Assembly (NCBI GenBank): GCA_003279655.1
Contig: QCHI01000007.1
Location: forward strand, 16,697 to 80,696
From: Prochlorococcus sp. AG-402-A21
GTDB lineage: Bacteria > Cyanobacteriota > Cyanobacteriia > PCC-6307 > Cyanobiaceae
Direction of reading: 5' to 3'
Length of the DNA: 64,000 nucleotides
The first letter of the stretch is position 1, and the number at the start of each line of letters is the position of its first letter. Position numbers and translations under genes: made by a program. Below, in pieces: positions 1 to 64,000 of the stretch. The notes beneath the pieces are model-generated. The model had not been told where the DNA came from. It did not search any database and was given only the letters and a program-made list of their open reading frames with translations.

Positions 1-443
1 GAGTTGACATTATTCAACCATTGATTTCAAAACGATCAGTAGTTAAAGAATGTAATAACGAAAAAATTATTAGATTTCATAAAATCATTCATGAAGCCGT
101 TGAGCAATCTGAAAGACTCTGGAGTCCAGAAGTAATGCAGGCAGTGACATTTTCCAATTGGATAAATGACTTGCCTTCCGAATCTCAAATCGGATTTGCC
201 ACAACGCGCATTCAAAACTTGCAAGATTGTGTGAATTGGTTAAATGAGATACCACATAAAGTCAATCAAGTTTGGGTTGTAATTGGCCCAGAGGGAGGAT
301 GGAATAAAGACGAAGAAGCATTAGCTTTTGACTCTGGTCTTTCTGGAGTTTCTATGGGAGAAACTATTTTGAGGACATCAACAGCTGCCGTAAGTGCCTG
401 TCAGCTAATGTCTTCATGGAGAAGACTCAAATCATCCCTTTAA
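1..443 (+). CDS. rsmE: 16S rRNA (uracil1498-N3)-methyltransferase RsmE, C-terminal part, truncated by window start
   Basis: C-terminal SPOUT motif VWVVIGPEGGWNKDEEALAFDSGLSGVSMGETILRTSTAAVSA; frame is open to the window edge. Confidence 0.88.
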   Translation, partial: VDIIQPLISKRSVVKECNNEKIIRFHKIIHEAVEQSERLWSPEVMQAVTFSNWINDLPSESQIGFATTRIQNLQDCVNWLNEIPHKVNQVWVVIGPEGGWNKDEEALAFDSGLSGVSMGETILRTSTAAVSACQLMSSWRRLKSSL

Positions 444-506
444 GATTGAATATTTTTGATCATAAAACCGTCTATTGTTTAGTAACAGGCATGCTGATAA
501 GTAACG

Positions 507-1250
507 ATGGCTAACTTCTCTTTTGTTAGCGGAATTTGGATTAATGCTTTTTTGATTAACTTCTTGTTGATATTTTTGGGACATAGGCTTCCATTTTTAA
601 CTAAGAAAGGTTGGATTCATGCTGGAATACTTGGAACACTTTTATTAGGATCTATTGGTTGGAATGGTTGGATATCAGTTTGTGTATATCTTTTGTTGGG
701 AACTTTAGTTACAAAAATTGGATACAAAAATAAGGCTTCGCGAGGGATTGCTGAAGCTAGAGGTGGTCAACGTGGCCCTGAAAATGTATGGGGGTCTGCT
801 GCAACAGGTTGCTCACTCGCCTTATTAAGTTGTATTTGGCCAAATTTTTTAAATTTATTCATGGTAGGTTTTGCTTCTAGTTTCAGTGCAAAACTTTCAG
901 ATACTTTTTCAAGTGAGATTGGCAAAAGATTTGGTAAAAGAACTTTTCTAATTACTACTTTAAAGCCAGTATCACCAGGAACAGAGGGTGCAATAAGCAT
1001 TGAAGGTTCGATGGCTGGTTTATTAGGAAGTTTTATCATGACTGTGTTTATGCTTAATCTATCGATCATCTCTGGACTATCTGTTGCTTTTATAGTCTTC
1101 TTATCTGGCTATTTAGCAACTTTTTTGGAAAGTTATATTGGAGCAGTGGTACAAAATAAGATTGATTGGATGACTAATGAATTAGTTAATTCTATCCAGA
1201 CATCTATAGCCGCTATTATTTCTATCTTTTTATGTTTGAATTTTGTTTGA
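507..1250 (+). CDS. DUF92/TIGR00297-type integral membrane protein
   Basis: Multi-TM protein with RGIAEARGGQRGPENVWGSAATG and FASSFSAKLSDTFSSEIGKRFGK motifs of the DUF92 family. Confidence 0.8.
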   Translation: MANFSFVSGIWINAFLINFLLIFLGHRLPFLTKKGWIHAGILGTLLLGSIGWNGWISVCVYLLLGTLVTKIGYKNKASRGIAEARGGQRGPENVWGSAATGCSLALLSCIWPNFLNLFMVGFASSFSAKLSDTFSSEIGKRFGKRTFLITTLKPVSPGTEGAISIEGSMAGLLGSFIMTVFMLNLSIISGLSVAFIVFLSGYLATFLESYIGAVVQNKIDWMTNELVNSIQTSIAAIISIFLCLNFV

Positions 1251-1255
1251 AATAT

Positions 1256-1903
1256 TTATTTTAAATCAGCCCAATTCTTTAGTGCTGGCCATTCACTAAT
1301 TTGTTCGTAAATCCATTTATGACCCTTAGTATTAAGATGTATTCCATCTGATGAGAGTAATTCTCTAAATGATAATAAATTGATCATTTTTTCATGTATA
1401 GATAAAAATGGGACATTTAATTCTAAGCAAGTTTCTTCAATTTTATTTTCATACTTAGAACAAGCTTGATTTGAATACCAAAGACATTCTGCAAAAGGCA
1501 TTGAGTCTTCATTAACAGGTGTTAATCCAAGAACCATTATATGTACTTCATTCTTAATTTCGTTTACTAATTGTTTTAAGCCAAATTTAAAAGCATCTTC
1601 GGAAAGTTGAGGCCTGCCATCTTTTCTTCCAATTTTAGCGGTATCATTTAATCCGATTGATAGCAAAATACCTTCAGGAACTTTTCTCCTTAACTCTCCT
1701 CTTATTTCCCACTCTCTCTTAAATCTTATAGCAACTTTCTCTAATCCATCTCCTCTTACTCCAAGGGTGTAAATGATAGGAGCATCCTCTCGATTTAACC
1801 AGTTTTGTCTTAATCTTTCAGACCATCCGCCTCCCTCTCGATCTCCCCATCCATAAACCCCACTATCTCCAATTATGATTAATTTTTTTTGATATTTATT
1901 CAT
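1256..1903 (-). CDS. SGNH/GDSL-type hydrolase
   Basis: IIGDSGVYGWGDREGGGW block, GLNDT, and C-terminal DGIHLNTKGH catalytic motif. Confidence 0.8.
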   Translation of the reverse strand: MNKYQKKLIIIGDSGVYGWGDREGGGWSERLRQNWLNREDAPIIYTLGVRGDGLEKVAIRFKREWEIRGELRRKVPEGILLSIGLNDTAKIGRKDGRPQLSEDAFKFGLKQLVNEIKNEVHIMVLGLTPVNEDSMPFAECLWYSNQACSKYENKIEETCLELNVPFLSIHEKMINLLSFRELLSSDGIHLNTKGHKWIYEQISEWPALKNWADLK

Positions 1904-1926
1904 ATGTATATATGTTGAAAAAATTA

Positions 1927-3477
1927 CTAACTAATGAAATTGTTGGTTGAATTCTTTAACCAATAATTTTGAGAAGTGTTAAATAAAAATTCTCCTGACA
2001 TTGTTAATAAAGAGAAAGTAGCAGTTATTATAATGACTTGAGCCCAATCGAATGAGCTTAGTGATTCCTGTAATTGCCACCCTAATCCTACTCCTCCGAC
2101 TGAACCTATAATTGCTGTTTCCTTTAGGATTACGTCAGTTCTGTATGCTCCATAGGCTAAGTAACTATTACTTTGGGGGGCTAATATTCCATAAAGTGTT
2201 GCTGATTGCTTGCTTGAACCATTGTTTTTAATTGCTCGATAAATACTGTTGTCTTGATTTAGTATGTTATCTGTAAGTAATCTTCCCATGACACCCATAT
2301 GTGTAATTCCTAGTGATAATGCGGCTACAGATATATTAGGATTAGTAAAAAGAAGAATAAGTATAGTAGTCAATGGAGGAGGTATCAATCTAAAGAAGAT
2401 CCAAATAAGATTTTGAACTTTTAGAGGGAATTTACCTGGGAATAATACTAGTAAAAGTGGAGGTGTCCCTATTGCAATCCCAGAGGCAAAAAAAGTTATT
2501 AAAATTGTTGTAATGATTAGTTTAAACAGAGGTAAGGTATTAAATCCATTTCTTATATCTACGAATAAAGGTAAATTTAAATACGAAAAGTTTAATGGAT
2601 TAAATATTTCAAAATTTAGATTATAAAGCCAACTAATACCTAACGATAGAGATAGTGAAAATATTGAAATTGAAATTAAGAAAGAATTTTTCAAACTACT
2701 ATTTTCAGATAAATAACTTCTTAAAAATCTTATAAATTTCTCTAATAAAATCATTACCAACCAAAGCATCCACAAACAAGTCCACATTTCATTGAACTCT
2801 AAGGATCTTAAAGTTAAATATAGTTCTGTTCCTATACCTCCTAACCCAAATATTCCAATTAATGTTACACCTCTAATTGCACATTCAAATCTGTAACTTC
2901 CATATGTATATATTATAGGTATTAACTTCGGTAGTAGAATAGTTATAAATGAGCTAATAATATTAGATCCAGTTTGCTTAAGTTCTATTAGAGATTGTAT
3001 GTCAAAACTATCTAGTTGCTCTGAAATCACTCTTGCTGTTAAGGCTGAATAGGGAATGACTATAGATATAATTGCCACCCAAATATTCAAACCTAAAATT
3101 TGTATAAATAGCAAGCCCCAAACTACTTCATGTATTGATCTTGGAATTGCTAATGAGTATTTTATGAATTTACCTAAATAAGAAAACTTAGGAATACTTT
3201 TCCAAAGTAAATCTGTAGATAGTACACCTAAAAGAATTCCAATAAGCATACTTATAACCCAGCTAGTTAAAGCAGTAGCAATTGTTATTTGAAGTCCTTC
3301 CCATGCGCTTTTAACTACTTCTTGATTGAACGATGGTTTTATTGCTGAGCTTATAAATAGAAATATGATATTTAGACCCCCAATATGAAATCCTTTGATG
3401 ATTTCTATTAGAATTGGAATGTAGGCTATTGATGGGATTAATGTTAATAAAGTTGATACTGGTCTTATTAATTTCAT
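1927..3477 (-). CDS. phnE: Phosphonate/phosphite-type ABC transporter permease with two fused permease domains
   Basis: 516 aa; two successive BPD-permease-like halves (AIPRSIHEVVWGLLFIQILG and FFRLIPPPLTTILILLF...GVMGRLLTDN), adjacent to phnC- and phnD-like ORFs. Confidence 0.8.
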   Translation of the reverse strand: MKLIRPVSTLLTLIPSIAYIPILIEIIKGFHIGGLNIIFLFISSAIKPSFNQEVVKSAWEGLQITIATALTSWVISMLIGILLGVLSTDLLWKSIPKFSYLGKFIKYSLAIPRSIHEVVWGLLFIQILGLNIWVAIISIVIPYSALTARVISEQLDSFDIQSLIELKQTGSNIISSFITILLPKLIPIIYTYGSYRFECAIRGVTLIGIFGLGGIGTELYLTLRSLEFNEMWTCLWMLWLVMILLEKFIRFLRSYLSENSSLKNSFLISISIFSLSLSLGISWLYNLNFEIFNPLNFSYLNLPLFVDIRNGFNTLPLFKLIITTILITFFASGIAIGTPPLLLVLFPGKFPLKVQNLIWIFFRLIPPPLTTILILLFTNPNISVAALSLGITHMGVMGRLLTDNILNQDNSIYRAIKNNGSSKQSATLYGILAPQSNSYLAYGAYRTDVILKETAIIGSVGGVGLGWQLQESLSSFDWAQVIIITATFSLLTMSGEFLFNTSQNYWLKNSTNNFIS

Positions 3478-3483
3478 TATGAA

Positions 3484-4218
3484 TTAAAATAGCCAATCAA
3501 ACTCTGATTTATTAATATTATGAATTTCTCTATCTATTACAATCTTTCCATTTTTTAACCCAATAACTCTATTGAAATTATTTATTAAATTTACTTGGTG
3601 AAGACTTATAAGTATAGTCTCAGGGATTTTAATTCTAAGATAATTTTTTTGATTAATAAATAAATCCAAGATGTTTTTTGATAATAGAGGGTCTAAATTT
3701 GAGAAAGGTTCGTCTCCAAGAACAATCTCTGGTTCTTGTCTTAAGAGACGTGCAATTGCTATTCTTTTTTTTTGCCCACCAGAAAGTTTATTTATATAGG
3801 AATAAATAGTTTTTTTTGGGAGAGAGACTGCTGCTAGGCATTCTTGGCATAAATCTTTATCTAAGACTCCTAGGAGATTTTTTAAAGCCCATATGAAATT
3901 GTGTTTACCTAATGCACCGCAGTTTATATTCTGAGCAACATTTAGCTCTTCTATCAAAGATAAATCCTGCCATATAGTTCCTATTTTTGACGACTCAATA
4001 TTTGAGATATTGTTAATGTGAGAACCTTTCCATAATACATCCCCTTCGTTTGGGATTAGTGATCCATTCGCAATCGAGATTAATGTACTTTTGCCAGAGC
4101 CACTTTTGCCAATAAGCGCTATCTTCTCACCTTGATTTATTGATAAATTAATATCTTTTAATCTGATATTCTCTTGACTATAAAGGCTTATATTCTTTAA
4201 TTCTAGTAACTTAGTCAC
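3484..4218 (-). CDS. phnC: Phosphonate-type ABC transporter ATP-binding protein
   Basis: Walker A GKSGSGKST, signature LSGGQKKRIAIARLL, Walker B EIVLGDEP. Confidence 0.85.
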   Translation of the reverse strand: MTKLLELKNISLYSQENIRLKDINLSINQGEKIALIGKSGSGKSTLISIANGSLIPNEGDVLWKGSHINNISNIESSKIGTIWQDLSLIEELNVAQNINCGALGKHNFIWALKNLLGVLDKDLCQECLAAVSLPKKTIYSYINKLSGGQKKRIAIARLLRQEPEIVLGDEPFSNLDPLLSKNILDLFINQKNYLRIKIPETILISLHQVNLINNFNRVIGLKNGKIVIDREIHNINKSEFDWLF

Positions 4219-5102
4219 TTAATCTTTCCAATTTCTCTACCTGTAGTTTCTATTTTATTATAATTAGCGTTTTTTGATATTATAAATTTCTTTGCACTAA
4301 ATAATTCGAGAATTTGTTTTTGTCTTTTTGACTTTTCATTGAAACGTAAAAATACATTTGTAAGTTCTTTCGTAAAACCTTTTCTGAACTTTTTATCTAG
4401 ATTTCCTTGAGCAAGCCAATGATAATTGTGATAAGAAGGAGTCTTCCAAATCACAAAGACTTTTGAGGGGTCCACGCGTCCTCTCTCAAGATTTCTCTCC
4501 CATACTTCTTCGCTAAGAGCACCTGCCTCATATGAACCACTTTGCACAAGCATTAATGTTGCATCGTGGCTACCACTAAAGCCTGGGTTTGCACCTTTGA
4601 AATCTTTAAGTTGAACACCTGCTTTGTTTAAAAAATATTGTGGCATCAATCTTCCTGATGTTGAACTTTCAGAGCCAAAAGTAAAACGCTTGTCTTTGAG
4701 TGTTTTTAACTCATTTATGTTATTTATTTTTTGGATTGAACTTTTCTTGTTTGCAATAAAAACACTATGGAATTTCTCATCAATATCTCTTTGTGCTATT
4801 ACCTTGGATCCTTTGCTTTGAAGTCTTGCTTGTACACCCGTTAAAGCACCGAACCATACTAAATCTAAATTACCGGTCCTAAAAGCTGTTACAGCTGCAG
4901 CATAATTAGTAACTGGTTTATAACGGACTTGAACATTGAGCTGCTCGCTTAATTCAGAGGATAAAACCTTATATAAACGATTCAGGTGCTCTGGGTTTTG
5001 ATCTGGTATTGCCCCAATACGAAGGATCTCTAGTGCTTTTAATGAGCCAATAGTAGATAAATCAAATATTGATAAAAGAGCAATAGTGATTTTTGTAAGC
5101 AT
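4215..5102 (-). CDS. phnD: Phosphonate/phosphite-type periplasmic binding protein, PhnD family
   Basis: RIGAIPDQNPEHLNRLYKVLSSELSEQLNVQVRYKPVTNYAAAVTAFRTGNLDLVWFG; 4-bp overlap with phnC. Confidence 0.85.
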   Translation of the reverse strand: MLTKITIALLSIFDLSTIGSLKALEILRIGAIPDQNPEHLNRLYKVLSSELSEQLNVQVRYKPVTNYAAAVTAFRTGNLDLVWFGALTGVQARLQSKGSKVIAQRDIDEKFHSVFIANKKSSIQKINNINELKTLKDKRFTFGSESSTSGRLMPQYFLNKAGVQLKDFKGANPGFSGSHDATLMLVQSGSYEAGALSEEVWERNLERGRVDPSKVFVIWKTPSYHNYHWLAQGNLDKKFRKGFTKELTNVFLRFNEKSKRQKQILELFSAKKFIISKNANYNKIETTGREIGKIK

Positions 5103-5117
5103 TATTTCATGGATTTT

Positions 5118-6296
5118 TTATAAAAGATTTAATAAATCTTCTAGTCTATCAATTCCATCATTGATCATTTCATTTGAAGCTGCGTAGGATATTCTTATGC
5201 ATTTGTCATTTCCAAAGGCAATCCCTGGAACTATTGCTAGACCAACCTTTTCGAGTGCCAACTTGCAGAAACTTATTGAATCAATCTCTTCCAAATTAAT
5301 TTCGGGGAAAACATAGAAAGCTCCATTAGGAGGGACAAAAGAAATATTTTTTATTTTTTTTAGTCTTTCTATGATCATTAACCTCCTCTTGTTATAAATT
5401 CCTGCCATTTCATGAACACAATCTTTTGATCCTTGAAGTGCTGCAATAGCTCCTTTTTGAGCAAAACTACATACATTGCTTGTGCTTTGACTTTGTAAAG
5501 CGATAGCTTTTTTTATTACCTCGGTATTTCCTGTTAGGTATCCAATCCTCCAGCCAGTCATTGCCCAAGCCTTGGCGAAACCGTTGACTGTGAAAATTCT
5601 ATTTTTTAAATCCGGTGCTATTTTTGCGAAACTGTGATGAACTTGATGCGGAGAAATAAGAAATTCATAAATTTCATCACTCATTAAAAAAATTCTTGGA
5701 TGTCTTCTTAAAAACTCAGAAATATTATTCATTTCTTGCTCTGTTAAAACGCAGCCTGTTGGATTACTTGGAGAGTTAATAATTAATAACCTTGTTTTTT
5801 CAGTTACGCTTTCTTCAAGAGAATTGATATCTATTTTGAAATTATCTTTAGTTGAAGATTTGATTTTAATTGGCTTGGCACCAGCCAAAAGGGTTATTTC
5901 AGGATAGCTAAGCCAATAAGGTGAAGGTATTAGGACTTCATCTCCAGGATTTAAAACTACTTGAAATAAATTGTAAATTGCTTGTTTGCCTCCATTAGTT
6001 ACTAAAACATTTTCTGATTTTGTTGGAACTTTATTAATATTTGATTGTTTTTGCGCAATAGCCTCTCTTAACTCAGGATCTCCAGCCGCTGGCCCATAAC
6101 GAGTTTTTCCATCTTTTAATGCTTTTAGAGTTGCATCGATAATAAATTCAGGTGTATCGAAATCAGGCTCCCCTGCGCTTAAGCTACAAATGTTTTTCCC
6201 TTCAGCTTTTAAAGCCTTGGCTTTTGCGCTAATCTCAAGAGTCAGAGAAGGTTTTATTGAGAGAGCTCTTCTAGATATCTGTGATTTGTCAGTCAT
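5118..6296 (-). CDS. aspC: Class I aminotransferase (aspartate aminotransferase)
   Basis: SAGEPDFDTPEFI, INSPSNPTGCVLT, and PLP-lysine motif VNGFAKAWAMTGWRIGY. Confidence 0.9.
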   Translation of the reverse strand: MTDKSQISRRALSIKPSLTLEISAKAKALKAEGKNICSLSAGEPDFDTPEFIIDATLKALKDGKTRYGPAAGDPELREAIAQKQSNINKVPTKSENVLVTNGGKQAIYNLFQVVLNPGDEVLIPSPYWLSYPEITLLAGAKPIKIKSSTKDNFKIDINSLEESVTEKTRLLIINSPSNPTGCVLTEQEMNNISEFLRRHPRIFLMSDEIYEFLISPHQVHHSFAKIAPDLKNRIFTVNGFAKAWAMTGWRIGYLTGNTEVIKKAIALQSQSTSNVCSFAQKGAIAALQGSKDCVHEMAGIYNKRRLMIIERLKKIKNISFVPPNGAFYVFPEINLEEIDSISFCKLALEKVGLAIVPGIAFGNDKCIRISYAASNEMINDGIDRLEDLLNLL

Positions 6297-6387
6297 CTTC
6301 GAAGCATAACTTCAAAATGTTTTTCTTAGATTCACTTTTAAAGTGAATTGATCTAACTACAAACTTACTACTTAATCAGATACTTTC

Positions 6388-6801
6388 ATGCCTTTGATGA
6401 ACATAAACTTTGTAATTGCGTCTAAGAACCCTAAAGAATTGTCTGGATTTTATGCCAAAATCAACTCTGACAAGGCAAGCAAAGGTTTTAATTCAAATCA
6501 TTATTTTATTTCGTTAAGTAATCGATCCAAAATACATTTTTATAACCCTAATGAAAATCACGAATGGGAAAGGAAAGGAAACTCAACCTCATTGTGTTTT
6601 CAACGTGAACCTTCTGAAGAACCATCAAAAATCGTTAAAAGCTGGACAGATGAGATATCGAGACTAGGTGGTAGTGCTATCGGGATCGCAAAATTGGCAA
6701 ATTTTGGGTCTGAGCAATGGATGCTTGATCCAGAAGGCAATCATTTCTTAATTTTGGTACCATATCTTTCCAAAGGGTCTGCTATTGAATCTTTGATGTG
6801 A
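6388..6801 (+). CDS. VOC/glyoxalase-like domain protein
   Basis: Short betaalphabetabetabeta-like protein: MNINFVIASKNPKELSGFYAKI ... WMLDPEGNHFLIL. Confidence 0.65.
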   Translation: MPLMNINFVIASKNPKELSGFYAKINSDKASKGFNSNHYFISLSNRSKIHFYNPNENHEWERKGNSTSLCFQREPSEEPSKIVKSWTDEISRLGGSAIGIAKLANFGSEQWMLDPEGNHFLILVPYLSKGSAIESLM

Positions 6802-7373
6802 TAGAAGAAATCAGATCTGAAAAAGAATTTGGAGAAAATTCTAATTCATTTAATTCAAGCAACTCTATTAATAAAATTGTTGTTAGCAGGGGAAATCCTG
6901 AAGCTCAGATAGTGATTATTGGAGAAGCTCCAGGAGCAAAGGAAGACGAGCTAGGAAAGCCATTTGTTGGAAGATCTGGGAAATTACTTGATCAATTGAT
7001 TCAAAATGTGGGTATTGATATCAGCCAAGATGTTTATTTTTGCAACGTGGTCAAATGTAGACCTCCAAAAAATAGACGTCCAACAAAGACAGAAATTCAG
7101 GAAAATCTTCCCTGGTTGTATCAACAAATCAAACTTGTAAATCCAGAAATTATAGTTCTTGTTGGTGCTACTGCATTAGAAGCAATTTTAAAAAATAAGT
7201 CTCCAATAAGCATTCTCAGGGGTAAATGGATTAATTGGGACGGAAGACTTGTTATGCCTATTTTTCATCCAGCTTATTTACTTAGAAATCAATCAAAAGA
7301 AGAAGGAACTCCAATGAGTTTAACTAAATTGGATTTTTTAAAAATCAAAGAAAAAATTGATACTTTAAAATAG
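6798..7373 (+). CDS. Uracil-DNA glycosylase family 4/5
   Basis: [40 protein letters not shown], and [12 protein letters not shown] motifs. Confidence 0.9.
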
Positions 7374-7422
7374 CCCTCGAATATGTCATTCTTGTTTATT
7401 AAAGAGGCTCAATTGTTCACTC

Positions 7423-8646
7423 ATGATTGCGACCCTGGAAAAAGATAATAAGGAAAATAATGTTTCACAGCGTTATAGCACCAGAATTATTCGTAGAGAT
7501 ACTAGACCTGTAATGGTTGGAGATATTGGTATTGGTGGAGATAATCCGGTTCGTGTTCAGTCCATGATCAATGAAGATACTATGGACATTGAGGGCTCTA
7601 CCGCTGCGATAAGAAGATTGCATGAAATAGGATGTGAGATTGTTAGATTAACGGTTCCCACTCTTGCAAGTGCAAAAGCTGTTGGTGAAATAAAGAAACT
7701 TTTAGCTAATACTTATCAACCAGTTCCTCTGGTGGCGGATGTTCACCACAATGGAATGAAAATAGCCTTAGAGGTTGCTAAGCATGTAGACAAAGTTCGT
7801 ATCAACCCTGGATTATTTGTTTTTGAAAGACCTGATCCTAATAGAACTGAATTTACTGATGATGAAATAAAAGCAATTAAAGAGAAGATTATTCAGAAAT
7901 TTGAACCAATCGTTAATACTTTAAAAGAGCAAAATAAGGCACTTAGAATCGGAGTTAATCATGGATCATTAGCAGAGAGAATGTTGTTTGCATATGGAGA
8001 TACACCTTTTGGGATGGTTGAATCAGCTATGGAATTTATTCGAATTTGTGATTCATTAGACTTTCATAATATTGTAGTTTCAATGAAGGCCTCTCGACCT
8101 CCTGTCATGCTCGCTGCTTATAGAATGATGGCTGACACTATGGATAAAGAGGGATTTAATTATCCTTTGCATTTGGGTGTAACTGAAGCTGGTGATGGAG
8201 ATTATGGAAGAATAAAAAGTACTGCTGGTATTGGAACATTATTATCAGAGGGGATTGGAGATACAATAAGAGTTTCTCTTACTGAGGCACCTGAAAAGGA
8301 AATACCTGTTGCTTATTCAATTTTACAAGCAGTTGGACTGAGAAAAACTATGGTCGAATATATTAGTTGTCCTAGCTGTGGTAGAACATTATTTAATTTA
8401 GAGGAAGTTGTGGCAAAAGTTAGAGCAGCTACTGTTCATTTGACAGGACTAGATATAGCAGTTATGGGTTGTATCGTTAATGGACCAGGAGAAATGGCAG
8501 ATGCTGACTATGGTTATGTTGGTAAAGGTGTTGGAACGATTGCTCTTTACAGAAATAGAGATGAAATCAAGAGGGTGCCTGAGGATGAAGGTGTTCAGGC
8601 CTTAGTTGATTTAATTAAAGAAGATGGTAAGTGGGTAGACCCTTAA
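7423..8646 (+). CDS. ispG: 4-hydroxy-3-methylbut-2-en-1-yl diphosphate synthase
   Basis: [37 protein letters not shown]-terminal SCPSCGR and [20 protein letters not shown]. Confidence 0.95.
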
Positions 8647-8693
8647 AAACATATTTTACATTTTAATTGTTTTATTATTAGAAAAAAAATTAT

Positions 8694-10007
8694 TTGATAA
8701 TTATGTTGAAGAGATTTTTAAAAATATGTTTATTAATTGCTGTTTTCCCTTCTCCATCTTTTCCCTTTCAAGTTAATTCTTCTACTTTAATTACTAACAA
8801 TCCAAAAGAGATAATTGACCAGGTATGGCAAATTATATATCGTGACTTTTTGGACTATTCAGGAAAATATAGGGTAAAGGATTGGATTGAATTAAGAAAG
8901 GAAATTCTGTCAACCAAATATTTTGATAATAACGATGCATATATAGCTATTAAAGATATGTTGACTAAATTAGATGATCCTTATACAAGATTTTTAGATC
9001 CTAAAGAATTTAATGAAATGAGAATAGATACAACAGGTGAATTGATGGGAGTAGGTATTCAAATTTCTCTAGATGACGCTACTAATCAAATTGTTGTTGT
9101 ATCACCAATAGAAGGAACACCAGCCTTTCTTGCAGGGATCAAACCCAAAGATATAATCGTATCTATTGATGGTAAGTCAATCGAAGGTCTTAGTATTGAT
9201 AGTACAGTTAAACTCATTCGAGGTAAAAAAGGAACCAAGGTTGAATTAGGTATAATTAGAGAAGATAAATTATTAAATGTTTCATTAATACGTGATAGAA
9301 TTGAAATTAATGTGGTTGATAGTCGAATAAATAATTCAGCTTTAGGCGCGAAAATTGGTTATCTAAGATTAAAACAATTCAATGCAAAATCTCCAAAAGA
9401 AATGAGTTTATCGATTAACAAATTAGAGAAACAAAAACCTTTTGGTTATGTGTTAGACCTTAGAAGTAATCCTGGTGGTTTGCTTGAGGCAAGCATTGAA
9501 ATTGCTAGGCAATGGATCAATACAGGAATTATTGTGAGTACTAAGACAAAAGATGGTATTACTGATATCAGGAAAGCAAAAAGTAGAGCCTTAACTAAAA
9601 GACCAGTTGTAGTTTTAATTGATGAAGGATCTGCGAGTGCTAGCGAGATTCTCTCTGGAGCAATTAAAGATAATAAAAGAGGATTATTGGTTGGGAAAAA
9701 GACTTTTGGTAAAGGACTAGTTCAGTCTGTAAGGTCTCTTTCCGATGGCTCTGGTCTAACAGTTACTGTCGCTAAATATTTAACACCCAGTGGTAAGGAT
9801 ATTAATAAAAATGGAATAGAACCTGACATTAGAGTAGATCTTGTATTGAGTGATAACAATAAATTAACAAATTCTGATCTAGGAACTTTTAAAGATAGTC
9901 AATATGTAGCGGCTGAAAATATATTACTTAAAAAGTTTAGAGTTGAAAGTAATAAGAACTCTTATGATCCCTTAAAATCAAATTTAGGCTATGCCCTAAA
10001 AAAATAG
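8694..10007 (+). CDS. Carboxyl-terminal processing protease, S41 family (CtpA-like)
   Basis: PDZ domain plus DLRSNPGGLLEASIEIA and VVLIDEGSASASEILSGAIKDNKRG catalytic region. Confidence 0.9.
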   Translation: MIIMLKRFLKICLLIAVFPSPSFPFQVNSSTLITNNPKEIIDQVWQIIYRDFLDYSGKYRVKDWIELRKEILSTKYFDNNDAYIAIKDMLTKLDDPYTRFLDPKEFNEMRIDTTGELMGVGIQISLDDATNQIVVVSPIEGTPAFLAGIKPKDIIVSIDGKSIEGLSIDSTVKLIRGKKGTKVELGIIREDKLLNVSLIRDRIEINVVDSRINNSALGAKIGYLRLKQFNAKSPKEMSLSINKLEKQKPFGYVLDLRSNPGGLLEASIEIARQWINTGIIVSTKTKDGITDIRKAKSRALTKRPVVVLIDEGSASASEILSGAIKDNKRGLLVGKKTFGKGLVQSVRSLSDGSGLTVTVAKYLTPSGKDINKNGIEPDIRVDLVLSDNNKLTNSDLGTFKDSQYVAAENILLKKFRVESNKNSYDPLKSNLGYALKK

Positions 10008-10562
10008 TTAAAACTTATCAATTCTCCTATATCCATACCAGTCAGGAATAAGTTTTTCACATCTTTTTTCAGGATCTGGTATGAGATTTATTTCCCAATT
10101 CTTTATTTTAATAGGATGCATATCGTCAACTTGTTCAAGATAATTTATACCTGAATAGTCATCATTATGTTTGTTTTTTAAATTTATTTCCCAATTTTGT
10201 TTTGCTTTTCTCTTTGCCTCAGTAGCTTTTTTGGCAACAATTAGATTGAATTCATGTTCTTCATACATCTTTTTGGGGTTGTAACCTCCTAAATTAACAA
10301 ACCAAAGTGATAAATCTTCTATTTGTGAATTAATTAACCTATCTTTATTGGATCTTGAAACGACAATTTTATATCCATCAACATATTTAATACACTTATA
10401 ACTATCAATATGAAGTCCACTTTTTTTACCTAACCATTGTTTCCTAAGCTCAGGGAATGTATCCTCTATTGATTTGCCTAAGACCCACCTCACATCGTGT
10501 ATTTCTATATTACTTTTTAAACTTCTTCCCCCTAATACAACAATAAAAAGGGATAAATCCAT
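10008..10562 (-). CDS. DUF1543-like conserved protein
   Basis: LFIVVLGGRSLKSNIEIHDVRWVLGKSIEDTFPELRKQWLGKKSGLHIDSY. Confidence 0.65.
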   Translation of the reverse strand: MDLSLFIVVLGGRSLKSNIEIHDVRWVLGKSIEDTFPELRKQWLGKKSGLHIDSYKCIKYVDGYKIVVSRSNKDRLINSQIEDLSLWFVNLGGYNPKKMYEEHEFNLIVAKKATEAKRKAKQNWEINLKNKHNDDYSGINYLEQVDDMHPIKIKNWEINLIPDPEKRCEKLIPDWYGYRRIDKF

Positions 10563-10571
10563 ATGATTGAT

Positions 10572-11465
10572 TTAATTACTCATGTCCAACATCTTTTTCA
10601 TTGGTTTATAGGCCATAGCCCTAATATTTTCGTCAATGTTTAATTCTGGGCTCATTTCTTTTAAACATTTGTATACCTTTTCTAAGGTATTCATTCTCAT
10701 ATATGGACACTCATTACAACTACATCCATCTAATCCAGGGACTTCAATATATGTCTTTAGAGGATCTTTTAATCTCATTTGGTGAATTATTCCAGGTTCA
10801 GTAAGCACTATGAATTTATCTTTGTTACTACTTTGAGAGTAATCCAGCAATTTGCTTGTTGAGCCAATGAAATCAGCAAAATCTAATAGATTTTGTTGAC
10901 ACTCTGGGTGGGCAAGTACTTCAGCTGTTGGGTTCTTGATTTTTAACTTTAAAAGAGATTCCTCGTTAAAAGTCTCATGAACAATACATCTTCCAGGCCA
11001 TAAGGTTAATTTTCGCCCACTCTGACGTTCAACCCATTTACCAAGATTCCTGTCTGGTGAAAATAAAATTGGTAAATCTTTGGGTAATTGTTTTACTAGA
11101 TCAACAGCATTACTGCTTGTACAAATTAAGTCACTTTTTGCCTTTACCGCTGCGCTGCAATTTATGTAACTGATAGCAAAATGATCGGGATGCTTATCTA
11201 AGAATTCTTGAAAGTCATCTGGTTGGCAATCGTCTGCAAGTGTGCACCCGGCATCAAAATCAGGAAGAAGAACAGTTTTTTCTGGACATAGGATCTTTGC
11301 TGTCTCAGCCATGAAATGAACCCCACAAAAAACGATCACATCAGCATTTGTCTTCGAGGCTTTTCTGGATAATTCAAGTGAATCTCCAATAAAATCTGCA
11401 ATATCTTGTATCGCAGGCTCTTGATAGTAATGAGCGAGAATTATTGCATTTCTTTTTTCACGCAA
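10572..11465 (-). CDS. nadA: Quinolinate synthase A; N-terminal boundary uncertain (frame open upstream)
   Basis: AIILAHYYQEPAIQDIADFIGDSLELSRKA; conserved Cys motifs GCSCNECPYM and CTSSNA. Confidence 0.92.
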   Translation of the reverse strand: MREKRNAIILAHYYQEPAIQDIADFIGDSLELSRKASKTNADVIVFCGVHFMAETAKILCPEKTVLLPDFDAGCTLADDCQPDDFQEFLDKHPDHFAISYINCSAAVKAKSDLICTSSNAVDLVKQLPKDLPILFSPDRNLGKWVERQSGRKLTLWPGRCIVHETFNEESLLKLKIKNPTAEVLAHPECQQNLLDFADFIGSTSKLLDYSQSSNKDKFIVLTEPGIIHQMRLKDPLKTYIEVPGLDGCSCNECPYMRMNTLEKVYKCLKEMSPELNIDENIRAMAYKPMKKMLDMSN

Positions 11466-11503
11466 AAAATTGATCTCATCAGTGAGATTTTTGCTTTTAT
11501 TTG

Positions 11504-11521
11504 AGACTGATATATCAGTCT
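11504..11521. repeat. 18-bp perfect palindrome AGACTGATATATCAGTCT
   Basis: Self reverse-complementary; lies at the 5' end of nadA, between nadA and the divergent metallophosphoesterase. Confidence 0.85.
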
Positions 11522-11629
11522 TGTAATAGGAAACAGTGGTAATTAGTTTCCAAATGAACGTGTTGGGGCAGTATAGAGGTTAATTTCCTAAATATTCTGT
11601 CAGATATCCGAATTGCTATTGCTGGGGAT

Positions 11630-12442
11630 TTGCATGGGTCATGGAGTAAGGATGATCTTGATTTGCTTTTGGAACTAAATCCAGATGGTGTTTTATTTGT
11701 TGGCGACTTATCAGATGGTGATTTAAGGATTGTTCGGGCAATAAGCAAAATCTCTATTCCCACATCAGTAATACTTGGAAATCACGATAGAGGGAAAGAC
11801 GGATCTGGCGAAATTTTAAAAGCCCAATTGGATTTGTTAGGTGAAAAGAATTGTTCTTGGAATTTATCAAAATGGAAACTAAAAGAACTTTCTGTGGTTG
11901 GAGCAAGACCTTGCAGTGGCGGAGGTGGATTTTTTCTGACATCAGAAGTTAAATCGGTGTTCGGGGAGGTCAGCCTTGATGAATCTGTTCTTAGGATTGT
12001 TTCAGCAGCCAAGTCTGCACCATTAGATTTTCCTTTATTAATACTTGCTCATTCTGGCCCTGTTGGGCTTGGATCAGAGTCTTCTAGCCTTTGTGGTAGA
12101 GATTGGAAATTGCCATCTATGGATTGGGGGGATAAAGATCTTGGCATCGCAATAGATCAAATTCGTAAATTTAGGATTCCAGAATTAGTTGTTTTTGGAC
12201 ATACTCATCATCAATTAAGAATTGGGGGAAATCGAACTAGAAAAACTTTTGCTCAAGATCTATGGGGGACGTCATATATAAATGCAGCTTGTGTTCCTAG
12301 AAGAGGTATTGATTCTGCAGGTGAGAATTTGTGCCATTTCTCTTGGGTTGAGTTCTCGAATGGCAAGTTAACTCATGCATCACACAGATGGTTCCGGAAT
12401 GATGCCTCAATTGCCTATAAAGAAATTTTATTAAACCTATAA
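11630..12442 (+). CDS. Metallophosphoesterase (cyanobacterial TIGR04168-like); true start upstream of the ORF-track start
   Basis: GDLHGSWSKDDLDLLLELNPDGVLFVGDLSDGD, VILGNHDRGKDGSG, FGHTHHQLR; upstream in-frame codons NILSDIRIAIAGDLHG belong to the domain. Confidence 0.85.
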   Translation: MHGSWSKDDLDLLLELNPDGVLFVGDLSDGDLRIVRAISKISIPTSVILGNHDRGKDGSGEILKAQLDLLGEKNCSWNLSKWKLKELSVVGARPCSGGGGFFLTSEVKSVFGEVSLDESVLRIVSAAKSAPLDFPLLILAHSGPVGLGSESSSLCGRDWKLPSMDWGDKDLGIAIDQIRKFRIPELVVFGHTHHQLRIGGNRTRKTFAQDLWGTSYINAACVPRRGIDSAGENLCHFSWVEFSNGKLTHASHRWFRNDASIAYKEILLNL

Positions 12443-12480
12443 AATTGATAGTTAATAGATTTTTTTGCATTAGAAATTAA

Positions 12481-13284
12481 TTAATTTTGCTTATTTAAAT
12501 CAGGATCTTTGAATTTTCTTTCTGCAATCAAATATGCACCAATCGCAGAGCCTATAAATCCTAAAATATTTCTCATTAATGGCAAAATATCATTAGTTCT
12601 TGTTACCACAGGAGCAATGCCAAAAATTCCAAATAACATTATCCAAAGTGGTGATAGGAGTAATAGCCATCCAATTGAGAATGATTCATTCCCTTTTCTT
12701 GGTGAGGCTGCGAAACCTGCAATAATTCCTCCTAATAAAGAAGTTAATAATGTCCATTGCCATTGTTCCTGAGGCAAGCCAGGTACCACTTCGCAACCAC
12801 CACGGTCTAAACAGGTTTCTACAGCGTTTATTGAAGCTAAGATCGCACCATCCTCCCCATTATCTCGTACATAAAATTGGTTTCCAAATCTTGTTTGTAA
12901 TTCCACCCAAAATATTCTGGGCATTAATGCAAAATATGCATCTCCAACATTAAAACTTAGTAAATTACCTCCTCTTGGGTCAGCGATTATTAGTAAGCTT
13001 GTCTCATCAAGATTCCAATAGTCTTTGACTGCTAAGCCCGGAGTTTTTTCATATTGCGATAATACTCTTATTTTCCATCCAGTTTCTTGCTCGTAAGAAT
13101 TTAATGAGTTTTCCAAATCTAATCTTTGTTTCTCACTTAGGGCCTTTGCTAAATCGATTATGGGTGTTTGTTCTTTTGGTAATAGATCAGGATTATCGTA
13201 AGCAAATGTGCTATTTCCCATCGAAAACATTATTAAGAGTCCCAGACAAAAAATTATGGCTCTTTTGAATGATTTCTTCAGCAT
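12481..13284 (-). CDS. TPM-domain (Psb32-like) thylakoid/exported protein
   Basis: Signal peptide, PIIDLAKALSEKQRLDLENSLNSYEQETGWKIRVLSQYE, then C-terminal TM segments. Confidence 0.75.
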   Translation of the reverse strand: MLKKSFKRAIIFCLGLLIMFSMGNSTFAYDNPDLLPKEQTPIIDLAKALSEKQRLDLENSLNSYEQETGWKIRVLSQYEKTPGLAVKDYWNLDETSLLIIADPRGGNLLSFNVGDAYFALMPRIFWVELQTRFGNQFYVRDNGEDGAILASINAVETCLDRGGCEVVPGLPQEQWQWTLLTSLLGGIIAGFAASPRKGNESFSIGWLLLLSPLWIMLFGIFGIAPVVTRTNDILPLMRNILGFIGSAIGAYLIAERKFKDPDLNKQN

Positions 13285-14520
13285 GTGCTTGATTTTTATC
13301 TGAAGGTATTCTCCATCATGATTGACCCGACCGCGAGATGTCCTAAATGGTTAATTGATCATATCGTTGATAGTGGCGGTTCAATTAGTTTCTACAAATA
13401 TATGGATTTAGTTTTAAACGATCCTAAAAATGGATTTTATGCAACTGGAAGATTGAACATAGGAAAGAATGGAGACTTTTGTACTTCACCCTCTTTGAGT
13501 AATGATTTTGCACGTTTATTAGCAATTCAAGTTGTTGATTGGTTTCTCGATTTAGAAAAATCAAGAATTGATTCCGAATTGTTCTCTCTTGTTGAAATTG
13601 GACCAGGAGAAGGAACGTTATCGAGAGATTTGATATTGGCTATTACCGATCTTGCACCTTCTTTAATTAGTAAATTAGAAGTTGTTTTAGTTGAATTAAA
13701 TGTAGGCATGCAAAAACGTCAAGAAAAAGTAGTTAATGATTTGAAGGGGATTAATTGTCGTTGGGTTAATATCGAAGATCTTATCTTAAGACCGGTAACA
13801 GGTGTAGTCATTGCCAATGAAGTTTTAGATGCATTCCCCGTTGAGAGATTGATTTTTTGCGATGACATGGTTTTTAGGCAAGGAGTCTCTTTAAAAAAGA
13901 TCAATCATGAATCTTTTTTAGAGTTTGTTGATTTAAAGCCTACGTCAGAGATTATAAAATTTTTAGAAGATTCTAATAATCTTTTGAAAATTGAGTTTCC
14001 ACCAAATGATCTCCCTAAGAGATGGGTCACAGAGTGGCATTGTGATTTGTCGAGTTGGTTTAAAAAAATGTCTAAGATTTTAATAAATGGCTCATTATTA
14101 GTTGTCGACTATGCGATGGAATCAAAGCGCTATTACAGTCCAATGAGGAAAAACGGTACTCTTATTTCATACAAGAATCAACAGGCAAATCCTAATATTT
14201 TAAAAGATGCTGGATTATGTGATTTAACAGCACATATATGTATTGAATCAACAATTAATTATGCTCTGATTAACGGATGGAAGTTTTTAGGTGAGACGAG
14301 GCAGGGCCAAGCTCTATTGGCTTTAGGACTTTCAAAATTTCTTTATTCTCTTCAAAATACAACTAGTAATGAGCTATCTGCTGCATTAAATCGAAGAGAG
14401 TCATTATTGAGACTTGTTGATCCAATGGGTCTGGGGGAATTTAGGTGGTTAGCTTTTCAGAAGGATAATCGTAATGATCTGATTTTTCGAAATCGTTTTC
14501 TTGAAGAACCAATTAGCTAA
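13285..14520 (+). CDS. SAM-dependent methyltransferase, MidA/COG1565 family
   Basis: GFYATGRLNIGKNGDFCTSPSLSNDFARLLAIQVVDWF, EIGPGEGTLSRDLI, ANEVLDAFPVERL. Confidence 0.85.
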   Translation: MLDFYLKVFSIMIDPTARCPKWLIDHIVDSGGSISFYKYMDLVLNDPKNGFYATGRLNIGKNGDFCTSPSLSNDFARLLAIQVVDWFLDLEKSRIDSELFSLVEIGPGEGTLSRDLILAITDLAPSLISKLEVVLVELNVGMQKRQEKVVNDLKGINCRWVNIEDLILRPVTGVVIANEVLDAFPVERLIFCDDMVFRQGVSLKKINHESFLEFVDLKPTSEIIKFLEDSNNLLKIEFPPNDLPKRWVTEWHCDLSSWFKKMSKILINGSLLVVDYAMESKRYYSPMRKNGTLISYKNQQANPNILKDAGLCDLTAHICIESTINYALINGWKFLGETRQGQALLALGLSKFLYSLQNTTSNELSAALNRRESLLRLVDPMGLGEFRWLAFQKDNRNDLIFRNRFLEEPIS

Positions 14521-15619
14521 GCCTTTGTAAGCATTCATGTATTTCTTTATTAGAAATATTATTAAATAATTTTACATCACCAATTTTTAACGGCATGACG
14601 AAACTCACTTTACCGTTTTTGACTTTCTTATCTCCTTTCAGTGAGCTTAGAACATGTTCTATCTCAAGCACTGGCCACTTAGTGGGTAAACCTGCTTTCT
14701 CTATTAATTTTGCCTGTCTTTTTGCATCAATCTCTTTCCATAGTCCCCTCTGAACCGCTAACTGACCTACTGCAACCATACCCATTGCTACGGCTTCGCC
14801 ATGGAGCCATTTCCCATAACCACAAAGATTTTCTATTACATGGCCAAATGTGTGTCCATAATTTAAAAATGCTCTAACTCCACTTTCCTTCTCATCTTTT
14901 ACAACAATATCTGCTTTGGATTTAGCAGAACGCTTAATAACTTCTATTAGCAGTTTCTCTTTTATTCTTAAGAGATCAGAAATATTATCTTGCCTCTCTA
15001 GAAGTTCGAAAAGTTCTAGGTCCGATATCACTCCATACTTGATAATTTCAGCCATACCTGCTCTGAACTCTCTTGTTGGAAGAGTAAATAATGTTTTGGG
15101 GTCTATTAACACCAATTTAGGTTGATGAAAAGCACCAATAAGATTTTTACCTTTCGAATGATTTATACCCGTTTTACCACCAATAGAGGCATCAACCATG
15201 GAAAGTAATGTGGTCGGGATTTGGACTACATGAATTCCTCTCAACCAAGTAGCAGCCGCAAAACCAGTCATGTCTCCAATTACGCCACCTCCAAGAGCAA
15301 TCATTAATGATCCCCTCTCTAATCTGCCTTCATAAGCCGCATCGTGAATTAAATCTATGGAAGATTGATTTTTTTGTTCTTCACCTGCCTTTAATACTAA
15401 TAGTTTTGGATTATATTTATTTTTAATCAGACTTTTAATTATGCAATTACCATAATGATCAGATACTTCCTTATTGGAAACGACTAATACTTTTAGTCCT
15501 TGCTTAAAACCAATTTTACATAGTTCATCACCTATACATTCAAGACTATTATTTCCTATGATTATTTCGTATGGATTGTTGGTTAAAGAGACTTTTATAT
15601 GATGGTTGTCTTTATGCAC
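14513..15619 (-). CDS. aroB: 3-dehydroquinate synthase
   Basis: ALGGGVIGDMTGFAAATWLRGIHVVQIPTTLLSMVDASIGGKTGINH; FLNYGHTFGHVIE. Confidence 0.95.
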   Translation of the reverse strand: MHKDNHHIKVSLTNNPYEIIIGNNSLECIGDELCKIGFKQGLKVLVVSNKEVSDHYGNCIIKSLIKNKYNPKLLVLKAGEEQKNQSSIDLIHDAAYEGRLERGSLMIALGGGVIGDMTGFAAATWLRGIHVVQIPTTLLSMVDASIGGKTGINHSKGKNLIGAFHQPKLVLIDPKTLFTLPTREFRAGMAEIIKYGVISDLELFELLERQDNISDLLRIKEKLLIEVIKRSAKSKADIVVKDEKESGVRAFLNYGHTFGHVIENLCGYGKWLHGEAVAMGMVAVGQLAVQRGLWKEIDAKRQAKLIEKAGLPTKWPVLEIEHVLSSLKGDKKVKNGKVSFVMPLKIGDVKLFNNISNKEIHECLQRLS

Positions 15620-15637
15620 AATGCTGAGGAAGTAAGA

Positions 15638-15671
15638 TTTTTGATGATTGATTTTGCTTAATCATCAAAAA
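15638..15671. promoter_or_regulatory. 12-13-bp stem hairpin in the 5' region of aroB (minus-strand leader)
   Basis: TTTTTGATGATT / AATCATCAAAAA inverted repeat with ~10-nt loop, ending ~19 nt from the aroB start. Confidence 0.6.
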
Positions 15672-15920
15672 TGAAAGATATGTAATTAATTATATGGTTG
15701 ACGAATACATTTCATAAACCAATGATAAGCGTTCATATACGTTCAGTATTTATTCCAGGATCAGAATAATCACATAGTGGAATATTATTTATTCTTTAGG
15801 TTGTGAATAAAGGCTGTTTTTATTAAAATCACACTCCATCGAGTATTTCTATTTGTTTGTAGGAAATTCTTGTTGCTTACCTGCTAGTGCACAAAGCTCA
15901 AAAAATGAGGTCTTGAACTA

Positions 15921-17066
15921 ATGATTGGAGTAGTGGGCGGAGGACAGCTGGCAAAGCTTCTAGTTGAGGCTGGAAAAAAAAGAAATATTGATGTTTTTGT
16001 TCAGACGGCTGCCAAAACCGATCCTGCTGCCAAAAACACGGAGCTAGTTATTTTAGATGACCCTACGAATGCAAGAGGTACAAAACTTCTCGCAGAAAAG
16101 ACTAATTTAATTACCTTTGAAAACGAGTGGATAGATATACAAAGTTTACTTTCTCTTCAAAATAATGGAGTTTCTTTTGTCCCAACACTTCAATCGATAA
16201 GACCTTTGATTAATAAAATAACTCAAAGAGAGTTATTAAACAGTCTTGATATTCCCTGTCCTGATTGGTTGCCGATACCTTTAGAAAAATCATCTATCAT
16301 TGACCTTCCTGAGCATTGGGGATTCCCATTAATGGCTAAGGCTGCCAAAGGTGGATATGACGGTAAAGGGACAAAAATTATTAAAAATCCAAAACAACTG
16401 CAAGAATTTCTTGAAGTTCAAACAAAGGGACAATGGATGTTAGAGAAATGGGTCTCTTTTGAAAAAGAATTATCTATTGTATCTAGTAGGGATTCAAATG
16501 GAATTGTTCGTAGTTTGCCAATCGTAGAGACTTACCAATCTAAACAGGTATGCGATTGGGTACTTGCTCCAGCAGACATTAATCATGACGTTGAGCTTAT
16601 GGTGAAAAATATTGTATCTTCGTTGCTGATTGAGTTGGATTATGTTGGAGTTATTGCTATTGAATTTTTCTATGGACCTGAAGGCTTACTTGTAAATGAA
16701 ATAGCTCCTAGGACTCATAACTCAGGTCATTTTTCTATTGATGCTTGTAGTAGCAGTCAGTTTGATCAACAAATATGTATCACATCTGGAATTAATGTGC
16801 CTATGCCTGAAATGCTTGCTAATGGCGCGTTAATGGCAAATTTGCTTGGTTTGCAAAGTGACTATCCACTATCACTTCCTCAGAGATTGGATAATTTAAG
16901 AAGCATACCTGGCCTGAGTGTTCACTGGTATGAAAAAGAGGAAGAAAAAAAAGGTAGGAAACTTGGTCACGTTACTTATCTTTTGAATAATAAAGATGCT
17001 TTGTCTAGGAAAAAAGAAGCATTAGGTGTGTTAAAAACTATAAGATCGATTTGGCCTACCTCTTGA
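15921..17066 (+). CDS. purK: 5-(carboxyamino)imidazole ribonucleotide synthase (AIR carboxylase ATPase subunit)
   Basis: IGVVGGGQLAKLLVEAGKKRN, GFPLMAKAAKGGYDGKGTKII, VNEIAPRTHNSGHFSIDAC. Confidence 0.93.
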   Translation: MIGVVGGGQLAKLLVEAGKKRNIDVFVQTAAKTDPAAKNTELVILDDPTNARGTKLLAEKTNLITFENEWIDIQSLLSLQNNGVSFVPTLQSIRPLINKITQRELLNSLDIPCPDWLPIPLEKSSIIDLPEHWGFPLMAKAAKGGYDGKGTKIIKNPKQLQEFLEVQTKGQWMLEKWVSFEKELSIVSSRDSNGIVRSLPIVETYQSKQVCDWVLAPADINHDVELMVKNIVSSLLIELDYVGVIAIEFFYGPEGLLVNEIAPRTHNSGHFSIDACSSSQFDQQICITSGINVPMPEMLANGALMANLLGLQSDYPLSLPQRLDNLRSIPGLSVHWYEKEEEKKGRKLGHVTYLLNNKDALSRKKEALGVLKTIRSIWPTS

Positions 17067-17084
17067 TGATATTTTTGTTTAGAT

Positions 17085-17270
17085 TGTACCAGTACTGCTT
17101 TGTTGGTAATGGCCTTCTCAAGTGCTCTGATCTGACTCTCTTTCGATATGGGGAAGCTGTCGTGAAAGTAACGTATACCAGCTAGTTCTGGAAACGAAGC
17201 TTCACTTTGAATCCCCCTCTGGTTTTTCCAGGTCGATGCTTCTTGGGCCTTACGGCAATGCGGTACTAAT
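17085..17270 (+). ncRNA. ssaA: 6S RNA (cyanobacterial 6Sa)
   Basis: Directly 3' of purK as in other cyanobacteria; closing stem AGTACTGC (17091..) with GCGGTACT (to 17267), plus inner pairing between the GGTAATGGCC and GGGCCTTACGGC regions. Confidence 0.82.
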
Positions 17271-17378
17271 AATTAAAACCATGCATTTAAGTAATAAATG
17301 ATTTGTCGAGTTTAAACGAATTCATCTTTATTGTTATTAGGTCATTATTCTTGCTTTTTTACTTTAATACCATCTCTA

Positions 17379-17753
17379 TCAAGAGATAGACTCCCTGGCT
17401 TTTCGGACCTTTCTCAGGAGGTCATGATCTTCTCTTGCTCTTTTATCAATAATAGCTAAATCTTTCCTGGCTTTTTGATCAACTTTTTGAATATCCTCTC
17501 TTGCTCTTTGGTCCAATAGTGCAACATCTTTTCTTGCTCTTTGATCAATATTCTCAAGGTCGGCTCTAGCTCTTTGATCAACACTCTCTATATCAATTTT
17601 TGCTCTTTCTATCATGCTCGTCATTGAGTCGACCATCATTGACAAGGCTGCAGGAACCTCCTTCCCGGAAGCTGCGAAAGGTGAATGTTCACTAAGACTA
17701 ATACCAGTTTTTGCTTGATTTGAAGCCATAGGTTTGATTAAACAGGCTTGCAA
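17379..17753 (-). CDS. Hypothetical protein with tandem 11-residue (hendecad) repeats
   Basis: C-terminal half reads RAKIDIESVDQ/RARADLENIDQ/RARKDVALLDQ/RAREDIQKVDQ/KARKDLAIIDK/RAREDHDLLRK. Confidence 0.85.
   Translation of the reverse strand: MQACLIKPMASNQAKTGISLSEHSPFAASGKEVPAALSMMVDSMTSMIERAKIDIESVDQRARADLENIDQRARKDVALLDQRAREDIQKVDQKARKDLAIIDKRAREDHDLLRKVRKARESIS
17400..17610. repeat. Degenerate 33-bp tandem coding repeat (about 6 copies)
   Basis: Recurrent TCTTGCTCTTTGATCAA-like units every 33 bp, in frame with the hendecad protein. Confidence 0.85.
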
Positions 17754-18028
17754 TAATTAGAAGCCATTTTCTTTATCTTTCTATTATCTCTTTTTATTCG
17801 CCCAATAAATCAAAACCCTCTAAAGAACAACGAGATGTAATAGAAAGCTGATCCTTTTGCTGTAAAAGCTCATTCTCTTTAACTTGATTTCTTCGATCTC
17901 AGATGCGATCTCGATTTTTTGTCAATTAAAACGCTATCTAAACAAAAACAATAAATGACAACTAGATATTGCACAATATTTATTTTTATTTGGACAAAAC
18001 GTCAGTTTTTTGACTTTATTTATATGGA

Positions 18029-18253
18029 TTAAAAGTATTTCCCTTTTGGATAAAGTCTGGAGATTCTTTGTTTTTGATTTTCTTGTTCTAGCTTTTTTCT
18101 TTTCTTATCCTTGTACGAGTCTTCATTTTCATCAAGCCTAAAAAAGACAAAATAGAACATGACACCTGTAAAAATTAATCCTATAAATAGGACCCAAAAA
18201 CCAATCAATCCTGTAGGAGATAGGTAGTCGATATTAAAAGAAACATTGCTCAT
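18029..18253 (-). CDS. Small single-TM protein
   Basis: 74 aa; hydrophobic segment LIGFWVLFIGLIFTGVMFYFVFF followed by a charged tail. Confidence 0.6.
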   Translation of the reverse strand: MSNVSFNIDYLSPTGLIGFWVLFIGLIFTGVMFYFVFFRLDENEDSYKDKKRKKLEQENQKQRISRLYPKGKYF

Positions 18254-18439
18254 TTTTATTGTACAAATGATCTATTCTCTTTATTTTATCTAAAATATAA
18301 AGATATGAGGGCAAAGCTGGTTTTTACATTCATTAATTATTAGGCTTTAAATTTTTTGATTTATTTTAATGAATGAGAATTTTTACGCATTAACACTGAA
18401 TAAATTTTAACTATAGTAATAAATAGTTTTTATTTTTTA

Positions 18440-18574
18440 ATGGAAGTAACTCATAACTATGCGATGAATCTAGTGGTTCCATTAATGGGAATTGCTCCTT
18501 TGCTAATGCTTTTTATATTGAAAGGTGAAAAAAAATCAAAGGTTACAAAAAATTGGACCAGATCGACTAACTAA
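18440..18574 (+). CDS. 44-aa single-TM small protein (not in ORF track)
   Basis: MEVTHNYAMNLVVPLMGIAPLLMLFILKGEKKSKVTKNWTRSTN. Confidence 0.5.
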   Translation: MEVTHNYAMNLVVPLMGIAPLLMLFILKGEKKSKVTKNWTRSTN

Positions 18575-18935
18575 TGTTATTTAATTAATCTTTTGAATTT
18601 AATTCATATAACGCTTGTTTTTGTATCATAGATTTTTATTAATAGCTAAAAGATGTTTTAACGTGGATGTTTATTATATTAGTGAATATCTGGATAATTT
18701 AAATTAATTTGTAAGATATATAATTCTTTTAATGTTTCTTTTCTTAGGTTATTTATCTATTGAGTTACTAATATGGGAAAATATAGGATTTTAATTTACA
18801 ATTAAATCTAAGCTTAATAAAAGATTTTGTTCGGTTTCCACACACATTAACCTTGTTTTTTGGCTATATTGTAATTGACTCTGATTCTTTGAGTTTAAAG
18901 TTACTTCTTGATAATTTAAACTATTTTCTACACCT

Positions 18936-19058
18936 ATGCAACACAAGAAAACCCAGCAGTTTGCAAAATTCTTTTTAAAAGATTTAAAGATTAAGGCTCC
19001 AAAATACAATGAAGACAAATCTAATATTGATAGATTGAACTTCTCATCAACTAATTGA
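18936..19058 (+). CDS. 40-aa basic small protein (not in ORF track)
   Basis: MQHKKTQQFAKFFLKDLKIKAPKYNEDKSNIDRLNFSSTN. Confidence 0.4.
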   Translation: MQHKKTQQFAKFFLKDLKIKAPKYNEDKSNIDRLNFSSTN

Positions 19059-19322
19059 TTCTAATAATTGAAGAAATAATTATTGGCTATATAGTCTAGT
19101 AAAACGAAGAGAAAATAATCATATGGTTTTATGCCTTCAATTTAAAGATTGTCTATCCATTAACAAGTTTTGGAAAGTGAAACGAATCATCGCTTTATTT
19201 TTACATTGCGAATTCTAAGTAATTTATACTCATAAACCCCTTTTAAAAAAATAAAAATATTCTAAAAATATCATATAAAGTTTAAAACTATGCTATTTGT
19301 AGCTCAGTTTTATTGGAGGGAC

Positions 19323-19502
19323 ATGAGCAAACCCATTCAACGAAAAACTACGCTGAAATGGAGTTCCGATGGGGAACTATCTTCAGTTGATATGGCAAGG
19401 ATTCTAGAACTTCTTGCTAATAAGGAATTGACACAATGTGTATTAGCTTGTGACGCAAATAAAAAATCTTCAGAGATACTATTTCATTTAAAAGACCGCT
19501 AA
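19323..19502 (+). CDS. Small hypothetical protein
   Basis: MSKPIQRKTTLKWSSDGELSSVDMARILELLANKELTQCVLACDANKKSSEILFHLKDR; internal ATG preferred over the track start at 19290. Confidence 0.55.
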   Translation: MSKPIQRKTTLKWSSDGELSSVDMARILELLANKELTQCVLACDANKKSSEILFHLKDR

Positions 19503-19590
19503 TAAGTGCATTTACCTAAAAAAGTTTTGTGAATTTATCAACAATCTTAGTTGTTTAATAGTATCTTTAGTTACTAGTGATTTTACCAAT

Positions 19591-19737
19591 ATGAAAACAG
19601 CACAAGATAGATATTTTGAATGTTTAGAAGTTTGTATAGAAGACGAGCAGGGAAAATCTTGTCGACAGGTTTGTGCACCTATTTTAAATGATGATCCTTT
19701 TGACCATCCTACGGTTCCTATAATTAATAATAAGTAA
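19591..19737 (+). CDS. 48-aa small protein with twin CX3C motif (not in ORF track)
   Basis: MKTAQDRYFECLEVCIEDEQGKSCRQVCAPILNDDPFDHPTVPIINNK, followed immediately by a terminator-like hairpin. Confidence 0.6.
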   Translation: MKTAQDRYFECLEVCIEDEQGKSCRQVCAPILNDDPFDHPTVPIINNK

Positions 19738-19749
19738 ATAAGGATATTG

Positions 19750-19788
19750 AAAAACTTTTAACTTTTAAATTTAAAAGTTTTTATTTTT
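19750..19788 (+). terminator. Rho-independent terminator candidate
   Basis: AAAAACTTTTAA / TTAAAAGTTTTT stem followed by a T-rich tract. Confidence 0.6.
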
Positions 19789-19883
19789 CTACTATATATT
19801 GCTGTGTTAATGGTCACTTTAATTATTGGAAGTTCTTATGACGAAATTGAATTAGCTAAGATGGTATAAATTTTTTTAAAATC

Positions 19884-20042
19884 ATGGATACACCTATTAC
19901 ACACATTAATATAATTAATGCAATCTTAGCCCTGTATGTTATTGGTTACCAAATATCAATATGTTGTGATTGGAGCTGGATTCCAATGAGCAAGGAAGAT
20001 TATCAACTTCCTTATCAAGATAAGTGGAGTAACCTCAGTTGA
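19884..20042 (+). CDS. 52-aa small hypothetical protein (not in ORF track)
   Basis: MDTPITHINIINAILALYVIGYQISICCDWSWIPMSKEDYQLPYQDKWSNLS. Confidence 0.5.
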   Translation: MDTPITHINIINAILALYVIGYQISICCDWSWIPMSKEDYQLPYQDKWSNLS

Positions 20043-20235
20043 TGATACTTTATATCTTTTACCAATTTAGTTATAATTAGTAAGCAAATCTCCAATATCA
20101 TTATTTTTAAATATATTTATCCATTTACCACATAAAAGTTCAATAGAAGTATCTATTAGTTTTAACTTCAAGTGGGTTTAAAACTTAAAAATAATAGATT
20201 AATTACAAAAATAGTAGATTAATCATTTAGAAAAA

Positions 20236-20412
20236 TCAAATGTTTTGAACAACATGAAATAGTCCAAATGAATAACCTCCGATCAGTATCCATCCAAGTA
20301 TTGCTGATATTATTGTAGACCTTCTGTTGTGCCTTCTGATTGCATTCTCTATCATTTCATTGACATCATCTCTATTTATTAAATTTGTAGATTTTGGATT
20401 TGTAGAAGTCAT
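20236..20412 (-). CDS. 58-aa small single-TM protein (not in ORF track)
   Basis: MTSTNPKSTNLINRDDVNEMIENAIRRHNRRSTIISAILGWILIGGYSFGLFHVVQNI. Confidence 0.6.
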   Translation of the reverse strand: MTSTNPKSTNLINRDDVNEMIENAIRRHNRRSTIISAILGWILIGGYSFGLFHVVQNI

Positions 20413-21047
20413 TTGTTTTCTGTAAATTTAATGATTTGAGATCATTTGATTAATCTATGCCTGAACAAATTCAATAAGATCATGGATTTGTTGAGGAAGA
20501 GAGTTGGTGCCAGACTTATTAGCGATACAGGCTTAGTACCGACAAATGATGGCGACAATAACTTTTTGTATGTAAATATTTGTTAAGACTATAATGGAAT
20601 TTTTTGGATGTTGTGTAGGTAAAATCACTTTAATGTGATTTTGAGCATGAATCGTTATCCGTTGGCTGCAGTTTTGTTGTTTTCTTGATTTCATTTGATC
20701 GACTAAGGAGGACTCGATTTTTCATTTGTTCCAAAATTAAGCAAGGCACAAAGTATGTTCTAATACTTATCGTTCTAATATTTCATAGTTAATTTTTTAT
20801 TCACTCTTTCCTCATTCAACCTAACGATAATAGTTTCTTCTCCTGCGCTTTCTTTTCCTTTAATTTTAATGGCAGAAACAAAATCATTACTAATCAATCA
20901 CCTATTTAGATAGATCAGCAGTTAGAAAGGCAATAGTTTATATTTTTGAGTTCTCAATATATTGTTGCGATATCTAATCTTTATATAAGAAACATCTGTT
21001 TTCTTTTTAGTTCTATAATTCAGTAAAGTATATATATTATTAGTATC

Positions 21048-21500
21048 TTAATTATATTCATTATTGTCAGTTTCATTCCTTTCTAAAAGCTTTCTAGTAA
21101 GATAAGAATATGAAGCTTGATGTTTTTCTTTCCATTCTTTATGTTCTTTTATTTGCTTTTTTAATTTTTCTAAACTTTCTTTTTCTTCTGGATAAACTCT
21201 CTCTAAGTATTCAGGACTTAAATTTATATTACCTTCAAACTCATAAACCATTTCCTCGAAAGATTCGCATATCCCAAGCACGTCTGCCATGAAATCCTCA
21301 AACTCATCAATTTTTAACTCTTGAAGAACTTTTCTTAATTTACTTTGGCTGGATTCTTCTGGCTCCCATTCTTTTTTTAACACATGAAGAAGATTTAGTT
21401 GCCCAATTCTGTCAAGAAGATCCCACTTGGATGCATCATCTGCTGAGTAAAAATAGGAACCATCTCCAGATTGGTAGAACTTGCCTCTTTCTATATCCAT
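21048..21500 (-). CDS. Acidic hypothetical protein
   Basis: 150 aa, strongly charged with coiled-coil-like C-terminus. Confidence 0.65.
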   Translation of the reverse strand: MDIERGKFYQSGDGSYFYSADDASKWDLLDRIGQLNLLHVLKKEWEPEESSQSKLRKVLQELKIDEFEDFMADVLGICESFEEMVYEFEGNINLSPEYLERVYPEEKESLEKLKKQIKEHKEWKEKHQASYSYLTRKLLERNETDNNEYN

Positions 21501-21656
21501 TTATATTAAATCTTTTTTAAAAGGTTTATTTTGATAATACATTTGATTTTCTTTGTTAATAACTAAATTAGACTCTTTTTCAAGTAATCAATTTTGTTCT
21601 ATTTTATAAGTCTTAGGATAGCATTCCTTTTGAATTCTTTCTGTATTTTTGATCAT
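21501..21656 (-). pseudogene. Possible small gene interrupted by one in-frame TGA, abutting the downstream ORF
   Basis: MIKNTERIQKECYPKTYKIEQN*LLEKESNLVINKENQMYYQNKPFKKDLI; same frame on both sides; TAA immediately precedes the ATG of the 21048..21500 ORF. Confidence 0.35.
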
Positions 21657-21720
21657 TTTTAGATTTATTATTTATTCATTCGTTAAATTCATCTTATATT
21701 CAGAGTTATTAATTATTATT

Positions 21721-22122
21721 TTAATCAAAGAAATCCAATGGAAATGGACCAATTGTTTTTGTATTTAATGAATTATCAAAATTTTGACAACTAATTAATA
21801 TACCTTCTCCCAAGCCAAATTCAATTCTAGCGTGGATTTCACCTGTTTTTTGGTTTGCCTTTAAAAATATTGGACCATCCTTTCTAGGTATGGTGATGCA
21901 TCTCATCTCATCGTATTCAAACTTTTGTTCTATTTTTCTAATTGCATTTATTCCTTTTTTCAATGAAGGAGACATGACTCCTATAGTTAACCATTCTGAT
22001 TTATTAATAATATTTATAAGTTCTGTCAAGAGTAGTTTTGACTGTTCTTTTGTTAGTTTAGGAGCCGATCTCAATTTATTAAGGTCTTCTAATCTCCTTA
22101 TATCAATATGTTTTGTAGTCAT
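21721..22122 (-). CDS. Hypothetical protein
   Basis: 133 aa with protein-like composition: MTTKHIDIRRLEDLNKLRSAPKLTKEQSKLLLTELINII. Confidence 0.65.
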   Translation of the reverse strand: MTTKHIDIRRLEDLNKLRSAPKLTKEQSKLLLTELINIINKSEWLTIGVMSPSLKKGINAIRKIEQKFEYDEMRCITIPRKDGPIFLKANQKTGEIHARIEFGLGEGILISCQNFDNSLNTKTIGPFPLDFFD

Positions 22123-22365
22123 TTAAACATTTTTCTTTCTATGTTATCAGCCAGAGAAACTTTCGATCTTTTAATAAAAGCCATGTTTATATTTACTTGT
22201 TCTTTGATTTATTGTTGATTGTCCACATTAATTAAAACTAATATATATGGAATAAAAGTTAATAATACTATATCTAAAACAATCATTATCTAATAATATA
22301 CTTTGTTCTAGCTAGAACTTTTCAACTTTAAATCAGATAGTAAAATAGGATTTTTTTAGTCTATC

Positions 22366-22557
22366 TTAATTAAGATTGTTAGATTCTTTTATCCTCCTGG
22401 ATTCATGCAGTCGTTCCAATTCGTTATAGACTGCACGTAAGGTTTTTTGTAAATGATCTGAATTCTCGATTGCTCCAAGCGAACTCATGGCTTTTATGAG
22501 GCTTTCTTTTGCTTCTATCAAACCCCGACATTGCGTGCTACCAGCTTCAGAGGACAT
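22366..22557 (-). CDS. Small helical hypothetical protein
   Basis: 63 aa: MSSEAGSTQCRGLIEAKESLIKAMSSLGAIENSDHLQKTLRAVYNELERLHESRR. Confidence 0.55.
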   Translation of the reverse strand: MSSEAGSTQCRGLIEAKESLIKAMSSLGAIENSDHLQKTLRAVYNELERLHESRRIKESNNLN

Positions 22558-22727
22558 CTTTATGAGAATTGGTGGTTTGTAGAGTTATTATATCTATTCT
22601 TTTAAATGATTAATTCTCTTTCAACTTTTTAAATTGTTATTTTTATTATTTCTTTAACTTCACTTTAGATTCTTAGGCTTGACGAAGCCAGTTTTTGTAA
22701 TTAAAAACAAAATTAAGACTTTATATT

Positions 22728-23000
22728 TTGATGGAAAAAGTAGAAAACTTAGACGGCCCTATTGGTTGGCTTATCGATCCTCACAATAAATGGGCCATTC
22801 ATTTTGACGTTAAAAAGCTAACTAATGAAAAGAGCTCTGAAGATTACACTATTGATATGTGGGGAGTTGTTCCAAACGCTAAATCTATGAAATTTAAAAG
22901 TAGAAGAAAGGTCACGAAACAAGACTCATTAAAGACATGGAATCAATTGCTTGAATCAAATTGGGTTGAGTTTGATTTTGATAAAAAACAAACAGCTTAA
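22728..23000 (+). CDS. Hypothetical protein
   Basis: 90 aa: GPIGWLIDPHNKWAIHFDVKKL ... SLKTWNQLLESNWVEFDF. Confidence 0.6.
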   Translation: MMEKVENLDGPIGWLIDPHNKWAIHFDVKKLTNEKSSEDYTIDMWGVVPNAKSMKFKSRRKVTKQDSLKTWNQLLESNWVEFDFDKKQTA

Positions 23001-23071
23001 AAATCATTTAATTTAATGGGCATTATCTTTTATTCTAGTTACTATTAATTCATGTATTTATGGTTTGAAAA

Positions 23072-23332
23072 TTGCTTAATTTTTTCTATAAACTTTTCAA
23101 ATTATTAATTATTTTTTCAGCTGTAATTACTGGATGGACTTCGATTATATTGTTATCTAACACTACATTTAATTTAGAGATTAAGGATCTGATGGCTAAG
23201 ATGTATTTGAATCAAAAGAATTTCATTTTCAATGTTAAGGATCTATCACTTTTATTAGTAAAAGATGCTAATGAGCGTTTCTCTGAAAGGGATCAAAGAA
23301 ACTTTAGAATTAATCAGGCTAAGAATAAATAA
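23072..23332 (+). CDS. Small membrane-anchored hypothetical protein
   Basis: 86 aa with N-terminal TM segment; non-ATG start possible. Confidence 0.5.
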   Translation: MLNFFYKLFKLLIIFSAVITGWTSIILLSNTTFNLEIKDLMAKMYLNQKNFIFNVKDLSLLLVKDANERFSERDQRNFRINQAKNK

Positions 23333-23417
23333 AGATGATACTTATATTCTTATGTTTAATAAACGTTTAAAACTATTAATATAAATTGGTATTTTATTAA
23401 TCTAGAGAGTTAAAAAA

Positions 23418-23882
23418 TTGTCAAGTAAAACACTTTATTTAGCCTCTCCATATGGCTTTTCTGAACACTGGAGATCAAAACTTTTACCGGATTTTATTAA
23501 TAAGTTTGAGTCCATGGGAGTAGAGGTTTTGGAACCTTTTTCCCGTAATGGCAATATAGATTTTTCTACTTCTGGCTGGGCTAATAAAGTTGCATGCTCA
23601 AACATGAGTGATCTGAGGCAATCTAATGGTTTTTTTGCAATAGTTAATGGAACCCCTCCTGATGAGGGTGTCATGGTTGAACTTGGAATAGCCATTGCTC
23701 TAGAAAAACCTATATTTTTATTTAGAGATGATTTTCGTAAATGTACTGATTCTGATGAATACCCCCTTAACTTAATGATTTTCTTGGGAATTCCTTCTGA
23801 TTCATGGAAAGATTTTTATTATTCCTCCATTGATGAGTTTGATTGTGAAAATAAAGCTTTTTATAAATGGTTAATAAATTAA
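23418..23882 (+). CDS. Nucleoside 2-deoxyribosyltransferase-like protein
   Basis: LYLASPYGFSEHWRSKLLPDF and GTPPDEGVMVELGIAIALEKPIFLFRDDFRK. Confidence 0.8.
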   Translation: MSSKTLYLASPYGFSEHWRSKLLPDFINKFESMGVEVLEPFSRNGNIDFSTSGWANKVACSNMSDLRQSNGFFAIVNGTPPDEGVMVELGIAIALEKPIFLFRDDFRKCTDSDEYPLNLMIFLGIPSDSWKDFYYSSIDEFDCENKAFYKWLIN

Positions 23883-23983
23883 TCTAATATTCTTTTATTA
23901 CTTTAACAAGAATATTTTTATTTTTAGTACTGTATCTATATGATAAAGTCGATTTTTAAAATTTCTTTTATTTTATTTAGCAA

Positions 23984-24829
23984 ATGAAGGATGTTTTTTT
24001 TGACTTGGATAATATAAGGATAGAAATATCTTTTAAATCATTTGTAGAACTTCGTAAACTCCTATTTTTCTGTCAGGAAAATAATCTTTTAAAAATAAAT
24101 ATACCTTGTAAAAATAACTTGAAAAAAGATTTTCTATTAGAATCAGTTAAGATTTCAAAAGAAGAATTTCCAAATATTGATATTATTCCTCATTTTAGTA
24201 TTCTTCATGAATTTAAAAGAAATAGGATTAATACTCAGGAGTCTTTTATTAAATTTCTTCAGGATGTGGCCCATTTAGGTTGCAAGCAAGTACTTCTTGT
24301 TTCTGGTTCTCAAAAAAGGTCTACTTTCGATTCTGTTGATGCTTTAAATTATCTTAAAGTTAATACTCTATTATTTAATCAAGATATTTCTATTGGCGTA
24401 GCATTTAATCCTTATCTACCTAACTGTTTGTTTGATGAAGAGATTATAAGATTAGAAAAGAAACTTCATTCAGGTTTAGTAAGTTCTATCTGGATTCAAT
24501 TTGGCACGGACTATCAACTTCTCAAAAGTAGGATGGAAGTCTTATCAGATATAATATCAAGGTCTATGGTGAATAATTCTAAAACCTCAAAGATCATTCT
24601 ATTTGGCAGTATTTTGATTCCTTCTAAACAATTTTTAGCTAGATTTAGGTACAGACCATGGAAAGGTGTTTATTGTTCCAGTAACTTTTTAGAATCAGTA
24701 GACTTTGCTAGCAATTTAGTATTGAAGTTATTAACAACTTATAAAGAAAATCAAATTTACCCAATAATTGAAACTAATATTTCTACTGCAGATCATTTGA
24801 GGAAATTAAAAACTACTCTGAATTTATGA
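23984..24829 (+). CDS. MTHFR-superfamily-like protein (divergent)
   Basis: IDIIPHFSILHEFKRN ... FLQDVAHLGCKQVLLVSGSQKRSTFDSVDALNYLKV and GVAFNPYLPN...LEKKLHSGLVSSIWIQFGTD resemble the MetF TIM-barrel core. Confidence 0.55.
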   Translation: MKDVFFDLDNIRIEISFKSFVELRKLLFFCQENNLLKINIPCKNNLKKDFLLESVKISKEEFPNIDIIPHFSILHEFKRNRINTQESFIKFLQDVAHLGCKQVLLVSGSQKRSTFDSVDALNYLKVNTLLFNQDISIGVAFNPYLPNCLFDEEIIRLEKKLHSGLVSSIWIQFGTDYQLLKSRMEVLSDIISRSMVNNSKTSKIILFGSILIPSKQFLARFRYRPWKGVYCSSNFLESVDFASNLVLKLLTTYKENQIYPIIETNISTADHLRKLKTTLNL

Positions 24830-25079
24830 TTCCATAGGATACATAAATAAAATTTAGTTTATACAAATATTTTTTATTATTTTCAATTTGTTTATATAAA
24901 GTTTAAAAATTTGCTTTAACTATATTGATTCTCAAATTAAATTGACCATTATTATATATAAATAGCTCTTTTTCTTAAAGCTCTATTTAAAACTGAATTA
25001 ATGGTTTGAAGGGATTCATCTCCATTTTCTTGCTCTAAAGAAGTAGACTTGAGGTGGTATAAAAATTAGTTTCACTATC

Positions 25080-25394
25080 TTAGTTGGCTAGATAATTGAT
25101 TAAACATGTAAGCAACAGAAACAAGAGCAGTTGTGAATTTCTTTTAACCCTCCCCCATCTTTCTTTATGAATCACCTCCGCTTTTGTTTTGGAAGTGAAT
25201 ATTGCTCTTTCTTTTATAGGAAGGATTATTTCGATATTTGGACAACTAATTAACGATTTCATCTGTTCTACTTTTGCTTTGAAGATCCAGTAATCAACTC
25301 TTACTCCATATTTAGTGTCTCACTCTTGTTCCCTTTTTTTCTTGGTTACTGTGAGATGTTTATCCCATTCTTCACGGTCGATTGAAATTTCCAT
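25080..25394 (-). pseudogene. Possible small gene interrupted by one in-frame TGA (25320-25322)
   Basis: MEISIDREEWDKHLTVTKKKREQE*DTKYGVRVDYWIFKAKVEQMKSLISCPNIEIILPIKERAIFTSKTKAEVIHKERWGRVKRNSQLLLFLLLTCLINYLAN in a single frame. Confidence 0.4.
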
Positions 25395-25412
25395 TAATTT
25401 ATTTAAAGCGAA

Positions 25413-25625
25413 TTGATTAAAATGTTTTCATCAAGAAAAAAAACAGTTCAAAAAATAGCTCCTCAGTCAAATTCTTTCGCTGAAGATACTTTTTTGCTTA
25501 GGAGAGGCTCTGAAGCAACTAGGTATAAGGTTGCGGCTTTAATGATGTTTATCGCTGGCTTTGGCTTACTTACTTTGGGAACTTGGATTCTAAACGATTT
25601 TAATTTTCTTACTTTTACTAATTAA
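25413..25625 (+). CDS. Small single-TM protein
   Basis: 70 aa: MIKMFSSRKKTVQKIAPQSNSFAEDTFLLRRGSEATRYKVAALMMFIAGFGLLTLGTWILNDF. Confidence 0.65.
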   Translation: MIKMFSSRKKTVQKIAPQSNSFAEDTFLLRRGSEATRYKVAALMMFIAGFGLLTLGTWILNDFNFLTFTN

Positions 25626-25750
25626 GTAAGTAATTAACTTGATACTTCTTTATCTAAAAAAGCATTTTATTAAAAAATAAGAACTACTTTTGAATGTAAT
25701 TGATAAATTATTTCTTATGTATCCTAGGGTTATGAAATAACTCATTTTTA

Positions 25751-26086
25751 ATGTCAAATTCCTGGGATAATTATTTTGCTCATTTTTCGGACTGGGATGA
25801 TGCTCATTGTTTTAATGTAAGGTTGGAATTGAAATTTGAAGATGAATTAAAGAGACTAGGTTATGTTGAATATGTTAATTCGGATGAGATGTTTCTATTA
25901 GATAATAATATTTCTAATCAAAGCCTCCCTAAAAGTAAAATCTATAAAAAAAATAAGAACGAAATCTTATTAAGTTTTGAAGTTCCTTATGATTGGTCAA
26001 TTGATACAGATTGGGAGGATAAAGCTCTTGTTCTTCTTGGATTATCAGATGAGTGGGTCATAGACTCAGCAGTTGAAGACAAATAA
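25751..26086 (+). CDS. Acidic hypothetical protein
   Basis: 111 aa: MSNSWDNYFAHFSDWDDAHCFNVRLELKFEDELKRLGYVEYVN. Confidence 0.65.
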   Translation: MSNSWDNYFAHFSDWDDAHCFNVRLELKFEDELKRLGYVEYVNSDEMFLLDNNISNQSLPKSKIYKKNKNEILLSFEVPYDWSIDTDWEDKALVLLGLSDEWVIDSAVEDK

Positions 26087-26140
26087 ATAATTATTTTCTT
26101 ATGCTTTTCAAATTATATTTAAAATAAATTTTATTCATGT

Positions 26141-26419
26141 TTATGAGTAAAAAATAAGTGCAAGACCTTTTTGAGTTAAATAAAACTCTTTCTCTTCTCG
26201 GCTTAAATCCATTGCCAACTCCTCCCCTTCTTTAATTGCCAGCTCATAAGGAGGTTTTGAAGGAGAAATTCCTTTATAAATTGCTGCAATACCCAATGGA
26301 GTTGCATTCCATGCGAAATTAGCTGTTTCTCCTATCGGCGGCTGGTTTAAGGCTTCTTCAAGAAGATTACATGAATTTGATTTAGGTCGAGTTGTTGTTG
26401 ATGTCATGTTTATATGCAA
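26141..26419 (-). CDS. Hypothetical protein
   Basis: 92 aa: LLEEALNQPPIGETANFAWNATPLGIAAIYKGISPSKPPYELAIKEGEELAMDL. Confidence 0.55.
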   Translation of the reverse strand: MHINMTSTTTRPKSNSCNLLEEALNQPPIGETANFAWNATPLGIAAIYKGISPSKPPYELAIKEGEELAMDLSREEKEFYLTQKGLALIFYS

Positions 26420-26597
26420 GATTTCTTATAAAAAAAACTTTTGAGTGATCCTTAGAAGAAGATATACTTCCACTTTCTAGTACATTGAATTGTTTTATGC
26501 GTGAATTTTGTTGATCTCTGCATTCTTTATAATGCCCAACTCTTTTATTGTTCTCAACCCTAGATAGATTAATTAAATCAATTAAAAAATATTCTTA

Positions 26598-26993
26598 TTA
26601 CTTATCTTGCATTTCTTTTTGGAATAAAATAAATTGTTTAAATTGTTCAAATAACTCTTCATTATAATTTCCCTTTTGTTCGGATAAATCTAACTCTGGA
26701 TTATGTGTATTTTTTTTTGTGTTGTAAATTATACCTTTATCTGAGATTAATTCATCAAGATCATTATATTTAAAGGTTGAACTACTCATTCTATTTTGAT
26801 TGCCATATAATTTCTTTCTAATTAAATTATTTGAATTTTGAAGATTAAAACAACCTCTTGCTATTAATGCCTCTTCAACTAAGATCCCTACAACTTTTGA
26901 TTGGCTTAATTTTTCTTCGGTTGCAATTTTAGTGATTGTCTCTTGAGCATTAATTGAAGGAAGATAGCCAATTCTTTTTCTTAATGAGGGCAT
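26598..26993 (-). CDS. Possible ribbon-helix-helix-like DNA-binding small protein
   Basis: RKRIGYLPSINAQETITKIATEEKLSQSKVVGILVEEALIARG resembles a strand-helix-helix CopG-type module. Confidence 0.5.
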   Translation of the reverse strand: MPSLRKRIGYLPSINAQETITKIATEEKLSQSKVVGILVEEALIARGCFNLQNSNNLIRKKLYGNQNRMSSSTFKYNDLDELISDKGIIYNTKKNTHNPELDLSEQKGNYNEELFEQFKQFILFQKEMQDK

Positions 26994-27080
26994 ACATACA
27001 TACCTATTTGACTAGAAATTTAATTTACTTTACCTTTTGGGTGAATTAAAATATTATATTTATTTCTTGATGTAAGATTT

Positions 27081-27257
27081 TTAAAAGATCCAATCGTCTA
27101 ACATTATTTTAGATTTCTCCATTTCATTGTTAGCTTTAAGTTCATTTATTCTTTTTAGCGCTGAATATGCCATTTCTCCTTTTTCCCAAAAACGAATGTG
27201 ATTTATAGGGCTTATAAGATTAGATTCATTCCCAGAATTTGTGGTTTTTTTAGCCAT
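27081..27257 (-). CDS. 58-aa small hypothetical protein (not in ORF track)
   Basis: MAKKTTNSGNESNLISPINHIRFWEKGEMAYSALKRINELKANNEMEKSKIMLDDWIF. Confidence 0.55.
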   Translation of the reverse strand: MAKKTTNSGNESNLISPINHIRFWEKGEMAYSALKRINELKANNEMEKSKIMLDDWIF

Positions 27258-27426
27258 TATAAAAAACGAGTGATATATTAAGTTGAATTAAATAGTTATG
27301 TTTTTTCCACAATAGACTATTGACGTGTTCTTCTATTGAAAATAAAAAATATTGTGAAACAAATACTTTATAAACTTAGTATTTAAAACAGTAGATTTTT
27401 TAAGATATAACTTTGATAAATGAACT

Positions 27427-27642
27427 TTAGTGCTTTTTATCTTCAGGAAATTCGGGTTTCTCTTTCTTTTTTCTCCTTCCGTCTGAAAGCTCTAGTAAAG
27501 TTGAAAGTTGTTCATATACTGATCTTAGTGATGACAACTCTGGAAGCAAACCGTCGTTTCTTAGATCTTCATCCATATATCTCAGCTCTTGTCTCACGTA
27601 GGACAGAATAGATTTTGCTTCGTCTCTTTTTGGGCCAGCCAT
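27427..27642 (-). CDS. Small charged protein, paralog A of a window-internal pair
   Basis: MAGPKRDEAKSILSYVRQELRYMDEDLRNDGLLPELSSLRSVYEQLSTLLELSDGRRKKKEKPEFPEDKKH; clearly related to the ORF at 30684. Confidence 0.8.
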   Translation of the reverse strand: MAGPKRDEAKSILSYVRQELRYMDEDLRNDGLLPELSSLRSVYEQLSTLLELSDGRRKKKEKPEFPEDKKH

Positions 27643-27849
27643 ATTTTTTTTATTTTTTGAAAAGATACAACAAAAATGAACTGAATTAAGATTTCAACTG
27701 CGTATCAAGACAATATGTTTCTAGGCTAAAAAGAAAATTATTTAATTTAAATCATAATCTTCTTTTTATTTTTTAGAATTCAACCATTGACTCAATCAAT
27801 AAAAGTAATAAATAAATAATTTATATATTATTTTATTAAACTTAAATTA

Positions 27850-29079
27850 TTGGAACTTTATTATTTGATGATTTCTGATCTTGTCATTATTGGTGGTGGT
27901 GCCTCTGGTTTTATGGGGGGGATCACTGCAATTAGTAATGGACTTAGATCTGTTGTAATACTAGAAGGAACCTCTAAGGTTCTTGAAAAAGTTAGAATTA
28001 GTGGAGGCGGTAGGTGTAATTTAACTAACTCATGTGCGGAGATTTCTAATCTGGTTGATAATTATCCGAGAGGAGAAAAGCAATTATTAGGATTGTTTAA
28101 TCAATTTTCTACAACCGATGCTTTTGATTGGTTTCAGAAGAAAGGACTTAGTCTTAAAGTAGAGAAAGATGGACGAGTGTTTCCTAGTTCAGATTCTTCT
28201 GATGATGTTATAAAATGCTTGAGAGCTGTTGCAAAAAAATCTGGCATTAAGGTAGTCACTAATTCTCATGTAAAGCAAATAAGCAAAATTAAAGAAGGCT
28301 TTAACTTATTAGTTAAAGGAAAAAAATTTTATAAAGCAAAAAATATTTTGATTTGTACCGGTGGTCATCCCAGTGGACGTAGATTAGCAAAAAGACTTGG
28401 GCACACAATTATTAAACCTGTTCCATCTCTTTTTTCTTTTTCTACTTCTGAACAATCATTAAAATCTTGTGCTGGTATAACTTTAGATGTTCAGATTAAA
28501 CTTACTGTTAATAATAAAAATTATTCTGAAGCAGGTCCTATTTTGATTACTCATAAAGGCTTTAGTGGGCCTGTTATATTGAGACTTTCTTCTTTTGGAG
28601 CTAGGAGTCTACACACAAATAAATATAATGCTAAATTAAGAATAAATTGGCTTTGTATGAGTGAGAATGAAGCCAGGTTAATACTCGATTTATATAAATT
28701 AGAAAATGGTAACAAACTTGTATTTAATTATAAACCTTTTAAAAGATTACCAAGAAGCCTATGGAGGGCTCTTCTTCGAAGCTTAAATATTAATTGTCAA
28801 TTAAAATGGGCGGATTTATCTAAAAGCGAAAAAGAGTCTTTGATTAAATGTTTAACAATTAATCACTATTTAATAAATAGTCGTGGTCCTTTTGGCGATG
28901 AATTCGTAACTGCTGGTGGAGTATCACTTAAGGAAATTAATTTTAAAACTATGGAAAGTAAGATCTGTAAGGGTCTATTCTTCGCAGGAGAGGTTCTAGA
29001 TATTGATGGTATTACAGGTGGTTTTAATTTTCAACATTGCTGGACAAGTGGCTGGGTAGCAGGTAATTCTATGATTTAA
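27850..29079 (+). CDS. NAD(P)/FAD-dependent oxidoreductase, HI0933/YhiN family (true start may be the internal ATG at 27868)
   Basis: DLVIIGGGASGFMGGITAI, RISGGGRCNLTNS, FAGEVLDIDGITGGFNFQHCWTSGWVAG. Confidence 0.9.
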   Translation: MELYYLMISDLVIIGGGASGFMGGITAISNGLRSVVILEGTSKVLEKVRISGGGRCNLTNSCAEISNLVDNYPRGEKQLLGLFNQFSTTDAFDWFQKKGLSLKVEKDGRVFPSSDSSDDVIKCLRAVAKKSGIKVVTNSHVKQISKIKEGFNLLVKGKKFYKAKNILICTGGHPSGRRLAKRLGHTIIKPVPSLFSFSTSEQSLKSCAGITLDVQIKLTVNNKNYSEAGPILITHKGFSGPVILRLSSFGARSLHTNKYNAKLRINWLCMSENEARLILDLYKLENGNKLVFNYKPFKRLPRSLWRALLRSLNINCQLKWADLSKSEKESLIKCLTINHYLINSRGPFGDEFVTAGGVSLKEINFKTMESKICKGLFFAGEVLDIDGITGGFNFQHCWTSGWVAGNSMI

Positions 29080-29153
29080 AATACTTATTAATTTATCAGA
29101 ATTCTTATAAGTTTAGAATTTTCAATATCGTAGATAAAATTTAAATTAAATTT

Positions 29154-29243
29154 CTAGCCAAGTGATGCGATAAGTGCTGGTATCGCTATTGCTATTAGAC
29201 CTACAGCAGCTGTAGCAGTAAGTAATGATGTGCTCACACTCAT
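29154..29243 (-). CDS. 29-aa hydrophobic single-TM peptide (not in ORF track)
   Basis: MSVSTSLLTATAAVGLIAIAIPALIASLG. Confidence 0.45.
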   Translation of the reverse strand: MSVSTSLLTATAAVGLIAIAIPALIASLG

Positions 29244-29535
29244 CAATTAATAATTTTCACTATATTACACAGCCTTTCTAAATATTTTTGTGAGTATTAA
29301 TACTATTTCTAGTAACTTATTTCCTTCTTCTTTTTAGTGGTAATTAATTATAAATGTTTAATGATTACTAAATCTTTCTACTCAAAACAGAATGAACCCC
29401 TTCTACCAGATCGAGATCTGGCCTGACGACCCCCCTTTGTAAGTATTTATACTTATCATGAAAAGGCTAGGCTTCTCTTTTCCACGCTTTTCGTCCTGAT
29501 ACTTCTAAAGTTCACTGAAATTATTTTAAGATAAA

Positions 29536-30093
29536 TTGTTTAATTCGATCTTCTATAAATCAATATTCAAGGATTTTGCTTTTCTTGTTTTACGAGTTTT
29601 CACAGGAGCATTCCTAATACATCATGGTTTTGAAAAATTAAATGATATTAATAATTTCGCCGATGCTTTTGTCCGGCCTCTTCACTTACCCTTCCCCGTA
29701 ACTCTCTCTTACATTGCTGCTGGGTCTGAGATAGGCGGCAGTTGGCTATTGATACTTGGCCTTGGAACTAGATTGGGCGCATCTGCAATCCTGGGAACTA
29801 TGAGTGTTGCCATTTACCATGCAATCGTTACGGCAGGTTTTAACATATATTTATTAGAACTTTTAGCACTATATTTTGCTTCTGCTTTCTCTATAATTTT
29901 GCTTGGTCCAGGCATGTTCTCAGCAGATTATTTGATACGAGAAATTTTCAAAACTAATCATGACTTTATTAAGTCTATTACTAGCCATCAATTATTAGTT
30001 AATACCTCGTTGTCTACCAATAATGAATCATTCAAATCTATAAAACAGAAGAAGACATTTGATTTTCCTTTCTCTAGCTTTTTATCTTCTTGA
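29536..30093 (+). CDS. DoxX family membrane protein
   Basis: LRVFTGAFLIHHGFEKLNDINNFADAFVRPLHLPFP ... AAGSEIGGSWLLILGLGTRLGASAILGTM. Confidence 0.85.
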   Translation: MFNSIFYKSIFKDFAFLVLRVFTGAFLIHHGFEKLNDINNFADAFVRPLHLPFPVTLSYIAAGSEIGGSWLLILGLGTRLGASAILGTMSVAIYHAIVTAGFNIYLLELLALYFASAFSIILLGPGMFSADYLIREIFKTNHDFIKSITSHQLLVNTSLSTNNESFKSIKQKKTFDFPFSSFLSS

Positions 30094-30110
30094 TCAATTT
30101 GTAGTTATTT

Positions 30111-30437
30111 TTAATTACCTTCTTTTTTCTTCATTGAAAGATAGAACCACATCCAAGTTGGCAAGGTGATAAAAAAACCAATTAATATGATATAACTTTT
30201 TGTTGTATCCCAGGCTGCTTCATCACAATTTTTTTTGATTGTATCTTTATCGCTTACTTTACTGCTTAGGTTCCTGCAGATATTTAGCCCATGAATACTA
30301 AGCGTCCCATATGTTATCGCTGTGGGAACAGTAGCAAGGAATATTGCGAGTATTAAATTTCCCAGCCTCAGGTTGAGGTCTTTTCTTTTTTGTTGGTCCA
30401 TGCATATATTTTTATCCATATTTATGATAAGGAACAA
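30111..30437 (-). CDS. Small two-TM hypothetical membrane protein (start uncertain)
   Basis: LRLGNLILAIFLATVPTAITYGTLSIHGLNICRNL ... SYIILIGFFITLPTWMWFYLSMKKKEG. Confidence 0.6.
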   Translation of the reverse strand: MFLIINMDKNICMDQQKRKDLNLRLGNLILAIFLATVPTAITYGTLSIHGLNICRNLSSKVSDKDTIKKNCDEAAWDTTKSYIILIGFFITLPTWMWFYLSMKKKEGN

Positions 30438-30683
30438 TTTATTTCTTATTTTTTTACAAAGCAGTAAGCTTTTTTATATTGACTCTTGAATTGTTAGATC
30501 TGCATTTTTAAAAGTCAAAATTTCTACTTTTACTTTTATTAATAGCTTTATATATTTTTTTTATTAACTTGCTTAAATGTTTGCTAATAACTTGTGGGTT
30601 TATGAATTTTGTAAATTTGTAGATGCTTAAAATACTAACGTTAGGCTAAAGTTAAATCATATTAGCAATTAATCTATTTTATA

Positions 30684-30887
30684 ATGTCCACAAGTAAGAG
30701 AGAAGAAGTTAGTTCGCATTTGCGTTATATCAGACAAGAACTTCGAGATTTGGACCAGATGCTTGGCCAAGACGGCTTAATGCCAGAGTTGTCTGAATTG
30801 AAAGAGGTCTATAATTCTTTGGATGCTCTTCATCAATTACTTTCAGGTAAAGTTAAAAAGAAACCTAAGCCTGAGTTTGATGATTGA
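30684..30887 (+). CDS. Small charged protein, paralog B of a window-internal pair
   Basis: MSTSKREEVSSHLRYIRQELRDLDQMLGQDGLMPELSELKEVYNSLDALHQLLSGKVKKKPKPEFDD. Confidence 0.8.
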   Translation: MSTSKREEVSSHLRYIRQELRDLDQMLGQDGLMPELSELKEVYNSLDALHQLLSGKVKKKPKPEFDD

Positions 30888-31028
30888 TATCATTAATTAC
30901 TATTTGAATAACATTTTAGAAATCAAAGGGTGAATTTATTTAATTTCCAATTGGCTTTGAACATAAGTATGGCGACTTGCAAGAAATAAAACTTCTAACA
31001 ATATATACTTAAGGATAATGATGAACTT

Positions 31029-31157
31029 ATGAAAGACGAAACTTGGAAGATTTAGTATAAGCAATGGAAGAATTTAAAGTCCTATCAAATTAAATTGATT
31101 TTTGATGACCCTAAAAGTCAATCTGAGGCTTGGCTCCTAAATTCAAGGTGGTGTTAA
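31029..31157 (+). pseudogene. Small gene apparently interrupted by an in-frame TAG (31053-31055)
   Basis: MKDETWKI*YKQWKNLKSYQIKLIFDDPKSQSEAWLLNSRWC in a single frame; TAG is one base from TGG (Trp). Confidence 0.45.
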
Positions 31158-31257
31158 TGGATGGATTTTAAAGAGAATAAATTTGTCGAAAATTTCTACC
31201 AATGAAACTTCTTTTTTAACTGATCCTTGGGAAGCCTAATATTTGTTTAATCCTTAT

Positions 31258-32334
31258 CTATAGCTTTTTTGAAAAATAATTCTTTTCTAATATGTCATGA
31301 ATAATTATTTCTTTAACAAATACTTGTATTACTACTGCCATTGGAATTGCTAATAACAAACCAAGTGGTCCAAAAAGAATTGTGAATATAAATTGTGCAG
31401 TAATTGTTAAACCTGGTAGTAATTTGACTTGCTTTTGCATTATTGAAGGAGTTATTACATAACTCTCAATATTTTGAATTACTATGTATAAGCCCAGAAC
31501 AGCAAGCGATTTCCATGGAGTATCTAGCAATGCAACTGAAAGAGGGAAAATAGTACTTATTGTTGGACCTACATTTGGTATGATATTTAAAATACCAGCT
31601 ATTAAAGCATTAGCTATTACCAATTTTATTCCTAATAAATATAATCCAATAGAAGAAAGTAGTGCTACACAAATTGAGCTTAGTAGAACTCCACTCATCC
31701 AGCTACTTAGAGCATTGCCGCATCTCAATAAAATATTTCTTGCACGCCTTCTATAAAATGATGGTACTAACAATATTGCAACTTCTCTATAGGCATTAGG
31801 TTGTAATGTTATCATTAAGCCCACAGAGATTATAAAAAATAATTGAAGGATTCCTATCCCTACATTGCTTACTAAGCTAATCAACTTTGTAATGCTATCT
31901 GTTACACCATTAGCTAAAGTCGCACCATCTGGGATAATACTAAGCTTATTTGTCAATATTGATCTGTCGGCTAGATATGGAACATTATCTTTATATATAA
32001 TTTCTGTAAAATCTAAAAATGTATTTATTGAGAGCTCCCATAGTTTACTTACAGCGGAAGGTATTTGATTGATTAGCTCTTGAAACTCGCTAGTAAATTG
32101 CGGTATTATTATTACTATTGATAAACTTGAAATTAGTATAATAGATATTATTGTTATTAACAAAGATATCCACCTAGGGATTTGAAAAAAATCTCTTATT
32201 TTACCAGTAATAGTACAAAGGGCCATAGATATGATTATTGAAGCAAAAAATAGTATCACTATTTCTTTTAATCCCCATATAATGAATATAGAAAAAACTA
32301 AAGCTGTAATTGATAGTAAGTTAGTTGGTTTCAA
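31258..32334 (-). CDS. AI-2E family transporter (PerM-like)
   Basis: LIAGILNIIPNVGPTISTIFPLSVALLDTPWKSLAVLGLYIVIQNIESYVITPSIMQKQVKLLPGLTI. Confidence 0.88.
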   Translation of the reverse strand: MKPTNLLSITALVFSIFIIWGLKEIVILFFASIIISMALCTITGKIRDFFQIPRWISLLITIISIILISSLSIVIIIPQFTSEFQELINQIPSAVSKLWELSINTFLDFTEIIYKDNVPYLADRSILTNKLSIIPDGATLANGVTDSITKLISLVSNVGIGILQLFFIISVGLMITLQPNAYREVAILLVPSFYRRRARNILLRCGNALSSWMSGVLLSSICVALLSSIGLYLLGIKLVIANALIAGILNIIPNVGPTISTIFPLSVALLDTPWKSLAVLGLYIVIQNIESYVITPSIMQKQVKLLPGLTITAQFIFTILFGPLGLLLAIPMAVVIQVFVKEIIIHDILEKNYFSKKL

Positions 32335-32343
32335 CTTAAATAT

Positions 32344-32676
32344 TTATTTTTTATTTAGTGAATTTGCATGCCTTAGGGCGAAACGCATAAACCTTTCAAA
32401 TTCTTTTTCTGAATTCCAATTATAAGTAGATTTTACTTCTTTAACATGATCTTCTGAAATAGATAAATCTATTTTTCTTGTTGAAATAGCACCTTCTTCG
32501 TCAATTAGATACATTTTCTGTATCGAATTATAATTTTCTAGTGTAATTGTTTTAGGTTTGTAAAATTTATATATTGCCTTACCTCTTTTTCCATCAATAT
32601 TTCTAAATAAACGTATTTCAGGATGACCTTTTTCGTCTCTACCTTTAACAAATTGAATGGCTACATTTTTATTCAT
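32344..32676 (-). CDS. psb28: Photosystem II assembly protein Psb28
   Basis: AIQFVKGRDEKGHPEIRLFRNIDGKRGKAIYKFYKP ... GAISTRKIDLSISEDHVKEVKSTYNWNSEKEFERFMRFALRHA. Confidence 0.88.
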   Translation of the reverse strand: MNKNVAIQFVKGRDEKGHPEIRLFRNIDGKRGKAIYKFYKPKTITLENYNSIQKMYLIDEEGAISTRKIDLSISEDHVKEVKSTYNWNSEKEFERFMRFALRHANSLNKK

Positions 32677-32729
32677 TTAAGTCAGCTCTCCTTGTGAGTG
32701 AATTAATAGACATATGCTTGTATATAAAA

Positions 32730-33782
32730 CTATAAGGGATTGAGCTTGTAATTTAAGATTCTATTTAAAGATAACTTTAGACTTAAGCCGCTAAGATCAA
32801 TCGAATTTATATTTTCTGTTTTTTTAAGTTCGTATTCATAGCACTTGTCATAATAATTAAGCATGGCTTCACAGGCGTGTGACCATTCTTTTTTCTCAAT
32901 AGCATCTAGAGCCTCTTTTGTTCTTTGTGGCCCTAATCTTTTGCTTATTCTATTCACCGCATCTTTTAATTCAGTTTGAGAATTTTGACTATATATATCG
33001 ACTAAATTTTCAATACGCTCATCCTTTGATTTAATTATTTCTATTATCGGTGCTTTTTTCATTTTTGTATACAAGCTATTTGGTATGCGACATTTTCCTA
33101 GATTAGAACTTTCAGCTTCTATCCATATCTCAATTGCATTATTTTTTTGAAACTTATAAAGAGATTCTGCAAGAATATTTTCAAATTGTTGAGTTGTAGG
33201 TTGCTTGTCCATACCTAATGAGCCAAAACTGCTTCCCCTATGATTCGCGATTCCCTCTAAATCAATTACATGTATACTTTCATTCTTAATGTAATTTAGT
33301 AGATCTGTTTTTCTTGTACCTGTTTTACCTGCGATAAGTCTTATGGGTAAATCTGACTCAAATTGATTTAAAACCCATTTTCTATAGCTTTTATATCCAC
33401 CTTGTAATAAATAGGTCTTAATCCCAATTGTTCGTGCAAGCCAAGCAAAAGCACTAGATCTCATTCCACCTCTCGAGCAGTATATTCGTAATGATTTATT
33501 TATAGATTCTCTTTTTTGAGTTGTTTCTTGGATTATCTCTAATAGCTTTTTAGTTTTTGGAAGAGTTACTTTTAAACCATTAAATATTGCCTTTAAGCGA
33601 CTTTCTTTTTTATAGCTTTTTCCTATAGTTTCTCTTTCGATATCAGAAAACAAGGGGATATTAATGGCTTCTGGCCAATGACCTTGGCTAAATTCGAAAG
33701 GACTTCTTACATCAACAATTGGATTGGTTAAATTCCGAAAATCCGTTACGGGGTAGTTCGAATTGGTAGGTTTCTCTGACAT
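32730..33782 (-). CDS. mnmH: tRNA 2-selenouridine synthase (SelU/MnmH)
   Basis: Rhodanese domain (VDVRSPFEFSQGHWPEAINIPLFSDIER, YCSRGGMRSSAFAWL) plus P-loop RLIAGKTGTRKTDLL and EGIANHRGSSFGSLG. Confidence 0.9.
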   Translation of the reverse strand: MSEKPTNSNYPVTDFRNLTNPIVDVRSPFEFSQGHWPEAINIPLFSDIERETIGKSYKKESRLKAIFNGLKVTLPKTKKLLEIIQETTQKRESINKSLRIYCSRGGMRSSAFAWLARTIGIKTYLLQGGYKSYRKWVLNQFESDLPIRLIAGKTGTRKTDLLNYIKNESIHVIDLEGIANHRGSSFGSLGMDKQPTTQQFENILAESLYKFQKNNAIEIWIEAESSNLGKCRIPNSLYTKMKKAPIIEIIKSKDERIENLVDIYSQNSQTELKDAVNRISKRLGPQRTKEALDAIEKKEWSHACEAMLNYYDKCYEYELKKTENINSIDLSGLSLKLSLNRILNYKLNPL

Positions 33783-33821
33783 AGTATTAGTGCTTAGGTC
33801 ATTTTAGGCCGGCATTAGATT

Positions 33822-34538
33822 ATGACTGAAGAAAAAACACATTCAAATAAAGAGAGCATAGAGGAGTTCTTGGAGTCTTTTAGAACGGCTTCAGAGAGGA
33901 AGCGACTGGCTTCGCTAAATGTTTTAGAAGAAAGGGTTGAGGAACTGCTTAGCCTTGAATCAAGTTTGATGACTGGTTTTGATCCCGGTGATTGTGATTG
34001 GTCGTCGGGCTTCATTTTGCAACTTATTCATAAAACTGATAAAAATTTCATAAAAAACAAACTGAATTGTGATGACCTTGCTTGGTTCAATGCCCCATCA
34101 GATATTGGCTATGATTATTCACCTCTTCAGAGATATTTATTAAATGAAAGTTTTGAGGACGCTGATCGCTTTACAAGCTCAAAACTTAGAGAGCTGGCTG
34201 GAGAAAAGGCAGTTAAAAGAGGATATGTTTATTTCTCTGAGGTTGAATCAATACCTTGTACTGATTTATCAACCATAGATAAGTTATGGATTGCTTACTC
34301 TAGAGGGAAATTTGGTTTTACAGTTCAGGCAAAAATATTAGATTCATTAGGTGGGAGATATGACAAACTTTGGCCTCGAATTGGTTGGAAAAAAGATGGA
34401 ATATGGACTAGATATCCCAAATCATTTACTTGGTCTATTGAAGCACCTAATGGTCATATGCCTTTGGTCAATCAACTTAGAGGTGTTCGACTCTTGGATG
34501 CCTTGCTAAATCATCAAGGATTGACTACTAAAAGCTAA
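33822..34538 (+). CDS. GUN4-domain protein
   Basis: C-terminal LSTIDKLWIAYSRGKFGFTVQAKILDSLGGRYDKLWPRIGWKKDGIWTRYPKSFTWSIEAPNGHMP. Confidence 0.82.
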   Translation: MTEEKTHSNKESIEEFLESFRTASERKRLASLNVLEERVEELLSLESSLMTGFDPGDCDWSSGFILQLIHKTDKNFIKNKLNCDDLAWFNAPSDIGYDYSPLQRYLLNESFEDADRFTSSKLRELAGEKAVKRGYVYFSEVESIPCTDLSTIDKLWIAYSRGKFGFTVQAKILDSLGGRYDKLWPRIGWKKDGIWTRYPKSFTWSIEAPNGHMPLVNQLRGVRLLDALLNHQGLTTKS

Positions 34539-34669
34539 CTATTTAATTATTTATGTTTAATTTATACTCATAGAATACATAGTATGACTTAAGTTTGAAA
34601 AAATGAATTGAATTCCTAGATTAATTCTTTGACCAAAAGATTAGTTTACAAAGAATGTTTTAATTAATT

Positions 34670-35062
34670 GTGGAGCCTCCTAAAAATTGGGCTGTATTTA
34701 TACATCCCTCTACTTTAAAACTAGCCTCATTCGTTGAAACTCTTTTAGAGCCTGTAATATGTAGAGAAACTGCAAAAAGGATTGAATTAGGATTGCATGA
34801 GGCTCTTGTTAATGCTGTAGTACATGGAAACTTGTCTAATCCTAATAAATTTGTTCGTGTTAGGAGAATTCTTACTCCTAACTGGATTGTTTGGCAAATT
34901 CAAGATGAAGGAATAGGAATAGTTGAAAATAAAAGGAGAAATTCTTTACCTTTGAAAATTGATGCTAATAGTGGGAGAGGAATATATTTAATTTATAAGT
35001 GTTTTGATGATGTTAGATGGAGTAGGAAAGGCAATAGACTTCAGCTATCACTTAAGAAATAA
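34670..35062 (+). CDS. HATPase_c / anti-sigma-factor-kinase-like ATP-binding protein
   Basis: ELGLHEALVNAVVHGNLSNPNKFV and VWQIQDEGIGI ... NSGRGIYLI motifs. Confidence 0.8.
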   Translation: MEPPKNWAVFIHPSTLKLASFVETLLEPVICRETAKRIELGLHEALVNAVVHGNLSNPNKFVRVRRILTPNWIVWQIQDEGIGIVENKRRNSLPLKIDANSGRGIYLIYKCFDDVRWSRKGNRLQLSLKK

Positions 35063-35066
35063 GGCT

Positions 35067-35324
35067 TTAGTGATTTTTACATCCTGTATCTTTTATATCT
35101 TCTCTTATCCATAAGATTGCTTGATTAAGCAGGTCTTCTATTTCTGATTCCTCTCCGTTATTAATTAATTGTGTTATTGCTGAGACAATCAATTCGGCGC
35201 TTCTTCTATGTTTATCCCCCCTAAATTCATGCCAATTATAATTATTAAGACTGATTTCTTTATGGAGATCTTTTGCCAGTAACTTTACTTTTTCAGGCCA
35301 AATATATTTTTTTCTTTTTAACAT
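35067..35324 (-). CDS. Conserved cyanobacterial small protein (DUF6439-like)
   Basis: KVKLLAKDLHKEISLNNYNWHEFRGDKHRRSAELIVSAITQLINNG. Confidence 0.6.
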   Translation of the reverse strand: MLKRKKYIWPEKVKLLAKDLHKEISLNNYNWHEFRGDKHRRSAELIVSAITQLINNGEESEIEDLLNQAILWIREDIKDTGCKNH

Positions 35325-35361
35325 AGCATTAGTGATTTTTTGACATCTTTTCTTAATAAAA

Positions 35362-36423
35362 TTAAATTGGTTTGTTTGCTTTCCATACTTTTGTCATGAA
35401 GTGAGATTCAGAAGTTATTGATGAAAACCCACTTTCTTCTAATCTTGAATTTATGTTATCTATTATATAGTCTCTGTAATAAGGTTCATGAAATATTTTG
35501 TGAAAGTTTTCCATTATTGAAGTGAATTTCGGAGAATCTTCTATTTGAATAGAGTCAGCAAGAACAAGTGTTCCGCCAGGTTCTAGCAATCTAAAGCATT
35601 CGTTCAAGACATTCTGGCGTGCTTCTCTAGGAAGTTCGTGAAATAGGAAAACACAAGTAAGTGCTTGAAAACTTTTTGATGGAAAGGGCATCTTTTCTGC
35701 ATTCCCTCTAGTCAGTTGAACAAGATCACCACTTCTGGAACTTAAATATTTACTTGCTTGCTTTAAGTATGAGCCTGATAAATCTAGACCATAAAGTTCT
35801 ACTTCAGGCAATGCACTTTGTATTTGCTGAAGTGTTCTCCCTGTCCCTGTTGCGATGTCTAAAACTTTTACTTTCTTTGAGTCTTCAGATAAAAATTTTT
35901 TTAGGCCTGTTTTTAAAGGAGATAAAATTCTTCTTCTCATAGAATCTGCAGTTCCATTGAAAAGAATCTCAACTTGTAAGTCATAAATTTCAGCAGAATG
36001 CTCACTTAGGTAACCATCTGTTTGGTGATGAAAATTTTGTAAATAATAATCAGGGTAATCTTCCTCCTTTACATCTCTGGGAATTTCTCTGGTTTTATTT
36101 CTTTTACGCCTTTGCCAAGTTTGGGGCATATCTAGCCAAACCAGTGGATATTTTTTTGCCCATTCCAACCATGGGGCTTCGAATAGTTGTGATTTTGGGT
36201 AAATGCCTGCCTCAGCTTCTTGCCAGTCAATATTTTCTAGATTATCCATCGATCGTCTGATTTCTGTTATTAGATCTTGATCAATTGGAAATTTTCCTGG
36301 AGCTGCCTCAGGAGCAAAAACTTCCATTAACTTATTACTTAACTCTTTATGAGCTAACCCGGCAAGTGTTTTCCCTTGTTGAAGAGTGTGAAATGCAAAT
36401 TTTTTTAGGCTTGGCGCTGCCAT
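35362..36423 (-). CDS. Class I SAM-dependent methyltransferase
   Basis: KVLDIATGTGRTLQQIQSALPEVELYGLDLSGSYLKQA ... LEPGGTLVLADSIQ. Confidence 0.85.
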   Translation of the reverse strand: MAAPSLKKFAFHTLQQGKTLAGLAHKELSNKLMEVFAPEAAPGKFPIDQDLITEIRRSMDNLENIDWQEAEAGIYPKSQLFEAPWLEWAKKYPLVWLDMPQTWQRRKRNKTREIPRDVKEEDYPDYYLQNFHHQTDGYLSEHSAEIYDLQVEILFNGTADSMRRRILSPLKTGLKKFLSEDSKKVKVLDIATGTGRTLQQIQSALPEVELYGLDLSGSYLKQASKYLSSRSGDLVQLTRGNAEKMPFPSKSFQALTCVFLFHELPREARQNVLNECFRLLEPGGTLVLADSIQIEDSPKFTSIMENFHKIFHEPYYRDYIIDNINSRLEESGFSSITSESHFMTKVWKANKPI

Positions 36424-36492
36424 GAACCATTTATTATTTTCAATACTATCTAACAGATTTGATTGATTAGTGACGAGTTAACTAAAAAAAAA

Positions 36493-36526
36493 TTAAGGTC
36501 TATGCATATTTGTACATAGACCTTAA
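36493..36526 (-). terminator. Rho-independent terminator of glnA
   Basis: 12-bp perfect stem TTAAGGTCTATG/CATAGACCTTAA with 10-nt loop, followed on the minus strand by a run of T. Confidence 0.88.
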
Positions 36527-36561
36527 ATGTTTATTCTAAAAATCAATCAAAACAATTTAGT

Positions 36562-37983
36562 TTAGGCGTCATAGTACATAGTGAATTCGTGAGGATGAGG
36601 TCTTTGTCTTAGCTGTTGAACTTCTTCGTATTTAAGATCTATCCAGTTGTCAATGAAGTCGTCGGTAAAAACGCCTCCCTCAGTTAAATATTTGTTGTCA
36701 CTTTTTAATGCCTCTAATGCATCGTTCAATGAGGAAGGAACAGTGTCTATTTTTGATAATTCCTCTGAAGGAAGCTCAAACAGGTCAACATCAACTCCAT
36801 CCCCAGGATCAATTTGATTTTTGATGCCATCAATACCTGCCATCATCATTGCTGAAAAAGCAATGTATGGGTTAGCTAATGCATCACCTGATCGGAATTC
36901 AAGTCTTTTCGCTTTTGGACTTGGTCCAGTTAAAGGAATTCTTACAGCAGCAGATCTATTACCCTGAGAATAAACTAAATTAACTGGTGCCTCGAATCCT
37001 GGAACTAATCTTTTGTAACTGTTGGTAGTTGGATTTGTAAATGCTAGGAAAGAAGGCGCATGCTTCAGGATTCCACCTATGTACCATTTAGCTGTTTGAG
37101 ATAGATTTGCATACGTGCCTTCGCCATAAAATAAAGGCTGCCCACTTTTCCACAAACTTTGGTGAACATGCATCCCTGTGCCATTGTCATTGAAGACTGG
37201 TTTAGGCATAAACGTTGCAGTTTTACCATACTTTTTGGCTACATTCCTGACTATGTATTTGTAAATCATTACATTGTCTGCTGCGTTGATTAGGGGCGCA
37301 AATTTCATCCCCAATTCATGTTGGCCTGCTCCTGCTACTTCATGATGATGTTTCTCAATTGGAATTCCCAATTCACCCATTAGTAGAAGCATCTCAGACC
37401 TCATGTCTTGAGCTGTGTCATTAGGGGAGACAGGAAAATATCCTTCTTTTAGTTGAATTTTGTAACCAAGGTTTCCTCCTTCTTCTACTCTTCCTGTATT
37501 CCAAGGGGCTTCTATGGTGTCTACGCTGTAAAAACTCCCACCTTCCCCTGAGTTATATCTGACATCATCAAAAATAAAGAATTCAGGTTCAGGACCAAAG
37601 AATGCTGCATCTGCGACGCTCGTGCTTCCTAAATAATCCAATGCCTTTTGTGCCAATGCTCTTGGACATCTGGCATATGGCTCTCCACTTCTTGGCTCTT
37701 GAATTGAACAAATCAAACTAAGAGTTTTATGATGATAAAAAGGGTCTATCCAACTTGTTGATGGATCTGGAACCATCGCCATATCAGATTCGTTTATTGC
37801 TTTCCAACCGCGAATGGAAGAGCCATCAAAAGCAAGTCCTTCAGAGAAAGAGCTTTCTTCAATGAGATCTGAAGCTACAGTTAAATGTTGCCACTTACCA
37901 TGAAGGTCAGCGAATTTTAGATCTATTAGTTCAATGCCCTCATCCTTGATTTGACGAAGAACATCTTGAGAGGTCTTGCTCAT
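36562..37983 (-). CDS. glnA: Glutamine synthetase type I
   Basis: [50 protein letters not shown]; internal Met (MSKTSQDVL) preferred as start. Confidence 0.96.
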
Positions 37984-38208
37984 GATGAATTTGATTTGCA
38001 GCAAAGTTACTTAATTATGAACGTAATAAGCGTTTGCATCTCTTTTTGTATCGACAAGCACTTTTTTTAGACTTTAAAGAGAAAACTTTGATTATTTTTT
38101 GTCTTATTCGCGAAATCTAGCTAATTCCTATTGCAATCCCTAATAAAAACACCCCGACTTTGCCTATTGCCTTTTAGGCTCGGAAGATAAATAAACCGAT
38201 CTGTTTTC

Positions 38209-39369
38209 TTGGCCACTCAAATTCTTCCTTCTGTTGATAATCAACATCGTAAAGATTTTGGTCCAACTGTTTCTCCTGAAAGGTTATTGCTTGGGCCAGG
38301 ACCATCAAATGCAGATCCTGATGTTTTGAAAGCGCTATCTCAGCCTCCTATCGGTCATTTGGATCCTTTTTATGTGGAGTTGATGAGTGAGGTTCAAGAG
38401 TTACTTAGATATGCTTGGCAAACTAGCAATCGATTAACACTTCCAATGAGTGGTACAGGAAGTGCTGCAATGGAGGCAACTTTAGCAAATGTTGTTGAGC
38501 CAGAAGATACGGTTTTGGTTGCTATCAAAGGATATTTTGGACATCGACTTGCAGATATGGCAGGAAGATATAAAGCAAATGTTCAAACCATTCAGAAAGA
38601 TTGGGGAAATGCTTTCTCTCTTGAGGAGATAGAAGATGCACTTAAAAAATATAATCCAGCTGTATTAGCAATTGTTCATGCCGAAACCTCAACAGGTGTT
38701 TGTCAACCTATGAATGGAATTGGTGATCTGTGTAGAAAATATAATTGTTTACTTCTTGTCGACACCGTGACTTCTTTGGGAGGCGTTCCTCTTTATTTAG
38801 ATGAGTGGAAAATTGACTTGGCTTATAGTTGCAGTCAAAAAGGACTAAGTTGTCCTCCTGGATTAGGTCCTTTCTCAATGAATGAGCGAGCTGAAAATAA
38901 AATGACTAGTAGAAAAGATAAAGTTCCTAACTGGTATCTAGACGTCTCTTTGCTAAATAAATATTGGGGTAGTGATCGTGTTTATCATCATACTGCCCCT
39001 GTAAATATGAATTTTGGTATTCGAGAAGCACTTAGATTGTTAGCAGAAGAAGGATTGGAAGTTTCATGGGATAGACACAGAAACAATGCCAAATCACTTT
39101 GGAATTCGTTAGAAAATATTGGTTTAGAATTACATGTTAAAGAAGAATTACGCTTACCTACACTAACAACAGTCAAAATACCTGAGGGTGTTGATGGTAA
39201 GGAATTTACTAAGCATTTACTAAATAATTTTGGTGTAGAGATTGGAGGTGGTCTTGGTGATTTAGCTGGAAAAGTATGGAGAATTGGTTTAATGGGATAT
39301 AACTCAACCTCTACAAATGTAGATAAGATAATAAATATTTTTGAAACTGAACTACCTAAGTTTCGATAA
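38209..39369 (+). CDS. Alanine/serine-glyoxylate aminotransferase family
   Basis: RLLLGPGPSNADPDVLKALSQPPIGHLDP, VDTVTSLGGVPLYLDEWKIDLAYSCSQKGLSCPPGLGP. Confidence 0.9.
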   Translation: MATQILPSVDNQHRKDFGPTVSPERLLLGPGPSNADPDVLKALSQPPIGHLDPFYVELMSEVQELLRYAWQTSNRLTLPMSGTGSAAMEATLANVVEPEDTVLVAIKGYFGHRLADMAGRYKANVQTIQKDWGNAFSLEEIEDALKKYNPAVLAIVHAETSTGVCQPMNGIGDLCRKYNCLLLVDTVTSLGGVPLYLDEWKIDLAYSCSQKGLSCPPGLGPFSMNERAENKMTSRKDKVPNWYLDVSLLNKYWGSDRVYHHTAPVNMNFGIREALRLLAEEGLEVSWDRHRNNAKSLWNSLENIGLELHVKEELRLPTLTTVKIPEGVDGKEFTKHLLNNFGVEIGGGLGDLAGKVWRIGLMGYNSTSTNVDKIINIFETELPKFR

Positions 39370-39891
39370 TAAATTTTTTCTAGATAAAAATCTTTTATCT
39401 TTAAACCAATCTACGATTATCTTTTTGGATTCTTCTTCCATAACACCTCTTTCAATAATCATATTGTGATGAGCACTTTTATGTTCCGCAAGATTAATAG
39501 TTCCACCTAGAGCGCCTCTCTTTGGGTCTTCAGATCCATAGATAATCTTCCCCATCCTTGCTTGTATTAAAGCGCCAGCGCACATTGGACATGGCTCTAG
39601 ATTTACTATCAGGGTACAGTCATTAAATCTCCAATCATTATTTATCCAAGAAGCTTGTCTTAGCGCTACCAACTCAGCATGACCTAATGGATCTTTCATT
39701 GCCTCCCTCCTATTCCCTCCATATCCGATACATCTCCCTTTTATGTCGAGAATAAGTGCAGCAATAGGAACTTCCCCTCTTTCTCCCACAAGTTTTGCCT
39801 TGGTTAGCAATCTTGCCATCCACATTATTTTTTCTTTCTGACTCAGTGCGATTGGGTTTGACAATTTTTTAGGTGTTTGGAGAATTATCAA
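39352..39891 (-). CDS. tadA: tRNA-specific adenosine deaminase TadA
   Basis: DPLGHAELVALRQA and NLEPCPMCAGALIQARMGKIIYGSEDPKRGALGG. Confidence 0.92.
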   Translation of the reverse strand: MIILQTPKKLSNPIALSQKEKIMWMARLLTKAKLVGERGEVPIAALILDIKGRCIGYGGNRREAMKDPLGHAELVALRQASWINNDWRFNDCTLIVNLEPCPMCAGALIQARMGKIIYGSEDPKRGALGGTINLAEHKSAHHNMIIERGVMEEESKKIIVDWFKDKRFLSRKNLLSKLR

Positions 39892-39972
39892 ATAAAGTGG
39901 TTATCTAGAGATTAATCATTTTTTTTTATTTGAACTTGATCATTCAATACTACAAATAGAGACTTATTTTCT

Positions 39973-41343
39973 TTGGACCCTTTCGCATCGCCTCACAATT
40001 TAGATAGAGAACTGCATTCTTTACTTGCTCTAGCCTCAAGTAATCTTTGTGATTGGTTTGCCGAATCAGATAGTCATAATCCAATTCCTGATTCGTTTGA
40101 ATTGCCAGAGGTCTATCCAGCAAAAAAAGGTATTTCTAATAAAGTTTTATTGAGCGAGCTTCAATTATTAATGAATGGTTCCTACCGACCATCTCATCCA
40201 GGATCTCTTGCTCACTTGGATCCACCTCCTCTATCAGCTTCAATTGTAGGAGAGCTGATTTGTGCAGGTTTAAATAACAATCTTTTAGCTGATGAATTAT
40301 CCCCTAGTTTGTCATCCTTGGAAAGAAACCTATGTAAATGGTTTTGTCGGAAGATGGGTCTTGGCGATTTATCTGGAGGTGTTGCAGCTAGCGGGGGAAG
40401 TTTAAGTAATTTAATGGCTTTAGTAATGGCAAGAAATTTTGCCGGTCTAGGAAGTGATCCTAGTGCTGTTTTTTTTGCAAGTGATGATTGTCATGTCTCT
40501 TTTACAAAAGCTTTAAGGATTATGGGACTTAAACAAGAATCTTTGCAAAAAATCCCTACTGACGATAAAGGTAAATTAGATATTTCTTCCTTGTCTTCAA
40601 ATTTAAAAAAAATAAAATCTCAGGGTAAAAAATGTTTTGCTGTCGTAGCTACAGCAGGAACTACTGTAAGAGGAGCTATTGATCCACTCTCAGAAATCTC
40701 TCGAATTTGCAAAAAAGAGAAAGTTTGGCTTCATGTTGATGGTGCAATTGGTGGAATTTATGGACTATCAACAAAAACTTCAGAAATTGTTCAAGGCTTA
40801 GGTTCGGCAGATTCAATAACCGTTAATCCACAGAAATTATTGGGTATCGCAAAAACTTCCTCTTTATTACTTGTTGCTAATAAAAATCACCTTTCTTCTA
40901 CCTTCTCCACTGGATTACCTTATGCCGAACCAATTACAGGAAGTGACTTTCATGGAGGAGAACTTGGAATTCAAGGTACTAGATCAGCCGAGGCATTAAA
41001 ATTGTGGATTGGTTTGAGACAATTAGGTGAGGAAGGTATTGAAAAAATACTTTTGGATTCTATTAAAAGAAGATGTTATTTAGAATCAATAATTGATTCA
41101 TCAAAATTTAAAATAATATCAGGACCTCTTCATCTTTTAGCTTTAACGCCGATAAATTATACTTCTTCTCAAGCCTCCGATTGGTCTATAAAAACGAGAA
41201 ACTTTTTATTAGTCAATCAGTTTATGCTCTCAAGACCAATGTATGGAGATAGATATTATTTAAAAGCTGTTATGGGCAACCCTAATACTAAATTTGAGGA
41301 TTTAAAACTTTTAGCTAATCTTATTAACAATTCAATTATTTGA
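39973..41343 (+). CDS. Group II PLP-dependent decarboxylase
   Basis: GVAASGGSLSNLMALVMARN, TAGTTVRGAIDPL, HVDGAIGGIYGL, SITVNPQKLLGIAK. Confidence 0.85.
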   Translation: MDPFASPHNLDRELHSLLALASSNLCDWFAESDSHNPIPDSFELPEVYPAKKGISNKVLLSELQLLMNGSYRPSHPGSLAHLDPPPLSASIVGELICAGLNNNLLADELSPSLSSLERNLCKWFCRKMGLGDLSGGVAASGGSLSNLMALVMARNFAGLGSDPSAVFFASDDCHVSFTKALRIMGLKQESLQKIPTDDKGKLDISSLSSNLKKIKSQGKKCFAVVATAGTTVRGAIDPLSEISRICKKEKVWLHVDGAIGGIYGLSTKTSEIVQGLGSADSITVNPQKLLGIAKTSSLLLVANKNHLSSTFSTGLPYAEPITGSDFHGGELGIQGTRSAEALKLWIGLRQLGEEGIEKILLDSIKRRCYLESIIDSSKFKIISGPLHLLALTPINYTSSQASDWSIKTRNFLLVNQFMLSRPMYGDRYYLKAVMGNPNTKFEDLKLLANLINNSII

Positions 41344-41456
41344 TTTAAAAATGAATAAGGATTTTTTTAATAAAAAAAATATATTAGCTTTTATAACAGC
41401 TTCAATATCAATTTTGATTGGTTTAATTTATTTGGCATTGGTTTTTATTTTAGATT

Positions 41457-43010
41457 TTAGAGGTCCGATGAGCCCTCCACCCTCGGAGGCCTTGATCTCG
41501 GCGGTAGCTTTTTAAATTTCTTTTCAACTAAAGGATCAATCACTCTCTCATAAGCTCTTCGAATAAAGCTTTTAAAAAACTCATCTCTTTTATTTAAGTT
41601 GTAATGATATTCAACAACTTCTTGGATTCCACCATCTCCCCAATTTTGGTCTTGTTGAAAATAAGTTATAAAACTTGCTCCTGCAATTCTAGTAAGCCAG
41701 GCTACACTTACACCTTGAATTACTTTGCTCACAACTAATGTTGGAAGTGACAGACTTAATGTTGTGCTTATTAGTGAAACCCCACCTTGGACTAAACCCA
41801 TAGTTACAAGTGTTTTTCCTACCGAAATTGCTAAATTCTTAGCTCTCTCTTTTGTTATTTCAACATCATAGATCTTTGCTATTTCAATTACCATTTGTGC
41901 ATTCACAGCCGCAGCAGCGATCATATCGATTATTGGTAATGGTGTTAGTATTAATGCTCCGCTACTGAGCCAACCATACTTGTCAACACATTTTTTCGCC
42001 GATATACTTCTTTGCTTAACTAATAATTTCTTGCCTTCTTTCCCTAGATTGCTGCATTGCAGCAATATATTATCTGCGATAAGCTCTTCACCTTCTTCAT
42101 GTAATATATTTGCTAATCTTCTAATTAAACTATTTATTTCAGGCTCTGGTTGATAAGGCTTACCGCCAGGGATTGCAATTGTCTGAGGAGAAGCGGATGT
42201 ACAAATAATATCTTTGGATTCAATAAAATCACAACATCTGGAATTGAGTATTTGAATTAATCTTTTTTCTTCATTTTCGCCTCGTAAATCTATCTTATTA
42301 AGAACAAGTATAATTCTTTTTCCTAATTTAGATAAACTTCTTATCGTTTTTGTTTCGTCAGAACGTAAATCACTCTCGATTACCACCAACATTAAATCAG
42401 ATTTACGTGCCTCTAACAACGCATTTTTTTCTCTGTCTCTACCTTCTCTTCCTGCTTCTAATATTCCTGGTGTATCAATAATTTTTATTCCTCTCTGAAG
42501 TCCTTTAAGTTTTAGCCTGTAGCTTTCTTTTGCTTTTGTTGAGCCCATTTCAGGACTAACTTTACCTACTATTCTTTTTAGAAGAGCTCTTATTAGTGAA
42601 GTTTTACCGCTAGATCCAATTCCAAAAACCACTAAAATAATATCGCCTCTATCTAACTCTAATGAAACCCTATTCTTTTCATCCTGTAGGGCTTTAGCCT
42701 TGACTTTATCATTAATTAATTTGATCAACTGATCAATACTTTTTAATGATTCTCCTGCAGCTTCTTTCTTACTTAATAATGATAAGTCTAATGATTTTTT
42801 CTCGCTTGTGATTTTGAATATTGACTTTATAATCTTTTGAAACCGATCTACTCTCTTGTAATAACTTAAACTACCTATTATTATCAGTGTAATTAATATG
42901 GCAGGAATATTGATTAGTCTAATAATTGCTCCAACCAGACCTACAAGAATCAAGCTTATAAAAATTATTAATAAATAGAATACTATTTTTTTTGAATTAT
43001 AGATTTTCAT
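41457..43010 (-). CDS. Membrane-associated GTPase with DUF697-like C-terminus
   Basis: P-loop FGIGSSGKTSLIRALL, DTPGI, NKID, and C-terminal PLPIIDMIAAAAVNAQMVIEIAKIYDVEIT. Confidence 0.85.
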   Translation of the reverse strand: MKIYNSKKIVFYLLIIFISLILVGLVGAIIRLINIPAILITLIIIGSLSYYKRVDRFQKIIKSIFKITSEKKSLDLSLLSKKEAAGESLKSIDQLIKLINDKVKAKALQDEKNRVSLELDRGDIILVVFGIGSSGKTSLIRALLKRIVGKVSPEMGSTKAKESYRLKLKGLQRGIKIIDTPGILEAGREGRDREKNALLEARKSDLMLVVIESDLRSDETKTIRSLSKLGKRIILVLNKIDLRGENEEKRLIQILNSRCCDFIESKDIICTSASPQTIAIPGGKPYQPEPEINSLIRRLANILHEEGEELIADNILLQCSNLGKEGKKLLVKQRSISAKKCVDKYGWLSSGALILTPLPIIDMIAAAAVNAQMVIEIAKIYDVEITKERAKNLAISVGKTLVTMGLVQGGVSLISTTLSLSLPTLVVSKVIQGVSVAWLTRIAGASFITYFQQDQNWGDGGIQEVVEYHYNLNKRDEFFKSFIRRAYERVIDPLVEKKFKKLPPRSRPPRVEGSSDL

Positions 43011-43028
43011 TTTATAAATGGCCTTTGT

Positions 43029-43511
43029 TTAATACTTCAATCTTGACTTATCTTTGGTTCTAGCTATATCAATTATAAAACATATCATAGCAATATTTAT
43101 TGATATATCTGCTACATTGAAAATTGGAAAATTAATTGGTACCAGCTCTAAAAAATCAAGTACATAGCCTTTGAAAAACCTATCAATTCCATTTCCTAAA
43201 GTACCACCTAAAAGATATGAAAGTCCAATTAAATTCCAAAATGATCTTGGCGGGGACTTTATTATAATGATTATTAATAAAAATGAGGTTAAAACACTTA
43301 TAAAAGTAAGGAGGTTTGTAGAATTGCTAAAAAGACTAAATGCAGCCCCTTCGTTTTTTACTAGAGTAAAGTTTAAGAATTTAGGGATAATATTTATAGA
43401 TTTTTCAAAACCTAATGTATTTAATACTAGAAACTTACTTATTTGATCTAATAAAATAATAAAAAAAGAGTAAATTAGTATTTTCATGCTTTTATTCTTA
43501 AATTTATTCAT
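43029..43511 (-). CDS. lspA: Lipoprotein signal peptidase
   Basis: LVKNEGAAFSLF, GGTLGNGIDRFFKGYVLDFL, FNVADISIN; start trimmed to the ATG that overlaps the bioY stop (ATGA). Confidence 0.92.
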   Translation of the reverse strand: MNKFKNKSMKILIYSFFIILLDQISKFLVLNTLGFEKSINIIPKFLNFTLVKNEGAAFSLFSNSTNLLTFISVLTSFLLIIIIIKSPPRSFWNLIGLSYLLGGTLGNGIDRFFKGYVLDFLELVPINFPIFNVADISINIAMICFIIDIARTKDKSRLKY

Positions 43512-44080
43512 TTTTCTATTAATATACTTTTTAATAATATTGAGACAAGACTTATGGATATGCATAGTAATAATTGGCTTGGAAAAGGTATAAATGTATT
43601 TATCAATATAAGATCAGATAAACTATCTACCGAGTTACCAAAGAAATTACCTAAGATTAGATAAATAATACCTATAATATGTACAATACATAATGATAAT
43701 GCGGTATAAAATGAATAATTAATTAAATTGGCATTTGAATTTTGTTTGGCTAAAAAACCACATGTCCAAGCAGCCGGAATAAATCCTAATAAGTAGCCAA
43801 ATTCATGAGTTAAAATATAACCAACACTGCCTCCTCCATGGAAAACAGGTAAATAGAATAAACCTATAATCAAATAAGAAATTGAAGAAATTGTTCCTAT
43901 TTGTGGTCCGCAAAGCAATGAAGTCAAAAGAACCCCATGGATTTGCCAATTGCTATGAAGTGAAATAACTGAGAAAGATAGGTCTTCTTGTGGGAAAATT
44001 ATAGATGATGGTGTCATTGCGCAGATTATGATTAACATTACGCCTGTTATGGCTTTTATACCGCTAGTAAATCTGTGCAA
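43508..44080 (-). CDS. bioY: BioY biotin transporter substrate-binding subunit
   Basis: Multi-TM protein with GVLLTSLLCGPQIGTISSISYLIIGLFYLPVFHGGGSVGYILTHEFGYLLGFIPAAW. Confidence 0.88.
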   Translation of the reverse strand: MHRFTSGIKAITGVMLIIICAMTPSSIIFPQEDLSFSVISLHSNWQIHGVLLTSLLCGPQIGTISSISYLIIGLFYLPVFHGGGSVGYILTHEFGYLLGFIPAAWTCGFLAKQNSNANLINYSFYTALSLCIVHIIGIIYLILGNFFGNSVDSLSDLILINTFIPFPSQLLLCISISLVSILLKSILIEK

Positions 44081-44183
44081 TGAAATTAGTTAGCAGGTCT
44101 ATATATTATTATTTACAAATTGATTGATCTGTCAATAAGATCGTCTACAACTATTTAACTACTCTTAATTCTATTTTTTCATC

Positions 44184-44405
44184 ATGAAATTTTCAGTTGG
44201 AGAAAAAGTATCCCTACAAGTTCCTTTGCCATATTTGAAGACAGCTGATCCCATTTCAATGTTAAGACCACCAGATTTAGTATCTCTTGATGAGATTGGC
44301 GTAATTATTGGATTAAGACCCAATAATCTATTAGAAGTCAAATTTAGAAGAGGTAATTTCTTAATTCCATCTGAAAGAATTAAAGTTTTGGATAAAGACA
44401 ACTGA
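44184..44405 (+). CDS. sipA: SipA/DUF3148-like regulatory protein
   Basis: KFSVGEKVSLQVPLPYLKTADPISMLRPPDLVSLDEIGVIIGLRPNNLLEVKFRRGNFLIPSERI. Confidence 0.78.
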   Translation: MKFSVGEKVSLQVPLPYLKTADPISMLRPPDLVSLDEIGVIIGLRPNNLLEVKFRRGNFLIPSERIKVLDKDN

Positions 44406-44423
44406 TAATTTAAAGAGTTTTAA

Positions 44424-45671
44424 TTAGATTTTCCATTCTCTACTTATAGTTCTAATAATTTCTTTGTTGCTACAAATACTTAGAAACGGGTTCTTTAAAT
44501 ATTTATTTGCAGCATCCTTGATTTCTTTACTTGTTATGCTTTCGAGTCTTAATAGAATTTCTTTATCGTGATCCTTATTGAGTCCAATTCCTAAGAGATG
44601 AGCTTTATGCTCAGCTCTTTGACTAATACTTTGCAAAGAATGTGCCATTTGACCTCGATATTTTTTCTTTGTTAAATCTAATTCCTCTGCAGACATTTCA
44701 CTATCAATAATCCCCCCCCAACATTCCCTTAGTAATTGAAGAGTAAGGATTGCTTTCTCTTCAGTTGTGGAAGCGTGCATAATAAATGGTGTTTGATTCT
44801 CTCTAATAGGATGATAAACTCCTGCTTCATAAACTACTCCATACTTCTCCCTGAGAACCTTAAATAATAAACTTGACATTCCATAACCTAAGTAACATGA
44901 TAATAACCTAAGTAAAATATCAGATTTATTATCATATCTAGTTGTAGCTTTACCTAATAGCAGAATGACTTGTTTTGTATTTATTGATCTTGAGTAAAGA
45001 CTAGTTTTTGGTTCGTTATTTATTTCGATTTTATTCTTTTTTTTTGATGCTTTATTTTGATAATTATATGGTTCACTAATCCCCTTAAATGCAATTGAAT
45101 TTTCTATATAATTTTCAATGTTAATTGGTAATTTCCCTGAAATTACTAAGTTCTTTTTTCTATAAATTAATGAGCTTGCAAATGGCAATATATCTTCTTT
45201 ATTGATTTTATTTATAGCATCTATTGATCCTAGTGGATCATGTCCATATGGTCCATCACCGTATACCATTTTTCTCCAGCCATCAAAAGCTAGTTGATAT
45301 GTACTCTCTTTTTGTCTTTTAATGGCTTTGATCGTTAAATCTTTTTCTAATTCAATCTGATCTAATTGAAGTATAGGTTTTGTAATCATCCAACCAATCA
45401 AAGGAAGAAGTTTATAAGCATCACTTTCTACACATTTAAGACTTATTAGAAGACCATCTTCATATGTATCACAGTTTAAATTTGCTCCAGAGTTTTCTAC
45501 GATTTCAGAAATTTGGCTATTATTGTATGGTCCACAACCTCTAAGCATTGTTGAGCTTAAAAGTTGATGGATTCCTTTTTTATCTTTTGGATCGTTTCTA
45601 CTACCTTCTTCTATCCATAATTTTGCCGACATTATATTTTTGTTATTAATATTGTCTAGAAATATGTTCAT
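44424..45671 (-). CDS. M16 family peptidase-like protein (probably non-catalytic partner)
   Basis: LWIEEGSRNDPKDKKGIHQLLSSTMLRGCG lacks the HXXEH site; rest resembles M16 peptidases. Confidence 0.85.
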   Translation of the reverse strand: MNIFLDNINNKNIMSAKLWIEEGSRNDPKDKKGIHQLLSSTMLRGCGPYNNSQISEIVENSGANLNCDTYEDGLLISLKCVESDAYKLLPLIGWMITKPILQLDQIELEKDLTIKAIKRQKESTYQLAFDGWRKMVYGDGPYGHDPLGSIDAINKINKEDILPFASSLIYRKKNLVISGKLPINIENYIENSIAFKGISEPYNYQNKASKKKNKIEINNEPKTSLYSRSINTKQVILLLGKATTRYDNKSDILLRLLSCYLGYGMSSLLFKVLREKYGVVYEAGVYHPIRENQTPFIMHASTTEEKAILTLQLLRECWGGIIDSEMSAEELDLTKKKYRGQMAHSLQSISQRAEHKAHLLGIGLNKDHDKEILLRLESITSKEIKDAANKYLKNPFLSICSNKEIIRTISREWKI

Positions 45672-45673
45672 AT

Positions 45674-46942
45674 TTACTTCTCAGGTTCAGCAATTAACGT
45701 AAATGAATTTTCTGGATTAAATAATGGAATAATTAATTCATTTAACCGTGAAGTTGTCCAATATGAAATGTCATCTATTGACTTGAATATTTCTTGATGT
45801 CGACCCCAAAGAGCTTGACTTCCTAATGTTGAGGCAATTTGATTACTCAATTCTAAACCATAATAAATATTATTTATAACTAATTTTTTCGCTCGTTCTA
45901 AATCTTTACTTTTAACTAAACCTCTGCTTAATTCTTTAAGAATTTTATTGATTTCAATTTCGGCAAATTGGAGATTTTCTTCTGGGCAACTGACATCTAA
46001 AAGAATTAGTCCACCCTCTTCAAGAATTTGTAAATCTATATCTATTGATTCAATAATACGTTTTTCTTCTCTTAATTCTTTAACAATAAGACTATTTTTA
46101 CCTTCGCATAAAATTGTGGCAATTATTTCTGCTCCTAAAATTATCATCTGCTCTTTTGCAGGAGGCAGCTTCCAGGCTTTCAATATTCTTCCTCCCTCAA
46201 GCCTTGGGATAATTTCTTTTTTATATCCTTTATTAAAAGTTGTCTCGTTAGTTATAACTTTCTCCTTGGGGATTTTTTTTAATTCCTTAAGTTTACTATT
46301 ATTAATTATTGAATAAATTTCTTTAGGTAAATCTCCTGCTATACATAGTGTACAGTTCTTACCTACATAATGTTTTTTGTGGAATAACTTCATTTGTTTT
46401 GGATGTATACTTCTAACAGTTTTGTTATCGCCCAGTATTGGTTTCGAATATCTATGAGGTGTTAAACATTCCTTTAATAATTTCATATAAATTATTTCAT
46501 CTGGCTGCTCAATATTTTGTGCGATTTCCTCTAAAACTACTTCTTTTTCCATTTTAAAAGCATTTTGTTCAATTTCAGGAAATAATAATAATTCTAATAT
46601 TAATTTTAGTCCTTCTTCAATTTTTTCAGGGGGTATTAGAACGTGATAGTGAACATCGTCTAACCCAGTTGCTGCATTACTACTACCACCAAGAGATTCA
46701 ATTTTTAAATCGAATTCACCTTCTTTAAGGTTCTTGCTCCCTTTAAATATCATATGCTCTAAGAAGTGTGCCATCCCTTCTTCATCTTTCATTTCATAAA
46801 GACTTCCTCCTTTGCACCAAAAGTCAATACAAGTCAACGTTGATTGTTCTATGTCAGCTACAACGCATGTAGCACCATTAGGTAATGACCAATGATTTAC
46901 TTTCATTCTAAATATCCTAAACCACGTTAAATCTTTATGCAT
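45674..46942 (-). CDS. M16 family zinc peptidase
   Basis: GMAHFLEHMIFKGSKNLKEGEFD (HXXEH) and KEVVLEEI motif. Confidence 0.9.
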   Translation of the reverse strand: MHKDLTWFRIFRMKVNHWSLPNGATCVVADIEQSTLTCIDFWCKGGSLYEMKDEEGMAHFLEHMIFKGSKNLKEGEFDLKIESLGGSSNAATGLDDVHYHVLIPPEKIEEGLKLILELLLFPEIEQNAFKMEKEVVLEEIAQNIEQPDEIIYMKLLKECLTPHRYSKPILGDNKTVRSIHPKQMKLFHKKHYVGKNCTLCIAGDLPKEIYSIINNSKLKELKKIPKEKVITNETTFNKGYKKEIIPRLEGGRILKAWKLPPAKEQMIILGAEIIATILCEGKNSLIVKELREEKRIIESIDIDLQILEEGGLILLDVSCPEENLQFAEIEINKILKELSRGLVKSKDLERAKKLVINNIYYGLELSNQIASTLGSQALWGRHQEIFKSIDDISYWTTSRLNELIIPLFNPENSFTLIAEPEK

Positions 46943-47225
46943 AAATTAATATATGCGTAAAGATTAATTTCATATTTATATGTTTTTTATATTCATATTC
47001 TATTTCATATTTAAATTTTCCATATTTACTTGCCTTATTCTCAGTGTTTTATTTTTTCTAAATTCAATCTTTGAATCCTTTGTCCTTATTAACTTGTCTT
47101 TACATAAAAGATTTCTTATTTAGTTCATTTTAGCCTTAATTATAATATAATATTGTGTAAGCATAATTATAAATAAACAGTTTCTGTGAATCTTAGCCAA
47201 ACCCTTTTAGCTTGAGTTCTTAGTT

Positions 47226-47951
47226 TTGAAGTCAGTTTTTTGCACTCAAAGTAAATTGAACCCTCTTTTACTTGAGGCTTTCGAACTTATCAAGAATAGA
47301 ATCAATTCTTTGACTGATGTCGAGCCTCTATACATTGAGCCTAAGTTGAGCAAGGTTTACAGCAACGTAAATAAAGAGGAATTATGTATTCTCAACGAGT
47401 TTTATACAGCAAAAGGGTTTCGAAAAATTCATTTGGAAGTTGCAAAGCTTGGAAAATCATTACAAATTCTCCATTGTGTCTTTTTCCCAGATCCTTGTTA
47501 TGAACTTCCCATTTTTGGAGCTGATCTGGTAGTTAATTCAAATAATATTTCCGCCGCCATTGTTGATTTGTCACCTGTTGGAAAACATTTGCCTGATTCC
47601 CTCATTTCTCAAATGAGATCATTACAAGTCCCTAAATTCAGTGAACCTGGGAAGTTGCCAGAATGGGGATTTATCTTTTCTCCGTATGTATGCTTTATTC
47701 GCCCAGTTGATTCTCTCGAAGAAAAATTATTTTTAGGACTCATTGATCAATATTTGTCACTACTATTGTCCATATTAGTTAAGGTAGGTGAAGACGAAAT
47801 TAATGCGTTGGATACAATGAATAGACTTAATTATCAAAAACGATATTGCCTAAATCAAAAACGTAATGATAAAACCAGAGCGATTCTAACTAAATTCTTT
47901 GGTTCATCTTGGGCCGATGAATACATAAATAAAATACTTTTTGAATGTTAG
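47226..47951 (+). CDS. pcyA: Phycocyanobilin:ferredoxin oxidoreductase
   Basis: RKIHLEVAKLGKSLQILHCVFFPDPCYELPIFGADLVV ... LPEWGFIFSPYVCFIRP. Confidence 0.88.
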   Translation: MKSVFCTQSKLNPLLLEAFELIKNRINSLTDVEPLYIEPKLSKVYSNVNKEELCILNEFYTAKGFRKIHLEVAKLGKSLQILHCVFFPDPCYELPIFGADLVVNSNNISAAIVDLSPVGKHLPDSLISQMRSLQVPKFSEPGKLPEWGFIFSPYVCFIRPVDSLEEKLFLGLIDQYLSLLLSILVKVGEDEINALDTMNRLNYQKRYCLNQKRNDKTRAILTKFFGSSWADEYINKILFEC

Positions 47952-48862
47952 ATATGTTTAAATATTTTTCTTTAAAATTTTTATTGCTTCTAGGTATCAC
48001 ACCGATAGTCTTGTTTTTAATTAGTGGATGTAATAATAAAGATTTAGAAGTAAATAAAACCCTGAAGGATATTGAGGTGGTAGATAGAATTGAAGGTGTG
48101 GCTGCCTTGGGCCAATTGAATCCTCTTGGCGAAGTAAGAAAATTAGCAGCTCCAACTAGTGGAAAGGGTGGTACACCAAGATTATCTAAATTATTAATTC
48201 GAGAAGGTGAAACTATTACTAAGGACCAAATATTAGCTGTTTTTGATAATCGTCCAAAGCTTGAAGCTAATTTGAAATCTGCGCAAGCTAATTTAAAAAT
48301 ATTAATGAGTGAAATTAGTATAAAAGAAAGAGAAATTAGCAGATATCAAACTCTTGTTGATAAAGGTGTAGTGGCGGAAATTGTTTTAGACAAAATGAAA
48401 GACGATTTGTTTCTCTCTGAGAACATGGTTTTAAAGCTAAAATCTGTTATCGAAGCAATTAACGTTGATATAGAACAAACACAATTAAAAAGTCCAATTG
48501 ATGGGATTGTTCTACAAATTTTAGTTCGTGAGGGAGAGAGACCAAATTCGCTTGGCGTAATGAATGTTGGCGCTAACCAATTAATGGAAGCGCTAATTGA
48601 AGTGTATGAATCTGATATAGATAGAGTTCAAATTGGTCAAGATGTTGATTTAATTAGTGAAAACGGAGGATTTAATGGGTCTTTAAGTGGTCAAGTGAGT
48701 TTGATCAGTCCACAAGTCAGGCAAAGAAGAGTGCTTTCAACCGATCCAACTGGCGATGCTGATTCAAGGATTGTTGAGGTTAGAGTCAAACTTGATAATT
48801 TATCAGCTAAAAAGGTTTCTCACCTAACAGGAATGAAAGTTATTGCTCGTTTTCAGCCTTAG
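47945..48862 (+). CDS. devB: HlyD/DevB-type membrane fusion protein
   Basis: N-terminal TM, VAALGQLNPLGEVRKLAAP, coiled coil, QLKSPIDGIVLQILVREGERP. Confidence 0.85.
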   Translation: MLDMFKYFSLKFLLLLGITPIVLFLISGCNNKDLEVNKTLKDIEVVDRIEGVAALGQLNPLGEVRKLAAPTSGKGGTPRLSKLLIREGETITKDQILAVFDNRPKLEANLKSAQANLKILMSEISIKEREISRYQTLVDKGVVAEIVLDKMKDDLFLSENMVLKLKSVIEAINVDIEQTQLKSPIDGIVLQILVREGERPNSLGVMNVGANQLMEALIEVYESDIDRVQIGQDVDLISENGGFNGSLSGQVSLISPQVRQRRVLSTDPTGDADSRIVEVRVKLDNLSAKKVSHLTGMKVIARFQP

Positions 48863-50037
48863 TGGAATTAAATAATCTTTTAAAAAAAAGAAAAATACCT
48901 CTTGCTTGGCTTTTGCTGACAAGACAACCTTTAAGAATCTTGGTAGCTATTGCAGGAATATCATTTGCTGGAATCTTGATGTTTATGCAATTAGGTTTCA
49001 GAGATGGTTTGTTTGACGCAAGTGTTACTGTTCATAAGTTATTTGATGCAGATCTAGTATTAATTAGTCCTCGCTCAAAAAGTTCAATAAGTATGAGTGG
49101 GTTTCCTCGAAGAAGATTAGTTCAAGCAATGGCACATAAGGATGTGACTGGAACAACGGCGGTTAATTGGAATTTTCTGCTTTGGCGAAACCCTGAAAAT
49201 TTATCAACAAGATCTATTCTCGCATTAGGCTTTGAGCCAAATAAACCATTGTTGATTGATTCTGATTTTGAGAAAAAGGCTAAAACTTTAAAAAACAAAG
49301 GAAGGGTTTTATTTGATGACCTTTCCAGAGATGAATTTGGACCTATATCGTCATGGTTTAAATCGGGACGTTTAGTTGAAACTGAAGTCGCAGGCAAAAG
49401 AGTCAGAGTTTCTGGAATTGTTAGTTTAGGTCCTTCCTTTGGCGCAGATGGGAATTTAATCACTAGCAGTGAGACATACTTAGAATTATCTCCTGGCAAT
49501 CCTAAAGGAAGTATAGAAATTGGTTTAGTAAGGTTAGAAAAGGGATCTGATATTGAAAAAGTTGTTCGCTCTTTGAATATAAGTTTGCCTAGTGACGTAA
49601 AGGTTATGTCTTTGAAATCATTTATAAATTTTGAAAAGAATTATTGGAAAAGTAGTACATCAATTGGATTTATTTTTACATTGGGCGCTGCGATGGGTTT
49701 TATTGTTGGTTGTGTAATTGTTTATCAAATTCTTTATAGTGATGTCAGTGATCATTTACCTGAATATGCAACCTTAATGGCTATGGGCTACAACTTAAGA
49801 AGCTTATTAGGCGTTGTAGCTAGAGAAGGATTCATTTTATCAATAATGGGATATATTCCTGCTTATGTTTCTGGACAAGTTTTGTATGCTTTGGTTAGAT
49901 CATCAACTAAATTACCTGTTGAAATGAGTTTTAGTAGAGCATCGATTATATTTTGCTTGATACTTTTTATGTGCATGGGATCAGCAATAGCAGCTATGAA
50001 AAAATTGGCAGATGCGGATCCTGCTGAGATATTTTGA
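48862..50037 (+). CDS. devC: DevC-type ABC transporter permease
   Basis: PLAWLLLTRQPLRILVAIAGISFAGILMFMQLGFRDGLFDASV ... PEYATLMAMGYNLRSLLGVVAREG. Confidence 0.9.
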   Translation: MELNNLLKKRKIPLAWLLLTRQPLRILVAIAGISFAGILMFMQLGFRDGLFDASVTVHKLFDADLVLISPRSKSSISMSGFPRRRLVQAMAHKDVTGTTAVNWNFLLWRNPENLSTRSILALGFEPNKPLLIDSDFEKKAKTLKNKGRVLFDDLSRDEFGPISSWFKSGRLVETEVAGKRVRVSGIVSLGPSFGADGNLITSSETYLELSPGNPKGSIEIGLVRLEKGSDIEKVVRSLNISLPSDVKVMSLKSFINFEKNYWKSSTSIGFIFTLGAAMGFIVGCVIVYQILYSDVSDHLPEYATLMAMGYNLRSLLGVVAREGFILSIMGYIPAYVSGQVLYALVRSSTKLPVEMSFSRASIIFCLILFMCMGSAIAAMKKLADADPAEIF

Positions 50038-50071
50038 TGAATAAATCGAATGTTTTAAATTTATATAATTT

Positions 50072-50764
50072 ATGAAAAATATAAACAACAATACTTTAAA
50101 TATTGCTTCTTTGAATCATTGGTATGGTACTGGAGAAATGAGAAGGCATGTCATCCAGTCTATCTCAATGAAAATTTCTCCTGGCGAGGTTGTTTTACTT
50201 ACGGGACCTTCAGGATGTGGGAAGACTACTCTTTTAACTTTGATTGGAGCTCTTCGTAAAGTTCAAGATGGTGACCTTAAAGTATTTGGTAAACAACTTT
50301 TTGGAGCCAGCAGAAAAACTAGACAGAATCTTAGAAAAAATATTGGAATGATTTTTCAGGGGCATAATCTTTTGAGATGTCTAACCGCTGAACAAAATGT
50401 CCAAATGGGTGCTGATCTTTTAAATGGATTTTCATATAAGGCTCGAAGGGCTCAGGCTAGAGAATGGCTTAGAGCTGTTGGATTAGAAGACCACTTGTCT
50501 AAGCTTCCGCATGATTTATCAGGTGGGCAAAAACAGCGAGTTGCCATTGCTAGAGCTCTTGCAGCTAGACCAAAATTACTATTAGCTGATGAACCAACAT
50601 CTGCATTAGATAGTTCAACTGGTAGAGAAATTGTTGATTTGTTAAAAAAACTAGCTTTAGAACAATCCTGTTCAGTGTTGATGGTTACTCATGATCCGAG
50701 GATATTGGATGTGGCAGATCGTCTCTTGCGAATGGAAGATGGTCAAATATTGCCCTCTGTTTAG
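50072..50764 (+). CDS. devA: DevA-type ABC transporter ATPase
   Basis: TGPSGCGKTTLLTLIGALR, LSGGQKQRVAIARALAARPKLLLADEPTSALD. Confidence 0.92.
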   Translation: MKNINNNTLNIASLNHWYGTGEMRRHVIQSISMKISPGEVVLLTGPSGCGKTTLLTLIGALRKVQDGDLKVFGKQLFGASRKTRQNLRKNIGMIFQGHNLLRCLTAEQNVQMGADLLNGFSYKARRAQAREWLRAVGLEDHLSKLPHDLSGGQKQRVAIARALAARPKLLLADEPTSALDSSTGREIVDLLKKLALEQSCSVLMVTHDPRILDVADRLLRMEDGQILPSV

Positions 50765-50800
50765 TAAATTAGTTACATATAAAATTCGAAGGAACTTAGT

Positions 50801-50956
50801 ATGTCCAAAAGACGAAATCTTAAGAAAGAGAAGCAAGAGAGAAATAGAGCTTATGCGAGGAAATTTAAGAAACGTAAGCTTCGCAATGATGGTAGAGGAG
50901 AAGGTGCAGGTAATGGAGTTACTGGAACTGCAAATAATGGTGGAGCTGCTGATTAA
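50801..50956 (+). CDS. 51-aa highly basic small protein with Gly/Ala-rich tail (not in ORF track)
   Basis: MSKRRNLKKEKQERNRAYARKFKKRKLRNDGRGEGAGNGVTGTANNGGAAD. Confidence 0.65.
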   Translation: MSKRRNLKKEKQERNRAYARKFKKRKLRNDGRGEGAGNGVTGTANNGGAAD

Positions 50957-51047
50957 TAAATCGATATTCAACTCGAAAAATATTGTTTTTTGATCTTTTA
51001 ATTTAAAGTGTTTGAAGAAACATTTTTGACTTTATTTTTTATTTAGG

Positions 51048-51980
51048 ATGTTAATTAGCGTTGTTATACCTACCTTCAACAGACTTCCGATACTAAGAAA
51101 GTGTCTAGATGCATTAGAAAATCAAATTTTAAATGTTGAAATTCATGATTTTGAAATTGTACTAGTCGATGACGGATCAACAGATGGGACAGTTGATTGG
51201 CTAAGAAATAATATTGAGATTTATCCTCATTTAAGACTTTTTGAACAACCTCATGGAGGTCCGGCTCTAGGAAGAAATCTTGGAGTAGAAAAGTCAAAAG
51301 GTGACTTAATTGTTTTTATAGATAGTGATCTAGTTGTTGATAGATATTTCCTAAGGAACCATGTTGATTCCTTGTTCAGAGCCTGGAAAAAATTTGGTAA
51401 TAGAAAATGTTTTACCTATGGATCTGTAATAAATACTTCTAATTTTAATAATCCAAATTCTGAACCTTTTAAACTTCAAGACTTGTCTTGGGCTTATTTT
51501 GCTACTGGAAATGTTGCTATTGATAAAAAGGTGTTAGAAATATCAGGCCTTTTTGACACCTCTTTTCGGCTATATGGTTGGGAAGATTTGGAATTAGGAG
51601 AAAGACTAAGAAATATGGGAGTAAAACTTATCAAATGTCCAAGAGCTATTGGATATCATTGGCATCCTGCTTTAGCTCTTGATCAAATTCCTCAGTTGAT
51701 TCGAATTGAAAAAGAGAGAGCAAAGATGGGATTAGTTTTTTATCGTAAACACCCAAGCTTGAGAGTGAAATTTATAATTCAATACACTTTTTTTCATCGT
51801 TGCCTTTGGGAAATTTTAACTTTTGGTGGACTTATTAATACGAAGACAGTAAGACCTCTTTTGGCTTTTCTAATTAAGAATGGTCAATCTGGTTTGGCTA
51901 TGGAATTGTTAAGACTTCCTCTCAATTTGATTGGAGTGAGACAAATTTTTAGAGAAGCATCATTAATTGGACTTCGGTGA
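51048..51980 (+). CDS. Glycosyltransferase family 2
   Basis: SVVIPTFNRLPILRKCLDALENQ, IVLVDDGSTDGTVDWL, GWEDLELGERLRNMG. Confidence 0.9.
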   Translation: MLISVVIPTFNRLPILRKCLDALENQILNVEIHDFEIVLVDDGSTDGTVDWLRNNIEIYPHLRLFEQPHGGPALGRNLGVEKSKGDLIVFIDSDLVVDRYFLRNHVDSLFRAWKKFGNRKCFTYGSVINTSNFNNPNSEPFKLQDLSWAYFATGNVAIDKKVLEISGLFDTSFRLYGWEDLELGERLRNMGVKLIKCPRAIGYHWHPALALDQIPQLIRIEKERAKMGLVFYRKHPSLRVKFIIQYTFFHRCLWEILTFGGLINTKTVRPLLAFLIKNGQSGLAMELLRLPLNLIGVRQIFREASLIGLR

Positions 51981-52044
51981 GCCATGGTTTGTTAGATTAG
52001 TAATGCAATTAATAACCGCACACCTGACTGTTTCGGGTGATAAA

Positions 52045-52072
52045 TAAATAATGATTAATTAATCATTATTTA
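52045..52072. promoter_or_regulatory. 28-bp perfect palindrome in the rpsB leader/intergenic region
   Basis: TAAATAATGATTAATTAATCATTATTTA is self reverse-complementary. Confidence 0.85.
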
Positions 52073-52118
52073 AGTTATCCCTGTTGGGTGGAGGCTAACC
52101 CGGAACCCACAAAAAAAC

Positions 52119-52811
52119 ATGGCTGTAGTTTCTCTCTCAGAGATGATGGAAGCTGGTGCTCACTTTGGGCACCAGACAAGAAGATGGAATCCCAAGATGT
52201 CCCGTTACATCTATTCTGCTCGTAATGGGGTTCATATTATTGATTTAGTTAAAACTGCTGTTTGTATGAACAGCGCCTATAAGTGGACAAGAGGAGCTGC
52301 AAGAAGCGGTAAAAGATTCCTTTTTGTAGGTACTAAAAAACAAGCTTCCGAAGTAGTTGCTCAAGAAGCTATTAGGTGCGGAGCTTCTTACGTCAATCAA
52401 AGATGGTTAGGAGGTATGCTTACAAATTGGACAACAATGAAAGCAAGAATTGATAGGCTAAAAGATCTTGAAAGAATGGAATCGAGTGGTGCAATTGCAA
52501 TGCGCCCCAAAAAGGAAGGAGCTGTATTACGTAGAGAATTAGAGCGATTGCAAAAATACTTAGGTGGACTTAAAGGAATGAGACGTCTTCCTGATGTTGT
52601 TGTTTTAGTTGATCAAAGGCGAGAAACAAACGCTGTATTAGAGGCCAGAAAACTTGATATTCCATTAGTGTCAATGCTTGACACTAATTGTGATCCAGAT
52701 CTTTGCGAGATTCCAATACCATGTAATGATGATGCTGTTCGATCTGTTCAACTCGTTTTGGGCAGATTAGCTGATGCTATTAATGAAGGGAGACATGGCC
52801 CAAATGAGTAG
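52119..52811 (+). CDS. rpsB: 30S ribosomal protein S2
   Basis: [38 protein letters not shown]. Confidence 0.97.
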
Positions 52812-52867
52812 TAGCATAATTATTTAATAAATTCTTAATTACCCTTTTCTCACTACCCCAAAATAAA

Positions 52868-53524
52868 ATGGTGGAAATAACAGCTAAACTTGTCAAAGAA
52901 CTGCGAGATAAGACATCCGCAGGAATGATGGATTGTAAAAAAGCCCTTATCGAAAATAAGGGTGATATGGATAAATCTATTGAGTGGTTAAGACAAAAAG
53001 GCATTGCCAGCGCTGAAAAGAAATCAGGTAGAGTTGCTGCTGAGGGTGCTGTAGGTAGTTACATTCATACAGGTTCTCGTGTAGGTGTCCTTCTAGAATT
53101 GAATTGCGAGACTGATTTTGTTGCAAGAGGAGATTTATTCCAAGGCCTTTTGAGAGACTTATCTATGCAAGTAGCCGCTTGTCCAAGTGTTGAATATGTA
53201 AGTGTTGATCAAATTCCAGAATTAATTGCTAATAAGGAGAAAGAAATAGAAATGGGAAGAGATGATCTCTCTGGTAAGCCTGAAAAAATAAAAGCAAAAA
53301 TCGTTGAAGGAAGAATAGGAAAGAGATTAAAAGAAATGGCTCTCTTAGAACAGCCATTTATAAAAGATAGTTCAATAAATGTTGAAGAGTTGGTAAAACA
53401 AGTTGCTGGAAAAATTGGAGAAAATATAAGAGTTCGTAGATTTACTAGATATATACTTGGTGAGGGGATTGAGGTTCAAGGACCTGACTTCGCAGAAGAG
53501 GTCGCATCTATGACTTCAGGTTGA
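52868..53524 (+). CDS. tsf: Elongation factor Ts
   Basis: [39 protein letters not shown] ... [15 protein letters not shown]. Confidence 0.96.
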
Positions 53525-54723
53525 TCTTGGCTAAAAAAAAGCATTTATTTGATTCTAATTTTGATCCATTAGATCAAATAAGTTTACTTAAAGAAAAATG
53601 TAAAAATATATCTCCTCACTTATATAGGGCAAATTCTTTTTATCTTGAGGAACTAAGAAACTTTCTTCCTCAAACTATAAAAACCACTTTATTTTCTCTT
53701 ATTACTCATAGGCTTGGAGATGATTTTGGCTTTTCAACATTTAGTTCAAGAAAAACATTTCAGGTGAAAATTGATAAATTAGTTTCAGAGAATATGTCAC
53801 TAATAACAATTGAACATTTAAATGAATTAGCTAAGAAAATAGATGATGAAAATATTCGACATTTAAATAATGCTAAAGATGAAATGTCAAATGTACTAAA
53901 TATGAAAAATAATTCTGAAGAATTAGAATCATTTAGTGGTGCTAATTCTATTAATATTAGTTCCACACCGCCATTAGAAAACTTATCAATTACTGAAGGA
54001 TGGAATGGAGAATTAAAATCTCCATATTCAATTGACGATAAAGAATCTTTTCTGAAAAGTAAAATATCAGAAAGTGACGACTTAATGAATAATTCGAATA
54101 AAGAACATTATTCATTAAAAGATGATATTAATTCTGATTCTTTGAACTTGAGAAGTAAAGATATTGAAATTTTGCAGTCAATATTTGCCTTGACAGATGA
54201 ATCTAATTCAAGTCAAATAGATTCAAAAATAGAAGACTCATCTTGTGATTCTTTCTCTACTGAAGATGTAAGAAATAATCGTTTTTTACCACAATCACCA
54301 ATTGGATTATATGAGTGGATGATTTCTATAGATACAGCTTTGGTTCGAAGATTGCGTGACCTTTCACATTGCATTAATACTGAGCTTTTAAAATCTGGAT
54401 TAGTAAATACGCTTGTACCAATTAATATTTTAGACGCTGCTTTGTCAGGTCAATTGATTTCTTCTAAATCCATATCCAATATTCTTACTTTTAAATTACC
54501 AACGAATAATCCATTGGCTTCTGGTGGATTAGAAATTGATTGCTTGCTAATTACACCTTCGGATATGGAATTTGATAATCCAAGACTTAGAAAAAATAGA
54601 ACTAATATTAAATATTATCAAAATGTACTCTTAGGTATGATTAAACAACAACGTTACTGGCAGGGTCGCTCCATTGCAGAAGAGGTTAATAAAGAATGGT
54701 GGAAGGATACAACCAAAATATAA
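53521..54723 (+). CDS. Conserved cyanobacterial hypothetical protein with low-complexity middle
   Basis: 400 aa; folded-looking ends, Ser/Asn/Asp/Glu-rich centre; overlaps tsf and recG. Confidence 0.75.
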
Positions 54724-57236
54724 TCAGCTCTCATTTACAATCTACTCCTGATGGTAAATCAAGTGAACTAGTATCTTGGATTAGATCTTTACAACAAGCT
54801 TTAACAGTTGAGGTTGATCATGGGTTTATTAATATTCAAGGAAGAACAAACAAATTTTCTTATTTTGTAAGTGGATATTTATTGAGCTGCCCTTCCACAG
54901 CTATTAACCAAAGTGATTTTTCTAAATTAAAGGAATTAGCTTTAGATTATGAGAAATACTCAACTATGTCTACAGATGATAGACGTAGAATAATAGTACA
55001 GACTAGACAGACTCTTCATAATCTAAACAAATATCAAGAGAGTGCAGAGAAAGTAGAGTTAAAAAAGTTAAAGATAAGAACATCATATAACTCGTCTGCG
55101 TATAAGAGAAGTTCATCGATAGATTCATTAAGTTTAGGAAGCTCGATTTCAGCTATTAAAGGTGTGGGGCCAAAACAAGCTGAGAGATTGTCTTCATTGG
55201 GTCTTATTTTTATTCGTGATCTCATAAATTATTTTCCTCGTGATTATGTTGATTACACATCATTGAAAACCATAGATAAATGTCAAGCAGGTCAAAATGT
55301 AACTATCGTCGCAAAAATTAGACGATGTAGTTCATTTAAAAGCCCTAAAAATCCAAATCTTTCAATTCTTGAGTTGTTTATTAAAGATAAGACAGGAGGA
55401 ATGAAAGTTACTAGATTTTTTGCAGGTCGTCGTAATAGTAGTATTGCGTATGTAAAGTCTCAGCAAAGCTTGTACGCTGTTGGTGCGACTGTTGCGGTAA
55501 GCGGGCTAGTCAAGGAAAGTAGATATGGCAAATCATTAAATGATCCTTTAATAGAAATTATAGATAGTCCTAATAGTTATTTGAAATCTAAATCAATTGG
55601 TCAGATATTTCCTGTTTATTCTTTAACTGAAGGAATTACTGCTGATAAATTCAGAGATCTAGTACAATCAATTCTTTGTTTAACATCTGAAATAGAGGAT
55701 CCACTCCCTAATAATATATTAAAAAGACTAGACCTACCTGCGAAGAAAGAAGCTTTTTTTCATATTCATAATCCTGAAAATTCTAAGACTTTAGCTAAGG
55801 CAAAAAGAAGAATTGTGTTCGAAGAATTTTTATTATTGCAGCTTAGTCTTCTTTTAAGACGTGAATTACATAAGAAATCTAATTCCCCTCAAATAAGTGT
55901 TGAGCTAAGTAGTAACAGCCTAGTTAGGAAATTTTTAAGTATTCTTCCTTTCTCCCTCACAGATGCTCAGAAAAGGGTTTTAAAGGAAATTGAATCAGAT
56001 ATAGTCAAAGCCGAACCAATGTCTCGACTCTTACAAGGGGATGTAGGTAGTGGGAAAACTGTTATCGCTATTTCAGCACTTCTCACAGCAGTTCAATCAG
56101 GATGGCAGGCTGCTTTTATGGCTCCAACAGAGGTGCTCGCTACACAACACTATCAAACATTATGTAAATGGATTCCTCAACTTGAATTAAACGTTGATCT
56201 ATTAACTGGTTCTACCCCTAAGTCTCGACGTAAGGAAATTCTTACTGATTTAATAAATGGATCTACAAAAATCCTTGTAGGAACCCATGCATTATTTGAA
56301 GACCCAGTTGTCTTTGATCGACTTGGTCTTGTAGTTGTAGATGAGCAACATCGCTTTGGTGTTAGGCAGAGGAACAAACTTTTGAATAAAGGTTTGCAAC
56401 CTCATTTGCTAACGATGACTGCTACACCTATTCCTAGGACCTTGGCACTTACTTTGCATGGTGATCTTGATGTTAGTCAATTAGATGAACTTCCTCCTGG
56501 TCGAACTCCTATCAACACTCAGCTAATATCACCTAAAGATAAAAAGTTTGCATATGATTTAATAAGAAGTGAAATAAATAAAGGACATCAAATTTACGTT
56601 GTTCTACCTTTGATTGAAGAATCCGAGAAACTAGAACTCAGCTCAGCTATTGACGTACATCATCAATTGTCTACTGATGTTTTTTCAGATTTTACTGTTG
56701 AATTACTTCATGGAAAAATGAAAAGTTTAGAAAAGCAAGAGGTTATTCGTAATTTTATTAATAAAAAAAGTGACATACTAGTTTCTACTACTGTTATAGA
56801 AGTAGGTGTTGATGTTCCAAATGCCAGTGTAATGCTAATAGAAGATTCTGATCGTTTTGGACTTGCTCAATTGCATCAATTAAGGGGCCGTGTTGGGAGG
56901 GGAGCCTCGAAGTCATACTGCCTGTTGAGCCATCAAAATAAGAACAAATTATCTCGGCAAAGATTGGAAGTTTTGGTTAATTCTAATGATGGATTTGAAA
57001 TTTCTGAAATTGACTTGCGTTTTCGAGGGCCAGGACAAGTCTTAGGCACTAAACAATCGGGCTTGCCTGATTTCGCCCTGGCATCATTAGCTGGTGATGC
57101 TGATGTCCTTGAACTTGCGCGGAATGAGGCTAGAAATATTTTAGATGCTGATCCTGGTCTTGACAATAACTATATTCTTCGTTCGCTAATTAAAGAGCAA
57201 TGGGAAAAACTCAGAATTGGTAATAAATTAAATTAA
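54696..57236 (+). CDS. recG: ATP-dependent DNA helicase RecG
   Basis: LLQGDVGSGKTVIAISALLTAV, VVVDEQHRFGVRQRNKL, MTATPIPRTLALTLHGDLDVSQLDELPPGRTPI. Confidence 0.95.
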   Translation: MVEGYNQNIISSHLQSTPDGKSSELVSWIRSLQQALTVEVDHGFINIQGRTNKFSYFVSGYLLSCPSTAINQSDFSKLKELALDYEKYSTMSTDDRRRIIVQTRQTLHNLNKYQESAEKVELKKLKIRTSYNSSAYKRSSSIDSLSLGSSISAIKGVGPKQAERLSSLGLIFIRDLINYFPRDYVDYTSLKTIDKCQAGQNVTIVAKIRRCSSFKSPKNPNLSILELFIKDKTGGMKVTRFFAGRRNSSIAYVKSQQSLYAVGATVAVSGLVKESRYGKSLNDPLIEIIDSPNSYLKSKSIGQIFPVYSLTEGITADKFRDLVQSILCLTSEIEDPLPNNILKRLDLPAKKEAFFHIHNPENSKTLAKAKRRIVFEEFLLLQLSLLLRRELHKKSNSPQISVELSSNSLVRKFLSILPFSLTDAQKRVLKEIESDIVKAEPMSRLLQGDVGSGKTVIAISALLTAVQSGWQAAFMAPTEVLATQHYQTLCKWIPQLELNVDLLTGSTPKSRRKEILTDLINGSTKILVGTHALFEDPVVFDRLGLVVVDEQHRFGVRQRNKLLNKGLQPHLLTMTATPIPRTLALTLHGDLDVSQLDELPPGRTPINTQLISPKDKKFAYDLIRSEINKGHQIYVVLPLIEESEKLELSSAIDVHHQLSTDVFSDFTVELLHGKMKSLEKQEVIRNFINKKSDILVSTTVIEVGVDVPNASVMLIEDSDRFGLAQLHQLRGRVGRGASKSYCLLSHQNKNKLSRQRLEVLVNSNDGFEISEIDLRFRGPGQVLGTKQSGLPDFALASLAGDADVLELARNEARNILDADPGLDNNYILRSLIKEQWEKLRIGNKLN

Positions 57237-57336
57237 CTTTTTGAAAAGTTTTCTCTATTGAACTGATTCGTTTTTTGGGTAGAATTAAATAGTTAATTTG
57301 TACGTAATTACAATTTAATACTTATTTTCTCTATAA

Positions 57337-58095
57337 ATGATAAAGTTGAAACCTTGGAATAATATTAAAATAAATGAATGTAATGAGCCATTAATTTCTA
57401 TTCCAAAATCCATATTTCGTCTTACACCTCATCCTTATATGTCGTTAGGTGCTCCATATGCAACTGGAGCAGATCCATGGGTTTTACGTAGAAGTGTTTT
57501 AAAAAGATTGATACTTGCGCAACAATACCTTTCCGAGATTAACCCCCAATTACAGTTGGCTTTGTTTGATGCTTGGAGACCTGTCTCTGTACAAAAATTC
57601 ATGTTTAATTACACTATTCAAGAAACTTGTAAGTTGAAGGGGATTGATATTAATGATCTTTCTGTCAAGGGAGGTATTAATGATGTAATTGAGGAAGTTG
57701 GCCGTTTCTGGGCAAAACCATCTTCTGATCCTCTTACCCCACCTCCCCACAGTACAGGTGCTGCTATTGATTTGACACTTGCTGATTTGACTACTAAACC
57801 ATTAGATCTAGGCGGAGAAATAGATTTTATTGGACCTGAATCTAGTCCTGACTTTTATAAGAAAGAATCTTATAAGATGCCTTATTCAAAATATCAGGTT
57901 TTTCAGGATAGAAGATCTCTTTTGTTTTTAGTTATGGAACAAGCTGGCTTTGTTCAACACCCAAATGAATGGTGGCATTTTAGCTATGGAGATCAGTTAT
58001 GGTCTTGGTTGACTAAGAAGGGTAATGCTATTTATGGAACTGCACTTGAGGTTAGCAAAGACATTACTCTTTCAGAACCAAGTTTAGTCACATGA
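57337..58095 (+). CDS. D-alanyl-D-alanine dipeptidase (VanX/DdpX, M15D)
   Basis: LFDAWRPVSVQKFMF, PPHSTGAAIDLTLAD, EWWHFSYGDQLW. Confidence 0.9.
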   Translation: MIKLKPWNNIKINECNEPLISIPKSIFRLTPHPYMSLGAPYATGADPWVLRRSVLKRLILAQQYLSEINPQLQLALFDAWRPVSVQKFMFNYTIQETCKLKGIDINDLSVKGGINDVIEEVGRFWAKPSSDPLTPPPHSTGAAIDLTLADLTTKPLDLGGEIDFIGPESSPDFYKKESYKMPYSKYQVFQDRRSLLFLVMEQAGFVQHPNEWWHFSYGDQLWSWLTKKGNAIYGTALEVSKDITLSEPSLVT

Positions 58096-60176
58096 TCTCC
58101 AAGACTAGATGAGGTTCCAGTATCTTTCCAGCTAAGAAATAAAGGCTCTAATGTCTTCTCTAGTTCATTGATAGACATCTTTTGTAGATATGGAGTCGCC
58201 AATCTTTGTAAATTAGTGCTACCACCAAGCCATAGTTGGTATTGATTTAGACCACTACCAACTAGAGCTAATTCTGCCATGTATGGGCGAGCACAACCGT
58301 TTGGACAGCCTGTAACTCTTACTAGTATTGATTTATTAATCTTAAGTCTTTTTAATTGAGTGTTTATTCGCTCTAAGAGTTCTGGTAAAAATCTTTCCGC
58401 TTCTGTCATCGCGAGCCCACATAACGGTAGAGCTGGACAAGCTATTGCATGTCTAGCAATTGGCTCGAGGCTTTCTGGATTATTAAAACCAATATTAATC
58501 AGAGCATTATTTACACTGGCTTTTTGATAATTACCAATATTACACAAAAGTAAATCTTGGTTGGGAGTTAAACGTACATCCAATGCGAATTTTTCAACTA
58601 TATTTCTGAGCTCTTTCTTGATATCTCCGGTAAGTCTACCTGATAATAGTGGTAGGCCAACAAACCATAACTTTTCAGATTGTTTATGCCAGCCTAAATA
58701 ATCTTCAAGGATTGTATCACCTTCGTTCCTCAAGGTACCAATCTCTTTCGTAAAATATTTTGTTAATAACTGTTTCTTAAACCATTCGACGCCCATGTCA
58801 TGCAAAACATATTTAAGTCTTGAGTGTCTTCGAGTTTTTCTATCTCCATAATCTCTTTGAAGAGCGAGAATAGATTGAACAAGTTCTAATATATATTTCC
58901 CTTCTACAAAACCAATGGGATCTGCTATCCTAGCAAATGTCGTATCTAAGTTGTGTGTCCTACCCATACCTCCTCCTACGTAGACATTACATCCTTCTAT
59001 AGCTCCTTTTGCATTTGTGAATGTCACTAGACCTATGTCATGAGTAAGAATATCAACAGAATTATCACCTGGCACTGTAGTTGCACATTTGAATTTTCTT
59101 GGTAAGTAGGTTGCTCCATATAAAGGTTCATTTTTGTCCCCACTAAAAACACCTGGATTTCGTTGAAGCTTTCTGTTCTTTTTGACTTCAGAAGTTGGCT
59201 TGATAGCATATTTCATCTCACCATCAACCCATAAATCAATGTAGGTTTTCTCAGCTTTTTGGGGCGATAAAACATCGGCAATATCATTAGCTAACTTTCT
59301 TGCAGCAGGATAAGATCCTTTCTCATATGGGGCCGCTGGAGCCATTACATTCCTGTTGACGTCTCCACAAGCCGCAAGGGTTGATCCCATTGACTTCACA
59401 ATTGTTGCTATTACTTCTTTAATATCTCCTTTTTTTATACCATGCATTTGAAAGCATTGACGAGTGGTCGCTCTAAGCGTTTTATTCCCTAGACGATCAG
59501 AGAGGTCATCTAAGGCTATAAAAAGGGGCCCAGGGACCAAGCCAGCTGGATTTCTGAGTCTCAGCATCATTTGCCAATCTTTACCTGTGCCTCCTCTTTT
59601 TCTATGTTCCCGATCATCTTGTTGATAACTACCATGGAATTTTAAAAGTTGCACAGCGTCGTTTGTAAAGTGATCACTGTCATTTAACAATTCACTTTGT
59701 AGGGGTTCATTTAGGTAATTACTATCAGCTTTAAATTGTTCGAATTTCGCTCTAGGGGAATTATTAGCTATGCAAGGTGAAGGAACTGTCTTTTCTATGT
59801 CTTCAATATTTTTATTTCCATTTTCCTTGTAATTCATTAGAGCTTCAATAGCTGCTTTACTGAATCCAGCATCTTTTAAATCTTTTTCTAAGTTTTTTGG
59901 AGATTCTTTTGAATTACTATTTTTAATAACCTCCAGTCTTATTCCCTTAGGTAAGGATTTATTGATCTGTTTGGCCTCTTCTTCTCTCAGCTTTTCATCG
60001 AATTTTTGTTGGATAGCTATTTCAGCTGAGCTTATGTTTTCTTCGGCTTCTTCTTTAGTGTTACCTATTTTTTTTACTACATCACATGTTCCAAAGGCAT
60101 CCCTTAATTTACCCCTCGGTACAGCAACCCTGAGATAAAATCCCGATCTTCCTGGTATTTGTATGATCTTAGGCAA
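58032..60176 (-). CDS. sir: Ferredoxin-sulfite reductase with an unusual N-terminal extension
   Basis: Siroheme/4Fe-4S cysteines CPALPLCGLAMTEAERFLPELL and VTGCPNGCARPYMAELALVG; core begins about residue 141. Confidence 0.93.
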   Translation of the reverse strand: MPKIIQIPGRSGFYLRVAVPRGKLRDAFGTCDVVKKIGNTKEEAEENISSAEIAIQQKFDEKLREEEAKQINKSLPKGIRLEVIKNSNSKESPKNLEKDLKDAGFSKAAIEALMNYKENGNKNIEDIEKTVPSPCIANNSPRAKFEQFKADSNYLNEPLQSELLNDSDHFTNDAVQLLKFHGSYQQDDREHRKRGGTGKDWQMMLRLRNPAGLVPGPLFIALDDLSDRLGNKTLRATTRQCFQMHGIKKGDIKEVIATIVKSMGSTLAACGDVNRNVMAPAAPYEKGSYPAARKLANDIADVLSPQKAEKTYIDLWVDGEMKYAIKPTSEVKKNRKLQRNPGVFSGDKNEPLYGATYLPRKFKCATTVPGDNSVDILTHDIGLVTFTNAKGAIEGCNVYVGGGMGRTHNLDTTFARIADPIGFVEGKYILELVQSILALQRDYGDRKTRRHSRLKYVLHDMGVEWFKKQLLTKYFTKEIGTLRNEGDTILEDYLGWHKQSEKLWFVGLPLLSGRLTGDIKKELRNIVEKFALDVRLTPNQDLLLCNIGNYQKASVNNALINIGFNNPESLEPIARHAIACPALPLCGLAMTEAERFLPELLERINTQLKRLKINKSILVRVTGCPNGCARPYMAELALVGSGLNQYQLWLGGSTNLQRLATPYLQKMSINELEKTLEPLFLSWKDTGTSSSLGDHVTKLGSERVMSLLTSSAVP

Positions 60177-60355
60177 TGGTACCTACACCGGTACCAACAC
60201 TGTATCATTTTTACGACTTGGTTAGTGCTTAATTGTTCAAATGAAACCATGAGAGAACAACGATCTATTCATTAAAGATTAAATTTTTTCTAGGACACAG
60301 AATGTAGAAGTAATTCAAATTTGATCTAATCTTGTTAAGAACATAAGGAAATTTC

Positions 60356-62518
60356 TTGTCTACTTACCTTTTAGAAATCGGCACTGAGGAACTACCAGCT
60401 GATTTGGCTGAATCTGTTATTTCTCAGCTTGAGTTGAATGTAAATAACGACTTGAATTTTTCTCAAATAAAATTTAGTGAAATAAGAGTTACTACTACTC
60501 CTAGAAGAATTGCATTAATTATTGAAGGGATTGCTCCATTTTCTGAAGACAATGTTTCAGAACGAAAAGGTCCTCCTGTTTCCCAAGCTTTTCATGATGG
60601 TGAACCTACAAAAGCAGCAATTGGTTTTGCTAGAAGATATGACCTTTCTCCAGAAAAATTAGAAGTTCGAGAAACGCCAAAGGGTTCATTTGTTTTCGCT
60701 AAATTAATAGTGAAAGGCAAGCCTGCTGGGAGTTTACTAGCTGACTATTTACCTGGATGGATTAGCAAAATTCAAGGAAGAAGGTTTATGAGATGGGGTA
60801 AAGGTGATTTTCGCTTTTCGAGACCTATTCGTTGGATTGTTTCTTTGCTTGATTCAGAAGTTTTACCTTTTAGAATTTCAGGGTGTGATCCGGAAATTCT
60901 AATTGGTAATATCTCAAGGCCACATAGGTTGCATGGCTCAACATTAAAAATAAAGAGTGCTAAAACTTATTTTGATCAATTGCGGGATGTCGGAGTAATA
61001 GCTGATAGGAATAGTCGCCTTTCAAATATTAATAATTTAGTTCTTAATAACGAAACAAGCAAGAAAGTTAAACCCGATCTGACTAAACCCCTTTTAAATG
61101 AGCTGACCGATTTAGTTGAGTCTCCTTTACTTGTTATTGGAAGTTTTGATGAATCATTCCTCGATTTACCCCCTGAGGTTTTGTCCACAGTGATGAAGGT
61201 TCATCAAAGGTACATACCTTTGTATAAAGCAAATTTTGATTTTGATCCATTATCACTTGACTCAAGAAATATTTTACTTCCTAGTTTTTTGTGTATAAGT
61301 AATGGATTATTTTCAGCAAAAGAAAATATTATTCTAGGTAATGAAAAAGTATTAAAGGCAAGGTTTTCTGATGCTTCTTTTTTCATAAAGTCAGATTTAT
61401 TAATTAATAGTTCGTCACGTATTAATAAATTAAAAGATGTTACTTTTGCTGAAGGATTAGGTTCTTTATATGAGCGTGTAAATCGGATTGAATGGCTTGC
61501 TAAATTAGTGACATCAAAACTAAACTTTGATCAAGAGGATATTGATAATTCTGTGAAAGTTGCGCATTTTTCTAAACACGACTTAGTTAGCAATATGGTT
61601 GGTGAGTTTCCAGAATTACAAGGAATTATTGGATCTAAATACTTACTTCATGAAGGTGAATCCAGGGATGTATGCCTTGGTGTTTTGGAACATTACAAAC
61701 CTAAAGGGACTGCTGACTCTCTTCCATCAAACAGACTTGGCAATGCGGTTTCATTAGCTGAACGTTTTGAATTGCTTTTCAGCATTTATGCTAAAGGAGA
61801 AAGACCATCTGGCTCATCTGATCCATATGCTTTGAGAAGGGCTGCTAATGGAATATTGTTAATTCTTTGGAATAAAGATTGGCAATTGAATATCAATGAA
61901 ATACAAAACGATTCACTAATTTATTGGCAGCAACTTTTTCCTTCCCTCCCTTTTGACATAAATATTCTTTCCTGCGATTTAAAGGAGTTCTTTCGTCAAA
62001 GAATTATTAGTTTATTAGAAGAGAAAGATATCGATTTTGATATTATTCAGGCAATTGCAGGAGATACAACCTCAACATCAAAATTATTAGATGACCCAAC
62101 TGATGTTTATTTTCGTACTTCATTATTAATGGAAATGAGGAAAAACAGCACACTTAATTTGTTGCAAGCTGTAGTAACTCGAGCCTCTAAGTTGGCAACT
62201 AAAAGTTCTATTCCCAAAGATGTGATAGATCCTTCAGATTTTGTAGATAAATCACTATTTGAGAAGGATTGTGAAATGGAAATGTTTAATGTTTTGGAAA
62301 AATTAAAACCTTTAGCTAAAAATGGTGATCGTGTTAAATATAAATTGTTGGCTGATGGCCTGGTCTCAAGTGCTGAAACTCTGGCCAATTTTTTCGATGG
62401 AGAAGGAAGTGTAATGGTTATGACGGATGATATTAATCTAAGAAATAACCGACTAAATCTACTTACAATCCTTACAAATCAGTCATTAAAGCTTGCCGAT
62501 TTCAGCAAGCTTGTTTAA
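60356..62518 (+). CDS. glyS: Glycine-tRNA ligase beta subunit (TTG start)
   Basis: LLEIGTEELPADLAESVISQLE, GPPVSQAFHDGEPTKAAIGFARR, ALRRAANGIL. Confidence 0.95.
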   Translation: MSTYLLEIGTEELPADLAESVISQLELNVNNDLNFSQIKFSEIRVTTTPRRIALIIEGIAPFSEDNVSERKGPPVSQAFHDGEPTKAAIGFARRYDLSPEKLEVRETPKGSFVFAKLIVKGKPAGSLLADYLPGWISKIQGRRFMRWGKGDFRFSRPIRWIVSLLDSEVLPFRISGCDPEILIGNISRPHRLHGSTLKIKSAKTYFDQLRDVGVIADRNSRLSNINNLVLNNETSKKVKPDLTKPLLNELTDLVESPLLVIGSFDESFLDLPPEVLSTVMKVHQRYIPLYKANFDFDPLSLDSRNILLPSFLCISNGLFSAKENIILGNEKVLKARFSDASFFIKSDLLINSSSRINKLKDVTFAEGLGSLYERVNRIEWLAKLVTSKLNFDQEDIDNSVKVAHFSKHDLVSNMVGEFPELQGIIGSKYLLHEGESRDVCLGVLEHYKPKGTADSLPSNRLGNAVSLAERFELLFSIYAKGERPSGSSDPYALRRAANGILLILWNKDWQLNINEIQNDSLIYWQQLFPSLPFDINILSCDLKEFFRQRIISLLEEKDIDFDIIQAIAGDTTSTSKLLDDPTDVYFRTSLLMEMRKNSTLNLLQAVVTRASKLATKSSIPKDVIDPSDFVDKSLFEKDCEMEMFNVLEKLKPLAKNGDRVKYKLLADGLVSSAETLANFFDGEGSVMVMTDDINLRNNRLNLLTILTNQSLKLADFSKLV
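62489..62512. terminator. Hairpin overlapping the last codons of glyS; possible shared glyS/chlP terminator
   Basis: AAGCTTGC-CGATTTCA-GCAAGCTT inverted repeat just before the glyS stop, between convergent genes. Confidence 0.5.
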
Positions 62519-62538
62519 CTATTTTTGTTGATTTGGTA

Positions 62539-63873
62539 TTATTTTTTACTTGTTTTTATACCACCTTTAATTGAACTTACAGCTAACATTTTATTAACTT
62601 CTTTATCATCTCTTACTGCACTTGGTACAGGCTTATATGTACTTGGTGCTAGAGCCTTCCCTCTCAAAACAGAACCAATTGTTAATAGCGTAAGTTTTAA
62701 TTGTTGAAGCGGCTTCATTGCAACAACAGTTTTATAGAGATAGCTATCAAATGTAAGTCTTTGAACATCCATGTCGCCACACATTTCTACAAAAGCTTCT
62801 CGTGCTCCATCACTAGTATAAAAAATTCTTTGGAGAATATCTAAAACTGTATATGTGGTTCCATACTTTTTATCCCATTTTTTTAAATATTTTTTTAGAT
62901 CATTTTCTGTGGGTATTATTTTTCCATTTTGACTGGATTCGACAATTTGCTCGGCACACATCCTTCCACTTTTGGCAGCAAAATATATTCCTTCTCCTGA
63001 ACTTTTAGTTACATAACCTGCGGCATCTCCAACTAGTGCCATTCTTCCAACAACTCTTCTTGGCCTGGGATGCTCAGGGATTGGATGAGCTTCTACTTTG
63101 ATAACTTCTCCATTTACGAGTCTTTTCTTTGCTCTCTCTCTGACACCAATCTGGAGGCTTTTTATCAAACCACCATTTTGTTTCATTGTTCCTGTTCCTG
63201 CTGCAACATGGTCGTATTTTGGAAAGACCCAACCATAGAAATCAGGCGATACATCTGTGCCCACATACATTTCAGCCCTGTCTTCGTAATACTTCATTTC
63301 TTCTTTAGGAAGTTTAATCCTTTCTTGAATTGCTACTGCATAGTTGTAATCACCAGCATCCATTGCTTTTGCAACTCTACTAGTTGCACCATCAGCCCCA
63401 ACAATTAAATCCACCTCAAGTTGCTTACCTTTCTCTTCAGATTGGTCACTCAAGATTTCTGTGTAATGAAGTGTATAGGGACCTTGCTTGTTAGTACCAG
63501 TTTCTATTTTTGATACCAATCCATTTACTAAAGTAGCGCCAAGCTCAGCAGCCCGATTTCTCATAAATGAATCCATTACTTCGCGTCTCAACATTCCTAT
63601 ATATTCTTTGTCGCTTCCTGGATAAATATCATCCAAAATAATATCTACTTCTCTATTTGATGGAGATATCATTTTCATATTCCTGACTTTTCTATCAATA
63701 ATTGATTCAGGAAGATCAAATTCAGAAACCATACACAATGGAATCGCTCCTCCACATGGTTTTGCATTATCAAGCTTTCTCTCGAAAATCCAAGTTTTAA
63801 TTCCCGCTTTAGCCAAAATTTCTGCAGCGCATGATCCACTTGGACCACCACCAATAACAGCAACTCTTAACAT
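62539..63873 (-). CDS. chlP: Geranylgeranyl diphosphate/chlorophyll reductase
   Basis: RVAVIGGGPSGSCAAEILAKAGIKTWIFERKLDNAKPCGGAIPLCMV ... VGRMALVGDAAGYVTKSSGEGIYFAAKSGRM. Confidence 0.94.
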   Translation of the reverse strand: MLRVAVIGGGPSGSCAAEILAKAGIKTWIFERKLDNAKPCGGAIPLCMVSEFDLPESIIDRKVRNMKMISPSNREVDIILDDIYPGSDKEYIGMLRREVMDSFMRNRAAELGATLVNGLVSKIETGTNKQGPYTLHYTEILSDQSEEKGKQLEVDLIVGADGATSRVAKAMDAGDYNYAVAIQERIKLPKEEMKYYEDRAEMYVGTDVSPDFYGWVFPKYDHVAAGTGTMKQNGGLIKSLQIGVRERAKKRLVNGEVIKVEAHPIPEHPRPRRVVGRMALVGDAAGYVTKSSGEGIYFAAKSGRMCAEQIVESSQNGKIIPTENDLKKYLKKWDKKYGTTYTVLDILQRIFYTSDGAREAFVEMCGDMDVQRLTFDSYLYKTVVAMKPLQQLKLTLLTIGSVLRGKALAPSTYKPVPSAVRDDKEVNKMLAVSSIKGGIKTSKK

Positions 63874-64000
63874 CTTTGGATGAAAAATTTAGTTCTCTAT
63901 ATATAAAACTTACATCCTTATCTCATAGAAAGTATAAAGATTGGAGATACTCGTTACTATCGAAACATCATTTTTGTGAATTCCAATTGTTTTGAACATA

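Follow-up and report, generated by a model that had tools for sequence, protein, structure and literature searches.

The ferredoxin-type assimilatory sulfite reductase (Sir) of Prochlorococcus sp. AG-402-A21 carries, ahead of its enzyme part, a segment that sequence comparisons identify as the N-terminal domain and linker of a picocyanobacterial family of tyrosine integrases (residues 1 to about 116). The relationship is one of homology and not of mere resemblance, and the extension is a genuine part of Sir that is under strong purifying selection. Comparison with integrase genes further indicates that the captured module comprises this head domain together with its kind of DNA sites, which are represented by a tandem repeat at the sir start codon. 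By analogy with several integrases, Sir is rather likely to bind its own promoter/start region and to regulate its own expression. In the following, the window denotes the entire stretch of contig QCHI01000007.1 that was analysed (64,000 nucleotides).

Homology of the Sir extension to tyrosine integrases

The fusion gene sir lies on the minus strand (58032..60176) and encodes a protein of 714 aa. The integrase-type N-terminal domain (arm-binding, DUF6538-like; residues 1-66, 59979..60176) is followed by a variable linker (residues 67-94, 59895..59978) and by a helical segment with the sequence LEKDLKDAGFSxxAIEAL (residues 95-116, 59829..59894), which in Synechococcus-type integrases directly precedes the core-binding domain. 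Next come a junction and a native-like Sir N-terminus (residues 117-140, 59757..59828), where the sequence SPCIAN... is common to unextended Sir proteins, and then the Sir core (residues 141-714, 58032..59756). The sulfite reductase part matches NCBIfam PRK13504 from residue 135 to 714 with 739 bits (cut-off, 457) and TIGR02042 with 727.5 bits, slightly below the cut-off of 731.5, and NIR_SIR domains were present in a Pfam scan. In the domain scan, the core-binding and catalytic domains of tyrosine recombinases were not detected in the fusion protein, and Sir stands directly after the head. The 3' end of sir overlaps a D-Ala-D-Ala-dipeptidase-like ORF on the plus strand (57337-58095) by 64 nt (58032-58095).

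The first-pass annotation of this DNA, whose coordinates and quoted N-terminal sequence were correct, had noticed a resemblance of the extension to a tyrosine-integrase N-terminal segment and had proposed an unusual domain capture by a metabolic enzyme. Both points hold. An integrase-type segment of the DUF6538 type heads Sir, and profile-profile comparison (hhalign) of the Sir extensions with integrase N-termini gave a match at 99.6% (E 1.8e-24) over residues 2-114. Similarly, sequence searches with the 140-aa extension returned integrase N-termini with E values down to 3e-11; the matched ORFs are approximately 424-454 aa long, and the two that were scanned whole have Phage_integrase and SAM-like domains. 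The match in G205 reaches as far as residue 114. Every residue that is invariant among the integrase domains is kept in Sir. Since the likeness extends over the helical segment, and hence up to the point where the core-binding domain follows in Synechococcus-type integrases, the capture ends at a domain boundary.

A search for DUF6538 (PF20172), which the first-pass annotation had proposed, succeeded at the level of the family: 13 of the 15 members of the domain alignment match it (best 7.6e-7), whereas the window extension alone does not. The gathering score of PF20172 (27) is not reached even by an intact integrase (22.3). As a single sequence, residues 1-140 had no significant match to Pfam, PHROGs or NCBIfam models, and automatic annotation would therefore miss the head. 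In an AF2 model from 25 sequences, residues 2-60 are predicted with pLDDT near 90 and follow the order beta-beta-(alpha)-beta-alpha, which is also that of integrase arm-binding domains; an AF2 run without an alignment was poor (pLDDT 42). No significant match was obtained with the better model by Foldseek against PDB and BFVD, or by sequence search of the PDB.

Tandem repeats, distribution and donor-type elements

Directly in front of the sir start codon stand two adjacent copies of a 12-bp repeat. Copy 2 (GTGTAGGTACCA, 60177..60188, minus strand) abuts the codon itself, and copy 1 (GTGTTGGTACCG, or GTGTAGGTACCG in most relatives) follows at 60189..60200 on the same strand. Within the genus, the tandem repeat shows 3.1% pairwise differences, compared with 21% and 29% in two stretches just upstream. 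The 1.67-Mb genome has a single GGTACC tandem, and in a profile search Sir was the only protein of that genome with an integrase-type head; the site therefore cannot be kept for an integrase acting in trans. The first-pass annotation made no mention of these conserved, arm-type-like tandem sites, although they point to a probable function of the capture.

Comparable repeats are found in the integrase genes. A start-proximal exact 8-mer at a period of 12-13 is present in 14 of 29 non-redundant integrase genes versus 20 of 597 control upstream regions (p 5e-12); a clear repeat is absent in about half of the surveyed integrase genes, mostly the more distant ones. The integrase repeats occupy the same position as that at sir and have other sequences, and the Sir site is not identical to the site of any integrase found. 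In eight of eight delimited elements, the start-proximal motif recurs near the far element end, where it lies no more than about 330 bp inward of a direct repeat of 21-41 bp; some of the copies in L193 and L198 are near-copies. It was not found in the interior of these elements, apart from one exception that is a chance-level 8-mer. Because the motif stands at both element ends and flanks the core sites, it represents arm-type sites, and the sir repeat is an equivalent, arm-type-like site. At the junction, several other genera have a GAAAA..ATGATGCCGTG-like sequence and the sir clade has GAAAAATGATACAGTG; the resemblance to the native sir start region is suggestive of the module having landed at the native sir start codon.

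The extension was present in all genomes of the same genus in which sir was found (n=30) and in one sister genome that belongs to another genus, AG-404-P15 (G081). A named scan for the extension returned only Prochlorococcus, mostly single-cell genomes of the AG-402/AG-409 type. Sir proteins of 51 other genera of the family lack it and start at about position 105-143 of the window protein; the few matches in other genera with an earlier beginning extend across stop codons. At 20 loci of other genera, where glyS and sir are arranged divergently, roughly 130-190 nt separate the glyS start from the Sir core; this distance is 600 nt in the window and approximately 650 nt in G081. The piece inserted at the sir 5' end amounts to only ~450 bp. 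All extension carriers fall in one clade of the Sir-core tree (support 99/97). The extension is lineage-specific and, on this tree, of one origin, which settles a comparison raised by the first-pass annotation, and other cyanobacterial Sir proteins are without it. The unextended sir genes of other genera (L135-L154) have a conserved block, ~TTTCGCTACGGTGGATTAG, between glyS and sir, and no such block could be recognised in the lineage that carries the extension.

In another Prochlorococcus genus, two genomes (G380 and G399; L069 and L074) have the same head on a Rieske oxygenase, and these are the only Rieske fusions of the head among 266 genomes. Here too a tandem repeat lies at the start codon, in a degenerate form in G399, and the protein's nearest relatives among the Rieske oxygenases of that genus match only from residue about 99 onward and lack the head. 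The heads of Sir and of the Rieske oxygenase may or may not share a donor lineage (p-AU 0.37 for a single clade). Additionally, five loci (L064, L068, L071, L073 and L075) have short ORFs of 92-253 aa with an integrase head and no catalytic domain, which could be decay products or stand-alone regulators.

The integrase elements are about 7-15 kb long and are located in the 3' end of the 6S RNA gene (ssrS/ssaA). At all six loci checked (L032, L193, L194, L197, L198 and L206), the 21-41 bp att core corresponds to the last ~20-46 nt of the 6S RNA. A tRNA as the integration site was rejected, as ARAGORN finds no tRNA in the element loci and the core is the 6S RNA 3' end. In the window, the 6S gene (17089-17270) contains the att core with no element alongside, and the GGTCGAT-containing att motif is present only at this gene, about 41 kb from sir. 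Judged by these positions and those in G002, the capture was probably an illegitimate recombination event, with the source being an element located at the 6S gene or close to it. No relatives turned up when IMG/VR was scanned with two integrases or when phage records were searched by tblastn with the extension, and the donors therefore look to be borne on chromosomal islands and not on phages. Searches of the open-licence literature on 6S RNA as an attachment site, on DUF6538, on integrase arm-domain fusions and on Prochlorococcus sulfite reductase brought up no earlier report.

Proposed autoregulation of sir and alternative explanations

In the favoured explanation, the start of sir in an ancestor of this Prochlorococcus lineage received the 5' end of an integrase gene. 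The captured piece consisted of two int-proximal arm-type sites, the start codon, the arm-binding domain and the linker, stopping just before the core-binding domain. Domain homology, the equivalent position of the sites, the single origin and purifying selection on both domain and sites are what the sequences show. Sir now possesses a predicted sequence-specific DNA-binding head, with candidate sites immediately ahead of the start codon of its gene. Most likely, Sir would bind the repeat and repress its own transcription or translation, which would place sulfite reductase under feedback control; repression is the presumed direction, and the control could be linked to sulfite or redox state. 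The integrases related to the head have the same layout, and autorepression is known for integrases with arm sites that overlap their own promoter; sir appears to have inherited the two halves of such a circuit. For instance, KplE1 intS and other integrases repress themselves from att sites that overlap their own promoter (PMC2951348). At sir, the repeat adjoins the start codon and may likewise overlap the promoter. A sigma-70 promoter scan at sir gave no match; the sequence TACAGT in the conserved block (60199..60204, minus strand) is offered as a possible -10 element, as a suggestion only.

Alternatively, the head could bind nucleic acid and mainly tether Sir to the nucleoid or act at many sites, which is considered rather improbable. 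Plant SiR is a bifunctional protein that compacts nucleoid DNA (plastid DCP68; PMC4154389), and the head belongs to a DNA-binding family. However, the sir site is almost unchanged among relatives and the genome has no second GGTACC tandem, which argues for one target, and the activity of plant SiR is independent of such an extension.

It is also improbable, and slightly more so, that the head no longer binds DNA and is kept for protein interaction, oligomerisation or Sir stability, the repeats being promoter or ribosome-binding sequence. The repeat does sit where a promoter or ribosome-binding site is expected, and purifying selection alone names no function. Against this explanation stand the joint conservation of the head and of the type of site that belongs to it, a repeat layout like that of the integrases, the invariance in Sir of the integrase-invariant residues, and the same pairing of head and repeat in the Rieske oxygenase.

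A non-functional origin, in which the head is a neutral hitchhiker or scar of a mobile-element event at sir, is very unlikely. The head does derive from a mobile-element integrase, but the selection data contradict neutrality. Within the genus, dN/dS (pairwise counting, pooled) was 0.056 for residues 2-45, 0.071 for residues 2-66, 0.15 for residues 67-94 and 0.076 for residues 95-116, compared with 0.084 for the Sir core and 0.52 for residues 117-132, so that values for the domain and the helical segment are as low as or below that of the enzyme core. Moreover, the head is present wherever sir was found in the genus, and the putative operator is conserved. The first-pass annotation had raised the possibility of an integration scar upstream of sir; this was rejected, as the att core is the 6S 3' end and none is present at sir.

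The reading frame through the extension is open in 30 of 30 genomes with a complete sir 5' end. Position 1 (60174..60176, minus strand; TTG, or GTG in two relatives) is the only start codon kept in all 28 sequences without indels, and the two extension sequences with indels remain in frame. An annotation artefact, with the real start downstream (e.g. at M114) and the extension outside Sir, can practically be dismissed, for although the start codon is TTG and the single extension sequence has no Pfam, PHROGs or NCBIfam match, position 1 alone is universally kept as a start, M114 is lost in three genomes (ATC or CTA there), dN/dS in the extension frame is low, and the profile-profile match to integrase N-termini is strong (E as above). 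The downstream start that had concerned the first-pass annotation is thus very unlikely; the conserved start lies upstream of the extension.

More broadly, it is an even question whether the 5' module of integrase genes (arm sites, start codon and arm-binding domain) is a portable self-regulation cassette that two unrelated redox enzymes, Sir and the Rieske oxygenase, have acquired and that makes them site-specific autoregulators. If this is the case, mobile elements give bacteria ready-made modules of operator plus repressor head. If the autoregulation of sir proposed above is correct, the sulfite reductase of a marine phototroph lineage uses a domain and an operator, captured together from a mobile element, to control its own gene by feedback. 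This would show how core metabolic genes can come under autoregulation in streamlined genomes that are poor in transcription factors. The proposal is directly testable, with a candidate operator of 24 bp that is unique in the genome and a captured segment of about 116 aa.

Comparison with known systems

BirA, PutA and NadR are enzymes that regulate their own genes via a fused or built-in DNA-binding domain, and Sir is likewise predicted to be its own regulator. The DNA-binding domains of BirA, PutA and NadR are not known to derive from a recombinase. In contrast to these enzymes, Sir appears to have acquired its domain together with the domain's kind of sites.

Compared by description only, the donor integrases fit the picocyanobacterial integrase family cluster158946, for which tRNA-Phe/Cys were proposed as integration sites (PMC10187409), whereas the att core here is the 6S RNA 3' end. 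Sir shares with these integrases the N-terminal domain, the linker and the start-proximal tandem repeats, but it lacks their core-binding and catalytic domains and occupies a fixed core-gene locus. As in KplE1 intS (PMC2951348), sites for the protein's own N-terminal domain are predicted to overlap the promoter/start region of the gene; unlike in that system, the controlled gene encodes a metabolic enzyme, and its repression is a prediction. Finally, Sir would resemble plastid sulfite reductase/DCP68 (PMC4154389) as a sulfite reductase that acts on DNA. However, the plastid protein has no such extension and compacts DNA non-specifically, whereas the predicted target of Sir is a tandem site at its own gene.
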